Source: Pseudomonadota bacterium (GTDB lineage: Bacteria > Pseudomonadota > Gammaproteobacteria > Burkholderiales > Methylophilaceae). Taken from it: DNA of 64,000 nt. Positions 1 through 64,000 of this stretch are shown piece after piece. The notes under the pieces were generated by a model. That model ran no database searches, had not been told where the DNA came from, and was given only the letters and a program-made list of their open reading frames with translations. A program made the position numbers and the translations under genes. The stretch's first letter is position 1; each line of letters opens with the position of its first letter. The DNA lies in contig JAGVMP010000004.1 of the NCBI GenBank assembly GCA_020053735.1, positions 57,407-121,406 of the forward strand, read 5' to 3'.

Positions 1-488
1 GTATGCCTGGTGGCAAAATCATGGTGCTGTCTGGTTTGGTAGAAAAACTCCATGCTACTGATGACGAATTGGCCGCCGTGATTGGTCACGAAATTGCCCA
101 TGCACTGCGTGAGCACGGCCGTGAGCGTATGTCACAAGCTTATGTACAACAATTCGGTCTGCAAGCACTAGCGGCATTAGCCACCGGTTCAGCCGCAGGT
201 GGAGCGGCGGTACAAGCAGCTGGTATGGGGTCGCAACTATTTTTCGCTATGCCAAATGGCCGCGAGCAAGAGCGCGAAGCCGACAAAATGGGTTTAGAGC
301 TTGCCGCACGTGCGGGCTTTAATCCAGATGCCGCCGTGACTTTATGGCAAAAAATGGGGGCACAAAGCAAAAGTGCTCCACCCGAATTTTTTAGCACCCA
401 CCCAGCAAACGAAAATCGTATCGCTGAATTGAAAGCATTAGCGCCGAAAGTGCGCCCTCTATACGAAGCGGCAAAAGCTAAAAAATAA
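1..488 (+). CDS. M48-family metalloprotease, C-terminal part (5' end outside window)
   Basis: This is the C-terminal 160 or so residues of a zinc metallopeptidase of the M48 (Ste24/HtpX/BepA/LoiP) family. The frame is open to the left edge. Bases 1-2 complete a Cys codon before MPGGKIMVLSG, matching the family pattern NAxCMPGGKI, so the first ATG is internal. The zinc-binding HExxH motif is present as HEIAH, and the third ligand region is EQEREADKMGLELAARAGF. The protein ends shortly after the FFSTHPANENRIAEL block that is typical of periplasmic members. There is no C-terminal TPR region, so it resembles the short LoiP/YggG type more than BepA. It is presumed to act in periplasmic or outer-membrane protein quality control. 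The stop codon is part of the inverted repeat that follows. Confidence 0.9.
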   Translation, partial: MPGGKIMVLSGLVEKLHATDDELAAVIGHEIAHALREHGRERMSQAYVQQFGLQALAALATGSAAGGAAVQAAGMGSQLFFAMPNGREQEREADKMGLELAARAGFNPDAAVTLWQKMGAQSKSAPPEFFSTHPANENRIAELKALAPKVRPLYEAAKAKK

Positions 489-605
489 ATTAACAAATAG
501 AGCGAATTGCTGCGTTACGCAGTACTCGCAATCCTCATGTACTAAAACGTACATTCTGGTTGTTGCGTGCTGTGCGCCTTGCACTTCATCTCTACTTGTT
601 AATTT
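487..605. repeat. Long imperfect palindrome (stop-anchored inverted repeat, copy I)
   Basis: A 119-nt imperfect palindrome starts inside the stop codon of the M48 gene. The outer arms are AAATTAACAAATAGAG and CTCTACTTGTTAATTT, 15 of 16 bases paired. The exact centre is ATGTAC, a TAAAAC loop, then GTACAT. The inner part (AGATG-AGTGC-AGGCGCAC when read on the minus strand) is shared with the repeat at 44486-44622, whereas the outer arms are not. This is probably a REP/BIME-like or MITE-like element, or a structured 3' UTR. Confidence 0.75.
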
Positions 606-618
606 ATAACTTTTAAAT

Positions 619-655
619 TTAAAAGCGCGTATTTTTACGCGCTTTTTTGTTTTTG
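619..655 (+). terminator. Rho-independent terminator
   Basis: The hairpin AAAAGCGCGTA-TTTT-TACGCGCTTTT is followed by a T-rich tract. It sits downstream of the M48 gene and its palindromic repeat and just upstream of the dapD promoter region (GGTTAAAATG, about 36 nt before the dapD ATG). Confidence 0.85.
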
Positions 656-708
656 CGCGGCTTAGGTTAAAATGGCTGCTTTCGTCAATTAATCTACTAG
701 AGAGCCTC

Positions 709-1536
709 ATGGATCCACGCCTAAGTATTATCGAAGCCGCGTTTGAAGACCGCGCCAATATTAACCCAGCCAACGCATCTGCTGAAATCAAAACAACGGT
801 AAATTCTATTATTGCCGACTTAGACGCAGGCAATTTGCGCGTGGCCAGTCGTATTGGTGATAGTCAAAATTGGGAAACCCATCAATGGTTGAAAAAGGCC
901 GTGTTGCTATCATTCCGCTTAGAAGAAAACGTATTGATGGATGATGGCGTGACAAAATATTTTGATAAAGTACCGCCAAAACTTGCCAATTATTCCGAGG
1001 CAGACTTCAAAGCAGGTGGCTTTCGTGTAGTCCCTAATGCAATCGTGCGTCGCGGTTCCTTTATCGGCAAGAATGCTGTTTTAATGCCTAGCTACGTCAA
1101 TATTGGCGCGCATGTGGGCGAAGGCAGCATGGTAGACACCTGGGCAACTGTCGGCTCTTGCGCGCAAATCGGCAAAAACGTGCACCTATCTGGCGGCGTG
1201 GGTATTGGCGGCGTATTAGAACCTGTACAAGCGGGACCAACCATCATTGGCGATAATTGCTTTATTGGCGCCCGTTCTGAAGTTGTAGAAGGCGTGGTGG
1301 TAGAAGACAATTGCGTCATCTCGATGGGCGTGTATATTGGCCAAAGCACCAAAATTTATGACCGCGAAACTGGCGAAGTGTTTTATGGCCGCGTGCCTGC
1401 GGGCTCAGTCGTCGTTTCTGGCAACTTGCCATCAAAAGACGGTGCGTATAGCTTATATTGTGCAATCATCGTTAAGAAAGTAGATGCCAAAACTTTAGGT
1501 AAAGTAGGCATTAATGAATTATTGCGTGGTATTTAA
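709..1536 (+). CDS. dapD: 2,3,4,5-tetrahydropyridine-2,6-dicarboxylate N-succinyltransferase
   Basis: DapD transfers succinyl from succinyl-CoA to tetrahydrodipicolinate in the succinylase branch of lysine and meso-diaminopimelate synthesis, in the cytoplasm. At 275 aa it has the usual family length. The first 100 or so residues form the alpha-helical N-terminal domain. From about residue 105 to 235 the sequence is a left-handed beta-helix of hexapeptide repeats (for example [20 protein letters not shown], then VGIGGVLEP). A TAAAAT -10-like box (667-672) precedes the ATG by about 36 nt, so the gene appears to have its own promoter. The next enzyme of the branch present here is dapE, about 2.7 kb downstream. 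A GGDEF-EAL gene separates the two. Confidence 0.97.
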
Positions 1537-1601
1537 ATACTTGCTAAAAATATTGTCAATATTTCAACATTAATACAGCCCACTTTACTCGCTGAATATA
1601 A

Positions 1602-1637
1602 AATCATACGCTTGTTATTTTTAGCAAGCGTATGATT
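1602..1637. terminator. Strong hairpin after dapD (terminator-like)
   Basis: A perfect 13-bp stem, AATCATACGCTTG with CAAGCGTATGATT, flanks a 10-nt T-rich loop. No clear T run follows the 3' arm, so it may be an mRNA 3'-end stabiliser rather than a strict intrinsic terminator. It is the only notable structure in the 150-base gap between dapD and the GGDEF-EAL gene. Confidence 0.5.
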
Positions 1638-1722
1638 AATATCAATAATTACCACCAATCCAAACGCCATCTACACGCTGGCACATCAATTGCTTAAGAT
1701 TTACCCAATAACATTAATAATA

Positions 1723-3870
1723 ATGTATAGGGTTCAATTGACAACAATTAACGTGGACATTTGGTTAATTCTACTTTCGCTACTAGCGAGTAGCTTTGCC
1801 ATGTTTGTCACCTTCAGCTTTGTAAATCGTTTATATCACGCGACCACTTCTGACAGAAAATTTCTATTACCAACTTACGCCCTGACAGTAGGTAGCGGAC
1901 TATTAGGCATTCATTTTATCAATTTTCTCGCTTTTAATAGCGGGGCCACATTTCAACTTTCTGCAAAGTTTATGCTGGCATCTTGGCTTGCCGCGCTCTT
2001 TGTGGGTTATGTTTTATGTGAGGTCTCAAGCAAAAAAATAATCCCATTAAGATTATTAGTGCTCAGCGGCGTATTAGCTGGATTGGGCAGTTACACCATG
2101 TTCTATATGTGTGTTATCTCTATACATACATCCAGTAATATTAGTTTTGATGTTTTATCGTTTTTTATTGCACTGATTTTAGCAATTTGCACAAGCACGC
2201 TAGCCTTGTTAACGCTATCTTGGATGAAAGAATATGCAGGCGAAAACTCATTACTCCTTAAACTTATTTTTTCATTGTTTATGGCGGTCGCGATTGTTGG
2301 CCTCCATATCACCTTTAACGCCTCAGCAATTACACAAGCCAATACTTTGGTTGCGACAACTAGTGATATCGCCAATAAAAAAATGTTGGCTACCATCATC
2401 TCGCTTGCTATCGTCTGCTTATTTTTATTAGTATTTGTAGTTGCTCTTTTTTATGAAAAATTTGGCAAAAATATATTTAAATTTGGGCATGTCAGCAAGC
2501 AAAAACAAACAAATACGCTCAACATTAAAGACGCGCTGACTAACCTGCCAAATCGCCTTGCATTTCGCCAGCTTTTAGAGACCTCTGTCAAACATTGTAT
2601 ACCTGCTGGTAACACCATTGCGTTGGCCTATATTGACTTGGACCACTTCAAACCAATTAACGATAAATTTGGCCATCATGTGGGTGATGCTGTGTTAACC
2701 ACTGTTGCGCAGAGATTACAAGCCGCTATGCGCAGCTGCGACGTGGTTGCGCGACTAGGTGGCGATGAGTTTGCAGCTTTAATTGAGGACATTGAGTCAG
2801 ACAAAGACATCATCCCGATTGTAGAACGTATCGTTAAATCGGTTAATTCACCAATCTATATTAACCGCCAGTTAATTGAGGTTTCATGCTCAGTTGGCAT
2901 CGCTTTATATCCGCGCGATGGCAATATTGAAAAGCTGATGATTTGTGCCGATAGCGCCATGTATAAAGCTAAACAAAATGGTAAAAATCAATTTAAATTT
3001 TACGACACCGAACTAGAGTCTGCATCAAACAATATGCAAATAATGCAAGCAGACATGTTGGCAGCTATTGAAAAAAACCAATTTTCACTTTTATATCAGC
3101 CTAAGCTGGATTGTAAAACCCAACTTTTTGTTGGCGCTGAGGCGCTTATTCGTTGGAATCACCCAACCAAAGGTGTCATTATGCCGACTGACTTGATTCC
3201 TGCTGCCGAGCATTTAGGTTTAATTGATCAAATTAACGATTGGGTGACACAAGAAGCTTGCCGCGCTATTGGCCGCGCCAAAACCAAGGGCATTGATCTT
3301 AACCTTTCCATTAATTTATCTAAACATCGCTTTCGCAATAAAAATTTAGTGGCCGAAACCATCCGCTATTTAAAACAATCTGATGCGCCAGCAGAAAATC
3401 TAACCTTTGAAATTAAAGAAACTTCTGGCGTAAGAGACGAAGCACTATTCAACCAACTCATCACACAACTCAAAGCAGCCAATATTCGAATTGCTTTGGA
3501 TGATTTTGGTTTGCATCCTTTCACACTCAACTACTTGCAAGATTTAAATGTAGATGAAATTAAAATCGATAAAATATTTATAGATAAGCTAAATGCTCAA
3601 GCTGAGTCGTGGAAACTGATTGGGGTACTGATTAACCTAGCGCACACATTAAACATTAATGTAGTGGCTGAGGGCATAGAGAATCAGACTCAGCGCAGTG
3701 TACTTACGCAACTTGGCTGCGACCATATGCAGGGTTACTTATTCTCCGCACCGATTAATGAAAGCGATTTATATCGCTTCTGCAACCAGCATCACTTAAG
3801 TTTTGACCAAACCAGTTTTGAGCAGACCAGTTTTGAAAATACTGTGCAAGAAAATTTAGCCTCAGCATAA
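1723..3870 (+). CDS. Membrane-anchored GGDEF-EAL protein with MHYT-like sensor
   Basis: This is a predicted bifunctional cyclic-di-GMP enzyme. The N-terminal 250 or so residues contain about seven membrane segments with degenerate MHYT-type motifs (LGIHFINF, MFYMCVIS, GLHITFN), so sensing of a small ligand such as a gas or metal is possible but uncertain. The GGDEF domain begins at DALTNLPNRLAF and has an intact RLGGDEFAAL active site. The EAL domain (GAEALIRWNHP onwards) keeps the motif-bearing residues in INLSKHR, FEIKE, LDDFG, IKIDK, AEGIEN and MQGYLFS, so phosphodiesterase activity is plausible. The C-terminus carries three tandem 15-nt repeats encoding SFDQT-like units. The ORF track starts at TTG 1690; I prefer the ATG at 1723, but neither has a clear Shine-Dalgarno. 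Confidence 0.85.
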   Translation: MYRVQLTTINVDIWLILLSLLASSFAMFVTFSFVNRLYHATTSDRKFLLPTYALTVGSGLLGIHFINFLAFNSGATFQLSAKFMLASWLAALFVGYVLCEVSSKKIIPLRLLVLSGVLAGLGSYTMFYMCVISIHTSSNISFDVLSFFIALILAICTSTLALLTLSWMKEYAGENSLLLKLIFSLFMAVAIVGLHITFNASAITQANTLVATTSDIANKKMLATIISLAIVCLFLLVFVVALFYEKFGKNIFKFGHVSKQKQTNTLNIKDALTNLPNRLAFRQLLETSVKHCIPAGNTIALAYIDLDHFKPINDKFGHHVGDAVLTTVAQRLQAAMRSCDVVARLGGDEFAALIEDIESDKDIIPIVERIVKSVNSPIYINRQLIEVSCSVGIALYPRDGNIEKLMICADSAMYKAKQNGKNQFKFYDTELESASNNMQIMQADMLAAIEKNQFSLLYQPKLDCKTQLFVGAEALIRWNHPTKGVIMPTDLIPAAEHLGLIDQINDWVTQEACRAIGRAKTKGIDLNLSINLSKHRFRNKNLVAETIRYLKQSDAPAENLTFEIKETSGVRDEALFNQLITQLKAANIRIALDDFGLHPFTLNYLQDLNVDEIKIDKIFIDKLNAQAESWKLIGVLINLAHTLNINVVAEGIENQTQRSVLTQLGCDHMQGYLFSAPINESDLYRFCNQHHLSFDQTSFEQTSFENTVQENLASA

Positions 3871-3916
3871 CAATACATCAGCAGCGCATTTATATGCAGA
3901 GGGTGGTATGTGCTGT

Positions 3917-3928
3917 TAAAATGCTGTT

Positions 3929-3931
<3 letters not shown>
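3917..3931 (+). promoter_or_regulatory. -10 box 6 nt before the yffB ATG (possible leaderless start)
   Basis: TGTTAAAATG places a TAAAAT -10 hexamer at 3917-3922, exactly 6 nt before the ATG at 3929. Transcription would start at or next to the ATG. No Shine-Dalgarno is present and no convincing -35 is visible. The same arrangement occurs before ribE and fccA. Confidence 0.4.
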
Positions 3932-5424
<1,493 letters not shown>

Positions 5425-5440
5425 AGAAATTATTAAGTCA

Positions 5441-6355
5441 ATGCATTATCCAAGATTAGCAGAAGAACTTTACACCATTCGCGATTGGCTGCGCTTTACC
5501 GTAAGCCAGTTTGAAGCATCCGACATTTTTTTTGGTCACGGCACAGACAATAGCTATGACGAGGCGGTATGGTTGGTAATGAGTGCGCTACATTTGCCGC
5601 ACGACACACTACACAATTTTTTAGATGCGGTAATTACCGAAACCGAGCGCAAACATCTAGCGCATCTCATCGAACAGCGCATCACCAAGCGTACCCCTAC
5701 AGCATATTTACTGCGCGAAGCATGGCTGCGTGGCTTTAAGTTTTATGTAGATGAACGCGTCATTGTGCCACGCAGTTTTATTGCCGAATTGTTAGATTTT
5801 AACGAAGAAGGTGAGCATGGCTTACAACCGTGGATTGAGCATCCTGAACTGATTAATTCTGCGGCAGACATTTGCACTGGCAGTGGCTGCTTAGGTATTT
5901 TGCTGGCTAATGCCTTCCCAGATGCCGCCATTGATGTGGTGGATATTTCAGCTGATGCGATTGCAGTGTGCAACATCAACATTGCCAATTACGGCTTGCA
6001 AGAACAAGTCACCGCCGTTCAATCAGATATGTTTACTGCGTTAAAAGGCAAAAAGTACGATTTGATTATCTCTAACCCGCCTTACGTAGATGCACCGAGC
6101 ATGGCGAAGCTGCCAACAGAATATCGCAACGAGCCACAAATTGCCCTGGGTAGTGGCGATGCAGGTTTAGATCACACCCACACTATTTTGCGTGAAGCGG
6201 CTAAGTACTTAAATGATGAAGGTATTTTGGTGGTGGAAATTGGTCATAATCGCGATGCGCTAGAAGCGGCTTATCCTGAAGTGGCATTTACCTGGCTGGA
6301 AGTTGCCGCGGGTAATCAGTTTGTGTTTCTGCTGACGAAAGAACAGTTAATTTAA
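5441..6355 (+). CDS. prmB: 50S ribosomal protein L3 N5-glutamine methyltransferase
   Basis: PrmB is an S-adenosylmethionine-dependent class I methyltransferase that methylates a glutamine side chain of ribosomal protein L3. At 304 aa it has an N-terminal helical domain (to about residue 125) followed by the Rossmann methyltransferase fold with ADICTGSGCLGILLA as the AdoMet-binding loop. The catalytic NPPY motif (ISNPPYVDAPSM) is intact. The PrmB-type N-terminus (RDWLRFTVSQFEASDIFFGHG) separates it from the release-factor enzyme PrmC. It follows dapE by 16 nt and is probably the last gene of the yffB-dapE-prmB unit. It converges with the minus-strand lipoprotein gene, leaving only 18 nt between stops and no clear terminator. 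Confidence 0.95.
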   Translation: MHYPRLAEELYTIRDWLRFTVSQFEASDIFFGHGTDNSYDEAVWLVMSALHLPHDTLHNFLDAVITETERKHLAHLIEQRITKRTPTAYLLREAWLRGFKFYVDERVIVPRSFIAELLDFNEEGEHGLQPWIEHPELINSAADICTGSGCLGILLANAFPDAAIDVVDISADAIAVCNINIANYGLQEQVTAVQSDMFTALKGKKYDLIISNPPYVDAPSMAKLPTEYRNEPQIALGSGDAGLDHTHTILREAAKYLNDEGILVVEIGHNRDALEAAYPEVAFTWLEVAAGNQFVFLLTKEQLI

Positions 6356-6373
6356 CTGTCAGCAAACGCTAAA

Positions 6374-7384
6374 TTATTCGCCTGCCGAATATCTTGTGAA
6401 TAATTCACTGCGTTTAGCTCTCACTCGGCTAAATTGCCAGCTATTACCGGCACAATCATGCGCTTGCATTAGGCTTTCTAGTGTATATAAATCCCACTCG
6501 TCGTTTTCTTCTAAATTACGCTTAAATAGCGCCACTGCGGCATCGCACTTACCTGTGCGCATATAAATAGCACCCAAATCAGTCAGTGCGTCACTATGCG
6601 CATCAATACTTATCGCTTTTTCAAGCTCTGCAACCGCAGCACCTAGTTGCCCATTAACCTGATATTCTCTACCTTTGCGCCAATAAAAATCCGCTTGTAG
6701 TGCTTTTGCTAGCTTGGCATTCTTTTGTTTTACCTCTTCAATAAAAGCGAGCATCGCAGATTCAGATCCGCCCCATTGTGGGTAAAGTGTTTGAAAATAA
6801 GAGAAAGGCGCCCGCCAAATATCGCCATCACGTGCCATCGCTTCATCTACAAGGCTTTTATTTTCATCATCAAGATTTAGCAATAGGTTAATTTTCATCA
6901 TGCCACCCGCATATAAGCCAAATGGGGCCTGATGTTCGTGTGCTGTTTCCAACAGCTCTTTTGCTTGTTCTGCCAATTCTGTCATTTTTTCAAAGTTTGC
7001 TTGCGGCGTTTTGTTATATGTTTCACTACCGCGCGCATCGCTTGCTTGTTTTACCAAATACAAACCATGCAATAAGTGCGACCAACGTGAATCTGGAAAA
7101 GTTTTTACATAATCCTCAAAGCGCTTATCTGCTCCTGCATTCGCCCACTCAAGTGAAAAAATTTGCCTAGAAAACTCCGCACCTGTTAGCTTGCCTTTTT
7201 TATACCGGCTGTGTTGTTCGTCAAGGCTGGTTTCCAGCTCTTGGAAGCGGTAATTCCAAAACATACCAAGCTGATGATGGCGCATATGCAAATCGTCACT
7301 ATAACCACATGAGGTGATTAAGATGACCAACAAAAACACTAAACACCTTGGATTAAACCCAAGCTTATTCTTATTATTTAACAC
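6374..7384 (-). CDS. Putative lipoprotein with C-terminal TPR repeats
   Basis: The ORF track begins at 7513 inside rluB. The real start is probably the GTG at 7384, four bases past the rluB stop, because it has an AGAGG Shine-Dalgarno 8 nt upstream and gives a textbook lipoprotein signal: a hydrophobic CLVFLLVILITSCG stretch with lipobox Cys. The mature part is mostly helical. The last 120 residues look like tetratricopeptide repeats (AAVAELEKAISIDAHSDALTDLGAIYMRTGKCDAAVALFKRNLE). The middle region resembles DUF4034-type proteins, but I am not certain. It is likely an outer-membrane-anchored periplasmic scaffold of unknown role, translationally linked to rluB. Confidence 0.7.
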   Translation of the reverse strand: MLNNKNKLGFNPRCLVFLLVILITSCGYSDDLHMRHHQLGMFWNYRFQELETSLDEQHSRYKKGKLTGAEFSRQIFSLEWANAGADKRFEDYVKTFPDSRWSHLLHGLYLVKQASDARGSETYNKTPQANFEKMTELAEQAKELLETAHEHQAPFGLYAGGMMKINLLLNLDDENKSLVDEAMARDGDIWRAPFSYFQTLYPQWGGSESAMLAFIEEVKQKNAKLAKALQADFYWRKGREYQVNGQLGAAVAELEKAISIDAHSDALTDLGAIYMRTGKCDAAVALFKRNLEENDEWDLYTLESLMQAHDCAGNSWQFSRVRAKRSELFTRYSAGE

Positions 7385-7388
7385 CAAT

Positions 7389-8543
7389 TTAACCTCTGCC
7401 GCGATTTCTATCGTTTTTCTTTTGCATAGCTGGCGCATTTGGCAGATCGCCACGAATGCGCCTTTTACTCGGTCTAGATCCTGATTTAGATATAGTATTT
7501 TTATCGATGCCATGCGAGCCAGTATTCATACGGCCTGCAGGCCTGCTATCTTCTCTCGTGTTTGAATCACGCGGTTTTCTATTGCTTGGGTCTCTATCTA
7601 AAACACTGCTGCGTTGCTTGCGCACTTTAGGCACAAACACGCTGGTGGCTTTATCTTTTTCGCGCTGACTCAACTGCTTCATCGGCGTTCTTGGCACTTC
7701 CAAGCCTGCCCATTCCAGCAAATCCACTACTTGTTTTTGTTCTAACTTCAACATCGTGCCGCGCTTCACGCGTGGCGGCAAATTGACGGGACCAAAACGT
7801 ACGCGCATCAAACGGCTTACTGGCAGTTGAAACGCCTCAAACAAACGCCTTACTTCGCGATTCCTGCCTTCGCGAATAATCACCTGATACCAATGATTGG
7901 CGCCCTCGCCGCCTTGCGGCGAAATGCTGTCAAAACTGGCTGGGCCATCCTCTAGTTCAATACCTTGCGTCAGTGTCAGCATTTGGCCTTCGGTCAGTTC
8001 ACCAAAAATACGCACTGCATATTCCCGCTCTACCTCATAGCGTGGATGCATAAAACGGTTGGCCAACTCTCCAGAATTGGTAAAAATCAGCAAGCCGCTG
8101 GTATTGATATCCAGCCGTCCAATCGCAATCCATTTGCCTTGCTTGATGCGCGGCAGCTTATCGAATACGCTAGCGCGGCCTTCTGGGTCGTCCTGGCTGA
8201 CGATTTCACCCTCAGGCTTGTGGTAAATCAGCACTTGCGGCAGCTCTGGTTCAAAATTTAATTTAAGCGGGCGGCTATCCACACGCACCACATCGTATTG
8301 CGTCACACCTTGGCCAGGTTTGGCGGTTTCGCCATTTATGGTGACGCGGCCGCTGGCAATCATTTCCTCCATATCGCGGCGCGAGCCTAAACCCGCCAAA
8401 GCCATCAGCTTGTGTAAGCGCTGTGTGGGTTCTGCTGGAGTTAAACTTAGCCCGTTCTCGTCGACTTCTAATTTTTTAAAATCAGTCTTTGGTCTGCGTG
8501 GGGTGGCTTGTGGGTCGCGCTGCTGTTTGAATGGACGTGCCAT
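7389..8543 (-). CDS. rluB: 23S rRNA pseudouridine(2605) synthase
   Basis: RluB isomerises a uridine of helix 80 in 23S rRNA. An N-terminal S4 RNA-binding domain (RLHKLMALAGLGSRRDMEEMIASGRV, about residues 42-95) precedes the RsuA-family catalytic domain with its Asp in GRLDINTSGLLIF. The GREGRNREVRRLFEAF stretch is typical of the family. After about residue 285 there is a low-complexity basic tail (PRDSNTREDSRPAGR) of nearly 100 residues, as is common in RluB, probably contacting RNA. It is the last conserved gene of the scpA-scpB-rluB group; a lipoprotein gene follows at once. The 67 nt between scpB and rluB hold no clear signal. Confidence 0.95.
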   Translation of the reverse strand: MARPFKQQRDPQATPRRPKTDFKKLEVDENGLSLTPAEPTQRLHKLMALAGLGSRRDMEEMIASGRVTINGETAKPGQGVTQYDVVRVDSRPLKLNFEPELPQVLIYHKPEGEIVSQDDPEGRASVFDKLPRIKQGKWIAIGRLDINTSGLLIFTNSGELANRFMHPRYEVEREYAVRIFGELTEGQMLTLTQGIELEDGPASFDSISPQGGEGANHWYQVIIREGRNREVRRLFEAFQLPVSRLMRVRFGPVNLPPRVKRGTMLKLEQKQVVDLLEWAGLEVPRTPMKQLSQREKDKATSVFVPKVRKQRSSVLDRDPSNRKPRDSNTREDSRPAGRMNTGSHGIDKNTISKSGSRPSKRRIRGDLPNAPAMQKKNDRNRGRG

Positions 8544-8610
8544 ATGAGTAAACTATTGATTGCAAAAGCGCATTTTACAGCAGTTAGCGTTAAAGCTAGA
8601 ATAAAATATA

Positions 8611-9162
8611 TTAACTATCGAGCGGAATTTCCGCTTGGGCAAAATCTTCAAACGGGGGCAACTCAGAAATTGAGCGCAAATTCAGGTCATCTAAAAAGTG
8701 CTTAGTCGTAGCATACAGCGATGGTCGCCCAGGCACTTCGCGCTGCCCAACTACATCAATCCAATCACGCTCTTGCAATTGGCGCATTACGTTCGGGTTT
8801 ACTGCTACGCCGCGAATTTGCTCAATATCTCCGCGCGTTACGGGTTGGCGGTAAGCGATAATGGCAAGCGTTTCCATCACCGCGCGGCTATATTTTGGTT
8901 GCCGTTCTGGGCTAAGGCGCACAATAAATTCGCTGAACTGTGGCTTGGCTTGAAAGCGGTAACCAGTGGCTACTTGCACCAACTCCAATGTTTTCTCAGC
9001 CCAATCTATTTTCAGCTCATCCAACAGCATTCTTAAGGTGGTGCGCTCCATGCGACCAGCAAACAGCTTTAGCATGTCATCCAAACTAAGTGGCTGGCCA
9101 GCAGTCAGCAGTGCAGCCTCTAAAATCTGCTTCATTTCGCTAATATTATCGGGTTCTTTCAT
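8611..9162 (-). CDS. scpB: Segregation and condensation protein B
   Basis: ScpB is a winged-helix dimer that binds the kleisin ScpA and regulates the SMC complex in chromosome segregation. The 183-aa product shows the two winged-helix units with the conserved ALLTAGQPLSLDDML opening, ETLAIIAYRQPVTRGDIEQIRGVAVN in the second unit, and GRPSLYATTKHFLDDL near the end. It follows scpA with two bases between genes, so the two are co-translated. No smc gene lies in the window. Confidence 0.95.
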   Translation of the reverse strand: MKEPDNISEMKQILEAALLTAGQPLSLDDMLKLFAGRMERTTLRMLLDELKIDWAEKTLELVQVATGYRFQAKPQFSEFIVRLSPERQPKYSRAVMETLAIIAYRQPVTRGDIEQIRGVAVNPNVMRQLQERDWIDVVGQREVPGRPSLYATTKHFLDDLNLRSISELPPFEDFAQAEIPLDS

Positions 9163-9164
9163 GC

Positions 9165-9992
9165 TTACTCACTAACACTTTCACCTAAATTGGCTTGCAG
9201 GTAAATCGGCGAAAACGCTTGTTGCTGCGTCATGCGAATCAAGCCTTCTTTTGCCAATTCTAAAATCGCTAAAAAATTCACCACAAGTTTAGCCAAACCA
9301 TCGTGTGCCATATCAAATAATTGCGAAAACTCTACCATGCCGTCAGTCTTCAAGCGTCGTAGAATCTGGCTCATGTGCTCGCGTACAGAAAGCTCTTGCT
9401 TGCCGATTTTATGGTGACTATTCAATTTGGCACGTTTCAGCACATTGCGCCATGCCTCTACCAACTCATCCAAACTCACTTCGGGCGGTTTGATTTCTGA
9501 TATGTGCTGATAATAAGCGGCCGCGACACTAATATCCACGCCGACTTGCGGCATGGCATCCAAACGCGCGGCAGCGAGTTTAATCGCCTCATATTCCATT
9601 AACCGGCGCACCAATTCGGCACGCGGGTCATCTTCCTCAGCAATTTCAGCAGGTTTTGGCAGCAACATGCGCGATTTAATCTCAATCAACATTGCTGACA
9701 TCAACAAATAATCGGCAGCGAGTTCTAGCTTATTCACCTTCATTTTTTCTACATACACCATATATTGCTTGGTCAGCTCAGCCATGGGAATGTCGAGAAT
9801 ATCCAGATTGTGCTTGCGAATAAGGTACAACAGCAAATCGAGCGGGCCTTCAAACGCTTCTAAATATACTTCCAGCGCATCGGGCGGAATGTATAAATCG
9901 TGCGGCAACTCGCTAAGCGTTTCGCCCTTAATTTTAATTTCTGGGATTTTAATTTCAGGGGTTTTAATTTCTGAGTTAAGCTGCGTTAACAT
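9165..9992 (-). CDS. scpA: Segregation and condensation protein A (kleisin)
   Basis: ScpA is the kleisin subunit that bridges SMC heads and recruits ScpB. The core starts at about residue 40 (YLEAFEGPLDLLLYLIRKHNLDILDIPMAELTKQYM), the strongly conserved ScpA N-terminal domain. The C-terminal winged helix is around REHMSQILRRLKTDGMVEFSQLF. The 35-residue N-terminal extension is odd: it is built of near-identical units (EIKTP, EIKIP, EIKIK) encoded by a short tandem repeat at 9930-9975. The true start could lie inside this extension. The gene is immediately upstream of scpB. Confidence 0.93.
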   Translation of the reverse strand: MLTQLNSEIKTPEIKIPEIKIKGETLSELPHDLYIPPDALEVYLEAFEGPLDLLLYLIRKHNLDILDIPMAELTKQYMVYVEKMKVNKLELAADYLLMSAMLIEIKSRMLLPKPAEIAEEDDPRAELVRRLMEYEAIKLAAARLDAMPQVGVDISVAAAYYQHISEIKPPEVSLDELVEAWRNVLKRAKLNSHHKIGKQELSVREHMSQILRRLKTDGMVEFSQLFDMAHDGLAKLVVNFLAILELAKEGLIRMTQQQAFSPIYLQANLGESVSE

Positions 9993-10006
9993 TCGTGTAA
10001 GCTTTT

Positions 10007-10339
10007 TTAATGAACCACTGATTTAGAAAACACGTTAATCACAACCGCACCCGCAATAATCAAACCCATGCCGACAATGGCGGGCATATCCAACACTTGC
10101 CGATACACCACCCAGCCAATAATCGACACCAGCACAATGCCCATGCCCGACCAAATGGCATACATAATGCCCACCGGCAGCACACGCATACTTAGCGCCA
10201 TAAAATAAAACGCTGTGCCATAACCCACCACCACAATGAGTGAAGGCCATAACCGTGTAAACTCGTTAGACGCTTTCAGTGCGGTGGTGCCAACCACTTC
10301 TGCGACGATTGCGATGGCAAGTGCTACCCAATGATTCAT
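10007..10339 (-). CDS. Small multidrug resistance (SMR) family transporter
   Basis: A four-helix membrane transporter of the EmrE/QacE branch. The track start (10357) gives MFNKETM; the ATG at 10339 is preferred because AAGGA lies 5 nt upstream, giving about 110 aa, the normal SMR length. The essential membrane glutamate is in the first helix (AIAIVAEVVGTTALKAS), and the last helices contain GLIIAGAVVINVFS. It would be a proton-coupled exporter of cationic or guanidinium-like compounds; the substrate cannot be read from the sequence. It lies between the orphan ORF at 10485 and scpA, interrupting the otherwise conserved trpS-scpA order. Confidence 0.9.
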   Translation of the reverse strand: MNHWVALAIAIVAEVVGTTALKASNEFTRLWPSLIVVVGYGTAFYFMALSMRVLPVGIMYAIWSGMGIVLVSIIGWVVYRQVLDMPAIVGMGLIIAGAVVINVFSKSVVH

Positions 10340-10373
10340 CGTTTCCTTGTTAAACATTTACACTAAAAAACAT

Positions 10374-10412
10374 ATGCCCTACAACCCGCATGGATATTGG
10401 CTCACAGAGCAT
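10374..10412 (-). repeat. 39-nt ATGGATATTGG element, intergenic copy
   Basis: The copy starts ATGCCCT, has the core ATGGATATTGG at 10390-10400 and ends AGAGCAT exactly 39 nt after the start. The ends are complementary apart from one position, so the unit can fold as a hairpin. It matches the intergenic copy at 56160-56198 (read on the other strand) at about 31 of 39 positions. It lies between the SMR gene and the orphan ORF, both on the minus strand. Confidence 0.7.
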
Positions 10413-10484
10413 CTATTATCTATTATTTTTAGATATAAATATATCTTTTGTATATGAAGGCAAGCGCCATCCCCTCCGCACAAT

Positions 10485-10859
10485 CTAATATCCTGCTTGG
10501 CAACTTTGCCAATCTTTGTAGACCTTCCCATTTTTGGGGGATACGAATGCAAAATCAACAGGGTTAATTGTTTTGTTTTTTGTTCCAGGTTTTACAATCA
10601 CACAGCCATGTAAAACTCCATAAGTGCCATAATATTCGCCATTAAAATCTGATTTCATAAAAGTAACTCCAGCATCTGGAATTCCGACCCCTGCCACTGA
10701 CAACCAGAAATCTTTACCTATTTTATAACTGCAATCCAATTGTTGGTTGCTGCCTTCTTCACACTTCTTACCTTTAAGAATTAAGTCATAGGTTGATTCT
10801 TCAGCGATACAACCTGTTTGAAAGGCTAGTATAATTAAAATGAATATAAGCAGTTTCAT
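10485..10859 (-). CDS. Hypothetical small secreted protein
   Basis: A 124-aa product with an N-terminal signal peptide (LLIFILIILAFQTGC) followed by a Cys. The residues before the Cys are not a perfect lipobox, so it may be a lipoprotein or a simple secreted protein. The mature part contains four further cysteines, suggesting disulfides. I do not recognise the family. The gene looks more AT-rich than its neighbours and sits between trpS and the SMR gene, where the conserved order would place scpA. It may be a recent acquisition. Confidence 0.6.
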   Translation of the reverse strand: MKLLIFILIILAFQTGCIAEESTYDLILKGKKCEEGSNQQLDCSYKIGKDFWLSVAGVGIPDAGVTFMKSDFNGEYYGTYGVLHGCVIVKPGTKNKTINPVDFAFVSPKNGKVYKDWQSCQAGY

Positions 10860-10874
10860 TTTTACTCCATATAT

Positions 10875-12077
10875 TTAGCTGTAATTCAAACCCATCGCAT
10901 CGCGTACATCGCGCATGGTTTCACGCGCTAACTTACGCGCTTTTTCACAACCTTCAGCGACGATATTTTTCACTAAAGTCGGGTCTTCGGCATATTGTGC
11001 GGCGCGCTCTTGGATCGGCTTAAGTTCTTTCAACACGGCATCAATCACCGGTTGTTTGCACTCAATACAGCCAATGGTTGCGCTTTTGCAGCCAATTTGC
11101 ACCCAATCTTTGACGTTGTCATCAGAATACACTTCATGCAATTGCCATACGGGACATTTGGCTGGGTCGCCCGGGTCAGTACGCCTTATTCTTGCAGGGT
11201 CAGTCGGCATGGTCTTGATTTTCTTGGCCACGGTGTCGGTATTTTCGCGCAACGAGATGGTGTTGTTATACGATTTCGACATTTTTTGGCCGTCTAAGCC
11301 CATCATTTTTGAGGCTGGCATCAGCTTATATTCTGGCTCCAGCAAAATCATTTTACCGCCACCCTCCAAGTAACCCAGCAAGCGCTCTTTATCGCCCAGG
11401 CTTAAATTTTGCGCCTCTTCTATCATGGCGCGCGCACTGTCTAACGCCTCTTCATCGCCACTTTGTTGGTAGGCATTGCGCATTTCTTCGTACACCGTTG
11501 CACGTTTGTTACCGAGTTTTTTAATGGCGGCAATGGCTTTTTCTTCAAAGCCCGCCTCTTTGCCATAAATATGGTTAAACCTGCGCGCAATTTCACGGGT
11601 AAATTCAATATGCGGAATTTGGTCTTCGCCCACTGGCACCTGCGTCGCCTTATAAATCAGAATATCCGCGCTTTGCAATAATGGGTAGCCTAAAAAGCCG
11701 TAGGTAGATAAGTCTTTGCTGGCGAGTTTTTCTTGCTGGTCTTTATAGGTGGGCACCCGCTCTAGCCAGCTGAGCGGTGTAATCATGCTTAGCAGCGTAA
11801 ATAATTCGGCATGTTCTGGCACGCGCGATTGAATAAAAATAGTCGCATTGGCAGGATCTACACCCGCTGCCAGCCAATCGATGACCATCTCCCATACGGA
11901 TTCTTCGATAATTTCTGGTGTATCGTAATGCGTGGTCAATGCATGCCAATCAGCCACAAAAAACAAGCATTCATGCTCATGCTGTAGCTTAATCCAATTT
12001 TTAAGTACGCCGTTGTAGTGCCCAAGATGTAAGTTGCCTGTGGGGCGCATGCCAGATAAGACGCGTTCGATTGCCAT
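10875..12077 (-). CDS. trpS: Tryptophanyl-tRNA synthetase
   Basis: A class I aminoacyl-tRNA synthetase that charges tRNA-Trp. The HIGH-type motif appears as GNLHLGHY near residue 14 and the KMSKS loop as GQKMSKSYNN in the second half. At 400 aa it is longer than the E. coli enzyme (about 334 aa). The extra length includes an insert around KCPVWQLHEVYSDDNV followed by a cysteine-containing GCKSATIGCIECKQ stretch, as in the longer TrpS subgroup of betaproteobacteria. It lies 72 nt downstream of the site-2 protease gene on the same strand; that gap is AT-rich with only a weak TTTTTATAAAAA hairpin. Confidence 0.96.
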   Translation of the reverse strand: MAIERVLSGMRPTGNLHLGHYNGVLKNWIKLQHEHECLFFVADWHALTTHYDTPEIIEESVWEMVIDWLAAGVDPANATIFIQSRVPEHAELFTLLSMITPLSWLERVPTYKDQQEKLASKDLSTYGFLGYPLLQSADILIYKATQVPVGEDQIPHIEFTREIARRFNHIYGKEAGFEEKAIAAIKKLGNKRATVYEEMRNAYQQSGDEEALDSARAMIEEAQNLSLGDKERLLGYLEGGGKMILLEPEYKLMPASKMMGLDGQKMSKSYNNTISLRENTDTVAKKIKTMPTDPARIRRTDPGDPAKCPVWQLHEVYSDDNVKDWVQIGCKSATIGCIECKQPVIDAVLKELKPIQERAAQYAEDPTLVKNIVAEGCEKARKLARETMRDVRDAMGLNYS

Positions 12078-12149
12078 GAAAATAGTACCTAATTTTTTAA
12101 GAAGTTTTTATAAAAATGATTATAAGAATAATAGCCAAATAAATATACG

Positions 12150-12806
12150 TTAAACAAAAATACGAAAGATAATTTGCTGGAAAAACTCAATAAATGGCGA
12201 AAGAATTTTGCCCAACACGCCCATAAACATCAATGCGATTAAAATAATAAAGCCATACTGCTCTAACCGCGATAACTGCATGCCCAAATGATTGGGCAGC
12301 AAACTCACCGCAATGCGTCCACCATCCAGCGGCGGCATCGGTAGCAAATTGAGTACCATCAGCACAATATTAATGGTGATGCCGACATAGGCCATATCAA
12401 TAAACATGTACGCCGCGCCAGGAAAGTCCCCCGCATCTATGCCGCGCTTTACAAACCCCAGCAAGATGCCCCAAGCAATCGCCATCAGCAAATTTGAGGC
12501 TGGCCCAGCTGCCGCCACCCACAGCATGTCTCTTTTTGGGTTGCGCAAATTATTAAAATTAACCGGCACTGGTTTGGCCCAGCCAAACAATATGCCACCC
12601 ACAATCAGCGTCAGCGCAGGCAATATAATAGTGCCGACTAAATCAATATGTCGAAACGGGTTAAGCGAAATACGCCCCATTCTTTCTGCGGTTAAATCAC
12701 CAAAATATTTCGCCGCGTAGCCGTGTGAGGCCTCATGCACAGTGATGGCCAAAATAATAGGCACGGCAGAAATTACGATTTTAAGAATCAGTGCTTCTAG
12801 TTGCAT
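12150..12806 (-). CDS. Site-2 protease family membrane metallopeptidase (M50)
   Basis: A 218-aa polytopic membrane protein with the zinc-binding HExxH motif (HEASHG) in the first helix and a third ligand region near the C-terminus (NLLPMPPLDGGRI). GDLTAERMGRISLNPFRHIDLVGT is the characteristic loop of the short, PDZ-less M50 subgroup often found beside trpS. The substrate is unknown; family members cleave transmembrane segments of signalling proteins. It lies between yciO and trpS on the same strand, 16 nt after yciO. Confidence 0.92.
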   Translation of the reverse strand: MQLEALILKIVISAVPIILAITVHEASHGYAAKYFGDLTAERMGRISLNPFRHIDLVGTIILPALTLIVGGILFGWAKPVPVNFNNLRNPKRDMLWVAAAGPASNLLMAIAWGILLGFVKRGIDAGDFPGAAYMFIDMAYVGITINIVLMVLNLLPMPPLDGGRIAVSLLPNHLGMQLSRLEQYGFIILIALMFMGVLGKILSPFIEFFQQIIFRIFV

Positions 12807-12822
12807 ATTTGTACTCTAATGA

Positions 12823-13446
12823 TTAAATGCCAAACGGTGTTGCGTCGGCCACGCCTTGCCGAATTAATACTGGCGCAGTTTCGGTTAAATCAATCACGGT
12901 CGTCAGTCCAGCCAAACTAATCGCTGAATCAATGACCAAATCAACCGTGTGTTCAAGCCGCTCGCGAATCTCCCATGCTTCGTTCAATGGTTCGTCATCG
13001 TCTGGTAATTGCAAAGTCATACTTAATAATGGCTCAGCAAGCTCTTCTAGCAAGGCTTGCACTACCGCATGGTTTGGAACACGAATGCCTACCGCACTGC
13101 GCTTGGGATGCTGCAAACGGCGCGGCACCTCTTTAGTCGCCTTAAGTACAAAAGTATAAGCGCCTGGCGTATTGGCTTTAAGTAAGCGAAATTGGCTATT
13201 ATCCACTTGCGCATAAGTTGCGAGCTCGCTCAAGTTGCGACACACCAAGGTAAAAAGATGGCTATCATCCAGCCCACGAATTTGGCGTATTTTATCTTGC
13301 GCATCCTTAAAACCCATCATGCAGCCCAGCGCATAGCTGGAATCTGTGGGATATGCAATGACCCCACCTTCGCGCAAAATCTCTACCGCATGCTTGATGA
13401 GCCTCGCCTGCGGATTTTCGGCGTTGATAACAAAGTATTGCGCCAT
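12823..13446 (-). CDS. yciO: YciO/YrdC/Sua5-type protein
   Basis: A YrdC-fold protein of 207 aa. Its N-terminus (LIKHAVEILREGGVIAYPTDSSYALGC) holds the conserved nucleotide and threonine site, and KRSAVGIRVPNHAVVQALLEEL is typical of YciO. YrdC/Sua5 proteins make threonylcarbamoyl-AMP for tRNA t6A; YciO paralogues have weak or unclear activity, so the essential TsaC is probably encoded elsewhere. The neighbourhood (PHP phosphatase upstream, M50 protease and trpS downstream) is the usual betaproteobacterial setting. Confidence 0.9.
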   Translation of the reverse strand: MAQYFVINAENPQARLIKHAVEILREGGVIAYPTDSSYALGCMMGFKDAQDKIRQIRGLDDSHLFTLVCRNLSELATYAQVDNSQFRLLKANTPGAYTFVLKATKEVPRRLQHPKRSAVGIRVPNHAVVQALLEELAEPLLSMTLQLPDDDEPLNEAWEIRERLEHTVDLVIDSAISLAGLTTVIDLTETAPVLIRQGVADATPFGI

Positions 13447-13461
13447 CTATTGAATACGCTT

Positions 13462-14313
13462 TTAATTCAACAGCTTCGCTTCTGGCCAATCGTCCCAAAC
13501 GGGTACGCAAATCTCTGGTAAATCTGGAATACAACCCATCTCCATATACGAAATACCCGAGCCGTGAAAATCGGAACCCAGCGACGATTTAAGGCTGAAT
13601 TTATGCGCAATCTTGGCAAATTGTTGATACTGCGCTGGCGTGTGGCTACCGGTCACCACCTCAATCGCTGTGCCACCCAAGCTTCTGAATTCGTGCATGA
13701 GTAACAACATATTAATCGTACCCAAATCGTAGCGGCCCGGGTGCGCGATGACCGCTTGTCCGCCTGCGCCCTTAATTAAATCCACCGCAGACTTTAAATC
13801 CATCCATTCATGCTCTTTAAAGCCAGGCTTGCCCTTTACCAGATATTTTTTAAAGACACTTTTGGTGTCTTTCGCGTGGCCGTTATCAACCAAAAATCGT
13901 GCAAAATGCGTGCGGGTGATAATGCTTTGCTTTGCTAACGCTTTTGCACCTTCATAAGCGCCATGAATGCCAATACGCGTCAAATCTGTACCCATCTCTT
14001 GTGCACGTTCATCACGGCCTGTACGCACTTTATTGAGTGCGGCTTTTAACGGAGCGTTATGAATATCTACTTTCAAGCCGACAATATGCAGGGTGCGGCG
14101 CTTCCAAGTCACTGAGATTTCTACACCATTTACAAATTGAATACCATGCTCGAGCGCAGCTTCACTTGCGGCCTGAAGCCCACCTAAATCATCATGGTCT
14201 GTTAACGCCAGCACTTTGACACCGCGTTTAGCCGCATGCGCTACCAACTCGGGCGGGGTTAGCAAGCCATCAGAAACAGTAGAGTGACAATGAAGATCGA
14301 ACAATGCAGCCAT
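13462..14313 (-). CDS. PHP-domain phosphatase/5'-3' exonuclease (RNase AM family)
   Basis: A 283-aa polymerase and histidinol phosphatase (PHP) domain protein. The metal site begins with DLHCHSTVSDG at residue 6, followed by LALTDHDDLGGL and, near the end, SLGSDFHGSG. It matches the YciV/Rnm/TrpH family, whose members hydrolyse 3',5'-nucleotide bisphosphates and trim 5' ends of small RNAs. It is the first gene of the minus-strand group running through yciO, M50 and trpS, and is divergent from yciB. Confidence 0.92.
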   Translation of the reverse strand: MAALFDLHCHSTVSDGLLTPPELVAHAAKRGVKVLALTDHDDLGGLQAASEAALEHGIQFVNGVEISVTWKRRTLHIVGLKVDIHNAPLKAALNKVRTGRDERAQEMGTDLTRIGIHGAYEGAKALAKQSIITRTHFARFLVDNGHAKDTKSVFKKYLVKGKPGFKEHEWMDLKSAVDLIKGAGGQAVIAHPGRYDLGTINMLLLMHEFRSLGGTAIEVVTGSHTPAQYQQFAKIAHKFSLKSSLGSDFHGSGISYMEMGCIPDLPEICVPVWDDWPEAKLLN

Positions 14314-14448
14314 GCGCTATGATTCTCTATAAATGAGTTTCGAAATGCTTTTGCAATACTTTTGCAAAATAAGGCAAATCATAGCAAAATACTGCCTTTA
14401 CAGATAGCGTTGCTTTTAGATAGCAACCCTCAAAAACACAAGGTCTAC

Positions 14449-15000
14449 ATGAAATTTTTATTCGATTTACTTCCTGTTATTTTATTTTTTGTCGGCTTTA
14501 AGCTGTATGGCATTTTTGCCGCCACCGCCATTGCCATTGCTACTACGCTAGCTATGATTATTTACGCCAAAATTCGCCACGGTAAAATTGAAAAAATGCT
14601 ACTGATTAACGGCGCAGTGATTAGCGTACTGGGCGGCATTACCTTATTGTTGCAAGATAAAACCTACATTATGTGGAAACCCACCGTATTGTATTGGTTG
14701 TTAGCGGCCGTATTACTGGTTTCTAACTTGTTTTTTAATAAGAATTTTATTCAACAAATGATGGGTAAAATGATGCAAGCGCCTACGGCTATTTGGACCA
14801 AGCTTAATTGGGCTTGGGTAATATTTTTAGTCGGCTTAGGTTTTTTAAACCTATATGTCGCGTTTAACTACACTGAAGATGCCTGGGTTAATTTTAAATT
14901 GTTTGGCGTTACTGGCATGATGTTTGTGTTTGTGATTTTACAAACTTTCGCGTTAAGAAAATATTTAATTGAGCCAACTGAGCAAGATAGTAGCAAATAA
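14449..15000 (+). CDS. yciB: Septation protein A / inner membrane protein YciB
   Basis: A polytopic inner-membrane protein of the YciB (IspZ) family, linked to cell envelope maintenance and division. The track starts at 14362, but the conserved protein starts at the ATG at 14449 ([21 protein letters not shown]), which has AAGG about 6 nt upstream; this gives 183 aa with five or six hydrophobic segments. It heads the yciB-yciI-bolA-parvulin cluster. The 135 nt between the divergent PHP gene and this start contain repeated TTTTGCA and AGCAAAATA sequences, but no promoter I can place with confidence. Confidence 0.95.
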
Positions 15001-15299
15001 TGCTCTATACAATAGTCGCAGAAGATGTTGAAAACAGCCTTGAGAAGCGTTTAGCTGCTAGGCCTGCGCATCTGGCACGTTTAACTGAACTACAAAACCA
15101 AGGTCGATTATTGCTCGCTGGACCTTTCCCCGCCATTGATAGCGTAGACCCAGGTCCTGCCGGGTTTACAGGCAGTTTAATCGTGGCAGAGTTTGCAAGC
15201 TTAGAAGCTGCAAGAGCGTGGGCTGAGGCTGACCCGTTTGTCAGCGCGGGGGTCTATGCAAACGTTACAGTAAAACCTTTTAGAAAAACGCTACCCTAA
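15000..15299 (+). CDS. yciI: YciI family protein
   Basis: A 99-aa ferredoxin-like fold protein of the YCII-related family. The conserved core is visible as [25 protein letters not shown] and [18 protein letters not shown]-like segments with an invariant His (H24 region) and Asp. The biochemical role is unresolved in proteobacteria. The start overlaps the yciB stop as TAATG, so the two are translationally coupled. bolA follows after 22 nt. Confidence 0.92.
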
Positions 15300-15321
15300 G
15301 TATGAAATAATTAAGTACAAG

Positions 15322-15585
15322 ATGAATTTAATTGAAACTATCCAACATCGGCTGGCCAGCTTACAGCCAGTTAGCCTTGAAATACAGGACGATAGCGCCT
15401 TGCATGCGGGGCATGCAGGCAATACCGGTGGCGGGCATTTCACGCTAAAAATTGTAAGCTCGCAATTTTCGCAAAAATCGCAGATAATACGCCATCGCTT
15501 AATTTATCAAGCACTTACGGACTTAATACCGCAGCAAATTCATGCACTTAGCATACTTGCAATTTCTCCAGACGACCCCACTTAG
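15322..15585 (+). CDS. bolA: BolA family protein
   Basis: An 87-aa BolA-like protein with the conserved HAGHAGNTGGGHFTLKIVS stretch, which supplies the His residues used with monothiol glutaredoxins in [2Fe-2S] cluster handling, and an HRLIYQAL segment in the second half. It is probably part of the yciB-yciI-bolA-parvulin operon. The parvulin gene starts 33 nt downstream behind an AAAGGA Shine-Dalgarno. Confidence 0.93.
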   Translation: MNLIETIQHRLASLQPVSLEIQDDSALHAGHAGNTGGGHFTLKIVSSQFSQKSQIIRHRLIYQALTDLIPQQIHALSILAISPDDPT

Positions 15586-15618
15586 TTTGGGCACTCTCAA
15601 TTTAAAAAAGGATTACCA

Positions 15619-16413
15619 ATGAAAATCTCGCAACTTATCGCTACTATTTTCGCAGCTTCCACACTTTCATTTGCAACCAGCAGCTTTGCAGCAGACCCCG
15701 CTACGGTAAACGGCAAGCCGATTAAGCAAGCTTGGGTTAACTACATTATGAAAGATGCGCAAGCACGCGGCCAAAAAGGTGATGGCTTAAAAAATGCTAT
15801 TATTAACGAATTAGTTGGCTCCGAGCTAGCTTATCAAGAAGCGGTAAAACAAGGTGTAGATAAAGACCCAGATTTAATGATTGCTTCTGAAATCGGCCAA
15901 CGTAAATTAGTGGTTAACGCATTTTTAGCTGATTTTATGAAGAAAAACCCTGTGAGCGATGCTGATAAAAAAGCTGCTTACGAGCAATACAAAAAAGAAT
16001 TGGGCGATAAAGAATATAGCGCACGTCATATTTTGGTCAAAACTGAGGCGGAAGCCAACGAAGTTGCTGCGGCAGTTAAAAAAGGTGATTTCGCTAAGGT
16101 AGCCAAAGAGAAATCACTTGATCCTGGCAGCAAAGATAAAGGCGGCGATTTGGGTTGGTTCTCGCCCGCCGGCATGGTAAAACCATTTAGTGATGCAGTT
16201 ACCACGATGAAAAAAGGTGAAATAAGCGCACCAATTCAAACTCAATTTGGCTGGCATATCATTAAATTAAATGACAGCCGTGCCACGCAAGTGCCACCAT
16301 ACGACAAAGTAAAAGATGGCTTAGAGCGCACTTTGCAACAACGTAAATTAGAAAAATTGATGTTGGGCTTAAAAGAAAAAGCAAAAATAGATGTACCTGG
16401 TGCGACTAAATAA
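15619..16413 (+). CDS. Periplasmic parvulin-type peptidyl-prolyl isomerase
   Basis: A 264-aa SurA/PrsA/PpiC-like folding factor. A Sec signal peptide (to about residue 25, ...TSSFAADP) is followed by an N-terminal helical chaperone region and one rotamase domain from about residue 130 (EYSARHILVKTEAEANEVAAAV, DPGSKDKGGDLGWFSPAGMVKPF, FGWHIIKLND). It would catalyse cis-trans isomerisation of Xaa-Pro bonds in exported proteins. AAAGGA 7 nt before the ATG sets the start. A strong terminator follows at once, closing the operon. Confidence 0.93.
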   Translation: MKISQLIATIFAASTLSFATSSFAADPATVNGKPIKQAWVNYIMKDAQARGQKGDGLKNAIINELVGSELAYQEAVKQGVDKDPDLMIASEIGQRKLVVNAFLADFMKKNPVSDADKKAAYEQYKKELGDKEYSARHILVKTEAEANEVAAAVKKGDFAKVAKEKSLDPGSKDKGGDLGWFSPAGMVKPFSDAVTTMKKGEISAPIQTQFGWHIIKLNDSRATQVPPYDKVKDGLERTLQQRKLEKLMLGLKEKAKIDVPGATK

Positions 16414-16441
16414 GATTTTTTAGGTAAGCACTTTACTGATT

Positions 16442-16470
16442 AAAAAAACCTGCTCATGCAGGTTTTTTTA
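16442..16470 (+). terminator. Rho-independent terminator of the parvulin operon
   Basis: AAAAAAACCTGC-TCAT-GCAGGTTTTTTT forms a stem of about 12 bp ending in a T run. It is nearly symmetric but functionally fits the plus-strand operon. Confidence 0.92.
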
Positions 16471-16493
16471 CGTCTAGTAAAAATTATTCTTAA

Positions 16494-16522
16494 TTGCGAA
16501 CTATTATCATTTGTATTATACT
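16494..16522 (+). promoter_or_regulatory. Sigma70 promoter with Fur-box-like spacer for FTR1 permease
   Basis: TTGCGA (16494-16499), a 17-nt spacer and TATACT (16517-16522) form a well-spaced promoter about 30 nt before the permease ATG. The spacer contains ATTATCATTTGTAT, which resembles one half and part of the other half of the Fur consensus (GATAATGATAATCATTATC). Repression by Fur under iron-replete conditions would fit the downstream gene. Confidence 0.5.
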
Positions 16523-16553
16523 AATTACTAGTCAACATTTTTTAGGAACATCC

Positions 16554-17342
16554 ATGTTTGAAACCCTGATGATTGCATTTAGAGAAGGCTTAGAGGCTTT
16601 TTTGATTATCGCCATTACTTTAGCTTACCTTGCCAAAACTGGTGGTGAAAAGCTGATTCCATCTGTACGCCAAGGTTGCTATGTGGCGGTAATTGCCTGC
16701 GCAGTTTTAGGCATCGTACTCGCTAAGATTGGCGGCCTCACCCCCTTTTGGGAAGGCACATTGGCTTTAGTTGCCGCCATTTTGGTGATTACTTGCACCA
16801 TTCACATGCTGAGAATGGGTAAGCACATGAAACGCGAAATCACTGGTGCGATTGATAAGGCGGTAGCAAACCCGACTGGTGGAGCCAAGTTTGCTATCTT
16901 TTTGTTTGTGTTGTTGATGATTGGACGCGAAGGTTTAGAGGCTGCTACCATGATTGCGTCACTGGCACAAACGACTGATGGTATGCCACTGGCTCTTGGT
17001 GGCGTGTTAGGCGTCTCGTTAGCAGGTTTAGTCGCTTGGGCTTGGAGCAAGTATGGCCAGCGTGTGAATCTTGGGCTATTTTTTCAAGTCACGGCTATTT
17101 TTATGGTGCTGTTCTCCATTCAGTTGCTTATTTATGCATTTCACGAATACACCGAAACGCCAGAACTATACAATTTAGGCATCATTGATACGCCTTATTG
17201 GCACACAGTGACTGAAGATTGGGGGCCAAATGGCAGAATTGGCTCATGGATTTCTTACAGCTTATTGTTGGTACCACTGGCATTTTTGGGTTTTAGCTTA
17301 GTTAAAGGCAAAAATCCACCCAAACTGGCTGCTAGCAAATAG
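16554..17342 (+). CDS. FTR1 family high-affinity iron permease
   Basis: A seven-helix inner-membrane protein of the FTR1/EfeU family, which imports iron. The two signature REGLE motifs are both present: FREGLEAFL in helix 1 and GREGLEAATM in helix 4. The track start (16494, TTG) overlaps the promoter; the ATG at 16554 has AGGA 7 nt upstream and begins at the conserved MFETLMIAFREGLE, giving 262 aa. No EfeO/EfeB partner lies beside it, so it appears to be a stand-alone gene bounded by terminators on both sides. The upstream Fur-like sequence supports an iron role. Confidence 0.92.
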   Translation: MFETLMIAFREGLEAFLIIAITLAYLAKTGGEKLIPSVRQGCYVAVIACAVLGIVLAKIGGLTPFWEGTLALVAAILVITCTIHMLRMGKHMKREITGAIDKAVANPTGGAKFAIFLFVLLMIGREGLEAATMIASLAQTTDGMPLALGGVLGVSLAGLVAWAWSKYGQRVNLGLFFQVTAIFMVLFSIQLLIYAFHEYTETPELYNLGIIDTPYWHTVTEDWGPNGRIGSWISYSLLLVPLAFLGFSLVKGKNPPKLAASK

Positions 17343-17383
17343 CAATATTTAAATATAAATACCTTGAAATAGAAGGCCAATTC

Positions 17384-17418
17384 AAAAGCCACTCAATCAA
17401 ACTTGAGTGGCTTTTTTG
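17384..17418 (+). terminator. Rho-independent terminator after FTR1 gene
   Basis: AAAAGCCACTCAA and TTGAGTGGCTTTTTT pair around a TCAAAC loop and end in a T run, 40 nt after the permease stop. Confidence 0.92.
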
Positions 17419-17525
17419 TGCCTGGATTTTTTGTATCGGGCTTTATCAAATCGCCCGCGCCAAACATGTGGCGCTTTCTGTTAAAATACTGACTGATTAT
17501 TTTCAAACAATAAGCATCGCCTTAC

Positions 17526-20500
17526 ATGTCTAATTCTTTAGCTAAATCTTCTTCCAACGCACACTTTTTAAGCTTTCGTGGTAGCCCTGCTTTATCTGCA
17601 TTTCGGCTGGATAAATTACATGCATCCTTAAAAAAATCTGCACCAAACATAGTCAATATTAATACTGAGTTCGTACATTTTGTATTTAGCAACGCAGTAT
17701 TAAGCAAAGCTGAGCAAAGCACTTTAAAACAAATTTTAACCTATGGTGCGCATACTGATGCTCTGCAGGCCAATATCCATGCGGTCTCTGGCGACATAAA
17801 AAATGATTCTAAGCAAAAATCACTATATTTAGTTATTCCACGCATTGGCACCATTTCACCATGGGCATCTCGTGCCACCGATATTGCCAACAACTGTGGC
17901 TTAGGAAGCATTTTACGTATTGAACGCGGCATTGCGTTTTATGTGGAAAGCAGTGGCGAACTAAATGAAAGTGAAAACACCGCACTAAAAGCCGCCATTC
18001 ACGACCGTATGACAGAAACGGTATTGAGCGATCTAAACGATGCCGAAAAACTCTATCACCATGCAGAGCCAAAACCGTTGAGCAGCGTCGATATTTTACA
18101 AGGTGGTGCGACCGCATTAAACGCAGCCAATAGCGACATGGGTTTGGCGCTGTCACCCGACGAAATAGACTATTTGGTAGAGAACTTTAGCAAAATTGGC
18201 CGCAACCCAACGGATGTGGAATTGATGATGTTTGCGCAAGCCAACTCGGAGCATTGTCGCCATAAAATTTTTAACGCCGACTGGGTGATTGATGGTGAAC
18301 AGCAAGATATTAGTCTGTTTGGCATGATACGTAACACGCATAAACTTAACCCTGGTCACACTGTTGTTGCCTATTCTGATAATTCTTCCATTGTAGCTGG
18401 GCAAAAAACGCAGCGCTTTTATCCCAACTCAAATGGCGAATACAGCTTTAATGAAGACGAAATGCACTACCTGATGAAGGTGGAAACGCATAACCACCCT
18501 ACTGCTATTTCGCCTTTTGCGGGCGCGGCCACAGGAGCGGGAGGTGAGATTCGTGACGAAGGTGCGACAGGAATTGGCTCTAAACCTAAGGCGGGCTTAA
18601 CTGGCTTTTCCGTATCTAACTTAAACATTCCAAACTTTGCACAACCGTGGGAGAAGCCATACGGTAAACCTGGCCGAATCGCCACACCGTTGCAAATCAT
18701 GACCGATGGCCCACTCGGTGGGGCCGCCTATAACAATGAATTTGGTCGCCCCAATATTGCAGGCTACTTCCGCACATTTGAGCTAGAGAATAATGGCGAA
18801 GTGCGTGGTTATCATAAACCCATCATGCTGGCAGGCGGTGTAGGCAATATTTCAGCCAGTCACTCACATAAAAATGCAATTCCGGCAGGCGCAGCCCTCA
18901 TTCAACTGGGCGGCCCTGCCATGTTAATCGGTTTGGGCGGCGGCGCGGCCAGCAGCATGGATACAGGCAGCAATACCGAGAATTTAGATTTTGATTCGGT
19001 ACAACGTGGCAACCCAGAGTTGCAACGTCGTGCGCAAGAAGTGATAGACCGTTGCTGGCAACTGGGCGAGAAAAACCCAATTCTGAGCATTCACGACGTC
19101 GGTGCGGGCGGCATTTCCAACGCCTTCCCTGAATTGGTGAATGACGCCAAAGTGGGCGCAAAGTTTGATTTGCGCAATGTGCATAACGAAGAACCTGGCA
19201 TGAGTCCAAGAGAGTTATGGAGTAACGAGGCGCAAGAGCGTTACGTCATGGCAGTGCTACCAGAGAATTTAGCAGCATTTAAAGCCATATGTGAACGCGA
19301 ACGCGCACCCTTCGCCATTGTAGGTTACGCCACTTCAGAACGTCATTTAACGGTGGCGGATAGCCATTTTGGTAACAAACCTGTGGACATGGAGTTAAGC
19401 GTATTACTGGGCAAACCACCCAAAATGACACGCGACGTGAAAAGGGTTGCCAAAAAATTAAGCACTTTTGATACGAGCAAAATCGACTTCAAAGACGCTG
19501 CAGCGCGTGTGTTAAGGCTACCAGGCGTGGCGGATAAAACATTTCTGATTACGATTGGCGACCGCACGGTTACGGGACTAATCGCACGTGACCAAATGGT
19601 GGGGCCGTGGCAAGTGCCTGTGGCCGATGTGGCCGTCACGCTAGCTGGCTACCAAACCTACGCAGGAGAAGCCTTTGCCATTGGCGAAAAGGCGCCGCTG
19701 GCACTGATTAACGCGCCTGCCTCTGGCCGTATGGCGATTGGTGAAGCAATCACCAACATCGCTGCTGCGCAAATTGATGACATTAGCAACTTAAAACTTT
19801 CCGCAAACTGGATGGCGCCTGCAGGACATGCGGGTGAAGACGCTGCACTATTTGCAACCGTAAAAGCGGTGGGCATGGAACTGTGCCCAGCACTGGGAAT
19901 CAGCATTCCTGTCGGCAAAGACTCAATGAGCATGAAGACGGTGTGGAACGAAGATGGCCTAGATAAAGCGGTCACTTCCCCCATCTCTTTAGTTGTCACT
20001 GCCTTTGCTAATATAACCGATGCGCGTAAAACTCTAACTCCGCAGTTGAGGACAAGTTTTTCTAATCAAAACCTGGCTAATCAAAACCTGGGTGAAACCA
20101 AGCTCATTTTAATTGATTTAGGCAATGGCAAGAACCGTTTAGGTGGTAGCAGTTTGGCTCAGGTATACAACCAAATTGGCAACGAAGCGCCCGATGTTGA
20201 TTCACCCGAACAATTAAAAGCGTTTTTTGCAGAAATTCAAAAGTTAAATGCTGAGAATAAAATTTTAGCGTATCACGACCGCAGTGACGGCGGCTTGTTT
20301 ACCACGCTTTGCGAAATGGCATTTGCTGGCAGATGTGGTCTGCAAGTCACCATAAATAATACTAATGGTAATGCACTTGCTAGCGATATCGTCAGTGCAC
20401 TATTTAATGAGGAATTAGGCGCAGTTATTCAAGTGCGCGCCAGTGAAGCCGATGCAATTTTGGCGCAATTGAATCAACACTTAAGTGCACATATTATTGG

Positions 20501-21539
20501 TGCAGTGACCACTGAGAATGCAATCAATATCACCTCTAATGGCCAAACAGTGTTTGCAGACACTCGCGTGAATTTACATAGAATGTGGTCTGAAACCACT
20601 TATCACATGCAAAGCCTGCGCGATAACCCTGCATGTGCGCAACAAGAGTATGACCGCATTTTAAACACTGCTGATGTTGGCTTAAATGTGCATACCACAT
20701 TTGATATTGACGACGACTTGGGAATTAAGTCTAGCGCACCATATTTAAATTTAAGCCGTCCCAAAATGGCAATTTTGCGCGAACAAGGCGTCAATGGCCA
20801 AGTGGAAATGGCGTCTGCATTTGACCGCGCAGGCTTTGCCACATTTGATGTGCATATGAGCGACATTATCAGTGGGCGAACATCACTTAAAGATTTTGCT
20901 GGTTTTGTAGCCTGCGGTGGCTTTAGCTATGGCGATGTACTAGGCGCTGGTGAAGGCTGGGCAAAGTCCATTTTATTTAACGCCAGAGCGAATGAAGAAT
21001 TCAGTGCATTTTTTAACCGCACCGATTCATTCGCGCTAGGCGTATGCAATGGCTGCCAAATGATGAGCAACTTGCACAGCATTATCCCTGGCAGTGCACA
21101 CTGGCCGCACTTTGTTAAAAATAAATCTGAGCAGTTTGAAGCGCGCTTTGCCATGGTGGAAGTATTAGAATCGCCCTCACTGTTTTTTAATGGCATGGCT
21201 GGGAGCCGCATGCCTATTGCCGTTGCGCATGGTGAAGGTTTTGCGGAATTTTCTAGCGCAAGTGCTGTCAATAGCGTGTTAGAAAAAAAATTGGTTACGA
21301 TGCGCTTTATAGCACCAACATCTGGTGCGTCAACGCCAACCGAAGTCTACCCGTTTAATCCTAACGGCTCGCCACAAGGGATTACTGGCTTAACTAGCAC
21401 AGATGGGCGTTTTAGTATTATGATGCCGCATCCCGAGCGAGTATACCGCTCGGTACAGCATTCATGGTATCCTGACGATTGGCAAGAAGATGCGCCTTGG
21501 ATGCGGATGTTCCGAAATGCAAGAAAATTTGTCGCTTAA
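17526..21539 (+). CDS. purL: Phosphoribosylformylglycinamidine synthase (single-chain)
   Basis: PurL converts FGAR, glutamine and ATP to FGAM in purine synthesis. The 1337-aa chain has the full proteobacterial architecture: N-terminal PurS-like domain, linker, two AIR-synthetase-like ATPase halves ([15 protein letters not shown] and [15 protein letters not shown] in the first) and a C-terminal glutaminase with catalytic Cys in GVCNGCQMM and His-Glu in [16 protein letters not shown] -10-like box lies about 40 nt upstream. Two oddities: residues 78-90 ([13 protein letters not shown]) are encoded by the 39-nt repeat element, and a perfect tandem 15-bp repeat at 20062-20091 encodes NQNLANQNL in a loop. 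Both are in frame. Confidence 0.98.
17758..17796 (-). repeat. 39-nt ATGGATATTGG element inside purL
   Basis: On the minus strand the core ATGGATATTGG (17770-17780) is followed at exactly the intergenic spacing by AGAGCAT (17758-17764). The 5' half is more degenerate (about 8 of 16 positions). The segment corresponds to 13 purL codons. From memory of E. coli PurL, the same loop there is about 13-14 residues shorter, so this may be an in-frame insertion. Confidence 0.6.
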
Positions 21540-21575
21540 ACTTTTTAAGCGTTTTTAATAAAGGGAAAATGTAGT

Positions 21576-22064
21576 ATGAACATGTTAAAAACATTATTTG
21601 CGGTACTGACTTTAAGTTTTTCACTCAACAGTATGGCAATTACCGATGACGAACAAGTAGAGTTTAGCGACGGCCTGACTGAAGGCAAAATGAAAGTAGT
21701 AGAAAAATTTGTAAAGGCCGACCCAAACATTGTGAATGAAAAATTTTTCGGCTGGGCGCCACTACAAATGGCAGCTAACAAAGGCCAAATGGGTGTGGTG
21801 AAGTACTTGCTAAGCAAGGGTGCGGATATCAATTACATTCACCCAGTGGCATATCACACTGCTTTTCACTTGGCCGTATTGAATGGCCATATGGATTTGG
21901 CTAAATACCTTGCCAGCAAAGGTGCCGATGTCAATGTTAAAATGAAAGCAGATGTTTCATTAATTCGCTTTTTCCGTGATGCAGACAGACCAGATATGGT
22001 AAAAATGCTGACAGAAATGGGCGTTAAGGATGATGGTTGCATCGAAGGCAAATGCTTCGAGTAA
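21576..22064 (+). CDS. Secreted ankyrin-repeat protein
   Basis: A 162-aa protein with a Sec signal peptide (cleavage after SMA, about residue 22) and ankyrin repeats from about residue 50 (GWAPLQMAANKGQMGVVKYLLSKGADINYI, then TAFHLAVLNGHMDLAKYLASKGADVNV). The C-terminus has a Cys pair (DDGCIEGKCFE) that could form a disulfide. Ankyrin proteins mediate protein contacts; periplasmic ones in other proteobacteria can protect or support redox enzymes. It lies 86 nt before the sulfide dehydrogenase genes and may serve them, but that is inference. Confidence 0.85.
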   Translation: MNMLKTLFAVLTLSFSLNSMAITDDEQVEFSDGLTEGKMKVVEKFVKADPNIVNEKFFGWAPLQMAANKGQMGVVKYLLSKGADINYIHPVAYHTAFHLAVLNGHMDLAKYLASKGADVNVKMKADVSLIRFFRDADRPDMVKMLTEMGVKDDGCIEGKCFE

Positions 22065-22137
22065 TCTAATGTAACTTAACACATGTGACATTAAGTCACG
22101 CAACCTTATAAAACGTCTTTACAATGATGTTTTAGGC

Positions 22138-22152
22138 TAGAATAAAAACATG
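22138..22152 (+). promoter_or_regulatory. -10 box 6 nt before the fccA ATG (possible leaderless start)
   Basis: TAGAAT (22138-22143) ends 6 nt before the ATG at 22150. There is no Shine-Dalgarno before the ATG. TTTACA about 14 nt upstream could be a weak -35 with a short spacer. Confidence 0.35.
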
Positions 22153-22539
22153 ATGAAATATTCAATTTTTATTAGCTTGTCCGTCATAACATTCATCATC
22201 TCGGTTGCTCACGCAGCTGAGGTGGTTTCTTCTACAGAAACCTTTAGCAACACGCCGCACATTCGTACACTTGCCGCCTCTTGCGCAGCATGCCATGGCA
22301 GTAATGGCAATGCCCTACATGGTAATGCCGTGCTCGCTGGCATGGATGGCGACAAATTCACTGCAGCAATGGTAGCGTTTAAAGACGGTAGCCGCCCCGC
22401 TACGGTCATGCATCGACATGCAAAAGGCCTTAACGTAGACGAAATCAATTTACTTGCTGAATACTTCTCTAAGCAAAAGCGTGTGCCTAGCCAAGTGCCA
22501 CAGCCGCAGACTTTAAAATCCAGTCATGAACAACGTTAA
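22150..22539 (+). CDS. fccA: Flavocytochrome c sulfide dehydrogenase, cytochrome subunit (monoheme)
   Basis: A 129-aa periplasmic class I c-type cytochrome. A signal peptide (to about residue 23, VAHAAE) is followed by a single heme motif CAACH (C45, C48, H49) and a likely distal Met ligand in the VMHRHAKGLNVDEI segment (M87). This size and motif pattern fits the FccA/SoxE subunit that takes electrons from the sulfide-oxidising flavoprotein. The gene overlaps fccB by 14 nt, so the pair is co-translated. A possible leaderless promoter precedes it. An unrelated small cytochrome c cannot be excluded from this ORF alone; the partner gene makes the call. Confidence 0.85.
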   Translation: MMKYSIFISLSVITFIISVAHAAEVVSSTETFSNTPHIRTLAASCAACHGSNGNALHGNAVLAGMDGDKFTAAMVAFKDGSRPATVMHRHAKGLNVDEINLLAEYFSKQKRVPSQVPQPQTLKSSHEQR

Positions 22540-23821
22540 ACGTCGTGCTTTTATTAAAAACACTATAAAAGCTGGCTTCAGTTTAGGCGCTGTCAGCCTA
22601 GCACCCAGTTTCCTTACAGCTTGTGCAGGTTTAAACAAGCAAAACACAAAAACCATCGGTCGCGTGGTGGTCATTGGCGGCGGTTATGCTGGCCTTACAG
22701 CAGCCAAATACATTCGCATATGGAGTGCAGGCAGTATTGAAGTCATGGTGATTGAAAAATCCAGCCAATTTGTCTCCTGCCCGCTCAGCAATCTGGTACT
22801 AGGTGGCAGTAAAAGTATTCATGACTTAACCTTTGGCTACGATTTAGTGCAAAAAAATCATGGTGTCACTTGGATCAAAGACGAAGTCACCACGATTGAC
22901 ACTACCACCAAAAAAATAACGATGAAGCGTGGCGAGGTGTCTTACGACCGCCTGATCATAGCGCCTGGCATCGACATGATGTATGACACTCTGCCGAATT
23001 TAGAAACTGCACAACAGGAGATTCCACATGCGTGGAAAGCTGGTTGGCAAACTGTGAATTTACGCAAGCAGCTGGAAGCCATGCCAGATGGTGGTGTGTT
23101 TGTGATGAACGTACCACGCGCGCCCTATCGCTGTCCACCAGGGCCTTACGAGCGAGCGAGCCAAGTGGCCAGCTACCTAAAAGCGCATAAACCAAAAAGC
23201 AAAATTATTGTGCTGGATGCCAATGCTGAAATTACTTCTAAAAAAGGCTTATTTACCAAAGTGTGGGTAGACATTTATCCTGGCATGGTGGATTATCGCC
23301 CCAACAATATCATCGCAGAAGTTGACGTTAAAACTAAAACCGTGAAAACAGATTTTGAAACGGTTACAGCTAGTGTGCTGAATATTATTCCACCGCAACG
23401 TGCCGGCAAACCTGCACAACTAGCGGGCGTGGATAATGCCGATAAGCGCTGGTGTGAAGTGAGTTTTATTACCTATGAATCGACCGCAGTGCCAAACATT
23501 CACGTCATCGGCGATGCGATTGACAGCAACTTGCCAAAATCGGCACACATGGCCACCAATCAAGCACGTATTTGTGCCAGCGCAGTGGTAGAGTTAATGT
23601 TTAACCGTACGCCAGACCCTGCACCCGTGTTTGCCAATACTTGCTACAGCTTTGTGAGCGATAAAGAGGCGATGCACGTGGCGACGGTTTACCGCTTTGA
23701 TACCAACAAAAAAATTATGGTGGCTGCTGAAGGTGGTGGTGTATCACTGAAGCCATCGGTGCAAGAAGGCGATTATGCACAGGCATGGGCGGCCAATATT
23801 TGGTCAGATGTACTGACCTAA
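22526..23821 (+). CDS. fccB: Flavocytochrome c sulfide dehydrogenase, flavoprotein subunit
   Basis: FccB/SoxF oxidises sulfide to zero-valent sulfur in the periplasm using FAD and passes electrons to the cytochrome subunit. The 431-aa product has a Tat-like leader (NNVKRRAFIKNTIKAGFSLG), a Rossmann FAD motif (VIGGGYAGLTAA, about residues 49-60), and the family cysteines: C85 in FVSCPLSN (covalent FAD site in characterised members), C203 in YRCPPGPYER and C373 in NTCYSFV (redox disulfide). The C-terminal FCSD flavin-binding domain is complete. Together with fccA this forms an intact module, unexpected among purely heterotrophic housekeeping genes. Confidence 0.9.
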   Translation: MNNVKRRAFIKNTIKAGFSLGAVSLAPSFLTACAGLNKQNTKTIGRVVVIGGGYAGLTAAKYIRIWSAGSIEVMVIEKSSQFVSCPLSNLVLGGSKSIHDLTFGYDLVQKNHGVTWIKDEVTTIDTTTKKITMKRGEVSYDRLIIAPGIDMMYDTLPNLETAQQEIPHAWKAGWQTVNLRKQLEAMPDGGVFVMNVPRAPYRCPPGPYERASQVASYLKAHKPKSKIIVLDANAEITSKKGLFTKVWVDIYPGMVDYRPNNIIAEVDVKTKTVKTDFETVTASVLNIIPPQRAGKPAQLAGVDNADKRWCEVSFITYESTAVPNIHVIGDAIDSNLPKSAHMATNQARICASAVVELMFNRTPDPAPVFANTCYSFVSDKEAMHVATVYRFDTNKKIMVAAEGGGVSLKPSVQEGDYAQAWAANIWSDVLT

Positions 23822-23849
23822 TACCTCTAACTTAATCTATCTAAAAACT

Positions 23850-25046
23850 ATGATTGAAGCAATCTTTTATAAAGTCAGCACTTACATTCAACTGGCTTTT
23901 TGCAGCCTGTCTACACTCAGTTGCGCAAGCGCTGCCGAGCCGCCGAATGCGCTAAACCTTAACTTGCCCGCTGGCTTTGAAATCAAACTATTTGCGAAAT
24001 TAGAAACTGCACCGCGCATGCTGGCGTTTGATAAAGGTGGCAATCTATTTGTATCTTTAGCAAATAGCAACCAAGTAGTCATGCTGCCAGACGCCAATAA
24101 AGACGGGCTTGCTGAGGCAGCAGTTTTAATCTCTGACGCATTGAATACACCGCATGGCTTGGCATTTATCGGTGATGATTTGCTGGTGGCCAACCAAGAT
24201 GGTGTCATTAAACTCACAAAAACAGAAAATAGGTGGTCAGCGCCTAAACCGTTTATTCGTAATTTGCCTTACGGACATCACACCGTAAAAACCATCAAAT
24301 TGGGGCCAGATAATCACTTATATCTTAACGTGGGCTCTAGTTGTAATGTATGCGTAGAAGACAACCCGTTACGCGCAACGATTTTAAGATATACGTTAGA
24401 AGGTAAAGCGGCAGGCGCATTACAAACTTTAGGTCGCCATGCGCCAAACGCCACTTGGGCTAGCGGTTTGCGCAACAGTCAAGGCTTTGCATGGCATCCC
24501 AAAACGGGTGCTATGTTTGCCACCAATAACGGCTCTGATATGCGTAGCGACAAGAAAAATGGCAAAGTAAATGATGAACTACCGCCAGAACACTTTAATA
24601 AAATTGAAACTGGCAAACATTATGGCTGGCCTTATTGCTGGGGTGATGGCAAGGGTGGCATGACGCAAGATCCCAATTTTGTGGGTGAAGTCGATTTTTG
24701 TAAAACTGCCATGCCGCCCGCGATTACTTTAACTTCCCATTCCACGCCAATTGGTGTCACATTTTTAGACAAAACTAATTTCCCTGATGAATATAAAAAT
24801 GATGCCATCCTTGCGTTACATGGCTCATGGAACCGTAAGCAATTGAGCGGTTACAAGCTGGTACGCGTTAAATTTAATGGTGATAACCCGGTTGAAGTCA
24901 TTGATTTTGCCACTGGCTGGCTCAATAATAGTAAGAACGAGGCATGGGGACGGCCTGTTGATGTCGTCACTGGTCCAGATGGCGCATTGTACGTGTCGGA
25001 TGACCGCGCGAACACTATTTACCGCATCAGCTATAAAGCAAAATAA
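23850..25046 (+). CDS. PQQ-type sugar dehydrogenase / L-sorbosone dehydrogenase-like beta-propeller
   Basis: A 398-aa secreted six-bladed propeller of the soluble glucose/sorbosone dehydrogenase superfamily. The signal sequence ends around SCASAAEPP. Recognisable blocks are GFEIKLFAKLETAPRMLAF at the start of the mature part, LPYGHHTVKTIKLGPDNHLYLNVGSSCNVC in the centre, and FAWHPKTGAMFATNNGSD and KIETGKHYGWPYCWGDG later. The SSCNVC stretch could form a disulfide. Many relatives are PQQ enzymes, but others bind no cofactor, so catalysis is not certain. It follows fccB after 28 nt and could pass electrons to the same periplasmic cytochrome; that is inference. Confidence 0.85.
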   Translation: MIEAIFYKVSTYIQLAFCSLSTLSCASAAEPPNALNLNLPAGFEIKLFAKLETAPRMLAFDKGGNLFVSLANSNQVVMLPDANKDGLAEAAVLISDALNTPHGLAFIGDDLLVANQDGVIKLTKTENRWSAPKPFIRNLPYGHHTVKTIKLGPDNHLYLNVGSSCNVCVEDNPLRATILRYTLEGKAAGALQTLGRHAPNATWASGLRNSQGFAWHPKTGAMFATNNGSDMRSDKKNGKVNDELPPEHFNKIETGKHYGWPYCWGDGKGGMTQDPNFVGEVDFCKTAMPPAITLTSHSTPIGVTFLDKTNFPDEYKNDAILALHGSWNRKQLSGYKLVRVKFNGDNPVEVIDFATGWLNNSKNEAWGRPVDVVTGPDGALYVSDDRANTIYRISYKAK

Positions 25047-25111
25047 TAAGCAAATCATTCAAACTGCGCTTATTGTAAGCATCAGCCACTAAAGTTAATA
25101 GAAAGCACCGC

Positions 25112-25699
25112 ATGCAAAAATTGCTCACCATCTCTATTTTAAGTCTAATATTTTGCGCCACTGCGCAGGCCGAAACCCAGCCAGTCAAGCTGCCCGGCAC
25201 TATCGCCATGCACATCGGCCAAACCCACTATGAACACCCTGTGCGCTTGCTACACCCCTATTTGGATGTGTGGCACATGAAAGGCCCGCTGGCAGAAAAA
25301 GCTGCGCTTAAGGCGCTAAAAAAACGTTTTGCTAATGTAGGCGATTGCAGCGCACCTGCCAATGTCGTGCTACTGTTAGAACCACATATGTTTTACAACG
25401 CCCAATTACGTGTGTTTCATGGCGAAATTATTGCGCGTGCTTATACCAAAGGCGCTGAAGCACCAACGTATGAGAACTCACTTACCGTGATTAAAAAGCA
25501 AGCGCAACAAAATGGTGATCTTGGCGTCAAGCCAGATTTTTATATGGAAAAAGCTTACGCCAAAGCCATGGATAAAGTGATTAAAAAACTAGAAACCGAC
25601 AAAGCGTTTTTAGCCACTTTAGACAAACCTAAAATGCAAGACCCCAAAAGTATTTGTGATACGCTAGACAGTTTGCCAGCCGCCAAATTTTATTATTAA
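25112..25699 (+). CDS. Hypothetical secreted protein
   Basis: A 195-aa product with a clear Sec signal peptide (cleavage after AQA, about residue 20). The mature part is mixed alpha/beta with two or three Cys and a conserved-looking HPYLDVWHMKGPLAEKAALKALK stretch. I do not recognise the family. It lies between two beta-propeller genes and probably belongs to the same transcription unit (66 nt after the preceding stop, 24 nt before the next start). Confidence 0.7.
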   Translation: MQKLLTISILSLIFCATAQAETQPVKLPGTIAMHIGQTHYEHPVRLLHPYLDVWHMKGPLAEKAALKALKKRFANVGDCSAPANVVLLLEPHMFYNAQLRVFHGEIIARAYTKGAEAPTYENSLTVIKKQAQQNGDLGVKPDFYMEKAYAKAMDKVIKKLETDKAFLATLDKPKMQDPKSICDTLDSLPAAKFYY

Positions 25700-25723
25700 C
25701 ATCTCATAAAAGGTCCAGAATAA

Positions 25724-26617
25724 ATGAAAAACTTAATTTCAGCATTTGCCATTGCAACCAGCTTGATGAGCGCAGGTTGTAGCAATGAAGCACAAGACGC
25801 GCAACAAATAGAAGCAGCGCAAGATGCCCCTAAACAAAAAATTACTGGCTTAAAAACCCCTGAGTCTGTTGTGCAAGCTAAAGATGGACGCATTTTTATT
25901 TCCGAAATTAACGAAATGGGTAAAGATGCTGATGGCCAAATTACAGTGATTGACACCAGTGGTAAAGCCTCGGTTTTCGCTAAAGGCTTAGATGACCCTA
26001 AAGGTTTAGCGATGATTGGCGAAAACCTGTTTGTAGCAGATAAAAACAAAATTATAAAAATTACGCCTGATGGCCAAAGCATTGTCTTTGCTGCGACAGA
26101 AGCATTTCCAGTCACTCCACAATTTTTCAACGATTTGGAAGCCGACCCGCAAGGCAATTTATATGTATCCGACAGTGGCGATATTATGGGTACGGGCAAA
26201 GGTGGCATCATCTATAAAATCGATGCGAATGGGCAAGTGAAATTGCTGATTGATGGCAAACAAGATGCGCGCGTGATGGCGCCTAATGGCTTGATGGCGG
26301 ATGACACCGGCGACGTGTTGATTTATGTCGATTTCACATCTGGTATCTTATACACCTATAACCAAAAAACACAGGCACTCACCGATATTGCTGAAGGCTT
26401 TGGCGGTGGCGATGGCGTGGTACATCACTCCAATGGCACCATGTATGTGAGCGACTGGAAAAATGGAAAAGTGTTTAGCATAAGCACCAAAGGGGATGTC
26501 ACCCTGTTAAAAGAGGGTTATCAATCCGCAGCAGATATTGCCATTACTAAAGATGAAGCCTACTTAATGGTGCCTGACATGAAGGCTGGCGAACTGGATT
26601 TTATTCCACTCAAATAA
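25724..26617 (+). CDS. SMP-30/NHL-like beta-propeller lipoprotein
   Basis: A 297-aa lipoprotein: the signal ends with lipobox SAGC at about residue 19. The mature part shows repeated propeller strands (SVVQAKDGRIFISEINEMG, GLDDPKGLAMIGENLFVAD, DLEADPQGNLYVSDSGDIMG, VVHHSNGTMYVSDWKNGKVF). This is the SMP-30/gluconolactonase/strictosidine synthase-like fold; divalent-metal lactonase residues cannot be assigned with confidence. It shares its fold with the sorbosone-dehydrogenase-like protein two genes upstream. It is probably periplasmic and anchored to the outer membrane. Confidence 0.8.
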   Translation: MKNLISAFAIATSLMSAGCSNEAQDAQQIEAAQDAPKQKITGLKTPESVVQAKDGRIFISEINEMGKDADGQITVIDTSGKASVFAKGLDDPKGLAMIGENLFVADKNKIIKITPDGQSIVFAATEAFPVTPQFFNDLEADPQGNLYVSDSGDIMGTGKGGIIYKIDANGQVKLLIDGKQDARVMAPNGLMADDTGDVLIYVDFTSGILYTYNQKTQALTDIAEGFGGGDGVVHHSNGTMYVSDWKNGKVFSISTKGDVTLLKEGYQSAADIAITKDEAYLMVPDMKAGELDFIPLK

Positions 26618-26630
26618 GCGTGCAATCAAG

Positions 26631-27422
26631 TTGAGCGAATTACGTCAGTTGGCCTTAACCTGGCTTTGTGAATGCAATGCCTCAAACAAAGCTGCTGGGG
26701 TTTTATCTTTAGGTAAAATTCTTGATTATAGAATCGTCACAGACCAATATCCATGCGGCTACCAGAGCATCTTAAATACAATCCCAGGCCGACCAAACAA
26801 ACCTGAATTAGTCGCACCGCTCTTGCTGCCCAAACGCAGCATGCGCACTGCAGAAGGCCGCGCTGCACTGATTCACGCCCTCGCCCACATTGAATTCAAC
26901 GCCATTAACTTGGCGCTGGATGCGATTTGGCGTTTTGGCAATATGCCCGAAAACTATTACACCGATTGGCTAAAAGTCGCGATTGAAGAAGCTTATCATT
27001 TCTCGCTTTTAAACGCACATTTGAAAACGTTGGGTTATGCATACGGCAGCTTCAGTGGTCACAATAGCTTATGGGAAATGGTAGATAGAACTAAGGATGA
27101 TGTGCTTGCGCGCATGGCTTTAGTGCCGCGCACCATGGAAGCGCGTGGTCTAGATGCCAGCCCAGAATTGCGCAACAAATTTGCGCAAATAGACGATTTA
27201 GCAATGGCTGAAATTTTAGATATTATTTTGCGCGACGAAATTGGCCATGTGGCGATTGGTAATCACTGGTTTAACTGGCTTTGCAACGAACGAAAATTAG
27301 AACCAATCGCCACTTTTAAACAACTATGCCAACAATATAGCGCACCAAAATTAAAACCGCCATTTAATCTAGAAGCCAGAAGACTCGCTGGATTTACCGA
27401 AGCTGAATTGGCTTTGCTTTAG
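26631..27422 (+). CDS. DUF455 ferritin-like domain protein
   Basis: A 263-aa cytoplasmic protein of the DUF455 family, a four-helix ferritin-like fold. Likely di-iron ligands are in AHIEFNAINLALDAI, VAIEEAYHFSLL and RDEIGHVAIGNHWF (E, ExxH, DExxH type). Its substrate is unknown; it is distantly related to the tRNA hydroxylase MiaE. The only start matching the family N-terminus is a TTG at 26631. Codons 34-47 (IVTDQYPCGYQSI region) coincide with a copy of the 39-nt repeat. The stop overlaps the convergent serB stop by four bases. Confidence 0.88.
   Translation: MSELRQLALTWLCECNASNKAAGVLSLGKILDYRIVTDQYPCGYQSILNTIPGRPNKPELVAPLLLPKRSMRTAEGRAALIHALAHIEFNAINLALDAIWRFGNMPENYYTDWLKVAIEEAYHFSLLNAHLKTLGYAYGSFSGHNSLWEMVDRTKDDVLARMALVPRTMEARGLDASPELRNKFAQIDDLAMAEILDIILRDEIGHVAIGNHWFNWLCNERKLEPIATFKQLCQQYSAPKLKPPFNLEARRLAGFTEAELALL
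26732..26770 (-). repeat. 39-nt ATGGATATTGG element inside the DUF455 gene
   Basis: On the minus strand it begins ATGCTCT (26764-26770) and has the core ATGGATATTGG (26744-26754). About 24 of the first 27 positions match the intergenic consensus; the 3' end is degenerate. The reading frame differs from that used in purL. Confidence 0.6.
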
Positions 27423-28258
27423 GCTACAAATAAGTTTCTTATGCCATCCAAGCCACTAAAATTTAAAGCATAAGTGGCATGTTGCTGAACAATAGGTTTT
27501 GCGTGGTAGGCTACGCCCACACTAGCTACTTTCATCATTTTTAGATCATTGGCGCCATCGCCCACTGCAATCGTCTGGTCAAATCTTAAGTTTAGCGTTT
27601 CACGCAACGTCAATAACTCCATTGCTTTACGGTCGGCATCTACGATATCACCGAGCACATTACCAGTAAGCTTGTTATCTACAATTTCTAGCGTATTAGC
27701 CACTGCATAATCCAAACCCAGCAAGTCTTTTACATGGTTGGCAAATAAGCTAAAGCCACCAGACACAACCATGGTTTTAATGTTGTTGGCTTTGCAGGTA
27801 GCAATCCATTCTACCGCGCCAGGATTAGGCTGTAGGCGTTCGTCAATGACGCGTCTTAGTGCCATTTTATCCAGGCCTTTTAACAATGCTACCCGCTTTT
27901 TTAGGCTGGTGGCAAAGTCTAATTCACCGCGCATGGCAGATTCGGTAATCGCCGCCACCTGTGGTTTCAGATTCATCATGTCTGCAATTTCATCAATGCA
28001 CTCAATATTAATCAGCGTCGAATCCATGTCCATCACACACAAGCCAAATTGGCTTAGACGCTGCACATCGGGCACCAGCGCGCAATCAATACTTTGCGCA
28101 GCGCAGAAATCTTTAACTTCAGTGACATCAGTTAAATCAGTAGGCAAGTAATAGGCGTGCTCGTCAATTTGCATAAACTGCGTGCTACCACCAACAATGC
28201 GATGGATATGAGTGAGATGCGCCATGCCAATAGCACGGCCTTGAATAACTAAACGCAT
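27419..28258 (-). CDS. serB: Phosphoserine phosphatase
   Basis: SerB catalyses the last step of serine synthesis. It is a HAD-superfamily enzyme: the nucleophile motif is VMDMDSTLINIECIDEIADM at about residue 91, motif II is VVSGGFSLFANHVKDLLGLD, and motif III and IV are AVGDGANDLKMM. An N-terminal ACT-like region of about 85 residues precedes the catalytic domain, as in the longer proteobacterial form; total length is 279 aa. It converges with the DUF455 gene with a 4-bp overlap and no terminator between them. Confidence 0.96.
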   Translation of the reverse strand: MRLVIQGRAIGMAHLTHIHRIVGGSTQFMQIDEHAYYLPTDLTDVTEVKDFCAAQSIDCALVPDVQRLSQFGLCVMDMDSTLINIECIDEIADMMNLKPQVAAITESAMRGELDFATSLKKRVALLKGLDKMALRRVIDERLQPNPGAVEWIATCKANNIKTMVVSGGFSLFANHVKDLLGLDYAVANTLEIVDNKLTGNVLGDIVDADRKAMELLTLRETLNLRFDQTIAVGDGANDLKMMKVASVGVAYHAKPIVQQHATYALNFSGLDGIRNLFVA

Positions 28259-28385
28259 AAAACCTACTAAGAAAAAAAGTTAAGTAAAATGATAATGACT
28301 AAACCCTGATTATAGCATTGGCCTGTTATTGGGTATAACTCAGGCTTTTAATACCAAATATTGATAAAAATTATGAAAGCTGACT

Positions 28386-28413
28386 TTGTTATTTCATCTT
28401 TGAATGCTATGAT
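28386..28413 (+). promoter_or_regulatory. Putative sigma70 promoter for the membrane cytochrome gene
   Basis: TTGTTA (28386-28391), a 16-nt spacer and TATGAT (28408-28413) lie 27 nt before the ATG at 28441. The rest of the divergent serB-cytochrome gap (28259-28440) is AT-rich without other clear structure. Confidence 0.4.
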
Positions 28414-28440
28414 TTTTACATTCTGTATCGAAAGCAAACC

Positions 28441-29301
28441 ATGAAGCCCGAAGCAAAAGCACCTTCAAAACCCACCCCTAAATCACAAGCCAAAACCACC
28501 GCAAAATTATCAGACAAAAAAGTGCCTGCTGTCACTAGCACAACATCTGGCTTAAGCTGGTTAAACTTACCCAATTTGCCTAAACCTTTAAAAGCGCTGT
28601 TTGCAGGCTATTTATTAGTGATCGGCGTGGGCTTGCTGATGGCGGGCTTGCAGATTATGCTTACCCACGGCATGGCAGATGGCAAAATTGGCTTATCTAA
28701 AAACGACATCGTTTACAGTTATTACGGCGACAGAACGCATAGCAAGCTAGAAAGCATGTTAAATGGATCGATGAAGGCGATGGCGCCCGATGAAACGCGC
28801 GCGGATATTATTCAGTGGGTGCGCAAAGGCGCGCCAAAAGCGGATTGGGACGCGCATTTTAAAGACGTATTTGCCAAAAATTGCGTGTCTTGCCACAGCG
28901 TAGTCCCCAATATCCCCAACTTTAACAATTTTGAAGAGGTACAAATCGTGGCTGCCACGGGTGAAGGCGAAAGCATCCAAAACCTCACCCGCGTCTCGCA
29001 TATCCATTTGTTTGGCATCAGCTTCATCTTCTTCTTTATGGGCTTTATTTTTAGCTTTGCAGTGGGCGTGCCAAAAATATTGAAAGTATTGGCGATTGCT
29101 TTCCCATTTGGCTTTTTAATTATCGACATATTGTCTTGGTGGTTGACTAAATTAAGCCCAGGCTTTGCTTACTTCACTATTATTGCTGGCGTAGGCTACA
29201 GTTTGGCATCCACATTTATGTGGTTTACCAGCATGTACCAAATGTTCATTTTATCGCGCAACGGTAAAGTGTATGGCAATGCCTGGGAACAAGACTTATA
29301 G
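28441..29301 (+). CDS. Membrane protein with c-type heme motif
   Basis: A 286-aa membrane protein with a basic, Pro/Lys-rich N-terminus (about 50 residues), one membrane helix (about 52-74), a periplasmic segment with a single heme-attachment motif CVSCH (C148, C151, H152), and four further hydrophobic helices from about residue 190 (for example FGISFIFFFMGFIFSFAVGV). Several His residues in and next to the helices (HIHLFG) could be additional heme ligands. It is therefore likely an electron-transfer membrane cytochrome. I do not recognise a named family and no partner subunit is adjacent. Confidence 0.75.
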   Translation: MKPEAKAPSKPTPKSQAKTTAKLSDKKVPAVTSTTSGLSWLNLPNLPKPLKALFAGYLLVIGVGLLMAGLQIMLTHGMADGKIGLSKNDIVYSYYGDRTHSKLESMLNGSMKAMAPDETRADIIQWVRKGAPKADWDAHFKDVFAKNCVSCHSVVPNIPNFNNFEEVQIVAATGEGESIQNLTRVSHIHLFGISFIFFFMGFIFSFAVGVPKILKVLAIAFPFGFLIIDILSWWLTKLSPGFAYFTIIAGVGYSLASTFMWFTSMYQMFILSRNGKVYGNAWEQDL

Positions 29302-29334
29302 CAGCAAGATTTAAACAAACAGATTGGTCATACG

Positions 29335-29466
29335 AAAGCTGGTTAATCACGTGTGAAAAACAGATGCCCTGCAAGCCTCATGGATATTGGCTTTCACGCA
29401 TGAATAACCAGCTTTAGCTGGTATATTCTGCGGGGACAACCCTTGCGGTTGCAGGGCATCTGTTTT
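29335..29466. repeat. Interlocked inverted repeats containing the 39-nt element core
   Basis: Between convergent genes lie two overlapping inverted repeats in the order a-b-a'-b'. The b arms are a perfect 18-bp pair (AAAACAGATGCCCTGCAA at 29357-29374; complement at 29449-29466). The a arms (29335-29358 and 29392-29415) match at 21 of 24 positions. The b arm leads into the element core ATGGATATTGG at 29380-29390. The a' arm can also pair locally as ACCAGC-TTTA-GCTGGT. The pairs cannot all form at once except as a pseudoknot. Confidence 0.7.
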
Positions 29467-29499
29467 AATGATTTAAAATCTAATGATTTTAAATATCGA

Positions 29500-30102
29500 T
29501 TAAGCTTTTAAGCTTGCTACATCATCCAGCACCACGGCAAATAAATCGCGAATCGCAGCCAAAGCGGCTTCGTGCATCGTTTCTGCATCAACTACTTTGC
29601 CATTTGCACCCACCAAACTACGCGTTGCGCAAGCACTGGCAATCACTGTTGGTTTAAAGCCCAAGTTAAACGCACCACGTGCAGTGGAGTTAATGCACAT
29701 ATGCGTCATAAAGCCCGCCAATACGAGGTTTTCAATACCTAAAGCTTTTAATTGCATCTCAAGCGGCGTGGCGATGAACGAGTTTGGGTAATTTTTGGTG
29801 ATCACATTTTCGCCATTTTTTGGAGCAACTTCTGCTGAAATCTGGCCAATCTCTGCTGTTACATCATACGGCGTACCCACCCCTGCATCATGCTGAATAT
29901 GAATAATTGGCACTTTTAAATCGCGTGCCATGGTCAATAATTTTTGTGCTTCCTTAATGGCAGGCTCCACATTAGTGAGCTGCATGATGCCGTGCCGATA
30001 GGTATTCTGGCAATCCACCATAATCAAGGCAGAGTCTTTCAAACTCGCTGGGCTGTAACCTAGGCCAGTAATGTCGCGTAAAGTTTGTGATGCAGTGCTC
30101 AT
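29500..30102 (-). CDS. Cysteine hydrolase, isochorismatase family
   Basis: A 200-aa member of the isochorismatase-like hydrolases. The catalytic Asp-Lys-Cys triad can be placed: Asp in ALIMVDCQNTY, Lys in VITKNYPNSF, and Cys in AGFMTHMCINSTARGAF, followed by the expected small-residue stretch. Substrates of this family range from isochorismate to nicotinamide and N-carbamoyl compounds; nothing in the neighbourhood points to one. It is divergent from sucC, with 107 nt between the start codons. Confidence 0.88.
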   Translation of the reverse strand: MSTASQTLRDITGLGYSPASLKDSALIMVDCQNTYRHGIMQLTNVEPAIKEAQKLLTMARDLKVPIIHIQHDAGVGTPYDVTAEIGQISAEVAPKNGENVITKNYPNSFIATPLEMQLKALGIENLVLAGFMTHMCINSTARGAFNLGFKPTVIASACATRSLVGANGKVVDAETMHEAALAAIRDLFAVVLDDVASLKA

Positions 30103-30209
30103 CTTGCGTCCTTTATTGTTGGTTTTGCTAGCTTCAATAGCGCTTTTGCGCGAAAATATCGGAAGTTAAATATAATTTAAATAAAACAAATCCTAAATCC
30201 CACTCTAAA

Positions 30210-31394
30210 ATGAATTTACACGAATATCAAGCCAAAAATTTATTAAAACAGTACGGCCTACCAACCCCTATTGGCGCGGTTGCTGGCGATGCTGCTGGCG
30301 CAGTGACTGCCGCAAAAAGTATCAATAGCGAACAATATGGCGGTCAATACCGCGGTCAATATGTAGTCAAAGCGCAAATTCACGCAGGCGGGCGCGGCAA
30401 AGCGGGTGGTGTTAAGTTGTTAGACTCACTTACTGAAGTTGAAGCCTACGCAAAAAAACTATTAGGCAACCCTTTAGTCACCTACCAAAATGCCCCAGAC
30501 GGTCAACTGGTGAACCAAGTGCTGGTAGAAGAAACGCTGCCGATTGCACATGAGCTGTATTTATCGATGCTAGTGGACAGGACGCATGAGCGCTTGGTGG
30601 TGGTGGCTTCCAGCGCAGGTGGTATGGATATTGAAGAGATTGCGGCCCATCATCCTGAACAAATTCTGCAAGAAGTGTGCGACCCGTTGAATGGTTTGGT
30701 GGGTTATCAAGCACGCAATTTGGCGTTTGCGCTAAATTTAAGCGGTGAGCAAATTGCTGCGTTTACTAAGTTACTTAAAGGTTTGTACAAACTGTTTAAA
30801 GAAAACGATTTAAGCTTGCTGGAAATCAATCCGTTGATTGTAACAACGGATGGCAAATTAGTCGCACTGGATTGCAAAATGAGTGTGGATGACAACGCGC
30901 TTTACAGGCATAAAGATTTGAGCGAGCTACGTGATTTAAGCCAAGAAGACGCTAAAGAAGCAGCAGCACATGCAGCTGGCATCAATTACATTGCGCTTAA
31001 CGGCAATATTGGTTGCATGGTCAATGGCGCGGGTTTGGCGATGGCGACTATGGATTTGATTAAGCTGCATGGCGGCGCGCCTGCTAATTTCTTAGACGTG
31101 GGCGGCGGCGCCACAGCCAAAACCGTGACCAAGGCATTTAAAATTATTTTGGCTGATAGCAATGTAAAAGCCATACTGGTCAATATTTTTGGCGGCATTA
31201 TGCGCTGCGATATTATTGCCGAAGGCATTATTACCGCGGTGAAAGAAGTCGGTATGCTTATCCCTGTCATCGTGCGTTTAGAAGGTACCAATGTGGATTT
31301 AGGTAAACAAATGCTGCGCGAAAGCGGATTGAATATTATCTCGGCAGAAAACTTAACCGATGTGGCCAAGCAAGCAGTGAAGGCAACACAGTAA
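30210..31394 (+). CDS. sucC: Succinate-CoA ligase (ADP-forming) subunit beta
   Basis: SucC forms the nucleotide-binding half of succinyl-CoA synthetase in the TCA cycle. The ATP-grasp domain starts [20 protein letters not shown] and includes [17 protein letters not shown]; the C-terminal CoA-ligase-like domain has [17 protein letters not shown] short 12-nt tandem repeat (30339-30362) adds a GGQYRGQY stretch in the first domain, which makes the protein slightly longer than usual (394 aa). The related malate thiokinase (MtkA) is possible in methylotrophs, but no serine-cycle genes are adjacent. The stop overlaps the sucD start (TAATG). Confidence 0.93.
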
Positions 31395-32281
31395 TGGCTA
31401 TTTTAGTAGATAAAAACACCCGTGTTATCTGCCAAGGCTTTACTGGCAAACAAGGCACTTTTCACAGCGAGCAAGCGCTGGCTTATGGCACAAAAATGGT
31501 GGGTGGCGTGACACCTGGCAAAGGTGGCCAGCAACATTTAAAGCTGCCTGTATTCAACACCGTGCGCGATGCGGTGCGCGACACCAAAGCCAACGCCAGC
31601 GTGATTTATGTACCACCCGCTTATGCGGCAGATTCTATTTTAGAAGCAGCCGATGCGGGCATTGCGCTAATCGTATGTATTACTGAAGGCATTCCTGTGT
31701 TGGATATGCTCAACGTAAAAGCCGCGATTAAAGCCAATGGTGTTAAGCTCATCGGCCCCAATTGCCCTGGCATTATCACGCCAGATGAATGCAAAATTGG
31801 CATTATGCCAGGCAGCATTCATTTGCGCGGCAAAGTCGGTGTCGTGTCGCGTTCGGGCACACTCACTTATGAAGCTGTGCATCAAACGACTGCGCTGGGG
31901 TTAGGTCAAACCACTTGTGTGGGTATTGGTGGCGATCCAATTAAAGGGTTGAATTTTATTGAATGCCTCAGCTTATTTGAGGCAGACCCTGAAACTGAAG
32001 CCATTATCATGGTGGGCGAAATCGGTGGTAGCGATGAGGAAGCCGCGGCGGATTATATTAAACATCATGTCACTAAACCGGTGGCTGCTTATATTGCTGG
32101 CCTCACTGCGCCAGCAGGCAAACGCATGGGGCATGCAGGCGCGATTATCTCTGGCGGGTCTGGGCGTGCTGAAGATAAAATTAAAGCTCTTGAACTTGCT
32201 GGTTGTGTAGTGGCTAACTCACCCGCCGGCTTGGGCGAGGCAGTGTTGCAAGCCATTCAATTAAAAGGCCGTTCAAAGTAA
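31394..32281 (+). CDS. sucD: Succinate-CoA ligase subunit alpha
   Basis: SucD binds CoA and carries the active-site phosphohistidine, found here in [18 protein letters not shown]. The N-terminal Rossmann domain ([19 protein letters not shown]) and the [11 protein letters not shown] block are intact; 295 aa is the usual length. It is translationally coupled to sucC by a TAATG overlap. An ankyrin-repeat gene follows after 28 nt and may be in the same transcript. Confidence 0.95.
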
Positions 32282-32309
32282 ACAACATTATCAAAATAAA
32301 GGGTTGTCA

Positions 32310-33257
32310 TTGAAAAAACAGTTAGTTTTATTTTTGTTATTGGCTACACACTTTTTTGCTCCACAAGTAGGCTTTGCGGCAGATGTTGCTTACCTGCTCA
32401 CCGCAGCATCCAAAGGTGATGTGCCGACGGTAAAAGCCATATTGGAAAGTGGCGGGAATGTAGAAGCCAAAGATGAAAATGGCATTACTGCGCTGATGTA
32501 CGCAGCACGTAAAAATCGTGCGGATGTAGCCAGCTTACTCATCAGCAAAGGCGCGCAAGTCAATGCTAAAGATAACGGCGGCTGGACACCGATTATGTTT
32601 GCCACCAAGAAAAATCATATTGAAACGGTAAAAGTGTTGCTAGAAAAAGGCGCTGACCCAAAAATCCGCGATGAAAGTGGTTGGAGCGCGTTTGGCATGG
32701 CGTCGACTTCTGGTTTCAGCGAAATCGTCAATCTCATGATTAAGCATGGCGTAGATGCCAATGCCAAAAGTGACGATGGCAAAACAGCGCTGATGTACGC
32801 GGCCAAAAGTGGTGATGTGCCCACGATTACAGCGCTGATGGCGCAAGGCGCACAAGCCAACGCGCACGATAGACAGGGCGCCACAGCATTGATTTATGCA
32901 GCGCGTGAAGGGCATACCCCTGCAGTGGCCTACATGCTAAGCCGTGGTTCCAAGGTGGATGAACAAGATCAATCGCGCTGGACTGCGCTGACATGGGCGG
33001 TGAAAAAATCGCAAGTGGAAGTGGCAAAAACGCTACTGGCAAACAAAGCGGATGTTGACCATGAAGACTCTGAAGGTACACCGTTGCTGCAGGTAGCAGT
33101 GGATACTGGCTCGCAAGAGATGGTGAAATTGTTACTGGAATACAAGGCGGATGTGAAAGCGCGTGACAAATACGGCCTCACCGCTTATGTCTACGCGCTT
33201 AAGAAAGGCGAGCCAGAAATCGTTAAGATGATTAAAGACGCTGGTGGCAAGTATTAA
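32310..33257 (+). CDS. Secreted ankyrin-repeat protein
   Basis: A protein of about 315 aa with a Sec signal (KKQLVLFLLLATHFFAPQVGFAAD) and eight or so consecutive ankyrin repeats filling the rest, each about 33 residues (for example NGITALMYAARKNRADVASLLISKGAQVNAKD). The track begins at TTG 32304; the TTG at 32310 is better placed relative to the AAAGGG Shine-Dalgarno and gives the clean MKKQ start. It would be a periplasmic interaction scaffold. It is the second secreted ankyrin protein in the window and lies directly behind sucCD. Its stop codon is part of an inverted repeat. Confidence 0.88.
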   Translation: MKKQLVLFLLLATHFFAPQVGFAADVAYLLTAASKGDVPTVKAILESGGNVEAKDENGITALMYAARKNRADVASLLISKGAQVNAKDNGGWTPIMFATKKNHIETVKVLLEKGADPKIRDESGWSAFGMASTSGFSEIVNLMIKHGVDANAKSDDGKTALMYAAKSGDVPTITALMAQGAQANAHDRQGATALIYAAREGHTPAVAYMLSRGSKVDEQDQSRWTALTWAVKKSQVEVAKTLLANKADVDHEDSEGTPLLQVAVDTGSQEMVKLLLEYKADVKARDKYGLTAYVYALKKGEPEIVKMIKDAGGKY

Positions 33258-33374
33258 ATCCTCTTATAAATCAATGCCTACCTCCGTTATTCTGGCTATG
33301 TCGCCTTCGCTTCGCCGTAGTAGTTGTACTGTCTTCAGCTCGCCTTCTTGTCAAAACTGATTTATAAAAGGATT
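33257..33374. repeat. Stop-anchored inverted repeat, copy II (different core)
   Basis: A 118-nt element begins on the last base of the ankyrin gene stop codon. Outer arms AATCCTCTTATAAATCA and TGATTTATAAAAGGATT pair at 16 of 17 positions. The inner sequence (CGCCTTCGCTTCGCC, then GTCTTCAGCTCGCC) is unlike copies I and III and self-pairs poorly. It occupies most of the 160-nt gap before nadE. Confidence 0.7.
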
Positions 33375-33417
33375 AAGCCAACATCCTCATGAAAATCGCC
33401 ACTTTACAATTTACGCT

Positions 33418-35025
33418 ATGAAAATAGCTATCGGTCAAATCAATGCCATGGTTGGCGACATCGCTGGCAATGCCAACAAAATACTAGACTTTGCTAACCG
33501 TGCACAACAAGCTGGCGCCAGCCTGATAGTAACGCCAGAACTCGCTTTGTGTGGTTACCCCCCAGAGGATTTATTGTTTCGTGATGACTTTAAACAGGCC
33601 TGCAAACAAGCACTGAAGCGGCTTGCAGAGCAGGTAAAAAATATCTCCCTATTAGTTGGCCACCCGCATGTTGAAAATGGCCATTTATACAATGCAGCTT
33701 CGCTCATCGAAAATGGCAAAATCCAAGCTACTTATCACAAACAATGCCTGCCTAATTACAGCGTGTTTGATGAAGAGCGTTATTTTGAAGCGGGTGATAC
33801 ACCGTTAGTATTTAATCACCAAGGCGCGCAATTTGGCGTCATAATATGCGCGGATGGCTGGGAGTCTTGGCCTGCGATGAAAGCCAAACAAGCAGGTGCA
33901 GAATTTTTGCTCTCGCTTAACGCCTCGCCTTACCATATGGACAAACTAGAGACGCGCTACGAGGTGATTGCCGAGCGCGCAAGAGAAACAGGCTTGCCCA
34001 TTATTTACGCTAATTTAGTCGGCGGCCAAGATGAGCTAGTGTTTGATGGCGCCTCATTCGTGTTAGATGGCACTGGTAAGCTGACGCAGCAACTACCTAG
34101 CTTTGTAGAGTCCTTAAGTTACGTTGATATCCTCAATCATCAGCCAGTTAAAGCTGCAATACCACCCACACTTAGCCTTGAAGCCTCCGTCTACCTTGCG
34201 CTTAAGCTGGGCTTAGCAGATTATGTCAATAAAAATGGTTTTCCTAGTATTGTATTAGGCTTATCTGGTGGCATCGATTCTGCACTTACATTAGCGATAG
34301 CAGTAGATGCGCTTGGCGCTTCAAGAGTGAAAGTGGTGTTGATGTCATCCGAGTTTACCGCCAGCATGAGTGTAGGTGATGCCGTAGAAATGGCGAATTT
34401 GGTCGGCGTTCAATACAGCCAATTGCCCATTAAAGATTTATTTGAGCTTTTTCGTAAGACTTTGGCGCCTGAGTTTGGTGATTTGCCTTTTGACACCGCA
34501 GAGGAAAATTTGCAAGCGCGTATCCGCGGCATGTTGCTGATGGCGCTCAGCAATAAATTTGGCAGTATTGTGCTGACGACTGGCAATAAATCAGAAATGG
34601 CGGTGGGCTACAGCACACTGTATGGCGACATGGCGGGCGGGTTCTCGTTATTGAAAGACGTGCCTAAAACGCTGGTGTACAAACTGGCTGAATATCGCAA
34701 TAGTCTTTCCAAAGTGATTCCAGAACGCATTATCACGCGTGCGCCCAGCGCCGAACTGCACGCCAACCAAACCGACCAAGATAGCCTACCATCTTACGAA
34801 ATTTTAGACGCCATTATGCAAGCGTATGTGGAAGAAGATTTAAGCCGCAGCGCCATTGTTAAACTTGGATTTTCTGAAAAAGATGTCAACCGCGTTACAA
34901 ATTTAATAGACCGCAACGAATATAAGCGCCGCCAAGCGCCAGTTGGGGTTAGAATTACGCAAAGAGGATTTGGTAAAGATAGGCGTTATCCGATAACATG
35001 TAAATTAAAATTTAATAATCAGTAA
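33418..35025 (+). CDS. nadE: Glutamine-dependent NAD+ synthetase
   Basis: NadE amidates deamido-NAD to NAD. The 535-aa chain has an N-terminal nitrilase-type glutaminase domain (Glu in TPELALCGYPPEDLLF, catalytic Cys in GVIICADGWES) that supplies ammonia, and a C-terminal synthetase domain with the ATP-pyrophosphatase loop LGLSGGIDSALTLAIA and the TTGNKSEMAVGY block. Both halves are complete, so the protein uses glutamine rather than free ammonia. A P-II gene follows after 77 nt. Confidence 0.96.
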   Translation: MKIAIGQINAMVGDIAGNANKILDFANRAQQAGASLIVTPELALCGYPPEDLLFRDDFKQACKQALKRLAEQVKNISLLVGHPHVENGHLYNAASLIENGKIQATYHKQCLPNYSVFDEERYFEAGDTPLVFNHQGAQFGVIICADGWESWPAMKAKQAGAEFLLSLNASPYHMDKLETRYEVIAERARETGLPIIYANLVGGQDELVFDGASFVLDGTGKLTQQLPSFVESLSYVDILNHQPVKAAIPPTLSLEASVYLALKLGLADYVNKNGFPSIVLGLSGGIDSALTLAIAVDALGASRVKVVLMSSEFTASMSVGDAVEMANLVGVQYSQLPIKDLFELFRKTLAPEFGDLPFDTAEENLQARIRGMLLMALSNKFGSIVLTTGNKSEMAVGYSTLYGDMAGGFSLLKDVPKTLVYKLAEYRNSLSKVIPERIITRAPSAELHANQTDQDSLPSYEILDAIMQAYVEEDLSRSAIVKLGFSEKDVNRVTNLIDRNEYKRRQAPVGVRITQRGFGKDRRYPITCKLKFNNQ

Positions 35026-35040
35026 AATTTGATTAGTGCA

Positions 35041-35057
35041 CTGGTATAAAAATTGAA
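35041..35057 (+). promoter_or_regulatory. Weak sigma54-like promoter candidate upstream of the P-II gene
   Basis: CTGGTATAAAAATTGAA aligns with the -24/-12 consensus YTGGCACGRNNNTTGCW in its YTGG, TTG and spacing, but lacks the final GC and the CAC. It lies about 45 nt before the ATG. A sigma70 promoter in the AT-rich stretch (TATTAAAAT) is an equally good alternative. Confidence 0.25.
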
Positions 35058-35093
35058 GTAGAAAATTTAGTATTAAAATTTAGGCGAAATTAG

Positions 35094-35441
<348 letters not shown>

Positions 35442-35553
35442 TAATTACTGTTAATTTTTGTGGTTGGCGATGTTCTATGCTCGCCCCACCGAATGTAATG
35501 CCCGCTATCAGTCGCGCTAATTATAACAATTTAGAGACCAGTAAAGGCACATC

Positions 35554-35904
35554 GTGCCAACCATCCTCAAAACCATCATCCTACTCACTATTTCAAACGT
35601 CTTTATGACGTTTGCTTGGTATGCGCACCTTAAAAACCTGAACAACAAGCCTTGGATTATTGCTGCGCTGGTAAGTTGGGGTATCGCATTATTGGAATAT
35701 TTGTTTCAAGTACCAGCTAACCGCATGGGGTTTACCGTGTTGTCACTTGGGCAACTTAAAATGCTGCAAGAAGTGATTACGCTGAGCGTGTTTGTGCCAT
35801 TTGCAGTGTTTTATATGCACCAACCGTTAAAGCTAGATTTTTTATGGGCAGGCTTGTGTTTGCTGGGTGCAGTTTATTTTATATTTCGCTCGACTCCTAC
35901 TTAA
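35554..35904 (+). CDS. DMT-like membrane protein (DUF486)
   Basis: A 116-aa protein with four hydrophobic helices and the FMTFAWYAHLKNL and GIALLEYLFQVPANRMG blocks of the DUF486 family, a small relative of the drug/metabolite transporters. Function is unknown. The start is GTG, preceded by AAAGG 6 nt upstream. It stands alone between the P-II gene and a small secreted protein gene; the 112-nt gap upstream holds no clear promoter. Confidence 0.85.
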   Translation: MPTILKTIILLTISNVFMTFAWYAHLKNLNNKPWIIAALVSWGIALLEYLFQVPANRMGFTVLSLGQLKMLQEVITLSVFVPFAVFYMHQPLKLDFLWAGLCLLGAVYFIFRSTPT

Positions 35905-36031
35905 TATAACCATTAGCTATATTAATACAACTTAATATATTTTATTTAAAAAATATTACATATAACTTGGTTGCTTATGCAATAATTCGCTTTCAAAAAT
36001 TCCCCTGAATTATTTATTTTGGAGCACAAGA

Positions 36032-36310
36032 TTGAAAGCCCCCGCATTCGCCATTTTATTCACCAGCCTATTTGCAAGCCAAGCCTTTGCCGAGTGCAAA
36101 AGCGTGATGGGTACTTGTGTTACACAGGATATGGTCAACTCCGCACCGCATATGCGCTCAGAGTATGTAGATAAAACCAAAACATCCAAAGCAGCGCCAC
36201 AAGCAAACAAGCCTGCTGCTGCAAACGCAGTATCAAACAACAAAAACATTACAAAAAAAACCAATAGCACAGGTGTATTTAGCACCATGCAAAATACTAC
36301 TGCTAAATAA
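36032..36310 (+). CDS. Small secreted protein of unknown function
   Basis: A 92-aa product starting with TTG behind TTTGGAG (8 nt spacing). It has a clear signal peptide (cleavage after AFA, about residue 20), then a short Cys pair segment (ECKSVMGTCV) and a low-complexity Ala/Lys/Asn-rich tail (KAAPQANKPAAANAVSNNKN) likely to be disordered. I recognise no family. A strong terminator follows 13 nt downstream, which supports it as a real transcribed gene. Confidence 0.65.
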   Translation: MKAPAFAILFTSLFASQAFAECKSVMGTCVTQDMVNSAPHMRSEYVDKTKTSKAAPQANKPAAANAVSNNKNITKKTNSTGVFSTMQNTTAK

Positions 36311-36322
36311 GTCATCATCAAT

Positions 36323-36353
36323 AAAAAAGCGCTGATGATTCAGCGCTTTTTTT
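36323..36353. terminator. Bidirectional rho-independent terminator
   Basis: AAAAAAGCGCTGA-TGAT-TCAGCGCTTTTTTT is symmetric with A and T runs on both sides. It can end both the plus-strand small gene and the minus-strand kdsB operon. Confidence 0.9.
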
Positions 36354-36391
36354 GTTGGGTATCTGTTCTAAGGCTATGCGAGACAGTATAC

Positions 36392-36412
36392 ACAAGGCTT
36401 GCAGGGCATTAT
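36392..36412 (-). repeat. Degenerate partial copy of the 39-nt element
   Basis: On the minus strand ATGCCCTGCAAGCC matches the first 14 positions of the element, but the core is changed to TTGTGTATACTG. It lies between the bidirectional terminator and the kdsB stop. Confidence 0.4.
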
Positions 36413-36425
36413 TGTTTGCAATGGC

Positions 36426-37166
36426 TTAAAACAGGCTGCGCACATAATCTAAATCTGCCTGTGTATCCACTCCGCTTTCTGGCGCATTTGCAGTCACTGT
36501 CACACCAATTTTATAGCCATGATGCAATACTCTTAACTGTTCTAGGCTTTCAATTTTCTCTAATTCTGTCACAGTCAGCTCGGCATATTTTTTAAGAAAA
36601 CCAACTCGATAGGCATAAATGCCAATATGGCGATGCGCTTGAATATTATTTTTATACACTTCATCACGCGGGTATGGAATTGGCGAACGGCTGAAATACA
36701 GCGCGTTACCGTTGGCATCCATCACCACTTTGACAATATTAGGGTTAAGTAGCACAGCTTCATCATGGATAGCGTGACAAGCGGTGGCCATCACTGCATC
36801 TAGACTGTTCGCCAAATGCGTAGCCACTTCTTGAATTAATTGTGGGTCTATCAGCGGCTCATCGCCCTGTACATTAACAACAATTTCGTCGTCAGCCCAA
36901 TTTAATTGCTGAGCAACTTCAGCGATTCTATCCGTACCTGAAATATGCGTGACACGCGTCATCACTGCTTTGAAATTGTGTGCTGCCGCGACTTGCATAA
37001 TTTTTTCGAAATCCGTTGCAATCACAATTTCACTTGCGCCACTCTTCTCTGCCTGCTGTGCAACCCTGACTACCATAGGCTTACCAGCAATATCTAATAA
37101 GGGTTTGCCAGGCAACCTAGCGCTGGCATAGCGCGCAGGAATGACGACCTTAAAAGCCATTTGCAA
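36426..37166 (-). CDS. kdsB: 3-deoxy-manno-octulosonate cytidylyltransferase
   Basis: KdsB activates Kdo as CMP-Kdo for lipid A inner core synthesis. The 246-aa product opens with the nucleotide-binding motif VVIPARYASARLPGKPL and contains the conserved VNVQGDEPLIDPQLI and HRHIGIYAYRVGFL blocks. It is the last gene of a minus-strand envelope operon (exbB-exbD-msbA-lpxK-Trm112-kdsB), six nt after the Trm112-like gene. Confidence 0.97.
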   Translation of the reverse strand: MQMAFKVVIPARYASARLPGKPLLDIAGKPMVVRVAQQAEKSGASEIVIATDFEKIMQVAAAHNFKAVMTRVTHISGTDRIAEVAQQLNWADDEIVVNVQGDEPLIDPQLIQEVATHLANSLDAVMATACHAIHDEAVLLNPNIVKVVMDANGNALYFSRSPIPYPRDEVYKNNIQAHRHIGIYAYRVGFLKKYAELTVTELEKIESLEQLRVLHHGYKIGVTVTANAPESGVDTQADLDYVRSLF

Positions 37167-37172
37167 ATCCCG

Positions 37173-37355
37173 TCAATCTATCTTCTCATCAGGGCTCAAT
37201 TTTCTGGCTTCATCTTCTAGCATCACAGGAATGCCATCACGAATGGGATAAGCCAGACGCGCGGATTTAGAAATGAGCTCATTGGCTTTTTTGTCATAAA
37301 TAAGCGGCCCTTTGGTCACAGGACAGACTAAAATTTGCAGTAGTTTTGAATCCAT
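37173..37355 (-). CDS. Trm112/YcaR family small zinc-binding-like protein
   Basis: A 60-aa protein of the YcaR/Trm112 family ([32 protein letters not shown] start), nearly always found between lpxK and kdsB, as here. Its first Cys-containing CPVTKG motif is present, but the second CxxC usual in Trm112 zinc proteins is absent. The role in lipid A synthesis is undefined. Confidence 0.93.
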
Positions 37356-37362
37356 AATAATG

Positions 37363-38364
37363 TTACCTCTTAGCTAATTCATTCAAGACTAGTGACATCA
37401 AACCTGTATCAATACTGGCTTGCACTGGTAACACCCAGTAGTGTGCCTGCGCAAACGCTTTACATTTTACCGCATCTTTTTCGGTCATAATGAGTACATC
37501 GCAATCCATTTGGGCTAAATCTTGTGCTGTGTAAGCATAGTGATCGCCAAAACTTGTGCTGGCAAAAGTTAATCCCAACTTATTCAAATGCTCAAAAAAT
37601 CGCGCTGGCTTGCCGATGCCAGCGATGGCTTTAATACTTTTATGCTTAAAATCGGCTGCGCTAGCTTTAATATTATTATCTTGCAGATTATAAAACTGTT
37701 CACCGATTAATTGCATTTCAAACGCTGTCGGAATACTGTATTTATTATTGAAAATCTTGCCATTGCTTACTATCGCGTCCACTGTATTTAAGCGCGTCAG
37801 CGGCTCTCGTAACGGCCCGGCGGGTAAAAGCCGCAGCTTGTCAGTGCGTTGCTCAGGCTGGGTAACAACAATCTCAATATCTCGCCTCAAACTATAGTGC
37901 TGCAAACCATCGTCGCTGATGATGATATTGCAATCTGGATGCGCTTTTAATAGTTCAGTAGCTACGCTTACACGACTCGCTCCTACCCATACCGGGCACA
38001 CACAACGACTCGCAATCAATATGGGCTCATCACCAACCTCGCCAGCATTACTATCAGCATCCACGCTAGTAGGCAGTTTGACGGTGCCGCCATAACCACG
38101 ACTCACAACGCCTGGCTGATAGCCATAGTTTTTAAGTTGTTCTACCAGCCACATCACCACAGGAGTTTTGCCGTTGCCACCCACAGTGATATTACCCACC
38201 ACAACGACTGGCACAGGCAAGCTGTAAGATTTTAAAATACCAAGTTGGTAGGCAGATTTTCTAATATAAATAATGGCTGCGAACAACCAAGAAAGCGGCA
38301 CTAGCACGAGATAATAAAGTGCATTCTTGCGCCGCCAAGCTGCTAGTATTAATTCTGTCAGCAT
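37363..38364 (-). CDS. lpxK: Tetraacyldisaccharide 4'-kinase
   Basis: LpxK phosphorylates the 4' position of the lipid A precursor at the inner membrane. It is a 333-aa P-loop protein with Walker [21 protein letters not shown] and an N-terminal hydrophobic helix ([18 protein letters not shown]). SRGYGG and the [11 protein letters not shown] block are typical. It is encoded seven nt after msbA and eight nt before the Trm112-like gene, so it is co-transcribed. Confidence 0.96.
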
Positions 38365-38370
38365 AATAAT

Positions 38371-40125
38371 TTATGCTACAAATTCTTTTTGGTACAACTT
38401 GGTGTAGTATCCATTTTTTGCTATTAATTCCTGATGGCTACCCGCTTCTACAACCTCACCTTGTTCCATCACTAAAATTCTATCGGCATTTTCAATAGTG
38501 CTTAGGCGGTGCGCAATGACAATGCTGGTACGATTCTGCATTAACGCATCCAGCGCCGCTTGCACATGTTGTTCCGATTCTGTATCCAGCGCACTAGTGG
38601 CCTCGTCCAGTAATAATATTGGCGCATCCTTTAAAATTGCACGGGCAATGGCAATGCGCTGACGTTGCCCGCCTGAGAGGCGCACACCTCTATCGCCAAT
38701 CTCGTTTTGCAAGCCGTTAGGAAGCTGCTGAATAAAGTCCCACGCATGTGCAGCTTTAGCGGCTTCTATCACCTCTGCCTCACTAGCGCCGCGCAACGCA
38801 CCATAGGCAATGTTGTTAAAAATAGTGTCGTTAAATAATATAATGTCTTGGCTGACGAGTGAGAACTGGCTACGCAAGTTTTTGAGTTCCAGCGCACGAA
38901 CATCGATACCATCAAGTAAAATTAAACCTTGTTGTAGCTCATAAAAGCGTGGCAATAAATTCACCAACGTCGTTTTACCCCCACCAGAACGCCCCACCAG
39001 CGCGACTTTTTCACCTGATTTTATGCTAAAACTCAAATTATCAATCGCTGGTTTTTTGGTGTTGTCGTAACGCACTGTGACATTTTTAAATTCAATCTCG
39101 CCACGCGCACGTGCTATGGTTTTGTCGCCCTCGTTCAGTTCGGGCGGCGTATCAATCACCTCAAACACACTTTGCGCGGCAGCTAGCCCCACTTGAAAAT
39201 CCTCGTTGGCGGCAGTGATATGTTTAATAGGTGCAATCAGCATCAACATTGCGCCGATAAAGGCGGCGAACTCGCCTACCGTAAAACGCCCCAAGGCGTA
39301 ATACACTACTAACGCCAATGCAAAAGCTGCCATAATTTCTATGACTAAGCTACTTAAGCCAGCAATACGCGTCGTGCGTAGCTCTAGTTGACGATTTTTA
39401 ACCACCACATTGCCAAAACGCTCATTTTCGTAATCTTGTGCGCCAAAAATTTTAACAATGCGCTGACCTGAAATCGCTTCTTCTGCAACTTTGGTCATCT
39501 CACCCACACCTAGCTGCACTTTTTGCGCATTGGCACGTAGCTTAGGTGTCATTTTCCCTAAATATAGCGCCATAAATGGCGTAACTACCGCAAATACCAG
39601 TGTGAGGCGCCAATCTAAATAGAGCATATAGCCAATGAGGCCGATGACCGTCAGCACGTCGCGCAATACATTCAGGGCGGCACGTGTACAGGCGCTAGAA
39701 ATCCGCTCAGTATCATAAGTGAGTTTAGAAACCATCACGCCAGTTTGATTATTATCGTAGAATCCAGCTGAAAGCTGCATCATTTTGGAAAAGGCGGCCT
39801 TGCGCATGTTTTCTACAATCTTGCGCGCTATCAATTTCATGCTATAAGTAGAAATAAAACCAGTCAATCCGCGCAGCGTCATCAAGCCAAACAACATAAT
39901 AGGTAATAAACTGAGTTTGTCCGCCGATTGCTTAACAAATCCTTCATCAGTGATCTGTTTGATAAGCGCCAAGAAACCTGTATTGCTAGCAGCTAAAACA
40001 GCGGTGGCGGCGATGGTGATAAAGAAGTAGATCTTTTGTGCCCATATATAACGAAACAGCCGCAGGTACAATCCTTTGGCGTTTGCGATATGCGGCTTAT
40101 CTTTTTTACGAGAGGATTTCGACAT
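38371..40125 (-). CDS. msbA: Lipid A export ATP-binding/permease protein MsbA
   Basis: A 584-aa half-transporter that flips lipid A-core across the inner membrane. The N-terminal six-helix ABC membrane domain runs to about residue 310; the nucleotide-binding domain has Walker A GRSGGGKTTLVNL, signature LSGGQRQRIAIA and Walker B ILLLDEATSALD. A short basic N-terminus (SKSSRKKDKPH) precedes helix 1. Its place between exbD and lpxK supports the MsbA assignment over other type I exporters. Confidence 0.96.
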   Translation of the reverse strand: MSKSSRKKDKPHIANAKGLYLRLFRYIWAQKIYFFITIAATAVLAASNTGFLALIKQITDEGFVKQSADKLSLLPIMLFGLMTLRGLTGFISTYSMKLIARKIVENMRKAAFSKMMQLSAGFYDNNQTGVMVSKLTYDTERISSACTRAALNVLRDVLTVIGLIGYMLYLDWRLTLVFAVVTPFMALYLGKMTPKLRANAQKVQLGVGEMTKVAEEAISGQRIVKIFGAQDYENERFGNVVVKNRQLELRTTRIAGLSSLVIEIMAAFALALVVYYALGRFTVGEFAAFIGAMLMLIAPIKHITAANEDFQVGLAAAQSVFEVIDTPPELNEGDKTIARARGEIEFKNVTVRYDNTKKPAIDNLSFSIKSGEKVALVGRSGGGKTTLVNLLPRFYELQQGLILLDGIDVRALELKNLRSQFSLVSQDIILFNDTIFNNIAYGALRGASEAEVIEAAKAAHAWDFIQQLPNGLQNEIGDRGVRLSGGQRQRIAIARAILKDAPILLLDEATSALDTESEQHVQAALDALMQNRTSIVIAHRLSTIENADRILVMEQGEVVEAGSHQELIAKNGYYTKLYQKEFVA

Positions 40126-40163
40126 GCGTATTTAGTCGAATTAAGCGATATGGTTGGGAATGA

Positions 40164-40586
40164 TTAAGATCCTGCTGCGGTTTGGGTAGCAAAGGTAATG
40201 TGCGTGTAATTAGCCTGGCGTGACGCCTCCATCACATTGACCACGCTTTGGTGTGTTGCCTTAGCATCTGCGCTAATTACAATGGTGGGATCTTTGCCAT
40301 TGCCTGCGGCTTTGGTCAATGCACCTGCAATTTGCGCTACATCGCCACCTGCTACTTCGTTGCCGTTTACCATGTAACGACCACCTGCATCTACTTCTAC
40401 TGTAATGACTAACGGCTTATCGACCGGACTACTGGCTTCTGCCGTGGGCAGATTGATTTGCAGCTCGCTAGTGCGGGCAAAAGTGGCACTGACGATTAAG
40501 AAAATAATAATCACCAGCAACACATCAATCAACGGCACTAAGTTGATTTCTAACTCTTCATGCGCTTTACCGCGTTGAAAATTCAT
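40164..40586 (-). CDS. ExbD/TolR family biopolymer transport protein
   Basis: A 140-aa protein with one N-terminal membrane helix (INLVPLIDVLLVIIIFLIVSATF) carrying the conserved Asp that takes part in proton coupling, followed by a periplasmic domain. It forms the proton channel with the ExbB/TolQ-like product of the gene upstream (three nt gap). Energy transfer to TonB or a related partner is the family role. In many betaproteobacteria this pair sits beside msbA-lpxK, so the real target may be unrelated to siderophore uptake. Confidence 0.93.
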   Translation of the reverse strand: MNFQRGKAHEELEINLVPLIDVLLVIIIFLIVSATFARTSELQINLPTAEASSPVDKPLVITVEVDAGGRYMVNGNEVAGGDVAQIAGALTKAAGNGKDPTIVISADAKATHQSVVNVMEASRQANYTHITFATQTAAGS

Positions 40587-40589
40587 ACG

Positions 40590-41195
40590 TTACTTTCTTT
40601 CACCATGCAGAATTTCTACTAGTTTAATCGCCTGCTGTTCCATCTCGACTAATAAACCGTCCACTTTGCCACGGAAATAGCGGTAAGCAATCATCGCAGG
40701 CACCGCTACCACTATACCAGCCGCCGTGTTATAAAGCGCCACAGAAATACCGCGCGCAAATTGCGCCACATCGTGACCACTATTGGTAAACGAGCCAAAC
40801 AACTCCACCATGCCGATAACAGTACCTAACAAGCCCAGCAAAGGCGATACAGTAGCGATTGTACCCAACGTAGGTAAGTAGCGTTCTAGCTTGTGCGCCA
40901 CGGCGCGGCCAGTTTCTTCAATTGCTTCTTTGGTGATTTCGCGTGAGCTTTTAGCATTTGCCAGTGCACTCGCAAACACTTGCCCCAGCATAGAATGACT
41001 TTCTAGCTTGCCTAATGTTTCTTTAGTCACGCCACCTTGTGCCAGCCATTTTTGCACCTCTGGCAACAAGTTGCTTGGTGCCACTACTTCATCGCGCAAG
41101 GCCCAAAAACGCTCGCCTATAATTGCCAGCGCAATAATTGAAGCAATAATTAATGGCCAAATTGGCCAACCAGCCGCTAAAATAATTTCCCACAC
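40590..41195 (-). CDS. MotA/TolQ/ExbB family proton channel protein
   Basis: A 201-aa three-helix inner-membrane protein with the conserved TolQ/ExbB block (LPTLGTIATVSPLLGLLGTVIGMVELF) and ALYNTAAGIVVAVPAMIAYRYF. It pairs with the ExbD-like protein. The start is GTG at 41195, preceded by AAGGAG seven nt upstream. Three direct repeats lie just upstream in the 120-nt gap after comEC and may be regulatory. Confidence 0.94.
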   Translation of the reverse strand: MWEIILAAGWPIWPLIIASIIALAIIGERFWALRDEVVAPSNLLPEVQKWLAQGGVTKETLGKLESHSMLGQVFASALANAKSSREITKEAIEETGRAVAHKLERYLPTLGTIATVSPLLGLLGTVIGMVELFGSFTNSGHDVAQFARGISVALYNTAAGIVVAVPAMIAYRYFRGKVDGLLVEMEQQAIKLVEILHGERK

Positions 41196-41208
41196 AGCAA
41201 AACTCCTT

Positions 41209-41247
41209 AAGTCAAAAACCGCAAGTCAAAAACACTAACTCAAAAAC
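41209..41247. repeat. Three 11-bp direct repeats upstream of exbB-like gene
   Basis: AAGTCAAAAAC (41209-41219), AAGTCAAAAAC (41223-41233) and AACTCAAAAAC (41237-41247) are spaced at an exact 14-bp period. They lie 14 to 52 bp before the exbB GTG, next to the Shine-Dalgarno. They could be a regulator-binding array or a leftover of slipped replication. Confidence 0.55.
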
Positions 41248-41315
41248 ATGTGCCACTTTAGCTTGAAGCTGGCTTTTGGGCAAGTTTCTTTATTAAAGCC
41301 TTGCCAGTATTTCAT

Positions 41316-43790
41316 TCAGTATTTATCGTGCCAGTAACGTGGCTGGCTCTGGCGCAAAGCATTCACGCTGATATTATTTATTCGCGTAAAATCTAGTGTC
41401 AGCGCACCTTGGAAGTCAGATCGATGAATCAGCGCGCCACTTTCCTCATACCGCTTCTCTATCAATGGCTTGGGATGTTTAAAGCGGTTTAAATAACCCA
41501 CAGTAAAAATAACATGCTGCGCGCTAACCGCTTGCACAAATTCGCGTGTTGAGGAGGTTTTACTGCCATGATGCGGCACAATGAGCACGTCACTTTTTAA
41601 GCGAGAGAAAATATCTTCTCCCGAAGCCTTATCTACATTGGCTTGCAGGGCAGTATCTTCGATAACATCTTCAAAAAGTGCATTTTCTGCCTCTTTTTCG
41701 ATATCTCCTGTTAATAGCAGACTGCCGAATTGGCTGCTCACCTTCACCACACAACTGCGATTATTGTCTTTAATATTGGCGTTTTCATAGCTGGCTAAAG
41801 TTGGCGCAAGCACTTCAAATTTCACTTGATCCCACAACCACGTTTGGCCTGCAAAGCATCGTATTGATTTTTTCGTACTGATTTCATGCAAGTTATTATC
41901 CATGCCGAATGAGCTTATCAACCAAGTCACAGGCAACTGTGCTAGCACTGACGTCGCGCCACCACTGTGGTCAGCATCATCGTGACTCACGATAAAACCA
42001 TCCAATTTTTTAATGCCGACTCCACGCAAAAACGGCACCACAATGCGACTGCCCGCATCGCTCTGTGTCGAAAAACGTGGTCCAGCATCATACAAAAATG
42101 TGTGATCTCTAGTTTGCACCACCACCGCCAAACCTTGACCGACATCTAACACCGTCGCGCGCATTTCACCTTTGGCAAGTTTGGCGGGACTGACAAAAAA
42201 TAGAGGCAGAAACAAAATGAAGCCTAACCAACGTTGTGGAAAACCACGCGGTAACAGCAGCCAAAGTACACCGAGTACTGCCAATAGCAGCGCCCAAATA
42301 GGCGGCGCAGCCTGTTGCCAAGTGGGTAAGTCTGATAAAAACACTAAGCCCTGCATGCATATTTCCAAAACGAAATGCGCCGCATGTAAAATAAAATCGA
42401 CAGGCATCAAGCTGCCCAAAATGGACAATGGCACGACCAATAAGCTGATGACAGGAATTGCAAATGCGTTAGCAACGGGCGAAATAATGGAAGCTTGACC
42501 GAACATCACGATGAGCAAAGGTAGTAACCCAAGCGTAATCGCCCACTGTGTATGAACTGCAGTTTTAAACGCAGAAAACGGCTTTAAGCGCCCTACCGTG
42601 ATGTAAGCAATTAAAGCCACCGCACCAAACGACAGCCAGAATCCAGGTGCAATTACCGCCCAAGGATCAACCATCACCACAACTAACACAGCTATAGCTA
42701 AGGCGCGCGAAATGGCCAAATTTCGCCCAAATAATAACGCTATGGCAAAGGTAGTGAGCATCAACAAGGTACGCTGTGTGGGTACTGACATGCCCGCCAG
42801 TAGTGCATAAACAACAGCGACCAGCAAACCTGCAATGGTGGCAACTTTGCGCGCAGGCATGTGCATGACTAAACTGGGAACTCGCCGCCATATAAAACTA
42901 GCCATGGCAAACGCCAACCCTGCCAGCATGGTAATGTGCAGCCCAGAAATACTGACGAGATGATTCACGCCCGTGCGCAGAAATACATTCCACTGATCTT
43001 GGGTAATTTGGCTATCATCCCCTACCACCAGCGCACGAATCACACCAGCGTAAGGCTTATTTTCCAGAGTTTGTGAAATTCGACTGCCGACTTTTTCGCG
43101 CAGATTTTCTACCACATACGTTGGCCGCCACACAAAATTGGTAAGCTTTTTATAGCCGCTCTTACTATGAACACTGCCAGTGGCACGCATATTTTCGGCC
43201 AAAGCCCACGCTTCGAAATCGAAACCATGTGGATTGTAAGTGGTATGCGGACGTTTCAAACGAATGGTAAATTGCCAACGCTCGCCAGCATGAAAATGGT
43301 TGCTGGCACTTGGCGCATTTTCTGGCCTTGGCGACTTCACATTGCGATAAAAATTAAGTGAAATATGCTGTGGGACATGTATTTGATTGAATGGTGCTTG
43401 CGGCGTCAGAATCTTTTCCACATCAAACTTAAAGCGCTCGCCACGCTCGGTGACCTCTGGCAAACTCGCTACAACGCCAATCACATTGATGCTTTTTTGC
43501 TGCCAATCTTTGGGCAACTCATCGCTTAATCGAACAGCTGCAACATTGGCAGCCCATACAAAACCCAGCAAACCTGCAACGAGCAGGTTGCCAAGGTTTT
43601 TTAAGACTTTTTGATTTACACCAAGCTGATGTAGTGAACGATTAAAATAAATTAAAATGGCAAGGCTGGGAGCCAATATCCATAAGGCTTGCAGGCCAAT
43701 GAAAATACTAGGGAAATAACTATCATAAAGACTGGGCTGTTGTTGCAACAACCAAGCGCCAAACACAAACCCCAGCGCAACTAACACCAT
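41316..43790 (-). CDS. comEC: DNA internalization competence protein ComEC/Rec2
   Basis: ComEC is the inner-membrane channel for single-stranded DNA in natural transformation. The 824-aa product has N-terminal membrane helices with a DUF4131 region, the central Competence domain with many helices (starting near VGDDSQITQDQWNVFLRTGVNHLVSISGLH), and a C-terminal metallo-beta-lactamase-like domain with HDDADHSGG and VPHHGSKTSS motifs. All parts appear intact, so DNA uptake is plausible. PilT and PilU are encoded in the same window. The 5' part contains a 39-nt repeat copy. It starts four nt after the lolD stop region, so the genes are adjacent on one strand. Confidence 0.96.
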   Translation of the reverse strand: MVLVALGFVFGAWLLQQQPSLYDSYFPSIFIGLQALWILAPSLAILIYFNRSLHQLGVNQKVLKNLGNLLVAGLLGFVWAANVAAVRLSDELPKDWQQKSINVIGVVASLPEVTERGERFKFDVEKILTPQAPFNQIHVPQHISLNFYRNVKSPRPENAPSASNHFHAGERWQFTIRLKRPHTTYNPHGFDFEAWALAENMRATGSVHSKSGYKKLTNFVWRPTYVVENLREKVGSRISQTLENKPYAGVIRALVVGDDSQITQDQWNVFLRTGVNHLVSISGLHITMLAGLAFAMASFIWRRVPSLVMHMPARKVATIAGLLVAVVYALLAGMSVPTQRTLLMLTTFAIALLFGRNLAISRALAIAVLVVVMVDPWAVIAPGFWLSFGAVALIAYITVGRLKPFSAFKTAVHTQWAITLGLLPLLIVMFGQASIISPVANAFAIPVISLLVVPLSILGSLMPVDFILHAAHFVLEICMQGLVFLSDLPTWQQAAPPIWALLLAVLGVLWLLLPRGFPQRWLGFILFLPLFFVSPAKLAKGEMRATVLDVGQGLAVVVQTRDHTFLYDAGPRFSTQSDAGSRIVVPFLRGVGIKKLDGFIVSHDDADHSGGATSVLAQLPVTWLISSFGMDNNLHEISTKKSIRCFAGQTWLWDQVKFEVLAPTLASYENANIKDNNRSCVVKVSSQFGSLLLTGDIEKEAENALFEDVIEDTALQANVDKASGEDIFSRLKSDVLIVPHHGSKTSSTREFVQAVSAQHVIFTVGYLNRFKHPKPLIEKRYEESGALIHRSDFQGALTLDFTRINNISVNALRQSQPRYWHDKY
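43661..43699 (-). repeat. 39-nt ATGGATATTGG element inside comEC
   Basis: Read on the minus strand (sense for comEC) the core ATGGATATTGG is at 43673-43683, preceded by CCTGCAAGCC and followed by CTCCCAG. About 30 of 39 positions match the intergenic consensus. The encoded residues are LQALWILAP, a third reading of the motif. Confidence 0.55.
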
Positions 43791-43794
43791 ACTG

Positions 43795-44472
43795 CTAGGC
43801 GCTAAATTGTGTCAGCTTGCCATCTTCGAGCCGATATTGCCGCTGCATTTTGGCCGCCAGTGCCAAGTCATGGGTAACGACAACTAAGCTAGTATGTTGC
43901 GCTTGGTTAATCTCCAATAGTAAATCAAACACTTGGTTAGCGGTGACGCGGTCTAAATTGCCGGTTGGCTCATCTGCCAAGATACAGGCGGGTTGGGTGA
44001 CAAGCGCTCTGGCCAGAGCAGCACGTTGCCGCTCTCCCCCTGAAAGCTCACCTGGCATATGCTCCAAGCGATGCGCCAAGCCCACTTTTTCCAGCATGAC
44101 TTTTGCACTTGCTAAAGCCTGCTCGCTAGACAAGCGGCGAATTAACAAAGGCATTGCGACGTTTTCAATCGCAGTGAATTCTGGCAACAAGTGATGGAAC
44201 TGATAGACGAAACCCAGCGCCTGATTTCTAAGTGCGCCTTTTTGTGCCTCGTTTAATTGGCTTAAATTTTTGTCCATCAATGCTACGCTACCACTACTAG
44301 GTGCATCTAAGCCGCCCAATAAGTGTAGCAGCGTGCTTTTGCCCGAACCTGAAACCCCGACAATGGCAATTTGCTCTCCTGCACTTATCTGCAAATCAAT
44401 CCCGTTAAGCACCGCCACATCTAAGCCGGTGTAGGTTTTGCACAAGTTTTGGCAGGTAATAATATTACTCAT
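43795..44472 (-). CDS. lolD: Lipoprotein-releasing system ATP-binding protein LolD
   Basis: LolD powers release of outer-membrane lipoproteins from the inner membrane with LolC/E. Walker A is [16 protein letters not shown], the signature [15 protein letters not shown] and Walker [12 protein letters not shown]. The track start (44556) lies in the upstream repeat; the ATG at 44472 ([14 protein letters not shown]) is the right one, with GAGAG eight nt before it, giving 225 aa. It follows lolC after an inverted repeat. Confidence 0.95.
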
Positions 44473-44485
44473 AGCAAAATCTCTC

Positions 44486-44622
44486 AAAATGATGCGTTTG
44501 AGATGCAGTGCGAGGCGCACGGAGCGCAGAAGTTGAGATAGTACGGGGTTGTACATCGAAGCTGTGAAGACTTAAATTAAACGTCTCGCGCAACGAAGTC
44601 AATGCGCTCAAAATCATCATTT
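44486..44622. repeat. Stop-anchored inverted repeat, copy III, between lolC and lolD
   Basis: This element of about 137 nt ends on the lolC stop codon. Outer arms AAATGATGCGTTTGAG and the complement of AAATGATGATTTTGAG pair at most positions. The inner part AGATGCAGTGCGAGGCGCAC and the centre GTAC-GGGGTT-GTACAT match copy I (487-605, minus strand), while the outer arms do not. It sits inside an apparent operon, so it may modulate lolD expression or mRNA stability. Confidence 0.7.
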
Positions 44623-45881
44623 TACTCATACCTTAAGGCCTCAGCAGGATTGATAGTCGAAGCTTTATAGCTAGGGTATAGCGTGGCTAGCAAGCTTAAT
44701 ATAAACGACATGACGACGATGGTAATGACATCATTCCACTCTAGTTTAGAAGGCAAATCGCTGATGTAATACACATCTTTAGCCAAAAACTGCACCTTAA
44801 ACAGGTTCTCGATAAACGGGATTATCGTATCAATATTCAGCGCAATAATCACACCCACCACCGCACCGATGAGGGTGCCAATCATGCCGATAAGCGCGCC
44901 TTGCACGATAAAAATACCCATAATGCTACGCGGACTCGCGCCGAAAGTACGCATAATGGCAATGTCAGCACGCTTGTCTGTCACCGCCATCACCAGCGTA
45001 GAGACAATGTTAAATGCCGCAACGGCGACGATTAAAGTCAGGATAATAAACATGACTTTCTTCTCTAGCTGTACCGCTTTAAAAAAGTTGGCGTGTTGCT
45101 GCGTCCAATCAGTGACATAGTAATTGCCATCTAATTTTTGGGCTAATTTTGCTGACATTTCTGGCGCATCAAATAAGTCATTCAGCTTTAAACGTAAGCC
45201 GGAAACATTGTCTCCCATGCGGTATAGCTTGGCAGCGTCATCCATATGAATCAGTGCAAGGCCAGCATCATATTCGTACATACCAATTTGAAACAAGCCG
45301 ACTACTTTAAATTGCTTGATGCGTGGCACCACCCCTGTTGGCGTAAACTGACCTTGTGGCGCCATCAGCACCACTTTTTCGCCGATTGAAACGCCTAGCA
45401 ATTGCGCTAAATCGGCGCCCAGCACCACGCCAAATTCACCTGCACGCAAGTCAGCCAAACTACCTGCTTTCATATTTTTGCCTAAGTCAGCCACCTTATC
45501 TTCTTCTGCCGGCAACACGCCACGCACTAAGGCGCCCTGCACCGCCTGGCCATAACTCAACATACCTTGCGCCATGACATAGGGTGCGCTGGCGATGACT
45601 TCGGGTTGGCTTTTTAGCTGTGCTGCCAGCACTGGCCACTCACTCAACTGATTATTGGCGCCAGTAATTTCCAGGTGCGAGGCTACGCCCAAAATACGGG
45701 TGCGCAACTCCGCCTGAAAACCATTCATCACCGAAAGCACCACAATAAGTGCGGCCACACCCAGCGCAATACCGATCATGCTGGTAAGCGAAATGAACGA
45801 AATGAAATGATTTTTGCGTTTTGCCCGCGTGTAGCGCAAGCCGATAAGCAGCTCGTAAGGCAGTTTATTGATTAAAGACAT
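44622..45881 (-). CDS. lolC: Lipoprotein-releasing ABC transporter permease (LolC/LolE type)
   Basis: A 419-aa permease with the MacB/FtsX topology: an N-terminal helix after LPYELLIGLRYTRAKRKNHFISFISLTSM, a periplasmic domain of about 220 residues, and three C-terminal helices (VMFIILTLIVAVAAFNIVSTLVMAV onwards) ending NPAEALRYE. Only one permease gene is present, so it may act as a LolC/E homodimer (LolF-like), as in many betaproteobacteria. A perfect 15-bp hairpin ends two nt before the ATG and takes the place of a Shine-Dalgarno. Confidence 0.94.
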   Translation of the reverse strand: MSLINKLPYELLIGLRYTRAKRKNHFISFISLTSMIGIALGVAALIVVLSVMNGFQAELRTRILGVASHLEITGANNQLSEWPVLAAQLKSQPEVIASAPYVMAQGMLSYGQAVQGALVRGVLPAEEDKVADLGKNMKAGSLADLRAGEFGVVLGADLAQLLGVSIGEKVVLMAPQGQFTPTGVVPRIKQFKVVGLFQIGMYEYDAGLALIHMDDAAKLYRMGDNVSGLRLKLNDLFDAPEMSAKLAQKLDGNYYVTDWTQQHANFFKAVQLEKKVMFIILTLIVAVAAFNIVSTLVMAVTDKRADIAIMRTFGASPRSIMGIFIVQGALIGMIGTLIGAVVGVIIALNIDTIIPFIENLFKVQFLAKDVYYISDLPSKLEWNDVITIVVMSFILSLLATLYPSYKASTINPAEALRYE

Positions 45882-45883
45882 AA

Positions 45884-45920
45884 ATAGAATCTTAGCAGTT
45901 TTATGCTGCTAAGATTCTAT
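45884..45920. terminator. Perfect 15-bp hairpin directly before lolC ATG
   Basis: ATAGAATCTTAGCAG and its exact complement flank a 7-nt loop. On the minus strand it lies 40 nt after the preceding gene's stop and two nt before the lolC ATG. No T run follows. It may be a terminator for the upstream gene or a translation control element for lolC. Confidence 0.5.
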
Positions 45921-45960
45921 GACGATTGAAAATTTGCGATTATCTTAATGAAGTGCTGAG

Positions 45961-47649
45961 TTAAGCTGGCATTGCCACGCGTACCCAATCGCGCTGTTTC
46001 ATTAAAGGGATACCCATTTCCAGCACCTGCTCGCTACCTTGTAGTTTTACCGAGACTTTGCTGCCACGCTTATACTCACTTCTCGGCACAATAAGGGATG
46101 CACGATTTGATTTATTATCGTCCTGTTGGTCAAGTAACAAACCAACGAAAGTATTAGTCTCATTCACATTAATTTCACCAGCATGGGCTTTGCTATCATC
46201 CACATAATATCCCTCTACCGCTTCAGATAAATTGTTTTTGCCTAAACGGCCAATTTTAACTGAGGTGCCATGTGTACCAATAATTTCCAAGCCTGCCCGA
46301 TAATTACCATTCGCTTGCTTACGCACACTTTTAATCTCAGCAATGACAAATACTTTTTTATTTTCTGGCGAGGTGTAAGCAATCAGTTTACCGGCTTCAA
46401 TCCATTTACTATAAGTTTTACCCAACTCTACACCAATGCCCTTTTCACTTTCATCAACCAACCACCAATTCTCACTACCCGCCTCTGCGCGGCTCGCCTG
46501 ATAAGCACTAGGTGCTTTGTCTTTATTACGATAACTGGCCAATTTCATTTCAAATTCAAAGCTATCTCTAGGCTGCGGCTTTTCAAACAAGCTCGCATTG
46601 GCATCACCTAACAGACGGCAAATATTGTTTAAGCCATAGATAACATGAATAAGCTTGTTCTTTTTAAGGCGCGTTTCTTTTCTACGTTGGCGCTCATATC
46701 CCTCCGCACACCAATCAACGCGCAGTTTTTTAAATAGCTTAACCAATGACTCGGTTGAGGCCATTTTCTCTAAGCCAAACTCAGCCAACGCTTTATCTGT
46801 ATTGGCTGCGCATAAATAAGCCTCAATTAAATCGATTAAACGCGTCACACGCCAAAAGCGATATTCTGAAAATTTTTCTACCGAGCGTATGCGCTCAGGA
46901 CCTTTATCACTCTCCATATTAATAAAGAAATGATGTTTATCGCGTTTAAATCTGTTTACCAATACTGGATTGGTTGCCCAGACCTTTAAAATTTGTTCAG
47001 TCAACTGAATTTGCAAGCGACTATAGTTACCTTTATGCAAAGTAGACATCATAAAACCTTGTTTTAACAAACTAGCTAAACTGGTTTCTTTTCTCTGATG
47101 CTCGTATAGAAATAAATTGGTATTGAGTAATGACAAATTCTCAGCACATTTGATGACTTTACAAACATTAGTCCAAGTGCATTGCGGTGCCGGCTGGTCA
47201 TCAAAATAGCGCCATTTTGTCATCGAAAAAGCCGCATTGAGCAATCGAGCTAGCGCCAAAGTCAACGTTTCGTCACTCAGTAAAATCTTGGTTTGCGCTT
47301 GGTAGTAATCTAGAAATTGTGTATAGGCCAAATACAATTGACGCTGATATGCGTACACCGCATTATAAATATTAACTTCCGATTCATTGTTTGATTTCAA
47401 TAAATTCAAGTACTTAATCGTAGTCCTCTTAGCCTCACGATAAGTTTTTTGGTCAATTTCCAGCAAAACATCCAATTGGCGCTTCAGCGTCGCACCACGA
47501 TCAAACTTGATTTGGGCGATGTGCACCGTCGTCTCTTTTAAGGCATCGAGTTCATCCATATTGGTCAGCGTGTCCATCCATTCAAGATTTTTTTGCACCT
47601 CTTGATGATGTATCACGGTTTGTATTTTTTGTATGACACTTGTAAACAT
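45961..47649 (-). CDS. Large conserved hypothetical protein with PilZ-like C-terminal region
   Basis: A 562-aa soluble protein with no signal peptide. The first 370 residues are mostly helical (for example ATLKRQLDVLLEIDQKTYREAKRTTIKYLNLL). The segment WWLVDESEKGIGVELGKTYSKWIEAGKLIAY to YRAGLEIIG looks like a PilZ-type beta-barrel, but I see no RxxxR c-di-GMP motif in front of it. A further beta-rich tail ends at DWVRVAMPA. It could be an effector or adaptor in c-di-GMP signalling, consistent with the GGDEF-EAL gene in the window, but that is inference. Confidence 0.6.
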   Translation of the reverse strand: MFTSVIQKIQTVIHHQEVQKNLEWMDTLTNMDELDALKETTVHIAQIKFDRGATLKRQLDVLLEIDQKTYREAKRTTIKYLNLLKSNNESEVNIYNAVYAYQRQLYLAYTQFLDYYQAQTKILLSDETLTLALARLLNAAFSMTKWRYFDDQPAPQCTWTNVCKVIKCAENLSLLNTNLFLYEHQRKETSLASLLKQGFMMSTLHKGNYSRLQIQLTEQILKVWATNPVLVNRFKRDKHHFFINMESDKGPERIRSVEKFSEYRFWRVTRLIDLIEAYLCAANTDKALAEFGLEKMASTESLVKLFKKLRVDWCAEGYERQRRKETRLKKNKLIHVIYGLNNICRLLGDANASLFEKPQPRDSFEFEMKLASYRNKDKAPSAYQASRAEAGSENWWLVDESEKGIGVELGKTYSKWIEAGKLIAYTSPENKKVFVIAEIKSVRKQANGNYRAGLEIIGTHGTSVKIGRLGKNNLSEAVEGYYVDDSKAHAGEINVNETNTFVGLLLDQQDDNKSNRASLIVPRSEYKRGSKVSVKLQGSEQVLEMGIPLMKQRDWVRVAMPA

Positions 47650-47775
47650 TTTTCAATCCTATTCATTCAACAGCGAATAATGGTTGTACATTTGCAATCC
47701 GCGTGCCAACTTATTAATTGATACATTCACACATTTTTTAAATTGTAGTTTTTCAGCAGTTTTAATTAATACTGT

Positions 47776-47790
47776 TAAAATGTGCACATG
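47776..47790 (+). promoter_or_regulatory. -10 box 6 nt before the ribE ATG (possible leaderless start)
   Basis: TGTTAAAATG gives a TAAAAT hexamer at 47776-47781, 6 nt before the ATG at 47788. No Shine-Dalgarno, FMN riboswitch or clear -35 is visible in the divergent gap of about 138 nt. Confidence 0.4.
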
Positions 47791-48411
47791 TTTACAGGAA
47801 TTATTCAAGCAACTGGTCATATCGATACAGTCATACACGTTGGCAACGATGTCAAGCTGACGATTCAAGCAACCAGTTTAGACTTAGATGATGTGCAACT
47901 GGGCGACAGCATCGCGGTAAATGGTGTTTGTTTAACTGTCGCTCATTTGAGTAAAACACATTTTGAAGTGCATGTATCCAAAGAAACGTTGAATGTAAGT
48001 GTTGGCTTAAACAGGCAGCAAGCCGTTAATTTAGAAAAAGCCTTGCGCTTAAATGGCCGGCTTGGTGGGCATTTGGTCAGCGGCCATGTGGACGGTGTTG
48101 GAGAAGTCACCCATTTTGAAGACATAGGCCAAGCAAACGAAGAAAGCTGTTGGCTCTTGACTATTCGTGCGCCACACGCTATTTCTAAGTACATCGCCAA
48201 AAAAGGCTCTATCTGCGTGGATGGCGTCAGCTTGACCGTCAATACAATTGAAAACGATATGTTCACCATGAATATTATTCCACACACGTTACAGCACACC
48301 GCATTTCAATATTTAACCGTGGGCAGCCAAGTCAATTTAGAGATTGACCAAATTGCACGCTATGTAGAGCGCATGGCTGAATGGGCGCAAGAGAGTAAAC
48401 ATGCCACTTAA
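47788..48411 (+). CDS. ribE: Riboflavin synthase (alpha chain)
   Basis: Catalyses dismutation of two 6,7-dimethyl-8-ribityllumazines to riboflavin. The product has the two tandem lumazine-binding barrels: MFTGIIQATGHIDTV and SIAVNGVCLTV in the first, and the repeat LGGHLVSGHVDGVG and SICVDGVSLTVN in the second. The track starts with GTG at 47782; the ATG at 47788 gives the canonical MFTGII start, about 207 aa. It overlaps the next gene, ribBX, by 11 nt. Confidence 0.95.
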   Translation: MFTGIIQATGHIDTVIHVGNDVKLTIQATSLDLDDVQLGDSIAVNGVCLTVAHLSKTHFEVHVSKETLNVSVGLNRQQAVNLEKALRLNGRLGGHLVSGHVDGVGEVTHFEDIGQANEESCWLLTIRAPHAISKYIAKKGSICVDGVSLTVNTIENDMFTMNIIPHTLQHTAFQYLTVGSQVNLEIDQIARYVERMAEWAQESKHAT

Positions 48412-49531
48412 ATCCATTAGCCCAATCACCGAAATCATTAAGGACATCAAAGCTGGCAAAATGGTGATTTTGGTGGATGACGAAAATCGCGAAAACGAAG
48501 GTGATTTTGTGATTGCGGCCGAGTTTGCCACCGCTGAACACATCAACTTTATGGCCAAACATGGTCGTGGTCTGATTTGTTTAACACTAACAGAAGCGCG
48601 CTGTAAGCTGTTGAACCTGCCGCAAATGGTAGTGAATAATGGCACCCGTTTGGGCACCAATTTTACCGTGTCCATTGAGGCCGCAAGTGGCGTCACCACG
48701 GGCATCTCGGCTAAGGACCGTGCCACCACCATACAAGCCGCCACTGCCAAACATGCCAATGCCAAAAGTGTCATTAGTCCTGGCCATATTTTTCCACTCG
48801 CGGCACTGAATGGCGGCGTATTGGTACGTGCAGGACACACTGAGGCAGGCAGCGATTTAGCTGCACTGGCAGGTTTCGAGCCAGCCAGTGTGATTTGCGA
48901 GATACTAAAAGATGATGGTGAAATGGCACGATTGCCAGATTTGGTGACCATTGCCGAGCAGCACCAGATTAAAATTGGCACTATTGCCGATTTAATCCAC
49001 TATAGATCTGAAAACGAAAAACTCATTGAACGCGCGGCAGAGCGCACTATTAACACGCCTTATGGCGAAATGCGCTTAATTGCTTACACCGATAAAATTG
49101 CCAAAGAAACGCATTTGGCACTGATTAAAGGTACGCCAAGCGAAGACCAAGAAACGCTAGTACGCGTGCATGAGCCTTTATCTGTGTTTGATTTGCTCGA
49201 TAGCAGCAGTAAAACGCATAGCTGGAATTTAATTGATGCCCTGCAAGCCATATCCAATGAGCCTTCTGGCGTGATTGTTTTATTACATCATAGCGAAACT
49301 GCTGATGATTTGGTGGCACGCATTCAAGGCGCGGATGAGCCGATACGCTACAACCAAGAGCTACGCACTTATGGCATTGGCTCGCAAATTTTGCTAGATT
49401 GTGGTGTGCGTAAAATGCGCCTGATGGCCACCCCGCGCAAAATGCCGAGCATGATGGGCTTTGGACTTGAAGTGACAGGATATCTTGAAGTGACAGGGTA
49501 TTTAGAGGCGCAAAAAACTGTGTTAAAATAA
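48401..49531 (+). CDS. 3,4-dihydroxy-2-butanone 4-phosphate synthase with degenerate GTP cyclohydrolase II domain (RibBX)
   Basis: The N-terminal 200 residues are a complete RibB (MVILVDDENRENEGDFVIAAE, GRGLICLTLTEARC, HTEAGSDLAALAG), which makes DHBP from ribulose 5-phosphate. The C-terminal half has the GTP cyclohydrolase II fold but lacks its zinc cysteines and catalytic motif: where RibA has a VRVHSECLTGD-type sequence, this protein has VRVHEPLSVFDLL. It therefore fits the RibBX variant known in proteobacteria; a separate ribA should exist elsewhere. A tandem 18-bp duplication near the end encodes EVTGYLEVTGYLE. It is coupled to ribE. Confidence 0.9.
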   Translation: MPLKSISPITEIIKDIKAGKMVILVDDENRENEGDFVIAAEFATAEHINFMAKHGRGLICLTLTEARCKLLNLPQMVVNNGTRLGTNFTVSIEAASGVTTGISAKDRATTIQAATAKHANAKSVISPGHIFPLAALNGGVLVRAGHTEAGSDLAALAGFEPASVICEILKDDGEMARLPDLVTIAEQHQIKIGTIADLIHYRSENEKLIERAAERTINTPYGEMRLIAYTDKIAKETHLALIKGTPSEDQETLVRVHEPLSVFDLLDSSSKTHSWNLIDALQAISNEPSGVIVLLHHSETADDLVARIQGADEPIRYNQELRTYGIGSQILLDCGVRKMRLMATPRKMPSMMGFGLEVTGYLEVTGYLEAQKTVLK

Positions 49532-49536
49532 CGCCA

Positions 49537-50112
49537 TTGAAAATTATGAATCTTACAGGTCAGTTTCTCATCGCGATGCCCGCCATGACAGACCCATATT
49601 TTTCTAAAACAGTTACCTATATTTGCACCCACAATGCCGATGGCGCCATGGGCATCACACTTAATCGCACGGCTGATATTAGCATTGCCGATTTACTTAA
49701 ACAAATTAAGCTAGAAACTGCATCTAAACCGCTACTTAGCAAACGTGTGCATTTCGGTGGTCCAGTGCAAATGGAACGTGGATTTATTTTGCACGAACCA
49801 CATGTGGAGTACGACTCCACCATTGTGGTCAACGGCAGTGTTGCACTCACTACCTCTAAGGATATTCTTGCCGCGAGCGCCGAAGACAAAGGCCCGCACA
49901 ACATGTTAATCGCCTTAGGCTATGCGGGGTGGACGGCGGGCCAGTTGGAGCATGAAGTGCTGCAAAATTCTTGGCTAAGCTTAGAAACGAGCGACCCACA
50001 GCAGATTCATCAACTCATTTTTGATAGCAATAACCGCAGTAAATTTGATTACGCCATGGGTCTAATGGGGTTAAATCTAGCCAACTTGTCTGATGTTGCT
50101 GGGCATGCATAA
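49537..50112 (+). CDS. YqgE/AlgH family protein
   Basis: A 191-aa UPF0301 protein. The conserved opening MNLTGQFLIAMPAMTDPYFSKTVTYICTHNADGAMG and VHFGGPVQMERGFILH are clear. The ATG at 49546 or the TTG at 49537 could be the start; a GTTAAAAT -10-like box ends seven nt before the TTG. Function is unresolved, though the pair with ruvX is strongly conserved. Its stop overlaps the likely ruvX start. Confidence 0.9.
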   Translation: MKIMNLTGQFLIAMPAMTDPYFSKTVTYICTHNADGAMGITLNRTADISIADLLKQIKLETASKPLLSKRVHFGGPVQMERGFILHEPHVEYDSTIVVNGSVALTTSKDILAASAEDKGPHNMLIALGYAGWTAGQLEHEVLQNSWLSLETSDPQQIHQLIFDSNNRSKFDYAMGLMGLNLANLSDVAGHA

Positions 50113-50629
50113 TATGTCACAAGCCACCGACTTAAAGCACGGCAACGTAGGCCAAAGTAGCTTAAATCAAAGTCATTTACCTATTCTAGAACGCAAATAT
50201 CCTGATATTGCAGGCACCGTGTTGGCATTTGATTTTGGCGAAAAACGCATTGGTGTGGCGGTTGGCGAAACCATACTCAAAGCCGCGCATCCCCTCACCA
50301 CCATCGTCGCAGAAGAAAATGAATTAAAATTTTCCCAAATTGGGCAGCTGATTGCCGAATGGCGGCCTAGTCTATTGGTGGTCGGCCTGCCTACACACAT
50401 GGATGGCACACCCCATGGCATGACCCAACTCGCTAAAAAATTTGCTCAACGGCTTGAAGGCCGCTTTAACTTACCTGTCATGATGGTGGATGAGCGCTTA
50501 AGCTCAGCCGAAGCAGCGCAAAGTTTGCGTGAAGCAGGCATTGTGGGCAGCAAGCAAAAAGCAATGATAGATGCAGTGGCAGCACAAAGCATATTACAAT
50601 CTCATTTTGATGGACTCACTTCTAACTAA
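50105..50629 (+). CDS. ruvX: Holliday junction resolvase-like protein / pre-16S rRNA nuclease YqgF
   Basis: A YqgF-family RNase H-fold nuclease thought to finish 16S rRNA 5' processing. Motifs: AFDFGEKRIGVAVGE (first acidic residue), VVGLPTHMDGTPHGMTQ, and VDERLSSAEA with IDAVAAQSIL near the C-terminus. The track start (TTG 50093) lies well inside yqgE; ATG 50105 or 50114 is more likely, leaving a variable leader of about 30 residues before the core. It overlaps pyrR by 20 nt. Confidence 0.92.
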   Translation: MHNMSQATDLKHGNVGQSSLNQSHLPILERKYPDIAGTVLAFDFGEKRIGVAVGETILKAAHPLTTIVAEENELKFSQIGQLIAEWRPSLLVVGLPTHMDGTPHGMTQLAKKFAQRLEGRFNLPVMMVDERLSSAEAAQSLREAGIVGSKQKAMIDAVAAQSILQSHFDGLTSN

Positions 50630-51173
50630 TGCGTCTAAGCAATTACAACTAAACAGCATGCAACTACCTAATCCAGAAACCTTACTTGCAGACATTACCG
50701 CCAAAATTGCAGCGCAAATTAATTCAAACTCTGCACTGGTAGGTATCCACAGTGGTGGCGTATGGTTAATGCGGCGTGTGTTGCAAACACTCAAGCAAGA
50801 CTTCCCACAACACGCCATACCATTTGGCACTTTAGACGCCGCTCTTTACCGTGATGACTATGCGGCGCGCGGCCTCAAAACCGATCCGAAGCCATCAGAT
50901 ATTGCGTTTGATGTGACTGATAAGCACATTATTTTAATCGACGATATTTTTTACACTGGCCGTACTACGCGTGCGGCGATGAATGAATTGTTTGATTATG
51001 GCCGTCCTGCCAGCATCACACTAGCCGTGCTGATTAATCGCGGCGGTGCGCAGTTACCGATAAAGCCTAACATTACAGGCGCAGAAATTTTGCTGCAAGC
51101 CAATCAAAACCTACAGCTGTCGCAAGATACTAAAGGTAAGCTACATTTAGAGGTAGAACAGAATAATGCATAA
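50610..51173 (+). CDS. pyrR: Bifunctional pyr operon regulator / uracil phosphoribosyltransferase PyrR
   Basis: A PRTase-fold protein with the PRPP loop [19 protein letters not shown] and the [13 protein letters not shown] stretch. In Gram-positives PyrR binds pyr mRNA; in Pseudomonas-like proteobacteria it lies ahead of pyrB, as here. The start is uncertain: ATG 50610 overlaps ruvX by 20 nt and gives 187 aa, while ATG 50658 gives about 171 aa, closer to the family. I saw no anti-terminator structure upstream of pyrB. Confidence 0.9.
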
Positions 51174-52179
51174 CCCGCAACTTGATATCGATGGTAAATT
51201 AAAGCACCTGCTAACCATTGAAGGTCTGCCAAAACGGATACTTAACCAAATTTTAGATACCGCTGAGACTTTTGTGGGGGTAGCAGAACGCGACATCAAA
51301 AAAGTGCCCCTACTGCGCGGCAAAACCGTATGCAATATCTTTTTTGAAAACAGTACCCGCACCCGCACCACCTTTGAAATTGCCGCCAAAAGATTATCTG
51401 CAGATGTGATTAATCTGAATGTAGGCACCTCCAGCCAATCTAAAGGCGAAACCATTCTCGACACGGTGGACAACCTTATCGCCATGCATGCCGATATGTT
51501 TGTGGTGCGCCATGCACAAAGCGGTGCGGCACATTTTATTGCGCAACATGTACCCGACAACATTAGCGTCATCAACGCTGGCGATGGTCGCCACGCACAT
51601 CCTACGCAAGGATTATTAGATGTATTCACCGTGCGTCGCTATAAGCCAGACATGCACAACTTACGCGTCGCCTTGGTGGGCGACGTATTACATTCAAGAG
51701 TTGCGCGCAGTGAGATTCATGCGCTGACCACATTGGGCGTACCTGAAGTACGCGTGATTGCACCCAAAACTTTGCTGCCCGCTGATGTAGAAAAATTAGG
51801 CGTGCAAGTGTTTCACGATATGAAAAACGGCCTAAAAGATGTGGATGTAGTGATGATGCTACGCCTGCAAAATGAGCGAATGACTGGTGCGTTGCTACCT
51901 AGCGCGCAAGAATATTTTAGAACTTTTGGCTTAACTCAAGAAATGTTAAACCACGCCAAAAATGACGCAATAGTCATGCACCCCGGCCCGATGAATCGTG
52001 GCGTGGAAATTGATTCTAGCGTGGCAGATGGCAGCCAGTCTGTCATCTTGCCGCAAGTGACCTACGGTATTGCGGTGCGCATGGCGGTGATGGCAATCCT
52101 TGGCGGCAGGCAATCTGCTGGAGAGAGAAATACTGCCCTGCAAGCCGCATCTAGCATGGCTCCGGGAGGCATATCTTGA
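51166..52179 (+). CDS. pyrB: Aspartate carbamoyltransferase catalytic subunit
   Basis: Makes N-carbamoyl-L-aspartate, the first committed pyrimidine step. The carbamoyl phosphate loop is [17 protein letters not shown], with [12 protein letters not shown] in the middle and [14 protein letters not shown] late. At 337 aa it is of the long, PyrC'-associated class rather than the PyrI-regulated E. coli class. It overlaps pyrR by eight nt and pyrC' by four nt, so the three genes form one translational unit. Confidence 0.96.
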
Positions 52180-53453
52180 AGATTCATATTAAAAATGGCC
52201 ATGTGATTGACCCAAAAAATAACCTTAATTCCAAAAAAGACGTGTTCGTGGCCGCAGGTAAAATTGCCAGCATAGGTAACGCGCCTGATGGCTTTATTGC
52301 CAACCAAACCATTGATGCTGCGGGTTTAGTTGTCAGCCCTGGTTTTGTCGATTTAAGTGCAAGGCTACGCGAACCAGGCTCTGAATACACTGCCACGCTA
52401 AAAACTGAGCTGCAAGCGGCGATAGCAGGCGGCATTACCAGCTTGGCATGCCCACCAGACACGACACCTGTGTTAGACGAGCCAGGTTTAGTAGAGATGC
52501 TAAAACATCGCGCCAAATTACTCAATTTAGCGCATGTATACCCACTTGGCGCATTGACCAGAAGATTAGAAGGTAAATTGCTGACTGAAATGAACGCACT
52601 CAGCAATGCTGGCTGCGTAGGCTTTAGCCAAGCAGATAACGCCATGACTGATACCTTAGTGCTTTGGCGCGCATTTGAATACGCAGCCACGTTTGGTTAC
52701 ACCATATTCTTACGCGCCGAAGATTATTACTTAGCCCAAAACGGCGTTGCACACGATGGCGAAATTGCTAGTCGACTCGGGCTAAAAGGTATCCCTGCTG
52801 CTGCAGAAAGTTTAGCTATCGCCAGCATTTTACGCATTGCACAGCAAACCAATACGCGTATTCACCTGTGCAGAATTTCCAGTGCAGAAGGTGTTGAATT
52901 GATACGCGCCGCAAAGAAAAATGGCGTGCAAGTAAGTGCCGATGTAAGCACACAACATTGCCATTTAACTGAAATGGATATTGGCTATTTTAATGCGCAC
53001 GCCAACCTTAAACCGCCGCTACGTTCAACCCGCGACAAAAACGCGCTGTGCCAAGGCCTAAAAGATGGCACCATAGACGCCATATGCTCAGACCATACGC
53101 CAGTGAATGATGACGCCAAACTACTGCCTTTTGCCGAGGCTGAGGCTGGCGCATCAGGGTTAGAGCTATTATTGCCACTTGCACTCAAGTGGGCTGTGGA
53201 CAATAAAGCCAGCGTGGCTGACGCCATTGCAAAAATTACCAGCCACCCCGCACACATTTTAAACATCGCGGCGGGCGATTTAAGTGTAAACGCTAATGCG
53301 GATATTGCCATCTTCAACCCTCAGGCCGAGTGGAAAGTACAAGCTAGCCAGCTAAAAAGCCAAGGCAAAAACACGCCGTTTTTAGGGCAAAGCATGCTTG
53401 GACAGATACAGTATACCTTGCTAAATGGACAACTAAGCTTTCAAAAAAATTAA
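52176..53453 (+). CDS. Dihydroorotase-like protein, probably inactive (PyrC')
   Basis: A 425-aa amidohydrolase-fold protein. In active type I dihydroorotases the metal motif is DxHxHLREPG; here it is [11 protein letters not shown], so both His ligands are missing. Downstream features such as [14 protein letters not shown] and [10 protein letters not shown] are kept. In Pseudomonas, a similar inactive PyrC' binds the long PyrB and is needed for dodecamer assembly, with true PyrC encoded elsewhere; I infer the same here. The start is a TTG overlapping the pyrB stop. The core of the 39-nt repeat occurs at 52974-52984. Confidence 0.88.
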
Positions 53454-53523
53454 ATAGAGTCACAATAATTTACGTTTGAACTTATATTTCAGCCTGCTTA
53501 ATGTATTTTAGTCTGCTAATGAC

Positions 53524-53552
53524 TTGACGTTTGCTAAAAAGACGCAGATAGT
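53524..53552 (+). promoter_or_regulatory. Putative sigma70 promoter before the HhH membrane protein gene
   Basis: TTGACG (53524-53529), a 17-nt spacer and GATAGT (53547-53552) lie about 55 nt before the ATG. The ATG has GGGGAG as a strong Shine-Dalgarno. The rest of this 153-nt gap is unremarkable. Confidence 0.4.
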
Positions 53553-53606
53553 TTACCTTCATGTAGCAATCTGTTTTTCGACGAATCATTTTATTGGGGA
53601 GTAATA

Positions 53607-54152
53607 ATGAGTTCTCTATTCAGTTCTTTAGCATGTTGTTTTTGGTGGTTTCTAGCAGGTATTTTATTAGGCTGGCTACTTAACCGCTGCTTATGCAAAT
53701 GCGGCCGTAGCACAACACAGCAAGCTGCAACACCTCCCCCAGCGGCAACCTCCGCCTCAACGCCTGCTGCTGCGCCTGTAAAAGCATCTGAAGTACCGGT
53801 GGCCAAAGCCGCACCTGCTGTGCCAAAAGCTGCCGCTGCGTCCAAAGTAGTGATTGACTTAGCAGCCGCTAAAAAAGCTGGCTTTACCATTAAAAATGCC
53901 AACGACCTCACGATTGTAGAAGGTATAGGTCCAAAAATTAATGAGCTTTTCCACAATGCAGGCATTAAAACATTTGCACAACTTGCTGCTGCTACTGTGC
54001 CGCAAATGCGCAAAATTTTGGATGACGGTGGCTCACGCTTCCGCATTGCCAACCCAAGCACATGGGCACAACAAGCTGCATTGGCTGCCGAAAATAAATG
54101 GAGTGAGCTTAAAAAATTGCAAGATAAGCTTTCTGCTGGCGTTAAAAAATAA
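53607..54152 (+). CDS. Membrane-anchored helix-hairpin-helix protein
   Basis: A 181-aa protein with one N-terminal membrane helix (FWWFLAGILLGWLLNR) and a Cys-rich juxtamembrane patch (CLCKCG), then an Ala/Pro-rich linker of about 55 residues, then an HhH-type domain (LTIVEGIGPKINELFHNAGIKTFAQLA). Such domains usually bind DNA or act in protein contacts (DUF4332-like). The topology is unclear: Cys-rich and basic residues after the helix suggest a cytoplasmic C-terminus, but this is not certain. It forms a bicistron with an OmpA/BON protein (11 nt apart). Confidence 0.7.
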   Translation: MSSLFSSLACCFWWFLAGILLGWLLNRCLCKCGRSTTQQAATPPPAATSASTPAAAPVKASEVPVAKAAPAVPKAAAASKVVIDLAAAKKAGFTIKNANDLTIVEGIGPKINELFHNAGIKTFAQLAAATVPQMRKILDDGGSRFRIANPSTWAQQAALAAENKWSELKKLQDKLSAGVKK

Positions 54153-54163
54153 AGGTGAATGCC

Positions 54164-54913
54164 ATGAAAAATCAATCGAGCTATAACCGCTGGAGTTGGA
54201 TAGTTGCGCTGATTCTTGCCTTAATTTTGTTGTGGATGCTACTCACTGGCCGTGGTCCATCTAGTGATTGTTGCGCCACACCTGCAGCAGTGGCGCCTGT
54301 AGAAGAAGTGATGCCAGCAGTAGTGACTGAAGCTTGCAGTTTTAGCGCTAGTAACACTGATTTCACTAGCAATGAAGCATGTGCCAGTTTGGCTTGGTTG
54401 AGTAAATCAGATGAATTGAAATCTTACTTGGCAGGCGATTTACGTGCGGATGGTGATGATAAATCTGTGGTGTTGACTGGCAGTGTAGGTTCTGAAGACA
54501 TCAAAACGCAGATAGGCCAACAAGCGCAAACGTTTTTTGGGCCTGATGTGTCGGTAGATAACCAAATTACAGTAAAAGCAGCTGAACCTGTGGCCATGAC
54601 GCCACCGCCTGCAGCTAAGCTATATTTTGAGTCAGGTAAAACAACTTTACCAATTGACACCGATACTTTAATCGCACCAATTATCGAGTGGCTCAATGCA
54701 CATCCTGAGTCAAAAGCCGTATTGTCCGGTTTTCATGATTCACGTGGCAATCAAACCGCAAATGAAGATCTTGCCTATAACCGTGCCAAAGCAGCACAGG
54801 CAGCGTTGATTGCTGCGGGTGTTGATGTAATGCGGATTGAGTTTGTGAAACCTGAAGTCGTTGATGGTGGTGATTTAAATGAAGCTAGACGTGTAGAGGT
54901 TTCAATAAAATAG
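54164..54913 (+). CDS. OmpA-family protein with BON-like domain
   Basis: A 249-aa envelope protein. One N-terminal membrane anchor (WIVALILALILLWMLLTG) with a short Cys pair (SDCC) is followed by a BON-like segment (residues about 70-145, SDELKSYLAGDLRADGDDKSVVLTGSVGSEDIK) and an OmpA-type C-terminal domain (LYFESGKTTLPIDTDT to RRVEVSIK) that would bind peptidoglycan. The ATG at 54164 has AAAGGTG upstream; the track's GTG at 54155 is unlikely. It probably works with the HhH protein, with which it shares a transcript. Confidence 0.85.
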   Translation: MKNQSSYNRWSWIVALILALILLWMLLTGRGPSSDCCATPAAVAPVEEVMPAVVTEACSFSASNTDFTSNEACASLAWLSKSDELKSYLAGDLRADGDDKSVVLTGSVGSEDIKTQIGQQAQTFFGPDVSVDNQITVKAAEPVAMTPPPAAKLYFESGKTTLPIDTDTLIAPIIEWLNAHPESKAVLSGFHDSRGNQTANEDLAYNRAKAAQAALIAAGVDVMRIEFVKPEVVDGGDLNEARRVEVSIK

Positions 54914-54952
54914 CCCAGCAAATCTAATCCGCAAATCTTAAGTGAAAACAAG

Positions 54953-54986
54953 CAAAAAGCCGATGAATTTTTCATCGGCTTTTTTT
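54953..54986 (+). terminator. Rho-independent terminator after the OmpA/BON gene
   Basis: AAAAAGCCGATGAA-TTTT-TCATCGGCTTTTTTT is a stem of about 14 bp with A and T runs, able to act on both strands; it lies between the convergent OmpA/BON gene and pilU. Confidence 0.92.
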
Positions 54987-55001
54987 GTTACTGGTTAAAT
55001 A

Positions 55002-56141
55002 CTAAACCATGCCTAGATGGTCTAAGCCAGCAGATAAATCCTTGTCTTTAGCGCCCTGGCCTTCCAGCTTAATTTTCAGACGTATATCATTGACAGAATC
55101 TGCATTACGCAGGGCCTCTTCGTAACTAATTGCGCCTGATTCATGCAGATCAAACAATGCCTGGTCGAATGTCTGCATACCCAACTCTCTTGACCGTCCA
55201 ATAATTTCTTTAATCTCGTGCACATCGCCTTTAAAAATTAAATCTGAAATCAGTGGCGAATTAAGCATAATTTCAATGGCTGCAGAGCGTCCTATACCAT
55301 CAGCATTTGGAATCAATCGCTGTGAAATAAATGCACGCGTGTTTAGCGACAAATCCATCAGCAGTTGATGTCTGCGCTCTTCGGGGAAGAAATTAATAAT
55401 ACGATCCAGCGCTTGATTGGTACTATTTGCATGCAATGTAGCTAGGCATAAATGACCAGTTTCGGCAAAGGCAATTGCATAATCCATGGTTTCACGATCA
55501 CGAATCTCGCCAATCAAAATCACATCGGGCGCTTGGCGCAGGGTATTTTTCAGTGCAATAGCCCAGCCATCGGTATCCACCCCCACTTCACGCTGAGTAA
55601 TAATGCAATTAATGTGTTCATGCACAAACTCCACGGGATCTTCAATGGTAATAATGTGCCCATAGCTATTTTGATTACGGTAGCCCACCATAGCAGCGAG
55701 TGAGGTCGATTTACCAGAGCCCGTACCACCAACAAAGATCACCAAACCGCGTTTGGTCATGGCTATATCTTTTAGCACTTCTGGTAAGCCCAAATCCTCA
55801 AACTTAGGGATTTTAGTGGTGATAGTTCTAAACACCATGCCCACTGAGCCACGTTGCACAAATGCATTCACACGAAAACGCGCCACTCCAGGCAAACCAA
55901 TGGCAAAATTACATTCGTTACTGGCGTCAAATTCTGCCGTTTGCTTATCATTCATTACCGAGCGCGCAATCTCACGTGCCTGTTGTGCCGATAATACTTG
56001 CGAACTCACCGGCGTCATTTTGCCATCTATCTTCATGGCTGGCGGAAAACCCGCAGTGATAAACATATCAGAGGCTTTTTTGCTCAGCATCAATCGCAAT
56101 AAATCAAATACAAACTTTTCGGCCTGACCTTTTTCCATCAT
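55002..56141 (-). CDS. pilU: Type IV pilus retraction ATPase PilU
   Basis: A 379-aa hexameric secretion-type ATPase of the PilT/PilU family. Walker A is VGGTGSGKSTSLAAMV, Walker B APDVILIGEIRD, with the Asp and His box in GHLCLATLHANST. The N-terminus (KKASDMFITAGFPPAMKIDGKM) and C-terminal extension are of the PilU type. PilU assists PilT in pilus retraction, used in twitching and DNA uptake. It follows pilT on the same strand after a 75-nt gap with a 39-nt repeat copy. Confidence 0.95.
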   Translation of the reverse strand: MMEKGQAEKFVFDLLRLMLSKKASDMFITAGFPPAMKIDGKMTPVSSQVLSAQQAREIARSVMNDKQTAEFDASNECNFAIGLPGVARFRVNAFVQRGSVGMVFRTITTKIPKFEDLGLPEVLKDIAMTKRGLVIFVGGTGSGKSTSLAAMVGYRNQNSYGHIITIEDPVEFVHEHINCIITQREVGVDTDGWAIALKNTLRQAPDVILIGEIRDRETMDYAIAFAETGHLCLATLHANSTNQALDRIINFFPEERRHQLLMDLSLNTRAFISQRLIPNADGIGRSAAIEIMLNSPLISDLIFKGDVHEIKEIIGRSRELGMQTFDQALFDLHESGAISYEEALRNADSVNDIRLKIKLEGQGAKDKDLSAGLDHLGMV

Positions 56142-56159
56142 TTAATCCTAAATATTAAT

Positions 56160-56198
56160 ATGCCCCAGGAGTCAATATCCATGCGGCTTGCAGAGCAT
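56160..56198 (-). repeat. 39-nt ATGGATATTGG element between pilT and pilU
   Basis: On the minus strand it starts ATGCTCT, has core ATGGATATTGA (one change) at 56172-56182, and ends GGGGCAT, 39 nt in all. The ends are mutually complementary with one G-T pair. It lies inside the pilT-pilU transcript. Confidence 0.7.
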
Positions 56199-56216
56199 CA
56201 ATAAAATAACCAAAAA

Positions 56217-57260
56217 TTAACCAATAATCGAATCTTTATTGGCCGCCTTGCCACGCGCTTCATTGGCAGAGATCACATTGCGGCGCACCAAATCTTGTAA
56301 GTTTTGATCCAGCGTCTGCATACCGATATTCTGACCCGTTTGAATCGACGAGTACATTTGTGCCACTTTATTTTCACGAATCAAGTTACGAATCGCTGGC
56401 GTACCAATCATAATTTCGTGCGCAGCCACGCGGCCTTGTTCATCTTTGGTTTTGCACAAAGTTTGCGAAATAACTGCACGCAATGATTCCGATAACATCG
56501 AGCGCACCATTTCTTTTTCCGCAGCCGGGAAAACATCAACGATACGGTCAACCGTTTTTGCAGCTGAGCTAGTATGTAGCGTACCAAACACCAAATGGCC
56601 GGTTTCTGCGGCAGATAACGCCAATCTAATGGTTTCCAAGTCACGCATCTCACCCACCAAAATTACATCAGGGTCTTCACGTAGAGCACTTCGTAGCGCG
56701 TTTTGAAATGACAGGGTGTGCGGGCCTACCTCACGCTGGTTGATCAAGCACTTTTTACTGGTATGCACAAACTCAATCGGGTCTTCAACGGTAAGAATGT
56801 GTCCCATTTCATTTTCGTTAATGTAATCCACCATCGCAGCTAGAGTCGTCGATTTTCCTGAACCCGTAGGGCCAGTCACCAACACAATACCACGTGGCGT
56901 GTCGGCAATCTCTTTAAAAATGGGCGGGCAGTTTAACTGCTCTAGTGTTAAAATTTTAGACGGAATGGTCCGAAACACTGCGCCAGAGCCGCGATTATGA
57001 TTAAACGCGTTAACCCGAAAACGGGCTAAATTGGGGATTTCAAACGAAAAATCACATTCCAGCGTTTCCTCGTATACCTTGCGCTGACCATCATTCATGA
57101 TGTCGTACACCATATCGTGTACTTGCGTATGATCCATCGATGGCACGTTGATTTTGCGCACGTCACCGTGCACGCGAATCATTGGCGGCAGGCCTGCTGA
57201 GAGGTGCAAATCTGAAGCTTTATTCTTCACCGAAAACGCGAGTAAATCTGAAATATCCAC
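56217..57260 (-). CDS. pilT: Type IV pilus twitching motility ATPase PilT
   Basis: PilT drives pilus retraction at the inner membrane. 347 aa; Walker A VTGPTGSGKSTTLAAMVDYI, Walker B DPDVILVGEMRDLETI, His box GHLVFGTLHTSSA, and the C-terminal AIRNLIRE motif needed for retraction (PAIRNLIRENKV). The start is GTG at 57260, with AGGAG six nt upstream. It is divergent from yggS; the 68-nt gap contains only AT-rich promoter-like sequence. Confidence 0.97.
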   Translation of the reverse strand: MDISDLLAFSVKNKASDLHLSAGLPPMIRVHGDVRKINVPSMDHTQVHDMVYDIMNDGQRKVYEETLECDFSFEIPNLARFRVNAFNHNRGSGAVFRTIPSKILTLEQLNCPPIFKEIADTPRGIVLVTGPTGSGKSTTLAAMVDYINENEMGHILTVEDPIEFVHTSKKCLINQREVGPHTLSFQNALRSALREDPDVILVGEMRDLETIRLALSAAETGHLVFGTLHTSSAAKTVDRIVDVFPAAEKEMVRSMLSESLRAVISQTLCKTKDEQGRVAAHEIMIGTPAIRNLIRENKVAQMYSSIQTGQNIGMQTLDQNLQDLVRRNVISANEARGKAANKDSIIG

Positions 57261-57328
57261 TGTCAGCTCCTGCTATAATGAGTATTGTTAATAAACTACA
57301 TAAAGTTCATTGTTTAGATAATTGAATT

Positions 57329-58021
57329 ATGTCCACAATTGTTGATTCCTTGCAAGCAATTCAAGCAAGTATTGTTGCAGCAACAGTATCTGCAAATCGT
57401 ACAGACAAAGTACATTTGCTTGCAGTAAGCAAAGCGCAACCATCGGACAAGTTGCGCGCCGCTTATTTGGCTGGACAAAGGCAGTTCGGCGAGAACTACG
57501 TACAAGAGGCGATTAGCAAGCAAGCTGAGTTGAATGATTTAGCCATCGAATGGCATTTTATTGGCCCCATTCAAAGTAATAAAACCGCGTTAATCGCGCA
57601 ACATTTTGATTGGGTACATTCTGTCGATCGACTAAAAATTGCACAGCGTTTAAACGAAGCACGGCCAGAAAATTTACCACCTTTAAATGTATGTATTCAA
57701 ATCAATAGCAGCGAAGAAGGCTCTAAGAGTGGCGTGGATATTGGTTTGCAGAGCATGCTCGCGAAAGAATTTTCTTCTATGCAAAATCTAAAATTGCGTG
57801 GCGTGATGGCGATTCCCGCACCTACGCAGGACTTTGCAAAACAACGCGCGCAATTTAAAATAGTCGCAGACGCCTATAAAAATTTGCAACAGCAAGGGTT
57901 TGAACAAGGTTTTAAATTGGATACGCTGTCTATTGGTATGTCAGATGATTATGTAGCGGCCATACAAGAAGGTGCTACTATCGTGCGCATTGGCTCAGCA
58001 ATCTTTGGCTTGAGAACTTAG
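57329..58021 (+). CDS. yggS: Pyridoxal phosphate homeostasis protein YggS
   Basis: A 230-aa PLP-binding TIM barrel of the YggS/PROSC family. The PLP lysine is in LLAVSKAQPSDKLRAAYLAGQRQFGENYVQEAI; WHFIGPIQSNK and the late LSIGMSDDYVAAIQEGATIVRIGSAIFG are diagnostic. It maintains free PLP levels. The gene is followed by proC (41 nt) and yggT, a conserved trio. A copy of the 39-nt repeat overlaps codons 130-143 around the EGSKSGVDIGLQSM segment, although there the protein length is normal. Confidence 0.95.
   Translation: MSTIVDSLQAIQASIVAATVSANRTDKVHLLAVSKAQPSDKLRAAYLAGQRQFGENYVQEAISKQAELNDLAIEWHFIGPIQSNKTALIAQHFDWVHSVDRLKIAQRLNEARPENLPPLNVCIQINSSEEGSKSGVDIGLQSMLAKEFSSMQNLKLRGVMAIPAPTQDFAKQRAQFKIVADAYKNLQQQGFEQGFKLDTLSIGMSDDYVAAIQEGATIVRIGSAIFGLRT
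57718..57756 (+). repeat. 39-nt element copy inside yggS
   Basis: Core GTGGATATTGG (57734-57744, one change) followed at the right spacing by CAGAGCAT (57749-57756). About 10 of the first 16 positions match too. Here the encoded EGSKSG is a conserved family motif, so an insertion is unlikely; convergence or selection on the DNA is the alternative. Confidence 0.5.
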
Positions 58022-58061
58022 GCTAAACGCAGCACAAAATTAAATAATTGAGAAAAATTAG

Positions 58062-58874
58062 ATGAAACTGGGGTTTATTGGTGGTGGCAATATGGCGCAA
58101 GCCTTGATAATTGGACTAAAAAGCCAGCAATTTGCCATGCAAGATATTACCGTGATTGAGCTGGACGCCAATAAGCGCCTAACGCTTAGCCAAGAGTTAG
58201 GCATAAATGCAACAGACGATTTAGCACGCATCCAAGCTTGTGATGTCATTGTGTTAGCGATTAAACCGCAACAACTACCTACGCTGGCAAAAGCACTAGC
58301 GCCTTTACTCAATACCCAGCTCATCATTTCAATCGCCGCAGGCATCCGCATCACAGATTTGTCGCGCTGGCTGGGTGATTATAAAACCATCGTGCGCGCC
58401 ATGCCCAACACGCCTGCGCAAATTCAAGCTGGAATCACTGGCTTATATGCCATGCCTAGCGTAACTCCAACGCAAATTGCCTTGGCAGACCAAGTACTTA
58501 GCGCTGCTGGTAATACCGTGTGGTTAGATACAGAGCAACAACTTGATGCAGTGACTGCGATATCTGGTAGTGGACCAGCGTATGTGTTTTATATGATTGA
58601 AGCGCTGCAGGCAGCGGCGATTGATTTAGGCTTAGGTGAGGCGCAAGCCAAGCAACTAAGCATTGCCACTTTTAAAGGCGCTAGCTTGTTGGCGGATGCC
58701 AGCACTACGCCGATTAACACTTTGCGTGAGCAAGTCACTTCAAAAGGCGGCACCACTGAACAGGGTTTGCTAAGCTTGCATGAGTCTGAAGTTAAGCAGG
58801 CGATTATATTAGCGGCACAAAAAGCCTGTCAGCGCGCAAAGTCTCTGGGCGATGAACTTGGTAAAGATAAATAG
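58062..58874 (+). CDS. proC: Pyrroline-5-carboxylate reductase
   Basis: ProC makes proline from pyrroline-5-carboxylate with NAD(P)H. 270 aa; Rossmann motif MKLGFIGGGNMAQALIIGL, VLAIKPQQL, RAMPNTPAQIQAG, AVTAISGSGPAYVFYMIEAL and the C-terminal TSKGGTTEQGL are all intact. It is likely co-transcribed with yggS and yggT (12 nt after proC). Confidence 0.97.
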   Translation: MKLGFIGGGNMAQALIIGLKSQQFAMQDITVIELDANKRLTLSQELGINATDDLARIQACDVIVLAIKPQQLPTLAKALAPLLNTQLIISIAAGIRITDLSRWLGDYKTIVRAMPNTPAQIQAGITGLYAMPSVTPTQIALADQVLSAAGNTVWLDTEQQLDAVTAISGSGPAYVFYMIEALQAAAIDLGLGEAQAKQLSIATFKGASLLADASTTPINTLREQVTSKGGTTEQGLLSLHESEVKQAIILAAQKACQRAKSLGDELGKDK

Positions 58875-58886
58875 GATAAAGATTAA

Positions 58887-59462
58887 ATGTTATCAACCGC
58901 GCTAAATTTTTTACTCAGCACTATTTTTAATTTGCTGACTCTGCTGTTTTTGTTACGTTTTTTTCTGCAATTATTTAAAGCACCTTTCAATAATCCATTG
59001 ACCTACATGGTGGTTTCGCTCACCGATTTTGCGGTCAAGCCTGCGCGCAGAATCGTACCTAGCTGGGGGAAGATTGATTTATCCACCTTAATGTTAGCGC
59101 TAGTTACACAGCTTTTATTACAGTTTTGTTTGTTATGGTTACGCGATTTACCTATTAGCTTGGTGGGTAACGCAATTTGGGCGAGCTTAATAGGAATGAG
59201 CTTGTTAGGCGTATTTCGCGCGATTCTGGACGTGTTTTTTTATGCTATTTTACTGCAGGTGATTTTAAGCTGGGTGAGTCCGCATTCGCCCATCTCTAGC
59301 GTATTAAATAGTCTAACCAAACCAATTTTAGCCCCGATACAACGCGTATTACCCACTGCTGGCGGAATGGATTTTTCGCCAGTGGTAGCACTCATTTTGA
59401 TACAAATGCTCAATGTTTCTGTGATCAGAACACTAGAACAACAACTGCTAAACGTATTTTAG
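58887..59462 (+). CDS. yggT: YggT family membrane protein
   Basis: A 191-aa protein with two YggT repeats, each a pair of membrane helices around a conserved loop (NLLTLLFLLRFFLQLFKAPFNNP and IVPSWGKIDLSTL; then ILLQVILSWVSPHSPISSVLNSLTKPILAPIQRVLP). Linked to osmotic tolerance and, in other phyla, cell division; the molecular role is unknown. It forms a block with yggS and proC. Confidence 0.93.
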   Translation: MLSTALNFLLSTIFNLLTLLFLLRFFLQLFKAPFNNPLTYMVVSLTDFAVKPARRIVPSWGKIDLSTLMLALVTQLLLQFCLLWLRDLPISLVGNAIWASLIGMSLLGVFRAILDVFFYAILLQVILSWVSPHSPISSVLNSLTKPILAPIQRVLPTAGGMDFSPVVALILIQMLNVSVIRTLEQQLLNVF

Positions 59463-59514
59463 GTTAAACACTCTGATTACAAAAGATGTAATAATCAATC
59501 ACAAAAAAACCAAA

Positions 59515-61533
59515 ATGATCAACACTGGCCTAGCTGACACATTAGAATCCAAGGTCTATGAGTACCAGTCCTGGCGTGGTAATTTAAAGCGCGTGATTAG
59601 CGACTATCGTGACTGGTTAGCCTCAAGCCCACAATCGGATGCCGTACAAGAACTGCGATTGTATGATGTGCTTGAAATGCTTAAACGAGACCAGCTGGTA
59701 ATGGCATTTTTAGGTGAGTTTTCTCGCGGAAAAACTGAAACGATCAATGCGCTGTTGTTTGCAGACTTCAACCAAAGACTGCTGCCCAGCGAGCCTGGTC
59801 GCACCACCATGTGCCCAACCGAGATTTTTTGGGATGCGCGTGAAGAGCCTTGTATCAAACTACTGCCGATTGGCACCCGCCTGAGCGATGACACGCTGAC
59901 CTATCTAAAAACCACACCTAATGCTTGGACAAAATTCAGGTTAAATATTGAAGACCCTCAACAAATGCAGCAAACGCTGCGCAAGCTTATTGACCAAAAA
60001 GAAGTGACGCAGGCCGAGGCGGAGAAGTTGGGGTTATTTAACCCGAGCGATGTCAGCATGATGAATGAGTTAAAAACACAAGGCTTGCTGAACATTCCGG
60101 CGTGGCGTCATGCCATTATCAATTACCCACACCCACTACTTAAAAGTGGCTTGGTGGTGCTAGACACACCTGGCTTGAATACGCTTGGTGCAGAGCCAGA
60201 ACTGACGCTGAATATTATTCCCAATGCACATGCCATTTTATTTTTAACTGCGGTAGATACTGGCATTACACAATCTGACATGCAAATTTGGAACGACTAC
60301 ATTAAAGGTCGCGCTAAGTATAAATTGGCACTGCTGAACAAAGTGGACATGCTATGGGATGACCTGAAACCTAAGCAAGATGTGCAGAACGAAATTAACA
60401 AGCAGGTGAATATGACGGCACACCAGCTGGGCATTGCGCCAGAAAGCGTATTTGCAATTTCTGCACAAAAAGCGCTGGTGGCCAAAATTAAAAAAAATCA
60501 TACCTTATTACAACAAAGTGGCATGCTGGCGTTAGAAGCCACTTTAGGCAACCAGATTGTACAGGCCAAACACGAGATTTTAGGCAGAACAGTGGCCAGT
60601 GAATGTAGTGTGATGATTAAGAACTCGCGCAAATTAGTACAACAGCGCTTGCTCAATTTGCGCGAACAAGTGCTAGAACTGCGTAACTTACGTGGCCAAA
60701 AATCCGATGCAACCAAACTGTGTCTTGCAAAAGTAGTGGCGGATAGAAAACGTTATGAAGCCTCTGTGCCCACTTTTAACCACGCAAACGATAAGATTAG
60801 TCATATTGGTAAACGTTTATTACGCCACTTAAGCGTGGGCTATTTAGACAGTGCGTTGATGTCTAGCCGCAAAGAAATGGGTGATAGCTGGACTACCGTA
60901 GGCTTGAATAAAGGCATGCGCAATCTAATGAAGCAGGCGAACGATTTGGCCAGCAATATCACTAAGGAAAGCAGAGACATTAATAAACTGGCAGATAATA
61001 TTTATCATGTGTTCCAAAATAAACATGGCTTTGATGTATTTGAGCCACCGCCATTGGACATTTCAAATTTCTTGCATAACATGCGGGCTATAGAAAAAAT
61101 TACCAACGACTTTTGTACAGATCCCGTTAACTTACTGACTGAAAAACACTTTTTGATTCGTAAATTCTTTTTAGGCTTAGGTACGCAAACACAAAAAATA
61201 TTTGAACAGGCCGAAAAAGATTGCGAGCGTTGGATTGAGGATGTGCTGGGCATGCTTAAAACACAAATGGCTCAGCATAAAAATAGCTTGGATGAGCGCA
61301 CCAAAAACCTAACTGAAGCCAAGGCCAGCGCTGAAGCGCTAGATACCCAGCTGGCAATAGTGGAACGCAAATATACGTTACTATCTAAAGAAAGTCAGGC
61401 ATTAGATGTCATGCTATTGCAGTTGATTAAGGCAGTCAAACCTGCCATAAAGGCAAAGGCAAGCGAGCAAGCGGTAACCGCATTAGACAAATCAATACAA
61501 CTGCCTGAAATGCCATTTTTGAACGTGGCTTAG
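59515..61533 (+). CDS. Dynamin-family large GTPase
   Basis: A 672-aa bacterial dynamin-like protein. GTPase motifs: G1 GEFSRGKTETINALLF, a G2 Thr within RTTMCPTE, G3 LVVLDTPGLNTLG and G4 ALLNKVDML. The C-terminal half is a long helical stalk with coiled-coil stretches (LLNLREQVLELRNLRGQ; LTEAKASAEALDTQLAIVERKY). Single proteins of this type in proteobacteria are thought to act at membranes (fusion, repair, phage defence), but this one's role is not known. It is separated from yggT by 52 nt and may have its own promoter. Confidence 0.85.
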   Translation: MINTGLADTLESKVYEYQSWRGNLKRVISDYRDWLASSPQSDAVQELRLYDVLEMLKRDQLVMAFLGEFSRGKTETINALLFADFNQRLLPSEPGRTTMCPTEIFWDAREEPCIKLLPIGTRLSDDTLTYLKTTPNAWTKFRLNIEDPQQMQQTLRKLIDQKEVTQAEAEKLGLFNPSDVSMMNELKTQGLLNIPAWRHAIINYPHPLLKSGLVVLDTPGLNTLGAEPELTLNIIPNAHAILFLTAVDTGITQSDMQIWNDYIKGRAKYKLALLNKVDMLWDDLKPKQDVQNEINKQVNMTAHQLGIAPESVFAISAQKALVAKIKKNHTLLQQSGMLALEATLGNQIVQAKHEILGRTVASECSVMIKNSRKLVQQRLLNLREQVLELRNLRGQKSDATKLCLAKVVADRKRYEASVPTFNHANDKISHIGKRLLRHLSVGYLDSALMSSRKEMGDSWTTVGLNKGMRNLMKQANDLASNITKESRDINKLADNIYHVFQNKHGFDVFEPPPLDISNFLHNMRAIEKITNDFCTDPVNLLTEKHFLIRKFFLGLGTQTQKIFEQAEKDCERWIEDVLGMLKTQMAQHKNSLDERTKNLTEAKASAEALDTQLAIVERKYTLLSKESQALDVMLLQLIKAVKPAIKAKASEQAVTALDKSIQLPEMPFLNVA

Positions 61534-61559
61534 GTTGATTTCTGATTAATTTTTCAGTG

Positions 61560-61581
61560 TAAAAAGCGGCACAAGCCGCTT
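61560..61581 (-). terminator. Rho-independent terminator of rng
   Basis: On the minus strand AAGCGGC-TTGT-GCCGCTT is followed by TTT. It lies 38 nt after the rng stop and about 27 nt from the convergent GTPase gene stop. Confidence 0.75.
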
Positions 61582-61619
61582 ATCAAAAAAAACTTTACGA
61601 ATCTAAATCAAGACAAACG

Positions 61620-63080
61620 TTATATCCAAACAATGTCGAACGCCTCACGGCCATACTGATTATCGGCCTGCAAGCTGACGCGCTTGTTTATAAAGTCCGA
61701 TAAGTTGGCCAAACTTTGTGCTTCTTCATCCAGCAACAAATCAATCACCGCGGTTGAGGCAATCACTTTAAATTCTTTTGCGTTAAATTGTTTTGATTCA
61801 CGCAAGAGCTCGCGCATAATTTCATAGCAAATTGTCTGCGCAGTTTTATGCTCGCCGCGCCCTTCACACACCTCACACTGCTCACATAGCAAATGCGCCA
61901 AGCTTTCGCGAGTACGCTTGCGGGTCATCTCCACCAAGCCCAGCGAGGTAAAGCCATTAATGCCAGTACGTGCACGGTCCAGTTCCACCGCTTTCTTAAG
62001 CTCGTCTAACACTGTTTCACGTTGGTTATCTTCATCCATGTCGATAAAGTCGATGATAATAATGCCGCCTAAATTTCTCAACCTTAGCTGCCGCGCAATA
62101 CATTGCGCCGCTTCTAAATTGGTTTTAAAAATGGTATCAGATAAGTTTTTACCGCTAACAAAACTGCCCGTATTCACATCTATGGTGGTTAACGCTTCCG
62201 TTTGGTCAAAAATCAAATAGCCGCCTGAGGTCAGCTCCACCTTGCGAGACAAAGCCCTTTCGATTTCTTTTTCAATATTATAAAAATCAAAAATCGGGCG
62301 GTCGCCTTGATAGTGATATAGCGGCTTGACCGCTTTGGCGACGTAGAGCTCGGCAAACTCTTTTAACTGCTCAAAGGTGGCTTTAGAGTCGACGCGGATG
62401 CTGACCGTGTTGTCATTCACTACGTCTCTCAGCATGCGCCTAGGCAGACTCAAATCATAAAACACTAAAGATTTTTCATCAGCATGCTGGCTATCTGCTT
62501 GGATTTTTGCCCATACTTTTTGCAAGTACTCAATGTCATTCAGCAACTCTTGGTCTGATGCCGTCTCACTCATAGTGCGGATAATAAAGCCACCACTTCT
62601 TTTTTCTGGCAAGAGCCCCAGCAAGCGGTTGCGCAACATTTCGCGTTCTTCTTCATCTTCAATGCGTTGCGATACGCCAATATGATCCTGATGCGGCAAA
62701 AACACTAAAAACCGTCCTGCAATACTAATTTCCGTCGTCAGCCTTGCGCCCTTGGTACTGATTGGCTCTTTAATCACTTGTACAATAATTGACTGGCCTT
62801 CAAACAACACCTCTTGAATCGGCCGTTCAGTTTGTGGCTCGCCATTAATATGGCATTCTTTAATGTCTGCCGCGTGCAAAAATGCGGCGCGCTGCAAACC
62901 GATTTCAACAAACGCTGACTGCATACCTGGTAAAACGCGGCACACTTTGCCGCGATAAATATTGCCGACAATGCCCAGCGAAGAGCTACGCTCGATATGT
63001 AACTCTTGGGCAATCCCCTGCTCTAGTACGGCTACCCGGGTTTCTTGCGGCGTGACGTTTATTAAAATTTCTTGTCCCAA
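61620..63080 (-). CDS. rng: Ribonuclease G
   Basis: A 486-aa endoribonuclease of the RNase E/G family, used in 16S rRNA 5' maturation and mRNA decay. An N-terminal S1 domain (SLGIVGNIYRGKVCRVLPGMQSAFVEIG) is followed by the RNase H and DNase I-like catalytic parts with IIDFIDMDEDNQRETVL (acidic active site), and the zinc-link CEQCEVCEGRGE. The length is that of RNase G, with no RNase E scaffold tail. It is encoded 18 nt downstream of maf, the usual maf-rng order. Confidence 0.97.
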   Translation of the reverse strand: MGQEILINVTPQETRVAVLEQGIAQELHIERSSSLGIVGNIYRGKVCRVLPGMQSAFVEIGLQRAAFLHAADIKECHINGEPQTERPIQEVLFEGQSIIVQVIKEPISTKGARLTTEISIAGRFLVFLPHQDHIGVSQRIEDEEEREMLRNRLLGLLPEKRSGGFIIRTMSETASDQELLNDIEYLQKVWAKIQADSQHADEKSLVFYDLSLPRRMLRDVVNDNTVSIRVDSKATFEQLKEFAELYVAKAVKPLYHYQGDRPIFDFYNIEKEIERALSRKVELTSGGYLIFDQTEALTTIDVNTGSFVSGKNLSDTIFKTNLEAAQCIARQLRLRNLGGIIIIDFIDMDEDNQRETVLDELKKAVELDRARTGINGFTSLGLVEMTRKRTRESLAHLLCEQCEVCEGRGEHKTAQTICYEIMRELLRESKQFNAKEFKVIASTAVIDLLLDEEAQSLANLSDFINKRVSLQADNQYGREAFDIVWI

Positions 63081-63098
63081 ATATTTAACCTATTCTTT

Positions 63099-63665
63099 TT
63101 AAACCAATTTTTGCAAAAGCAAGTTTGTTTCGTGCAGCGGCAAACCCATCACACCAGTATAGCTACCAGTGATTTTTTTAATCCAACACGCTGCCAAGCC
63201 TTGTATGGCATAGCTGCCAGCCTTATCTTTGTGCTCACCACTTGCAATATATTCGCTAATCATAGCATCGCTAAGCGACATCATCTCAACTTGTGTAGTA
63301 TTAATCGCCGTTTCTAGCTTGCCTTTAAACGCTAATGCAATGGCGGTATGTACCTGATGCGTGCTACCAGATAATTGTTTCAACATATTAAATGCATCCG
63401 CATCATGCTCTGGCTTACCTAAAATCTGCAAACCTAACGCAATAGTCGTATCCGCTGCCAAGATTGGTAATTCTTGGTTTGGCAGTTTATTCACAATGGC
63501 CTGCGCTTTTTGTGCGGCTAAACGCAGCACATAATCGCTAGGTGATTCATCTGGCAAGGCTGCTTCATCAATATCAGCAGGCATGACTAAGCAAGCAATG
63601 CCAATCTGCTTAAGTAGTTCAACGCGACGTGGGCTTCGTGAGGCCAAAATAATTTTTAGGTGCAT
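63099..63665 (-). CDS. maf: Maf-like nucleoside triphosphate pyrophosphatase
   Basis: A 188-aa Maf protein that hydrolyses non-canonical or excess NTPs (dTTP/UTP class). The N-terminal substrate motif is ILASRSPRRVELLKQIGI; ILAADTTIALGLQILGKP holds the catalytic acidic residues; GSYAIQGLAACWIKKITGSYTGVMGLPL ends the fold. Thr in ADTT where many have ADTVV. It precedes rng. Divergent from the MarC gene (48 nt). Confidence 0.95.
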   Translation of the reverse strand: MHLKIILASRSPRRVELLKQIGIACLVMPADIDEAALPDESPSDYVLRLAAQKAQAIVNKLPNQELPILAADTTIALGLQILGKPEHDADAFNMLKQLSGSTHQVHTAIALAFKGKLETAINTTQVEMMSLSDAMISEYIASGEHKDKAGSYAIQGLAACWIKKITGSYTGVMGLPLHETNLLLQKLV

Positions 63666-63713
63666 AGTGATACTTTAATTTAAACTAACGGTTTACTTTC
63701 AAAAGCCACCAAG

Positions 63714-64000
63714 ATGACAGATTGGGCATACTTACTGAAAACCACCATCGCCTTACTAGCGATAGTAAATCCCATCGGCATCATCCCTATTTTTATTAGC
63801 GCAACCGATGGCTGGCGCAAACAAGACCGCGCTAAAACTGCACGCACAGTCTCTGTCACAGTATTTATTGTACTCACCATTTCAGCTTTTATTGGCGATA
63901 CTGTTTTAAAAATTTTCGGTATCAGCATCCCGTCTTTTCAGGTAGGCGGCGGTATTCTACTGATGTTAATTGCCATTAGCATGATGCATGGCAAACAAAG
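63714..64000 (+). CDS. MarC family membrane protein, 5' part (runs off the window)
   Basis: The frame starting with ATG at 63714 (MTDWAYLLKTTIALLAIVNPIGIIPIFISA) is open to the right edge (95 codons). It is not in the ORF track because no stop is reached. The sequence fits the MarC/UPF0056 family of six-helix inner-membrane proteins (IVNPIGIIPIF and FQVGGGILLMLIAISMM are typical). Function is unclear despite the name; no link to multiple antibiotic resistance is established. The overlapping minus-strand ORF (63680-63928) is a shadow. Confidence 0.85.
   Translation, partial: MTDWAYLLKTTIALLAIVNPIGIIPIFISATDGWRKQDRAKTARTVSVTVFIVLTISAFIGDTVLKIFGISIPSFQVGGGILLMLIAISMMHGKQ

Follow-up and report, generated by a model that had tools for sequence, protein, structure and literature searches.

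A family of mobile hairpin elements in Methylophilaceae with a constant core and terminal repeats that change in matching pairs

We analysed a 64,000-nucleotide stretch of a Methylophilaceae genome (GCA_020053735.1, contig JAGVMP010000004.1, positions 57,407 to 121,406; hereafter the window) that holds two inverted-repeat elements, copies I and III. These raise the question of how hairpins can share an inner sequence, differ in their outer arms and still have arms that pair with each other in every copy. Covariance-model searching (model R1) recovered both copies, with the shared core, where a preliminary description of the sequence had put them; these were the only two good matches in the window, the third-ranked match scoring 11.8 bits. 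Read in element orientation, each has a 95-nt core between a left and a right arm, and the core is an imperfect hairpin centred on GTAC-loop-GTAC. The core of copy I lies at 500-593 on the minus strand (95 model positions, 95.1 bits). Its left arm (594-617, minus; the nominal 24 nt are taken from the 115-copy analysis described below) has a complementary part at about 594-611 that matches the other arm at 17 of 18 nt. The right arm (475-499, minus; complementary part about 482-499) was delimited by arm matching, empty-site comparison and the adjacent open reading frame, and its outer part overlaps the 3' end and stop codon of an M48-like metalloprotease gene (3-488, plus; open at the window start), a name based on the preliminary label and the HExxH motif HEIAH. 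The core of copy III (44499-44609, plus, 73.2 bits) contains an additional sub-hairpin of about 15 nt on its right side (44570-44586). Its left arm (44475-44498, plus) is a degenerate terminal repeat identified by arm comparison, and its right arm (44610-44634, plus) was placed using empty sites in 12 relatives; the two match at 15 of 17 nt, and only the inner 13-15 nt or so of the right arm are inserted DNA, the outer part being the native lolC end. Copy III sits within an operon, between a lolC-like ABC transporter permease gene (44622-45881, minus; open reading frame, named from the sequence and by the preliminary description) and a lolD-like ATPase gene (43795-44473, minus, with start ATGAGTAAT at 44473; open reading frame and empty-site alignment with relatives).

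The 12 relatives lack the element between lolC and lolD. In these empty sites the lolC stop and the lolD start overlap (ATGAGTAA), and in the present genome this overlap stretch flanks the insert on both sides. A direct repeat, TTACTCAT, which is single-copy in the empty sites, accordingly occurs (with no strand assigned) at 44468-44475 on the lolD side, with the lolD start codon, and at 44622-44629 on the lolC side, with the lolC stop codon. In the closest relative, G003 (85-90% identical), the element was absent from the other alignable sites examined, and no trace of the arms was seen. Since empty sites have neither core nor arms, the arms arrived with the insert and are not inverted copies of the flank. 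The elements were inserted whole, core together with arms, after the species split, and their mobile nature is well supported. As a separate observation, the stretch upstream of dnaG carries the element in three species (L032, G000:C14:414916; L195; L219), in differing orientations and with differing arms, and is empty in G002 and G004; we read it as a repeated target.

The core words of the preliminary description occur 19 times in the genome at up to three mismatches, 17 of them in true elements, and the reversed pattern has no occurrence at the same tolerance. A covariance model built from 16 copies gave about 30 strong matches in the 2.44-Mb genome and detected the element in 15/15 genomes of the genus and in 40/60 genomes of the family (18 of the 24 sampled genera), and an exact pattern scan found it in Methylotenera, Methylophilus, Gallionella, Sideroxydans, other Nitrosomonadales and a few Methylococcaceae. 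With its arms the element measures about 142-160 bp, inside the 50-500 bp typical of MITEs, and codes for no protein; its dispersed copies, with empty sites in relatives, also agree with that class. Six copies searched against Rfam 15 gave no covariance-model match up to E = 1, the plasmid search gave one match, to a Nitrosomonas plasmid, the phage search gave none, and we found no description of the element in the literature on Methylotenera, Methylophilus, Nitrosomonas and Gallionella. Four copies lie within 3.4 kb at G000:C1:39521-42934 (L093); three of these sites are empty in G003 and the fourth is unalignable. Longer variants (L191, L195, L206, L225, L299, L300, L335, L338) have extra small hairpins at a few fixed places in the core or arms.

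That the left and right arms of each copy are complementary, as had been noticed for the two window copies, was borne out across the family. Own-arm scores exceeded the scores of arms swapped between copies in the set of 17 copies. Over 115 copies the mean arm score was 20.4, compared with 10.1 for swapped arms and 8.9 for the next 26 nt outward, and 80 copies lay above the 95% level of the swapped-arm null, compared with 1/115 for the outward sequence. In the same 115 copies, a position-by-position comparison put complementarity above that of swapped arms over roughly the first 27 nt outward of the core, and at chance from 29 nt. The arms are therefore of set length and have the sharp outer edge expected of the terminal inverted repeats of MITEs. 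The further statement that arms differ completely between copies was right in general: copies with similar cores were no likelier to have similar arms (Mantel r 0.09, null maximum 0.12), and near-identical cores were found with unrelated arms, as in L228/L222 (core 99%, arms 46% identical) and L205/L214 (core 96%, arms 44% identical), for which the unrelated-flank background is 42%. A TAAA motif, placed 10-13 nt away from the core, is nevertheless common to most arms.

The terminal repeats of ordinary MITEs stay constant, since the transposase must recognise them. In this family it is the core that stays constant, and the ends are replaced in matching pairs, with hairpin pairing restored in place. 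The better preserved copies carry arms of type A (GGAAACRCGGAATAAGT), type B (GGGCACYTCTAWAAATKCA), type C (GACCTTTGCAAAAGTACTT) or type D (GAACGTGTTTTAAAAGC). Type B arms also surround a different core of the same build, in 142-144-bp elements of G035, G049, G084 and G104, and type A-like arms enclose yet another interior in 118-bp elements of G035. The 142-144-bp hairpins with type B arms make up a sister family (L339-L356; G020, G021, G035, G041, G049, G084, G104) with the core ACAAGGCGCGA ... CATAT-ATATG ... GAGCAACGCAGTAT and 4-bp duplications of TTAA, TTTA or TAAA.

Target duplication was assessed with the outer arm edge set at 24 and 25 nt from the core. An exact 4-bp duplication was present at this edge in 12/115 copies, compared with 0-3 at other offsets, and at least three of four bases were duplicated in 26 copies, compared with 4-13; nearly all of the exact edge duplications are TTAA, CTAA, TTAG or TTTA. 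Target site duplication, a further MITE trait, is therefore seen across the family and not in the window copies. None of 28 copies in this genome has the exact 4-bp form, and the two window copies are degenerate, copy I showing no duplication and copy III one of 8-9 bp in place of the YTAR type. In the related genome G035, a 1.1-kb IS5-like element bounded by TTAA on both sides begins with GGAAACACTGATTTATT, ends with GGAAACGCTGAACAACC (reverse complement) and contains a broken DUF772 plus DDE_Tnp_1 transposase, and G055 holds an intact IS5-type element with TTAG duplications and the terminal repeats GGAAGGTGCGAACAAGT and GGAAGGTGCGAATAAGC. From these element ends we conclude that type A arms are IS5-type terminal repeats. 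Ends common to the hairpin element and an autonomous-type insertion sequence were found for type A only, in G035; for the arm types of copies I and III the search gave no partner. Likewise, the IS5-like terminal repeat with YTAR duplication is present in type A copies of relatives and degenerate in the window copies. A search of this genome for a DUF772 transposase gave no match; given this result and the missing exact 4-bp duplications, the mobiliser of the window copies has to be read from the family. Judged by sequence, an IS5-type mobiliser appears established for one arm type only. One other apparent association, at L252, was rejected, as the element there lies 0.8 kb away at another gene, outside the insertion sequence.

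We consider it probable that these are old, degenerate MITEs moved by IS5-type transposition, with a constant core and exchangeable arms whose pairing is kept largely by template switching. A DDE transposase of IS5 type would have moved the elements in trans, and complementarity would have been preserved for the most part because one arm serves as fold-back template for the other as the DNA replicates; a terminal repeat newly gained on one side could pass to the opposite side in this way too. The 8-9-bp duplication and short right arm of copy III, unlike the family pattern, speak against this explanation, as do the lack of exact 4-bp edge duplications and of a DUF772 match in this genome.

Pairing is maintained: the sides of the hairpin covary between copies, and orthologous copies show the same after insertion. 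In an unfitted MAFFT alignment of 16 copies, 16 of the 24 predicted pairs show a double change. In alignments fitted to the model, 24/24 pairs (57 distinct copies) and 17/24 pairs (63 distinct copies) have changed on both sides, with 0/500 shuffles reaching this, and double-change cells number 222 and 167 compared with 56 and 36 in shuffles. Five pairs of orthologous copies, with two species per locus, hold 8 compensatory double changes that preserve pairing; random placement of these substitutions would yield about 1.2. The number of pairs is small and the changes are not polarised. Template switching homogenises the arms of repeats and inverts their spacers, which are its two marks (PMC8604942), and it has been proposed as a keeper of RNA hairpins (PMC8794818). 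Inversion was seen at a locus shared by G006 (L068) and G001 (L077), where the core has been turned round together with the inner arms (20/22 nt agree with the partner once it is flipped) and flank-proximal sequence on one side has not moved (13/14). Both species have the imperfect duplication TTAA/TCAA at this locus, which makes a single insertion with later inversion likelier than two separate insertions.

The main rival accepts the same mobile element and attributes its pairing to selection acting on the folded form, either a cis-acting RNA hairpin in transcripts or a hairpin required for transposition, and not to mutation. We take this to be a serious possibility, if a less probable one than the reading above. 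Strong covariation speaks for it, as do mismatches conserved at fixed places; template switching alone should erase such mismatches, and their persistence in the core points to some selection on shape. The Methylophilus orthologues L215 4253-4344 and L228 5251-5343, from two strains, are near-identical between flanks that are only 80-82% alike, and ERIC and Correia elements act as RNA hairpins (PMC2229807, PMC2649163). Set against this, the elements have no preferred orientation to neighbouring tandem genes (sense 30, antisense 46; 12 and 10 in this genome), and inversion in place does happen. A strand-specific RNA function, suggested by an excess of G-U over A-C pairs (106 to 23 in the fitted alignment), was rejected, as the excess shrinks to 48 to 43 in the genus set when pairs are chosen symmetrically, on Watson-Crick pairing alone (39 to 13 in the wider set). 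Template switching accounts for the pairing as well as selection does, and we infer that it is the keeper of the pairing, favouring it over hairpin selection as its main rival. The case is also a caution that covariation by itself does not have to mean a functional RNA. Since a genome holds dozens of copies and close relatives share orthologues, the family could be used to test selection against template switching, a long-standing question.

Template switching may also bear on how the arms came to be exchanged. The hairpin might swap its transposase partner, a new terminal repeat being fold-back-copied to the other arm so that one core is used by several unrelated transposases in turn; we offer this as a speculation that is rather unlikely to be correct.

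Two further readings concern the origin of the arms. The core could have inserted into hairpins that already existed (terminators or palindromes), with the arms as old target sequence. A constant core beside variable arms would fit, and some elements do target hairpins, but the empty sites contain no such hairpin, the arms have one fixed length that ends in a target duplication, and one arm type consists of insertion-sequence terminal repeats, so we regard this reading as largely refuted and very improbable. Marginally less credible still is that insertion copies flanking DNA in inverted orientation, one of the two proposals of the preliminary description. In copies I and III alike, the arm on the side of the gene is shorter and continues into native coding sequence, and this overlap with a native 3' coding end recurs at L029. 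Elsewhere the proposal fails: at most sites the arms are missing from the relatives' empty sites, complementarity never reaches into the flank, and the fixed arm length refutes inverted copying as a general rule; the match of one arm type to IS5-like terminal repeats also speaks against it.

The other proposal, that selection keeps a paired stem at gene 3' ends, survives in part. Pairing is kept in place, as compensatory changes in orthologues and core covariation indicate, but the tie to 3' ends is lost, with 106 stop-facing and 100 start-facing neighbouring genes. It had also been claimed that each element begins or ends exactly on a stop codon, which is close to the mark: the end of the M48-like gene, at 488, is 11 nt away from the core of copy I, and that of lolC, at 44622, is 12 nt away from the core of copy III. 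Among genes ending near an element, stop distances from the core peak at 11-14 nt (28/97), because of the TAAA motif in the arm, and at 23-27 nt (24/97), because of the TTAA, CTAA or TTAG target at the arm edge. The arm and target sequences contain stop codons, so the stop-codon link is a by-product; stop codons in the target and in the TAAA of the arm would make insertion at the very end of a gene tolerable. The least plausible reading, that the elements are terminators or other gene-end structures kept at orthologous places, draws on their frequent nearness to stop codons and is refuted by the empty sites, since their places are not orthologous in relatives, and intrinsic terminators in particular were rejected because convergent gene pairs are not in excess (15 convergent, 12 divergent) and copy III lies inside an operon.

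The elements form a new MITE family, an unusual variant of an ordinary class, in which the core is constant and the terminal repeats are exchangeable and change together. They resemble IS5-group insertion sequences and their MITEs in having GGAAAC..GAATAAG-like terminal repeats and a 4-bp YTAR duplication in the best preserved copies, and in sharing their ends with an IS5-like transposase element of a related genome; they differ in that one arm type only is tied to a transposase, many copies have other arms and the window copies are degenerate. Correia (NEMIS) elements of Neisseria are likewise short mobile inverted repeats with a conserved core, near genes and in fixed length classes (PMC2649163, PMC2229807), but, comparing architectures from these papers, Correia has a constant terminal repeat with 5'-TA-3' ends where the present family has a constant core, variable repeats and a 4-bp duplication. 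ERIC (IRU) of enterobacteria is a mobile, non-coding, intergenic imperfect hairpin of about 127 bp (PMC2229807) and, on the architecture given in papers, differs in its short terminal repeats. In QMITE2 and other Coxiella MITEs, terminal repeats of 23-29 bp surround a 113-145-bp core, which folds into a long hairpin (PMC10969869), but their direct repeats measure 7-9 bp, and we found no report of unrelated terminal repeats around a single core. Where template switching mutates inverted repeats, arms are likewise homogenised, spacers inverted and compensatory changes made (PMC8604942, PMC8794818); this has been described in RNA genes and in coding repeats of yeast, and we found no report of it for mobile hairpins. 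Integron attC sites, marked by conserved R/L boxes and linkage to integrase cassettes, were considered because of the variable self-complementary arms, but in the present elements it is the outer part that varies and the inner part that is conserved. The element size and 4-bp duplication do not suggest a REP/RAYT system (Y1 transposase, REP hairpins of 20-40 nt).

The window holds other repeats as well. One, about 30-37 nt long (TGCCCTGCAAGCCGCATGGATATTGGCT and its complement), has numerous copies on both strands, also within coding sequence (10366-10402, 29356-29392, 36377-36408, 43667-43698, 56166-56197 and others), and is found in other genomes of the genus. In addition, two 57-nt direct repeats, 74% alike (32450-32506 and 32747-32803), lie in a coding stretch that resembles ankyrin-type repeats.
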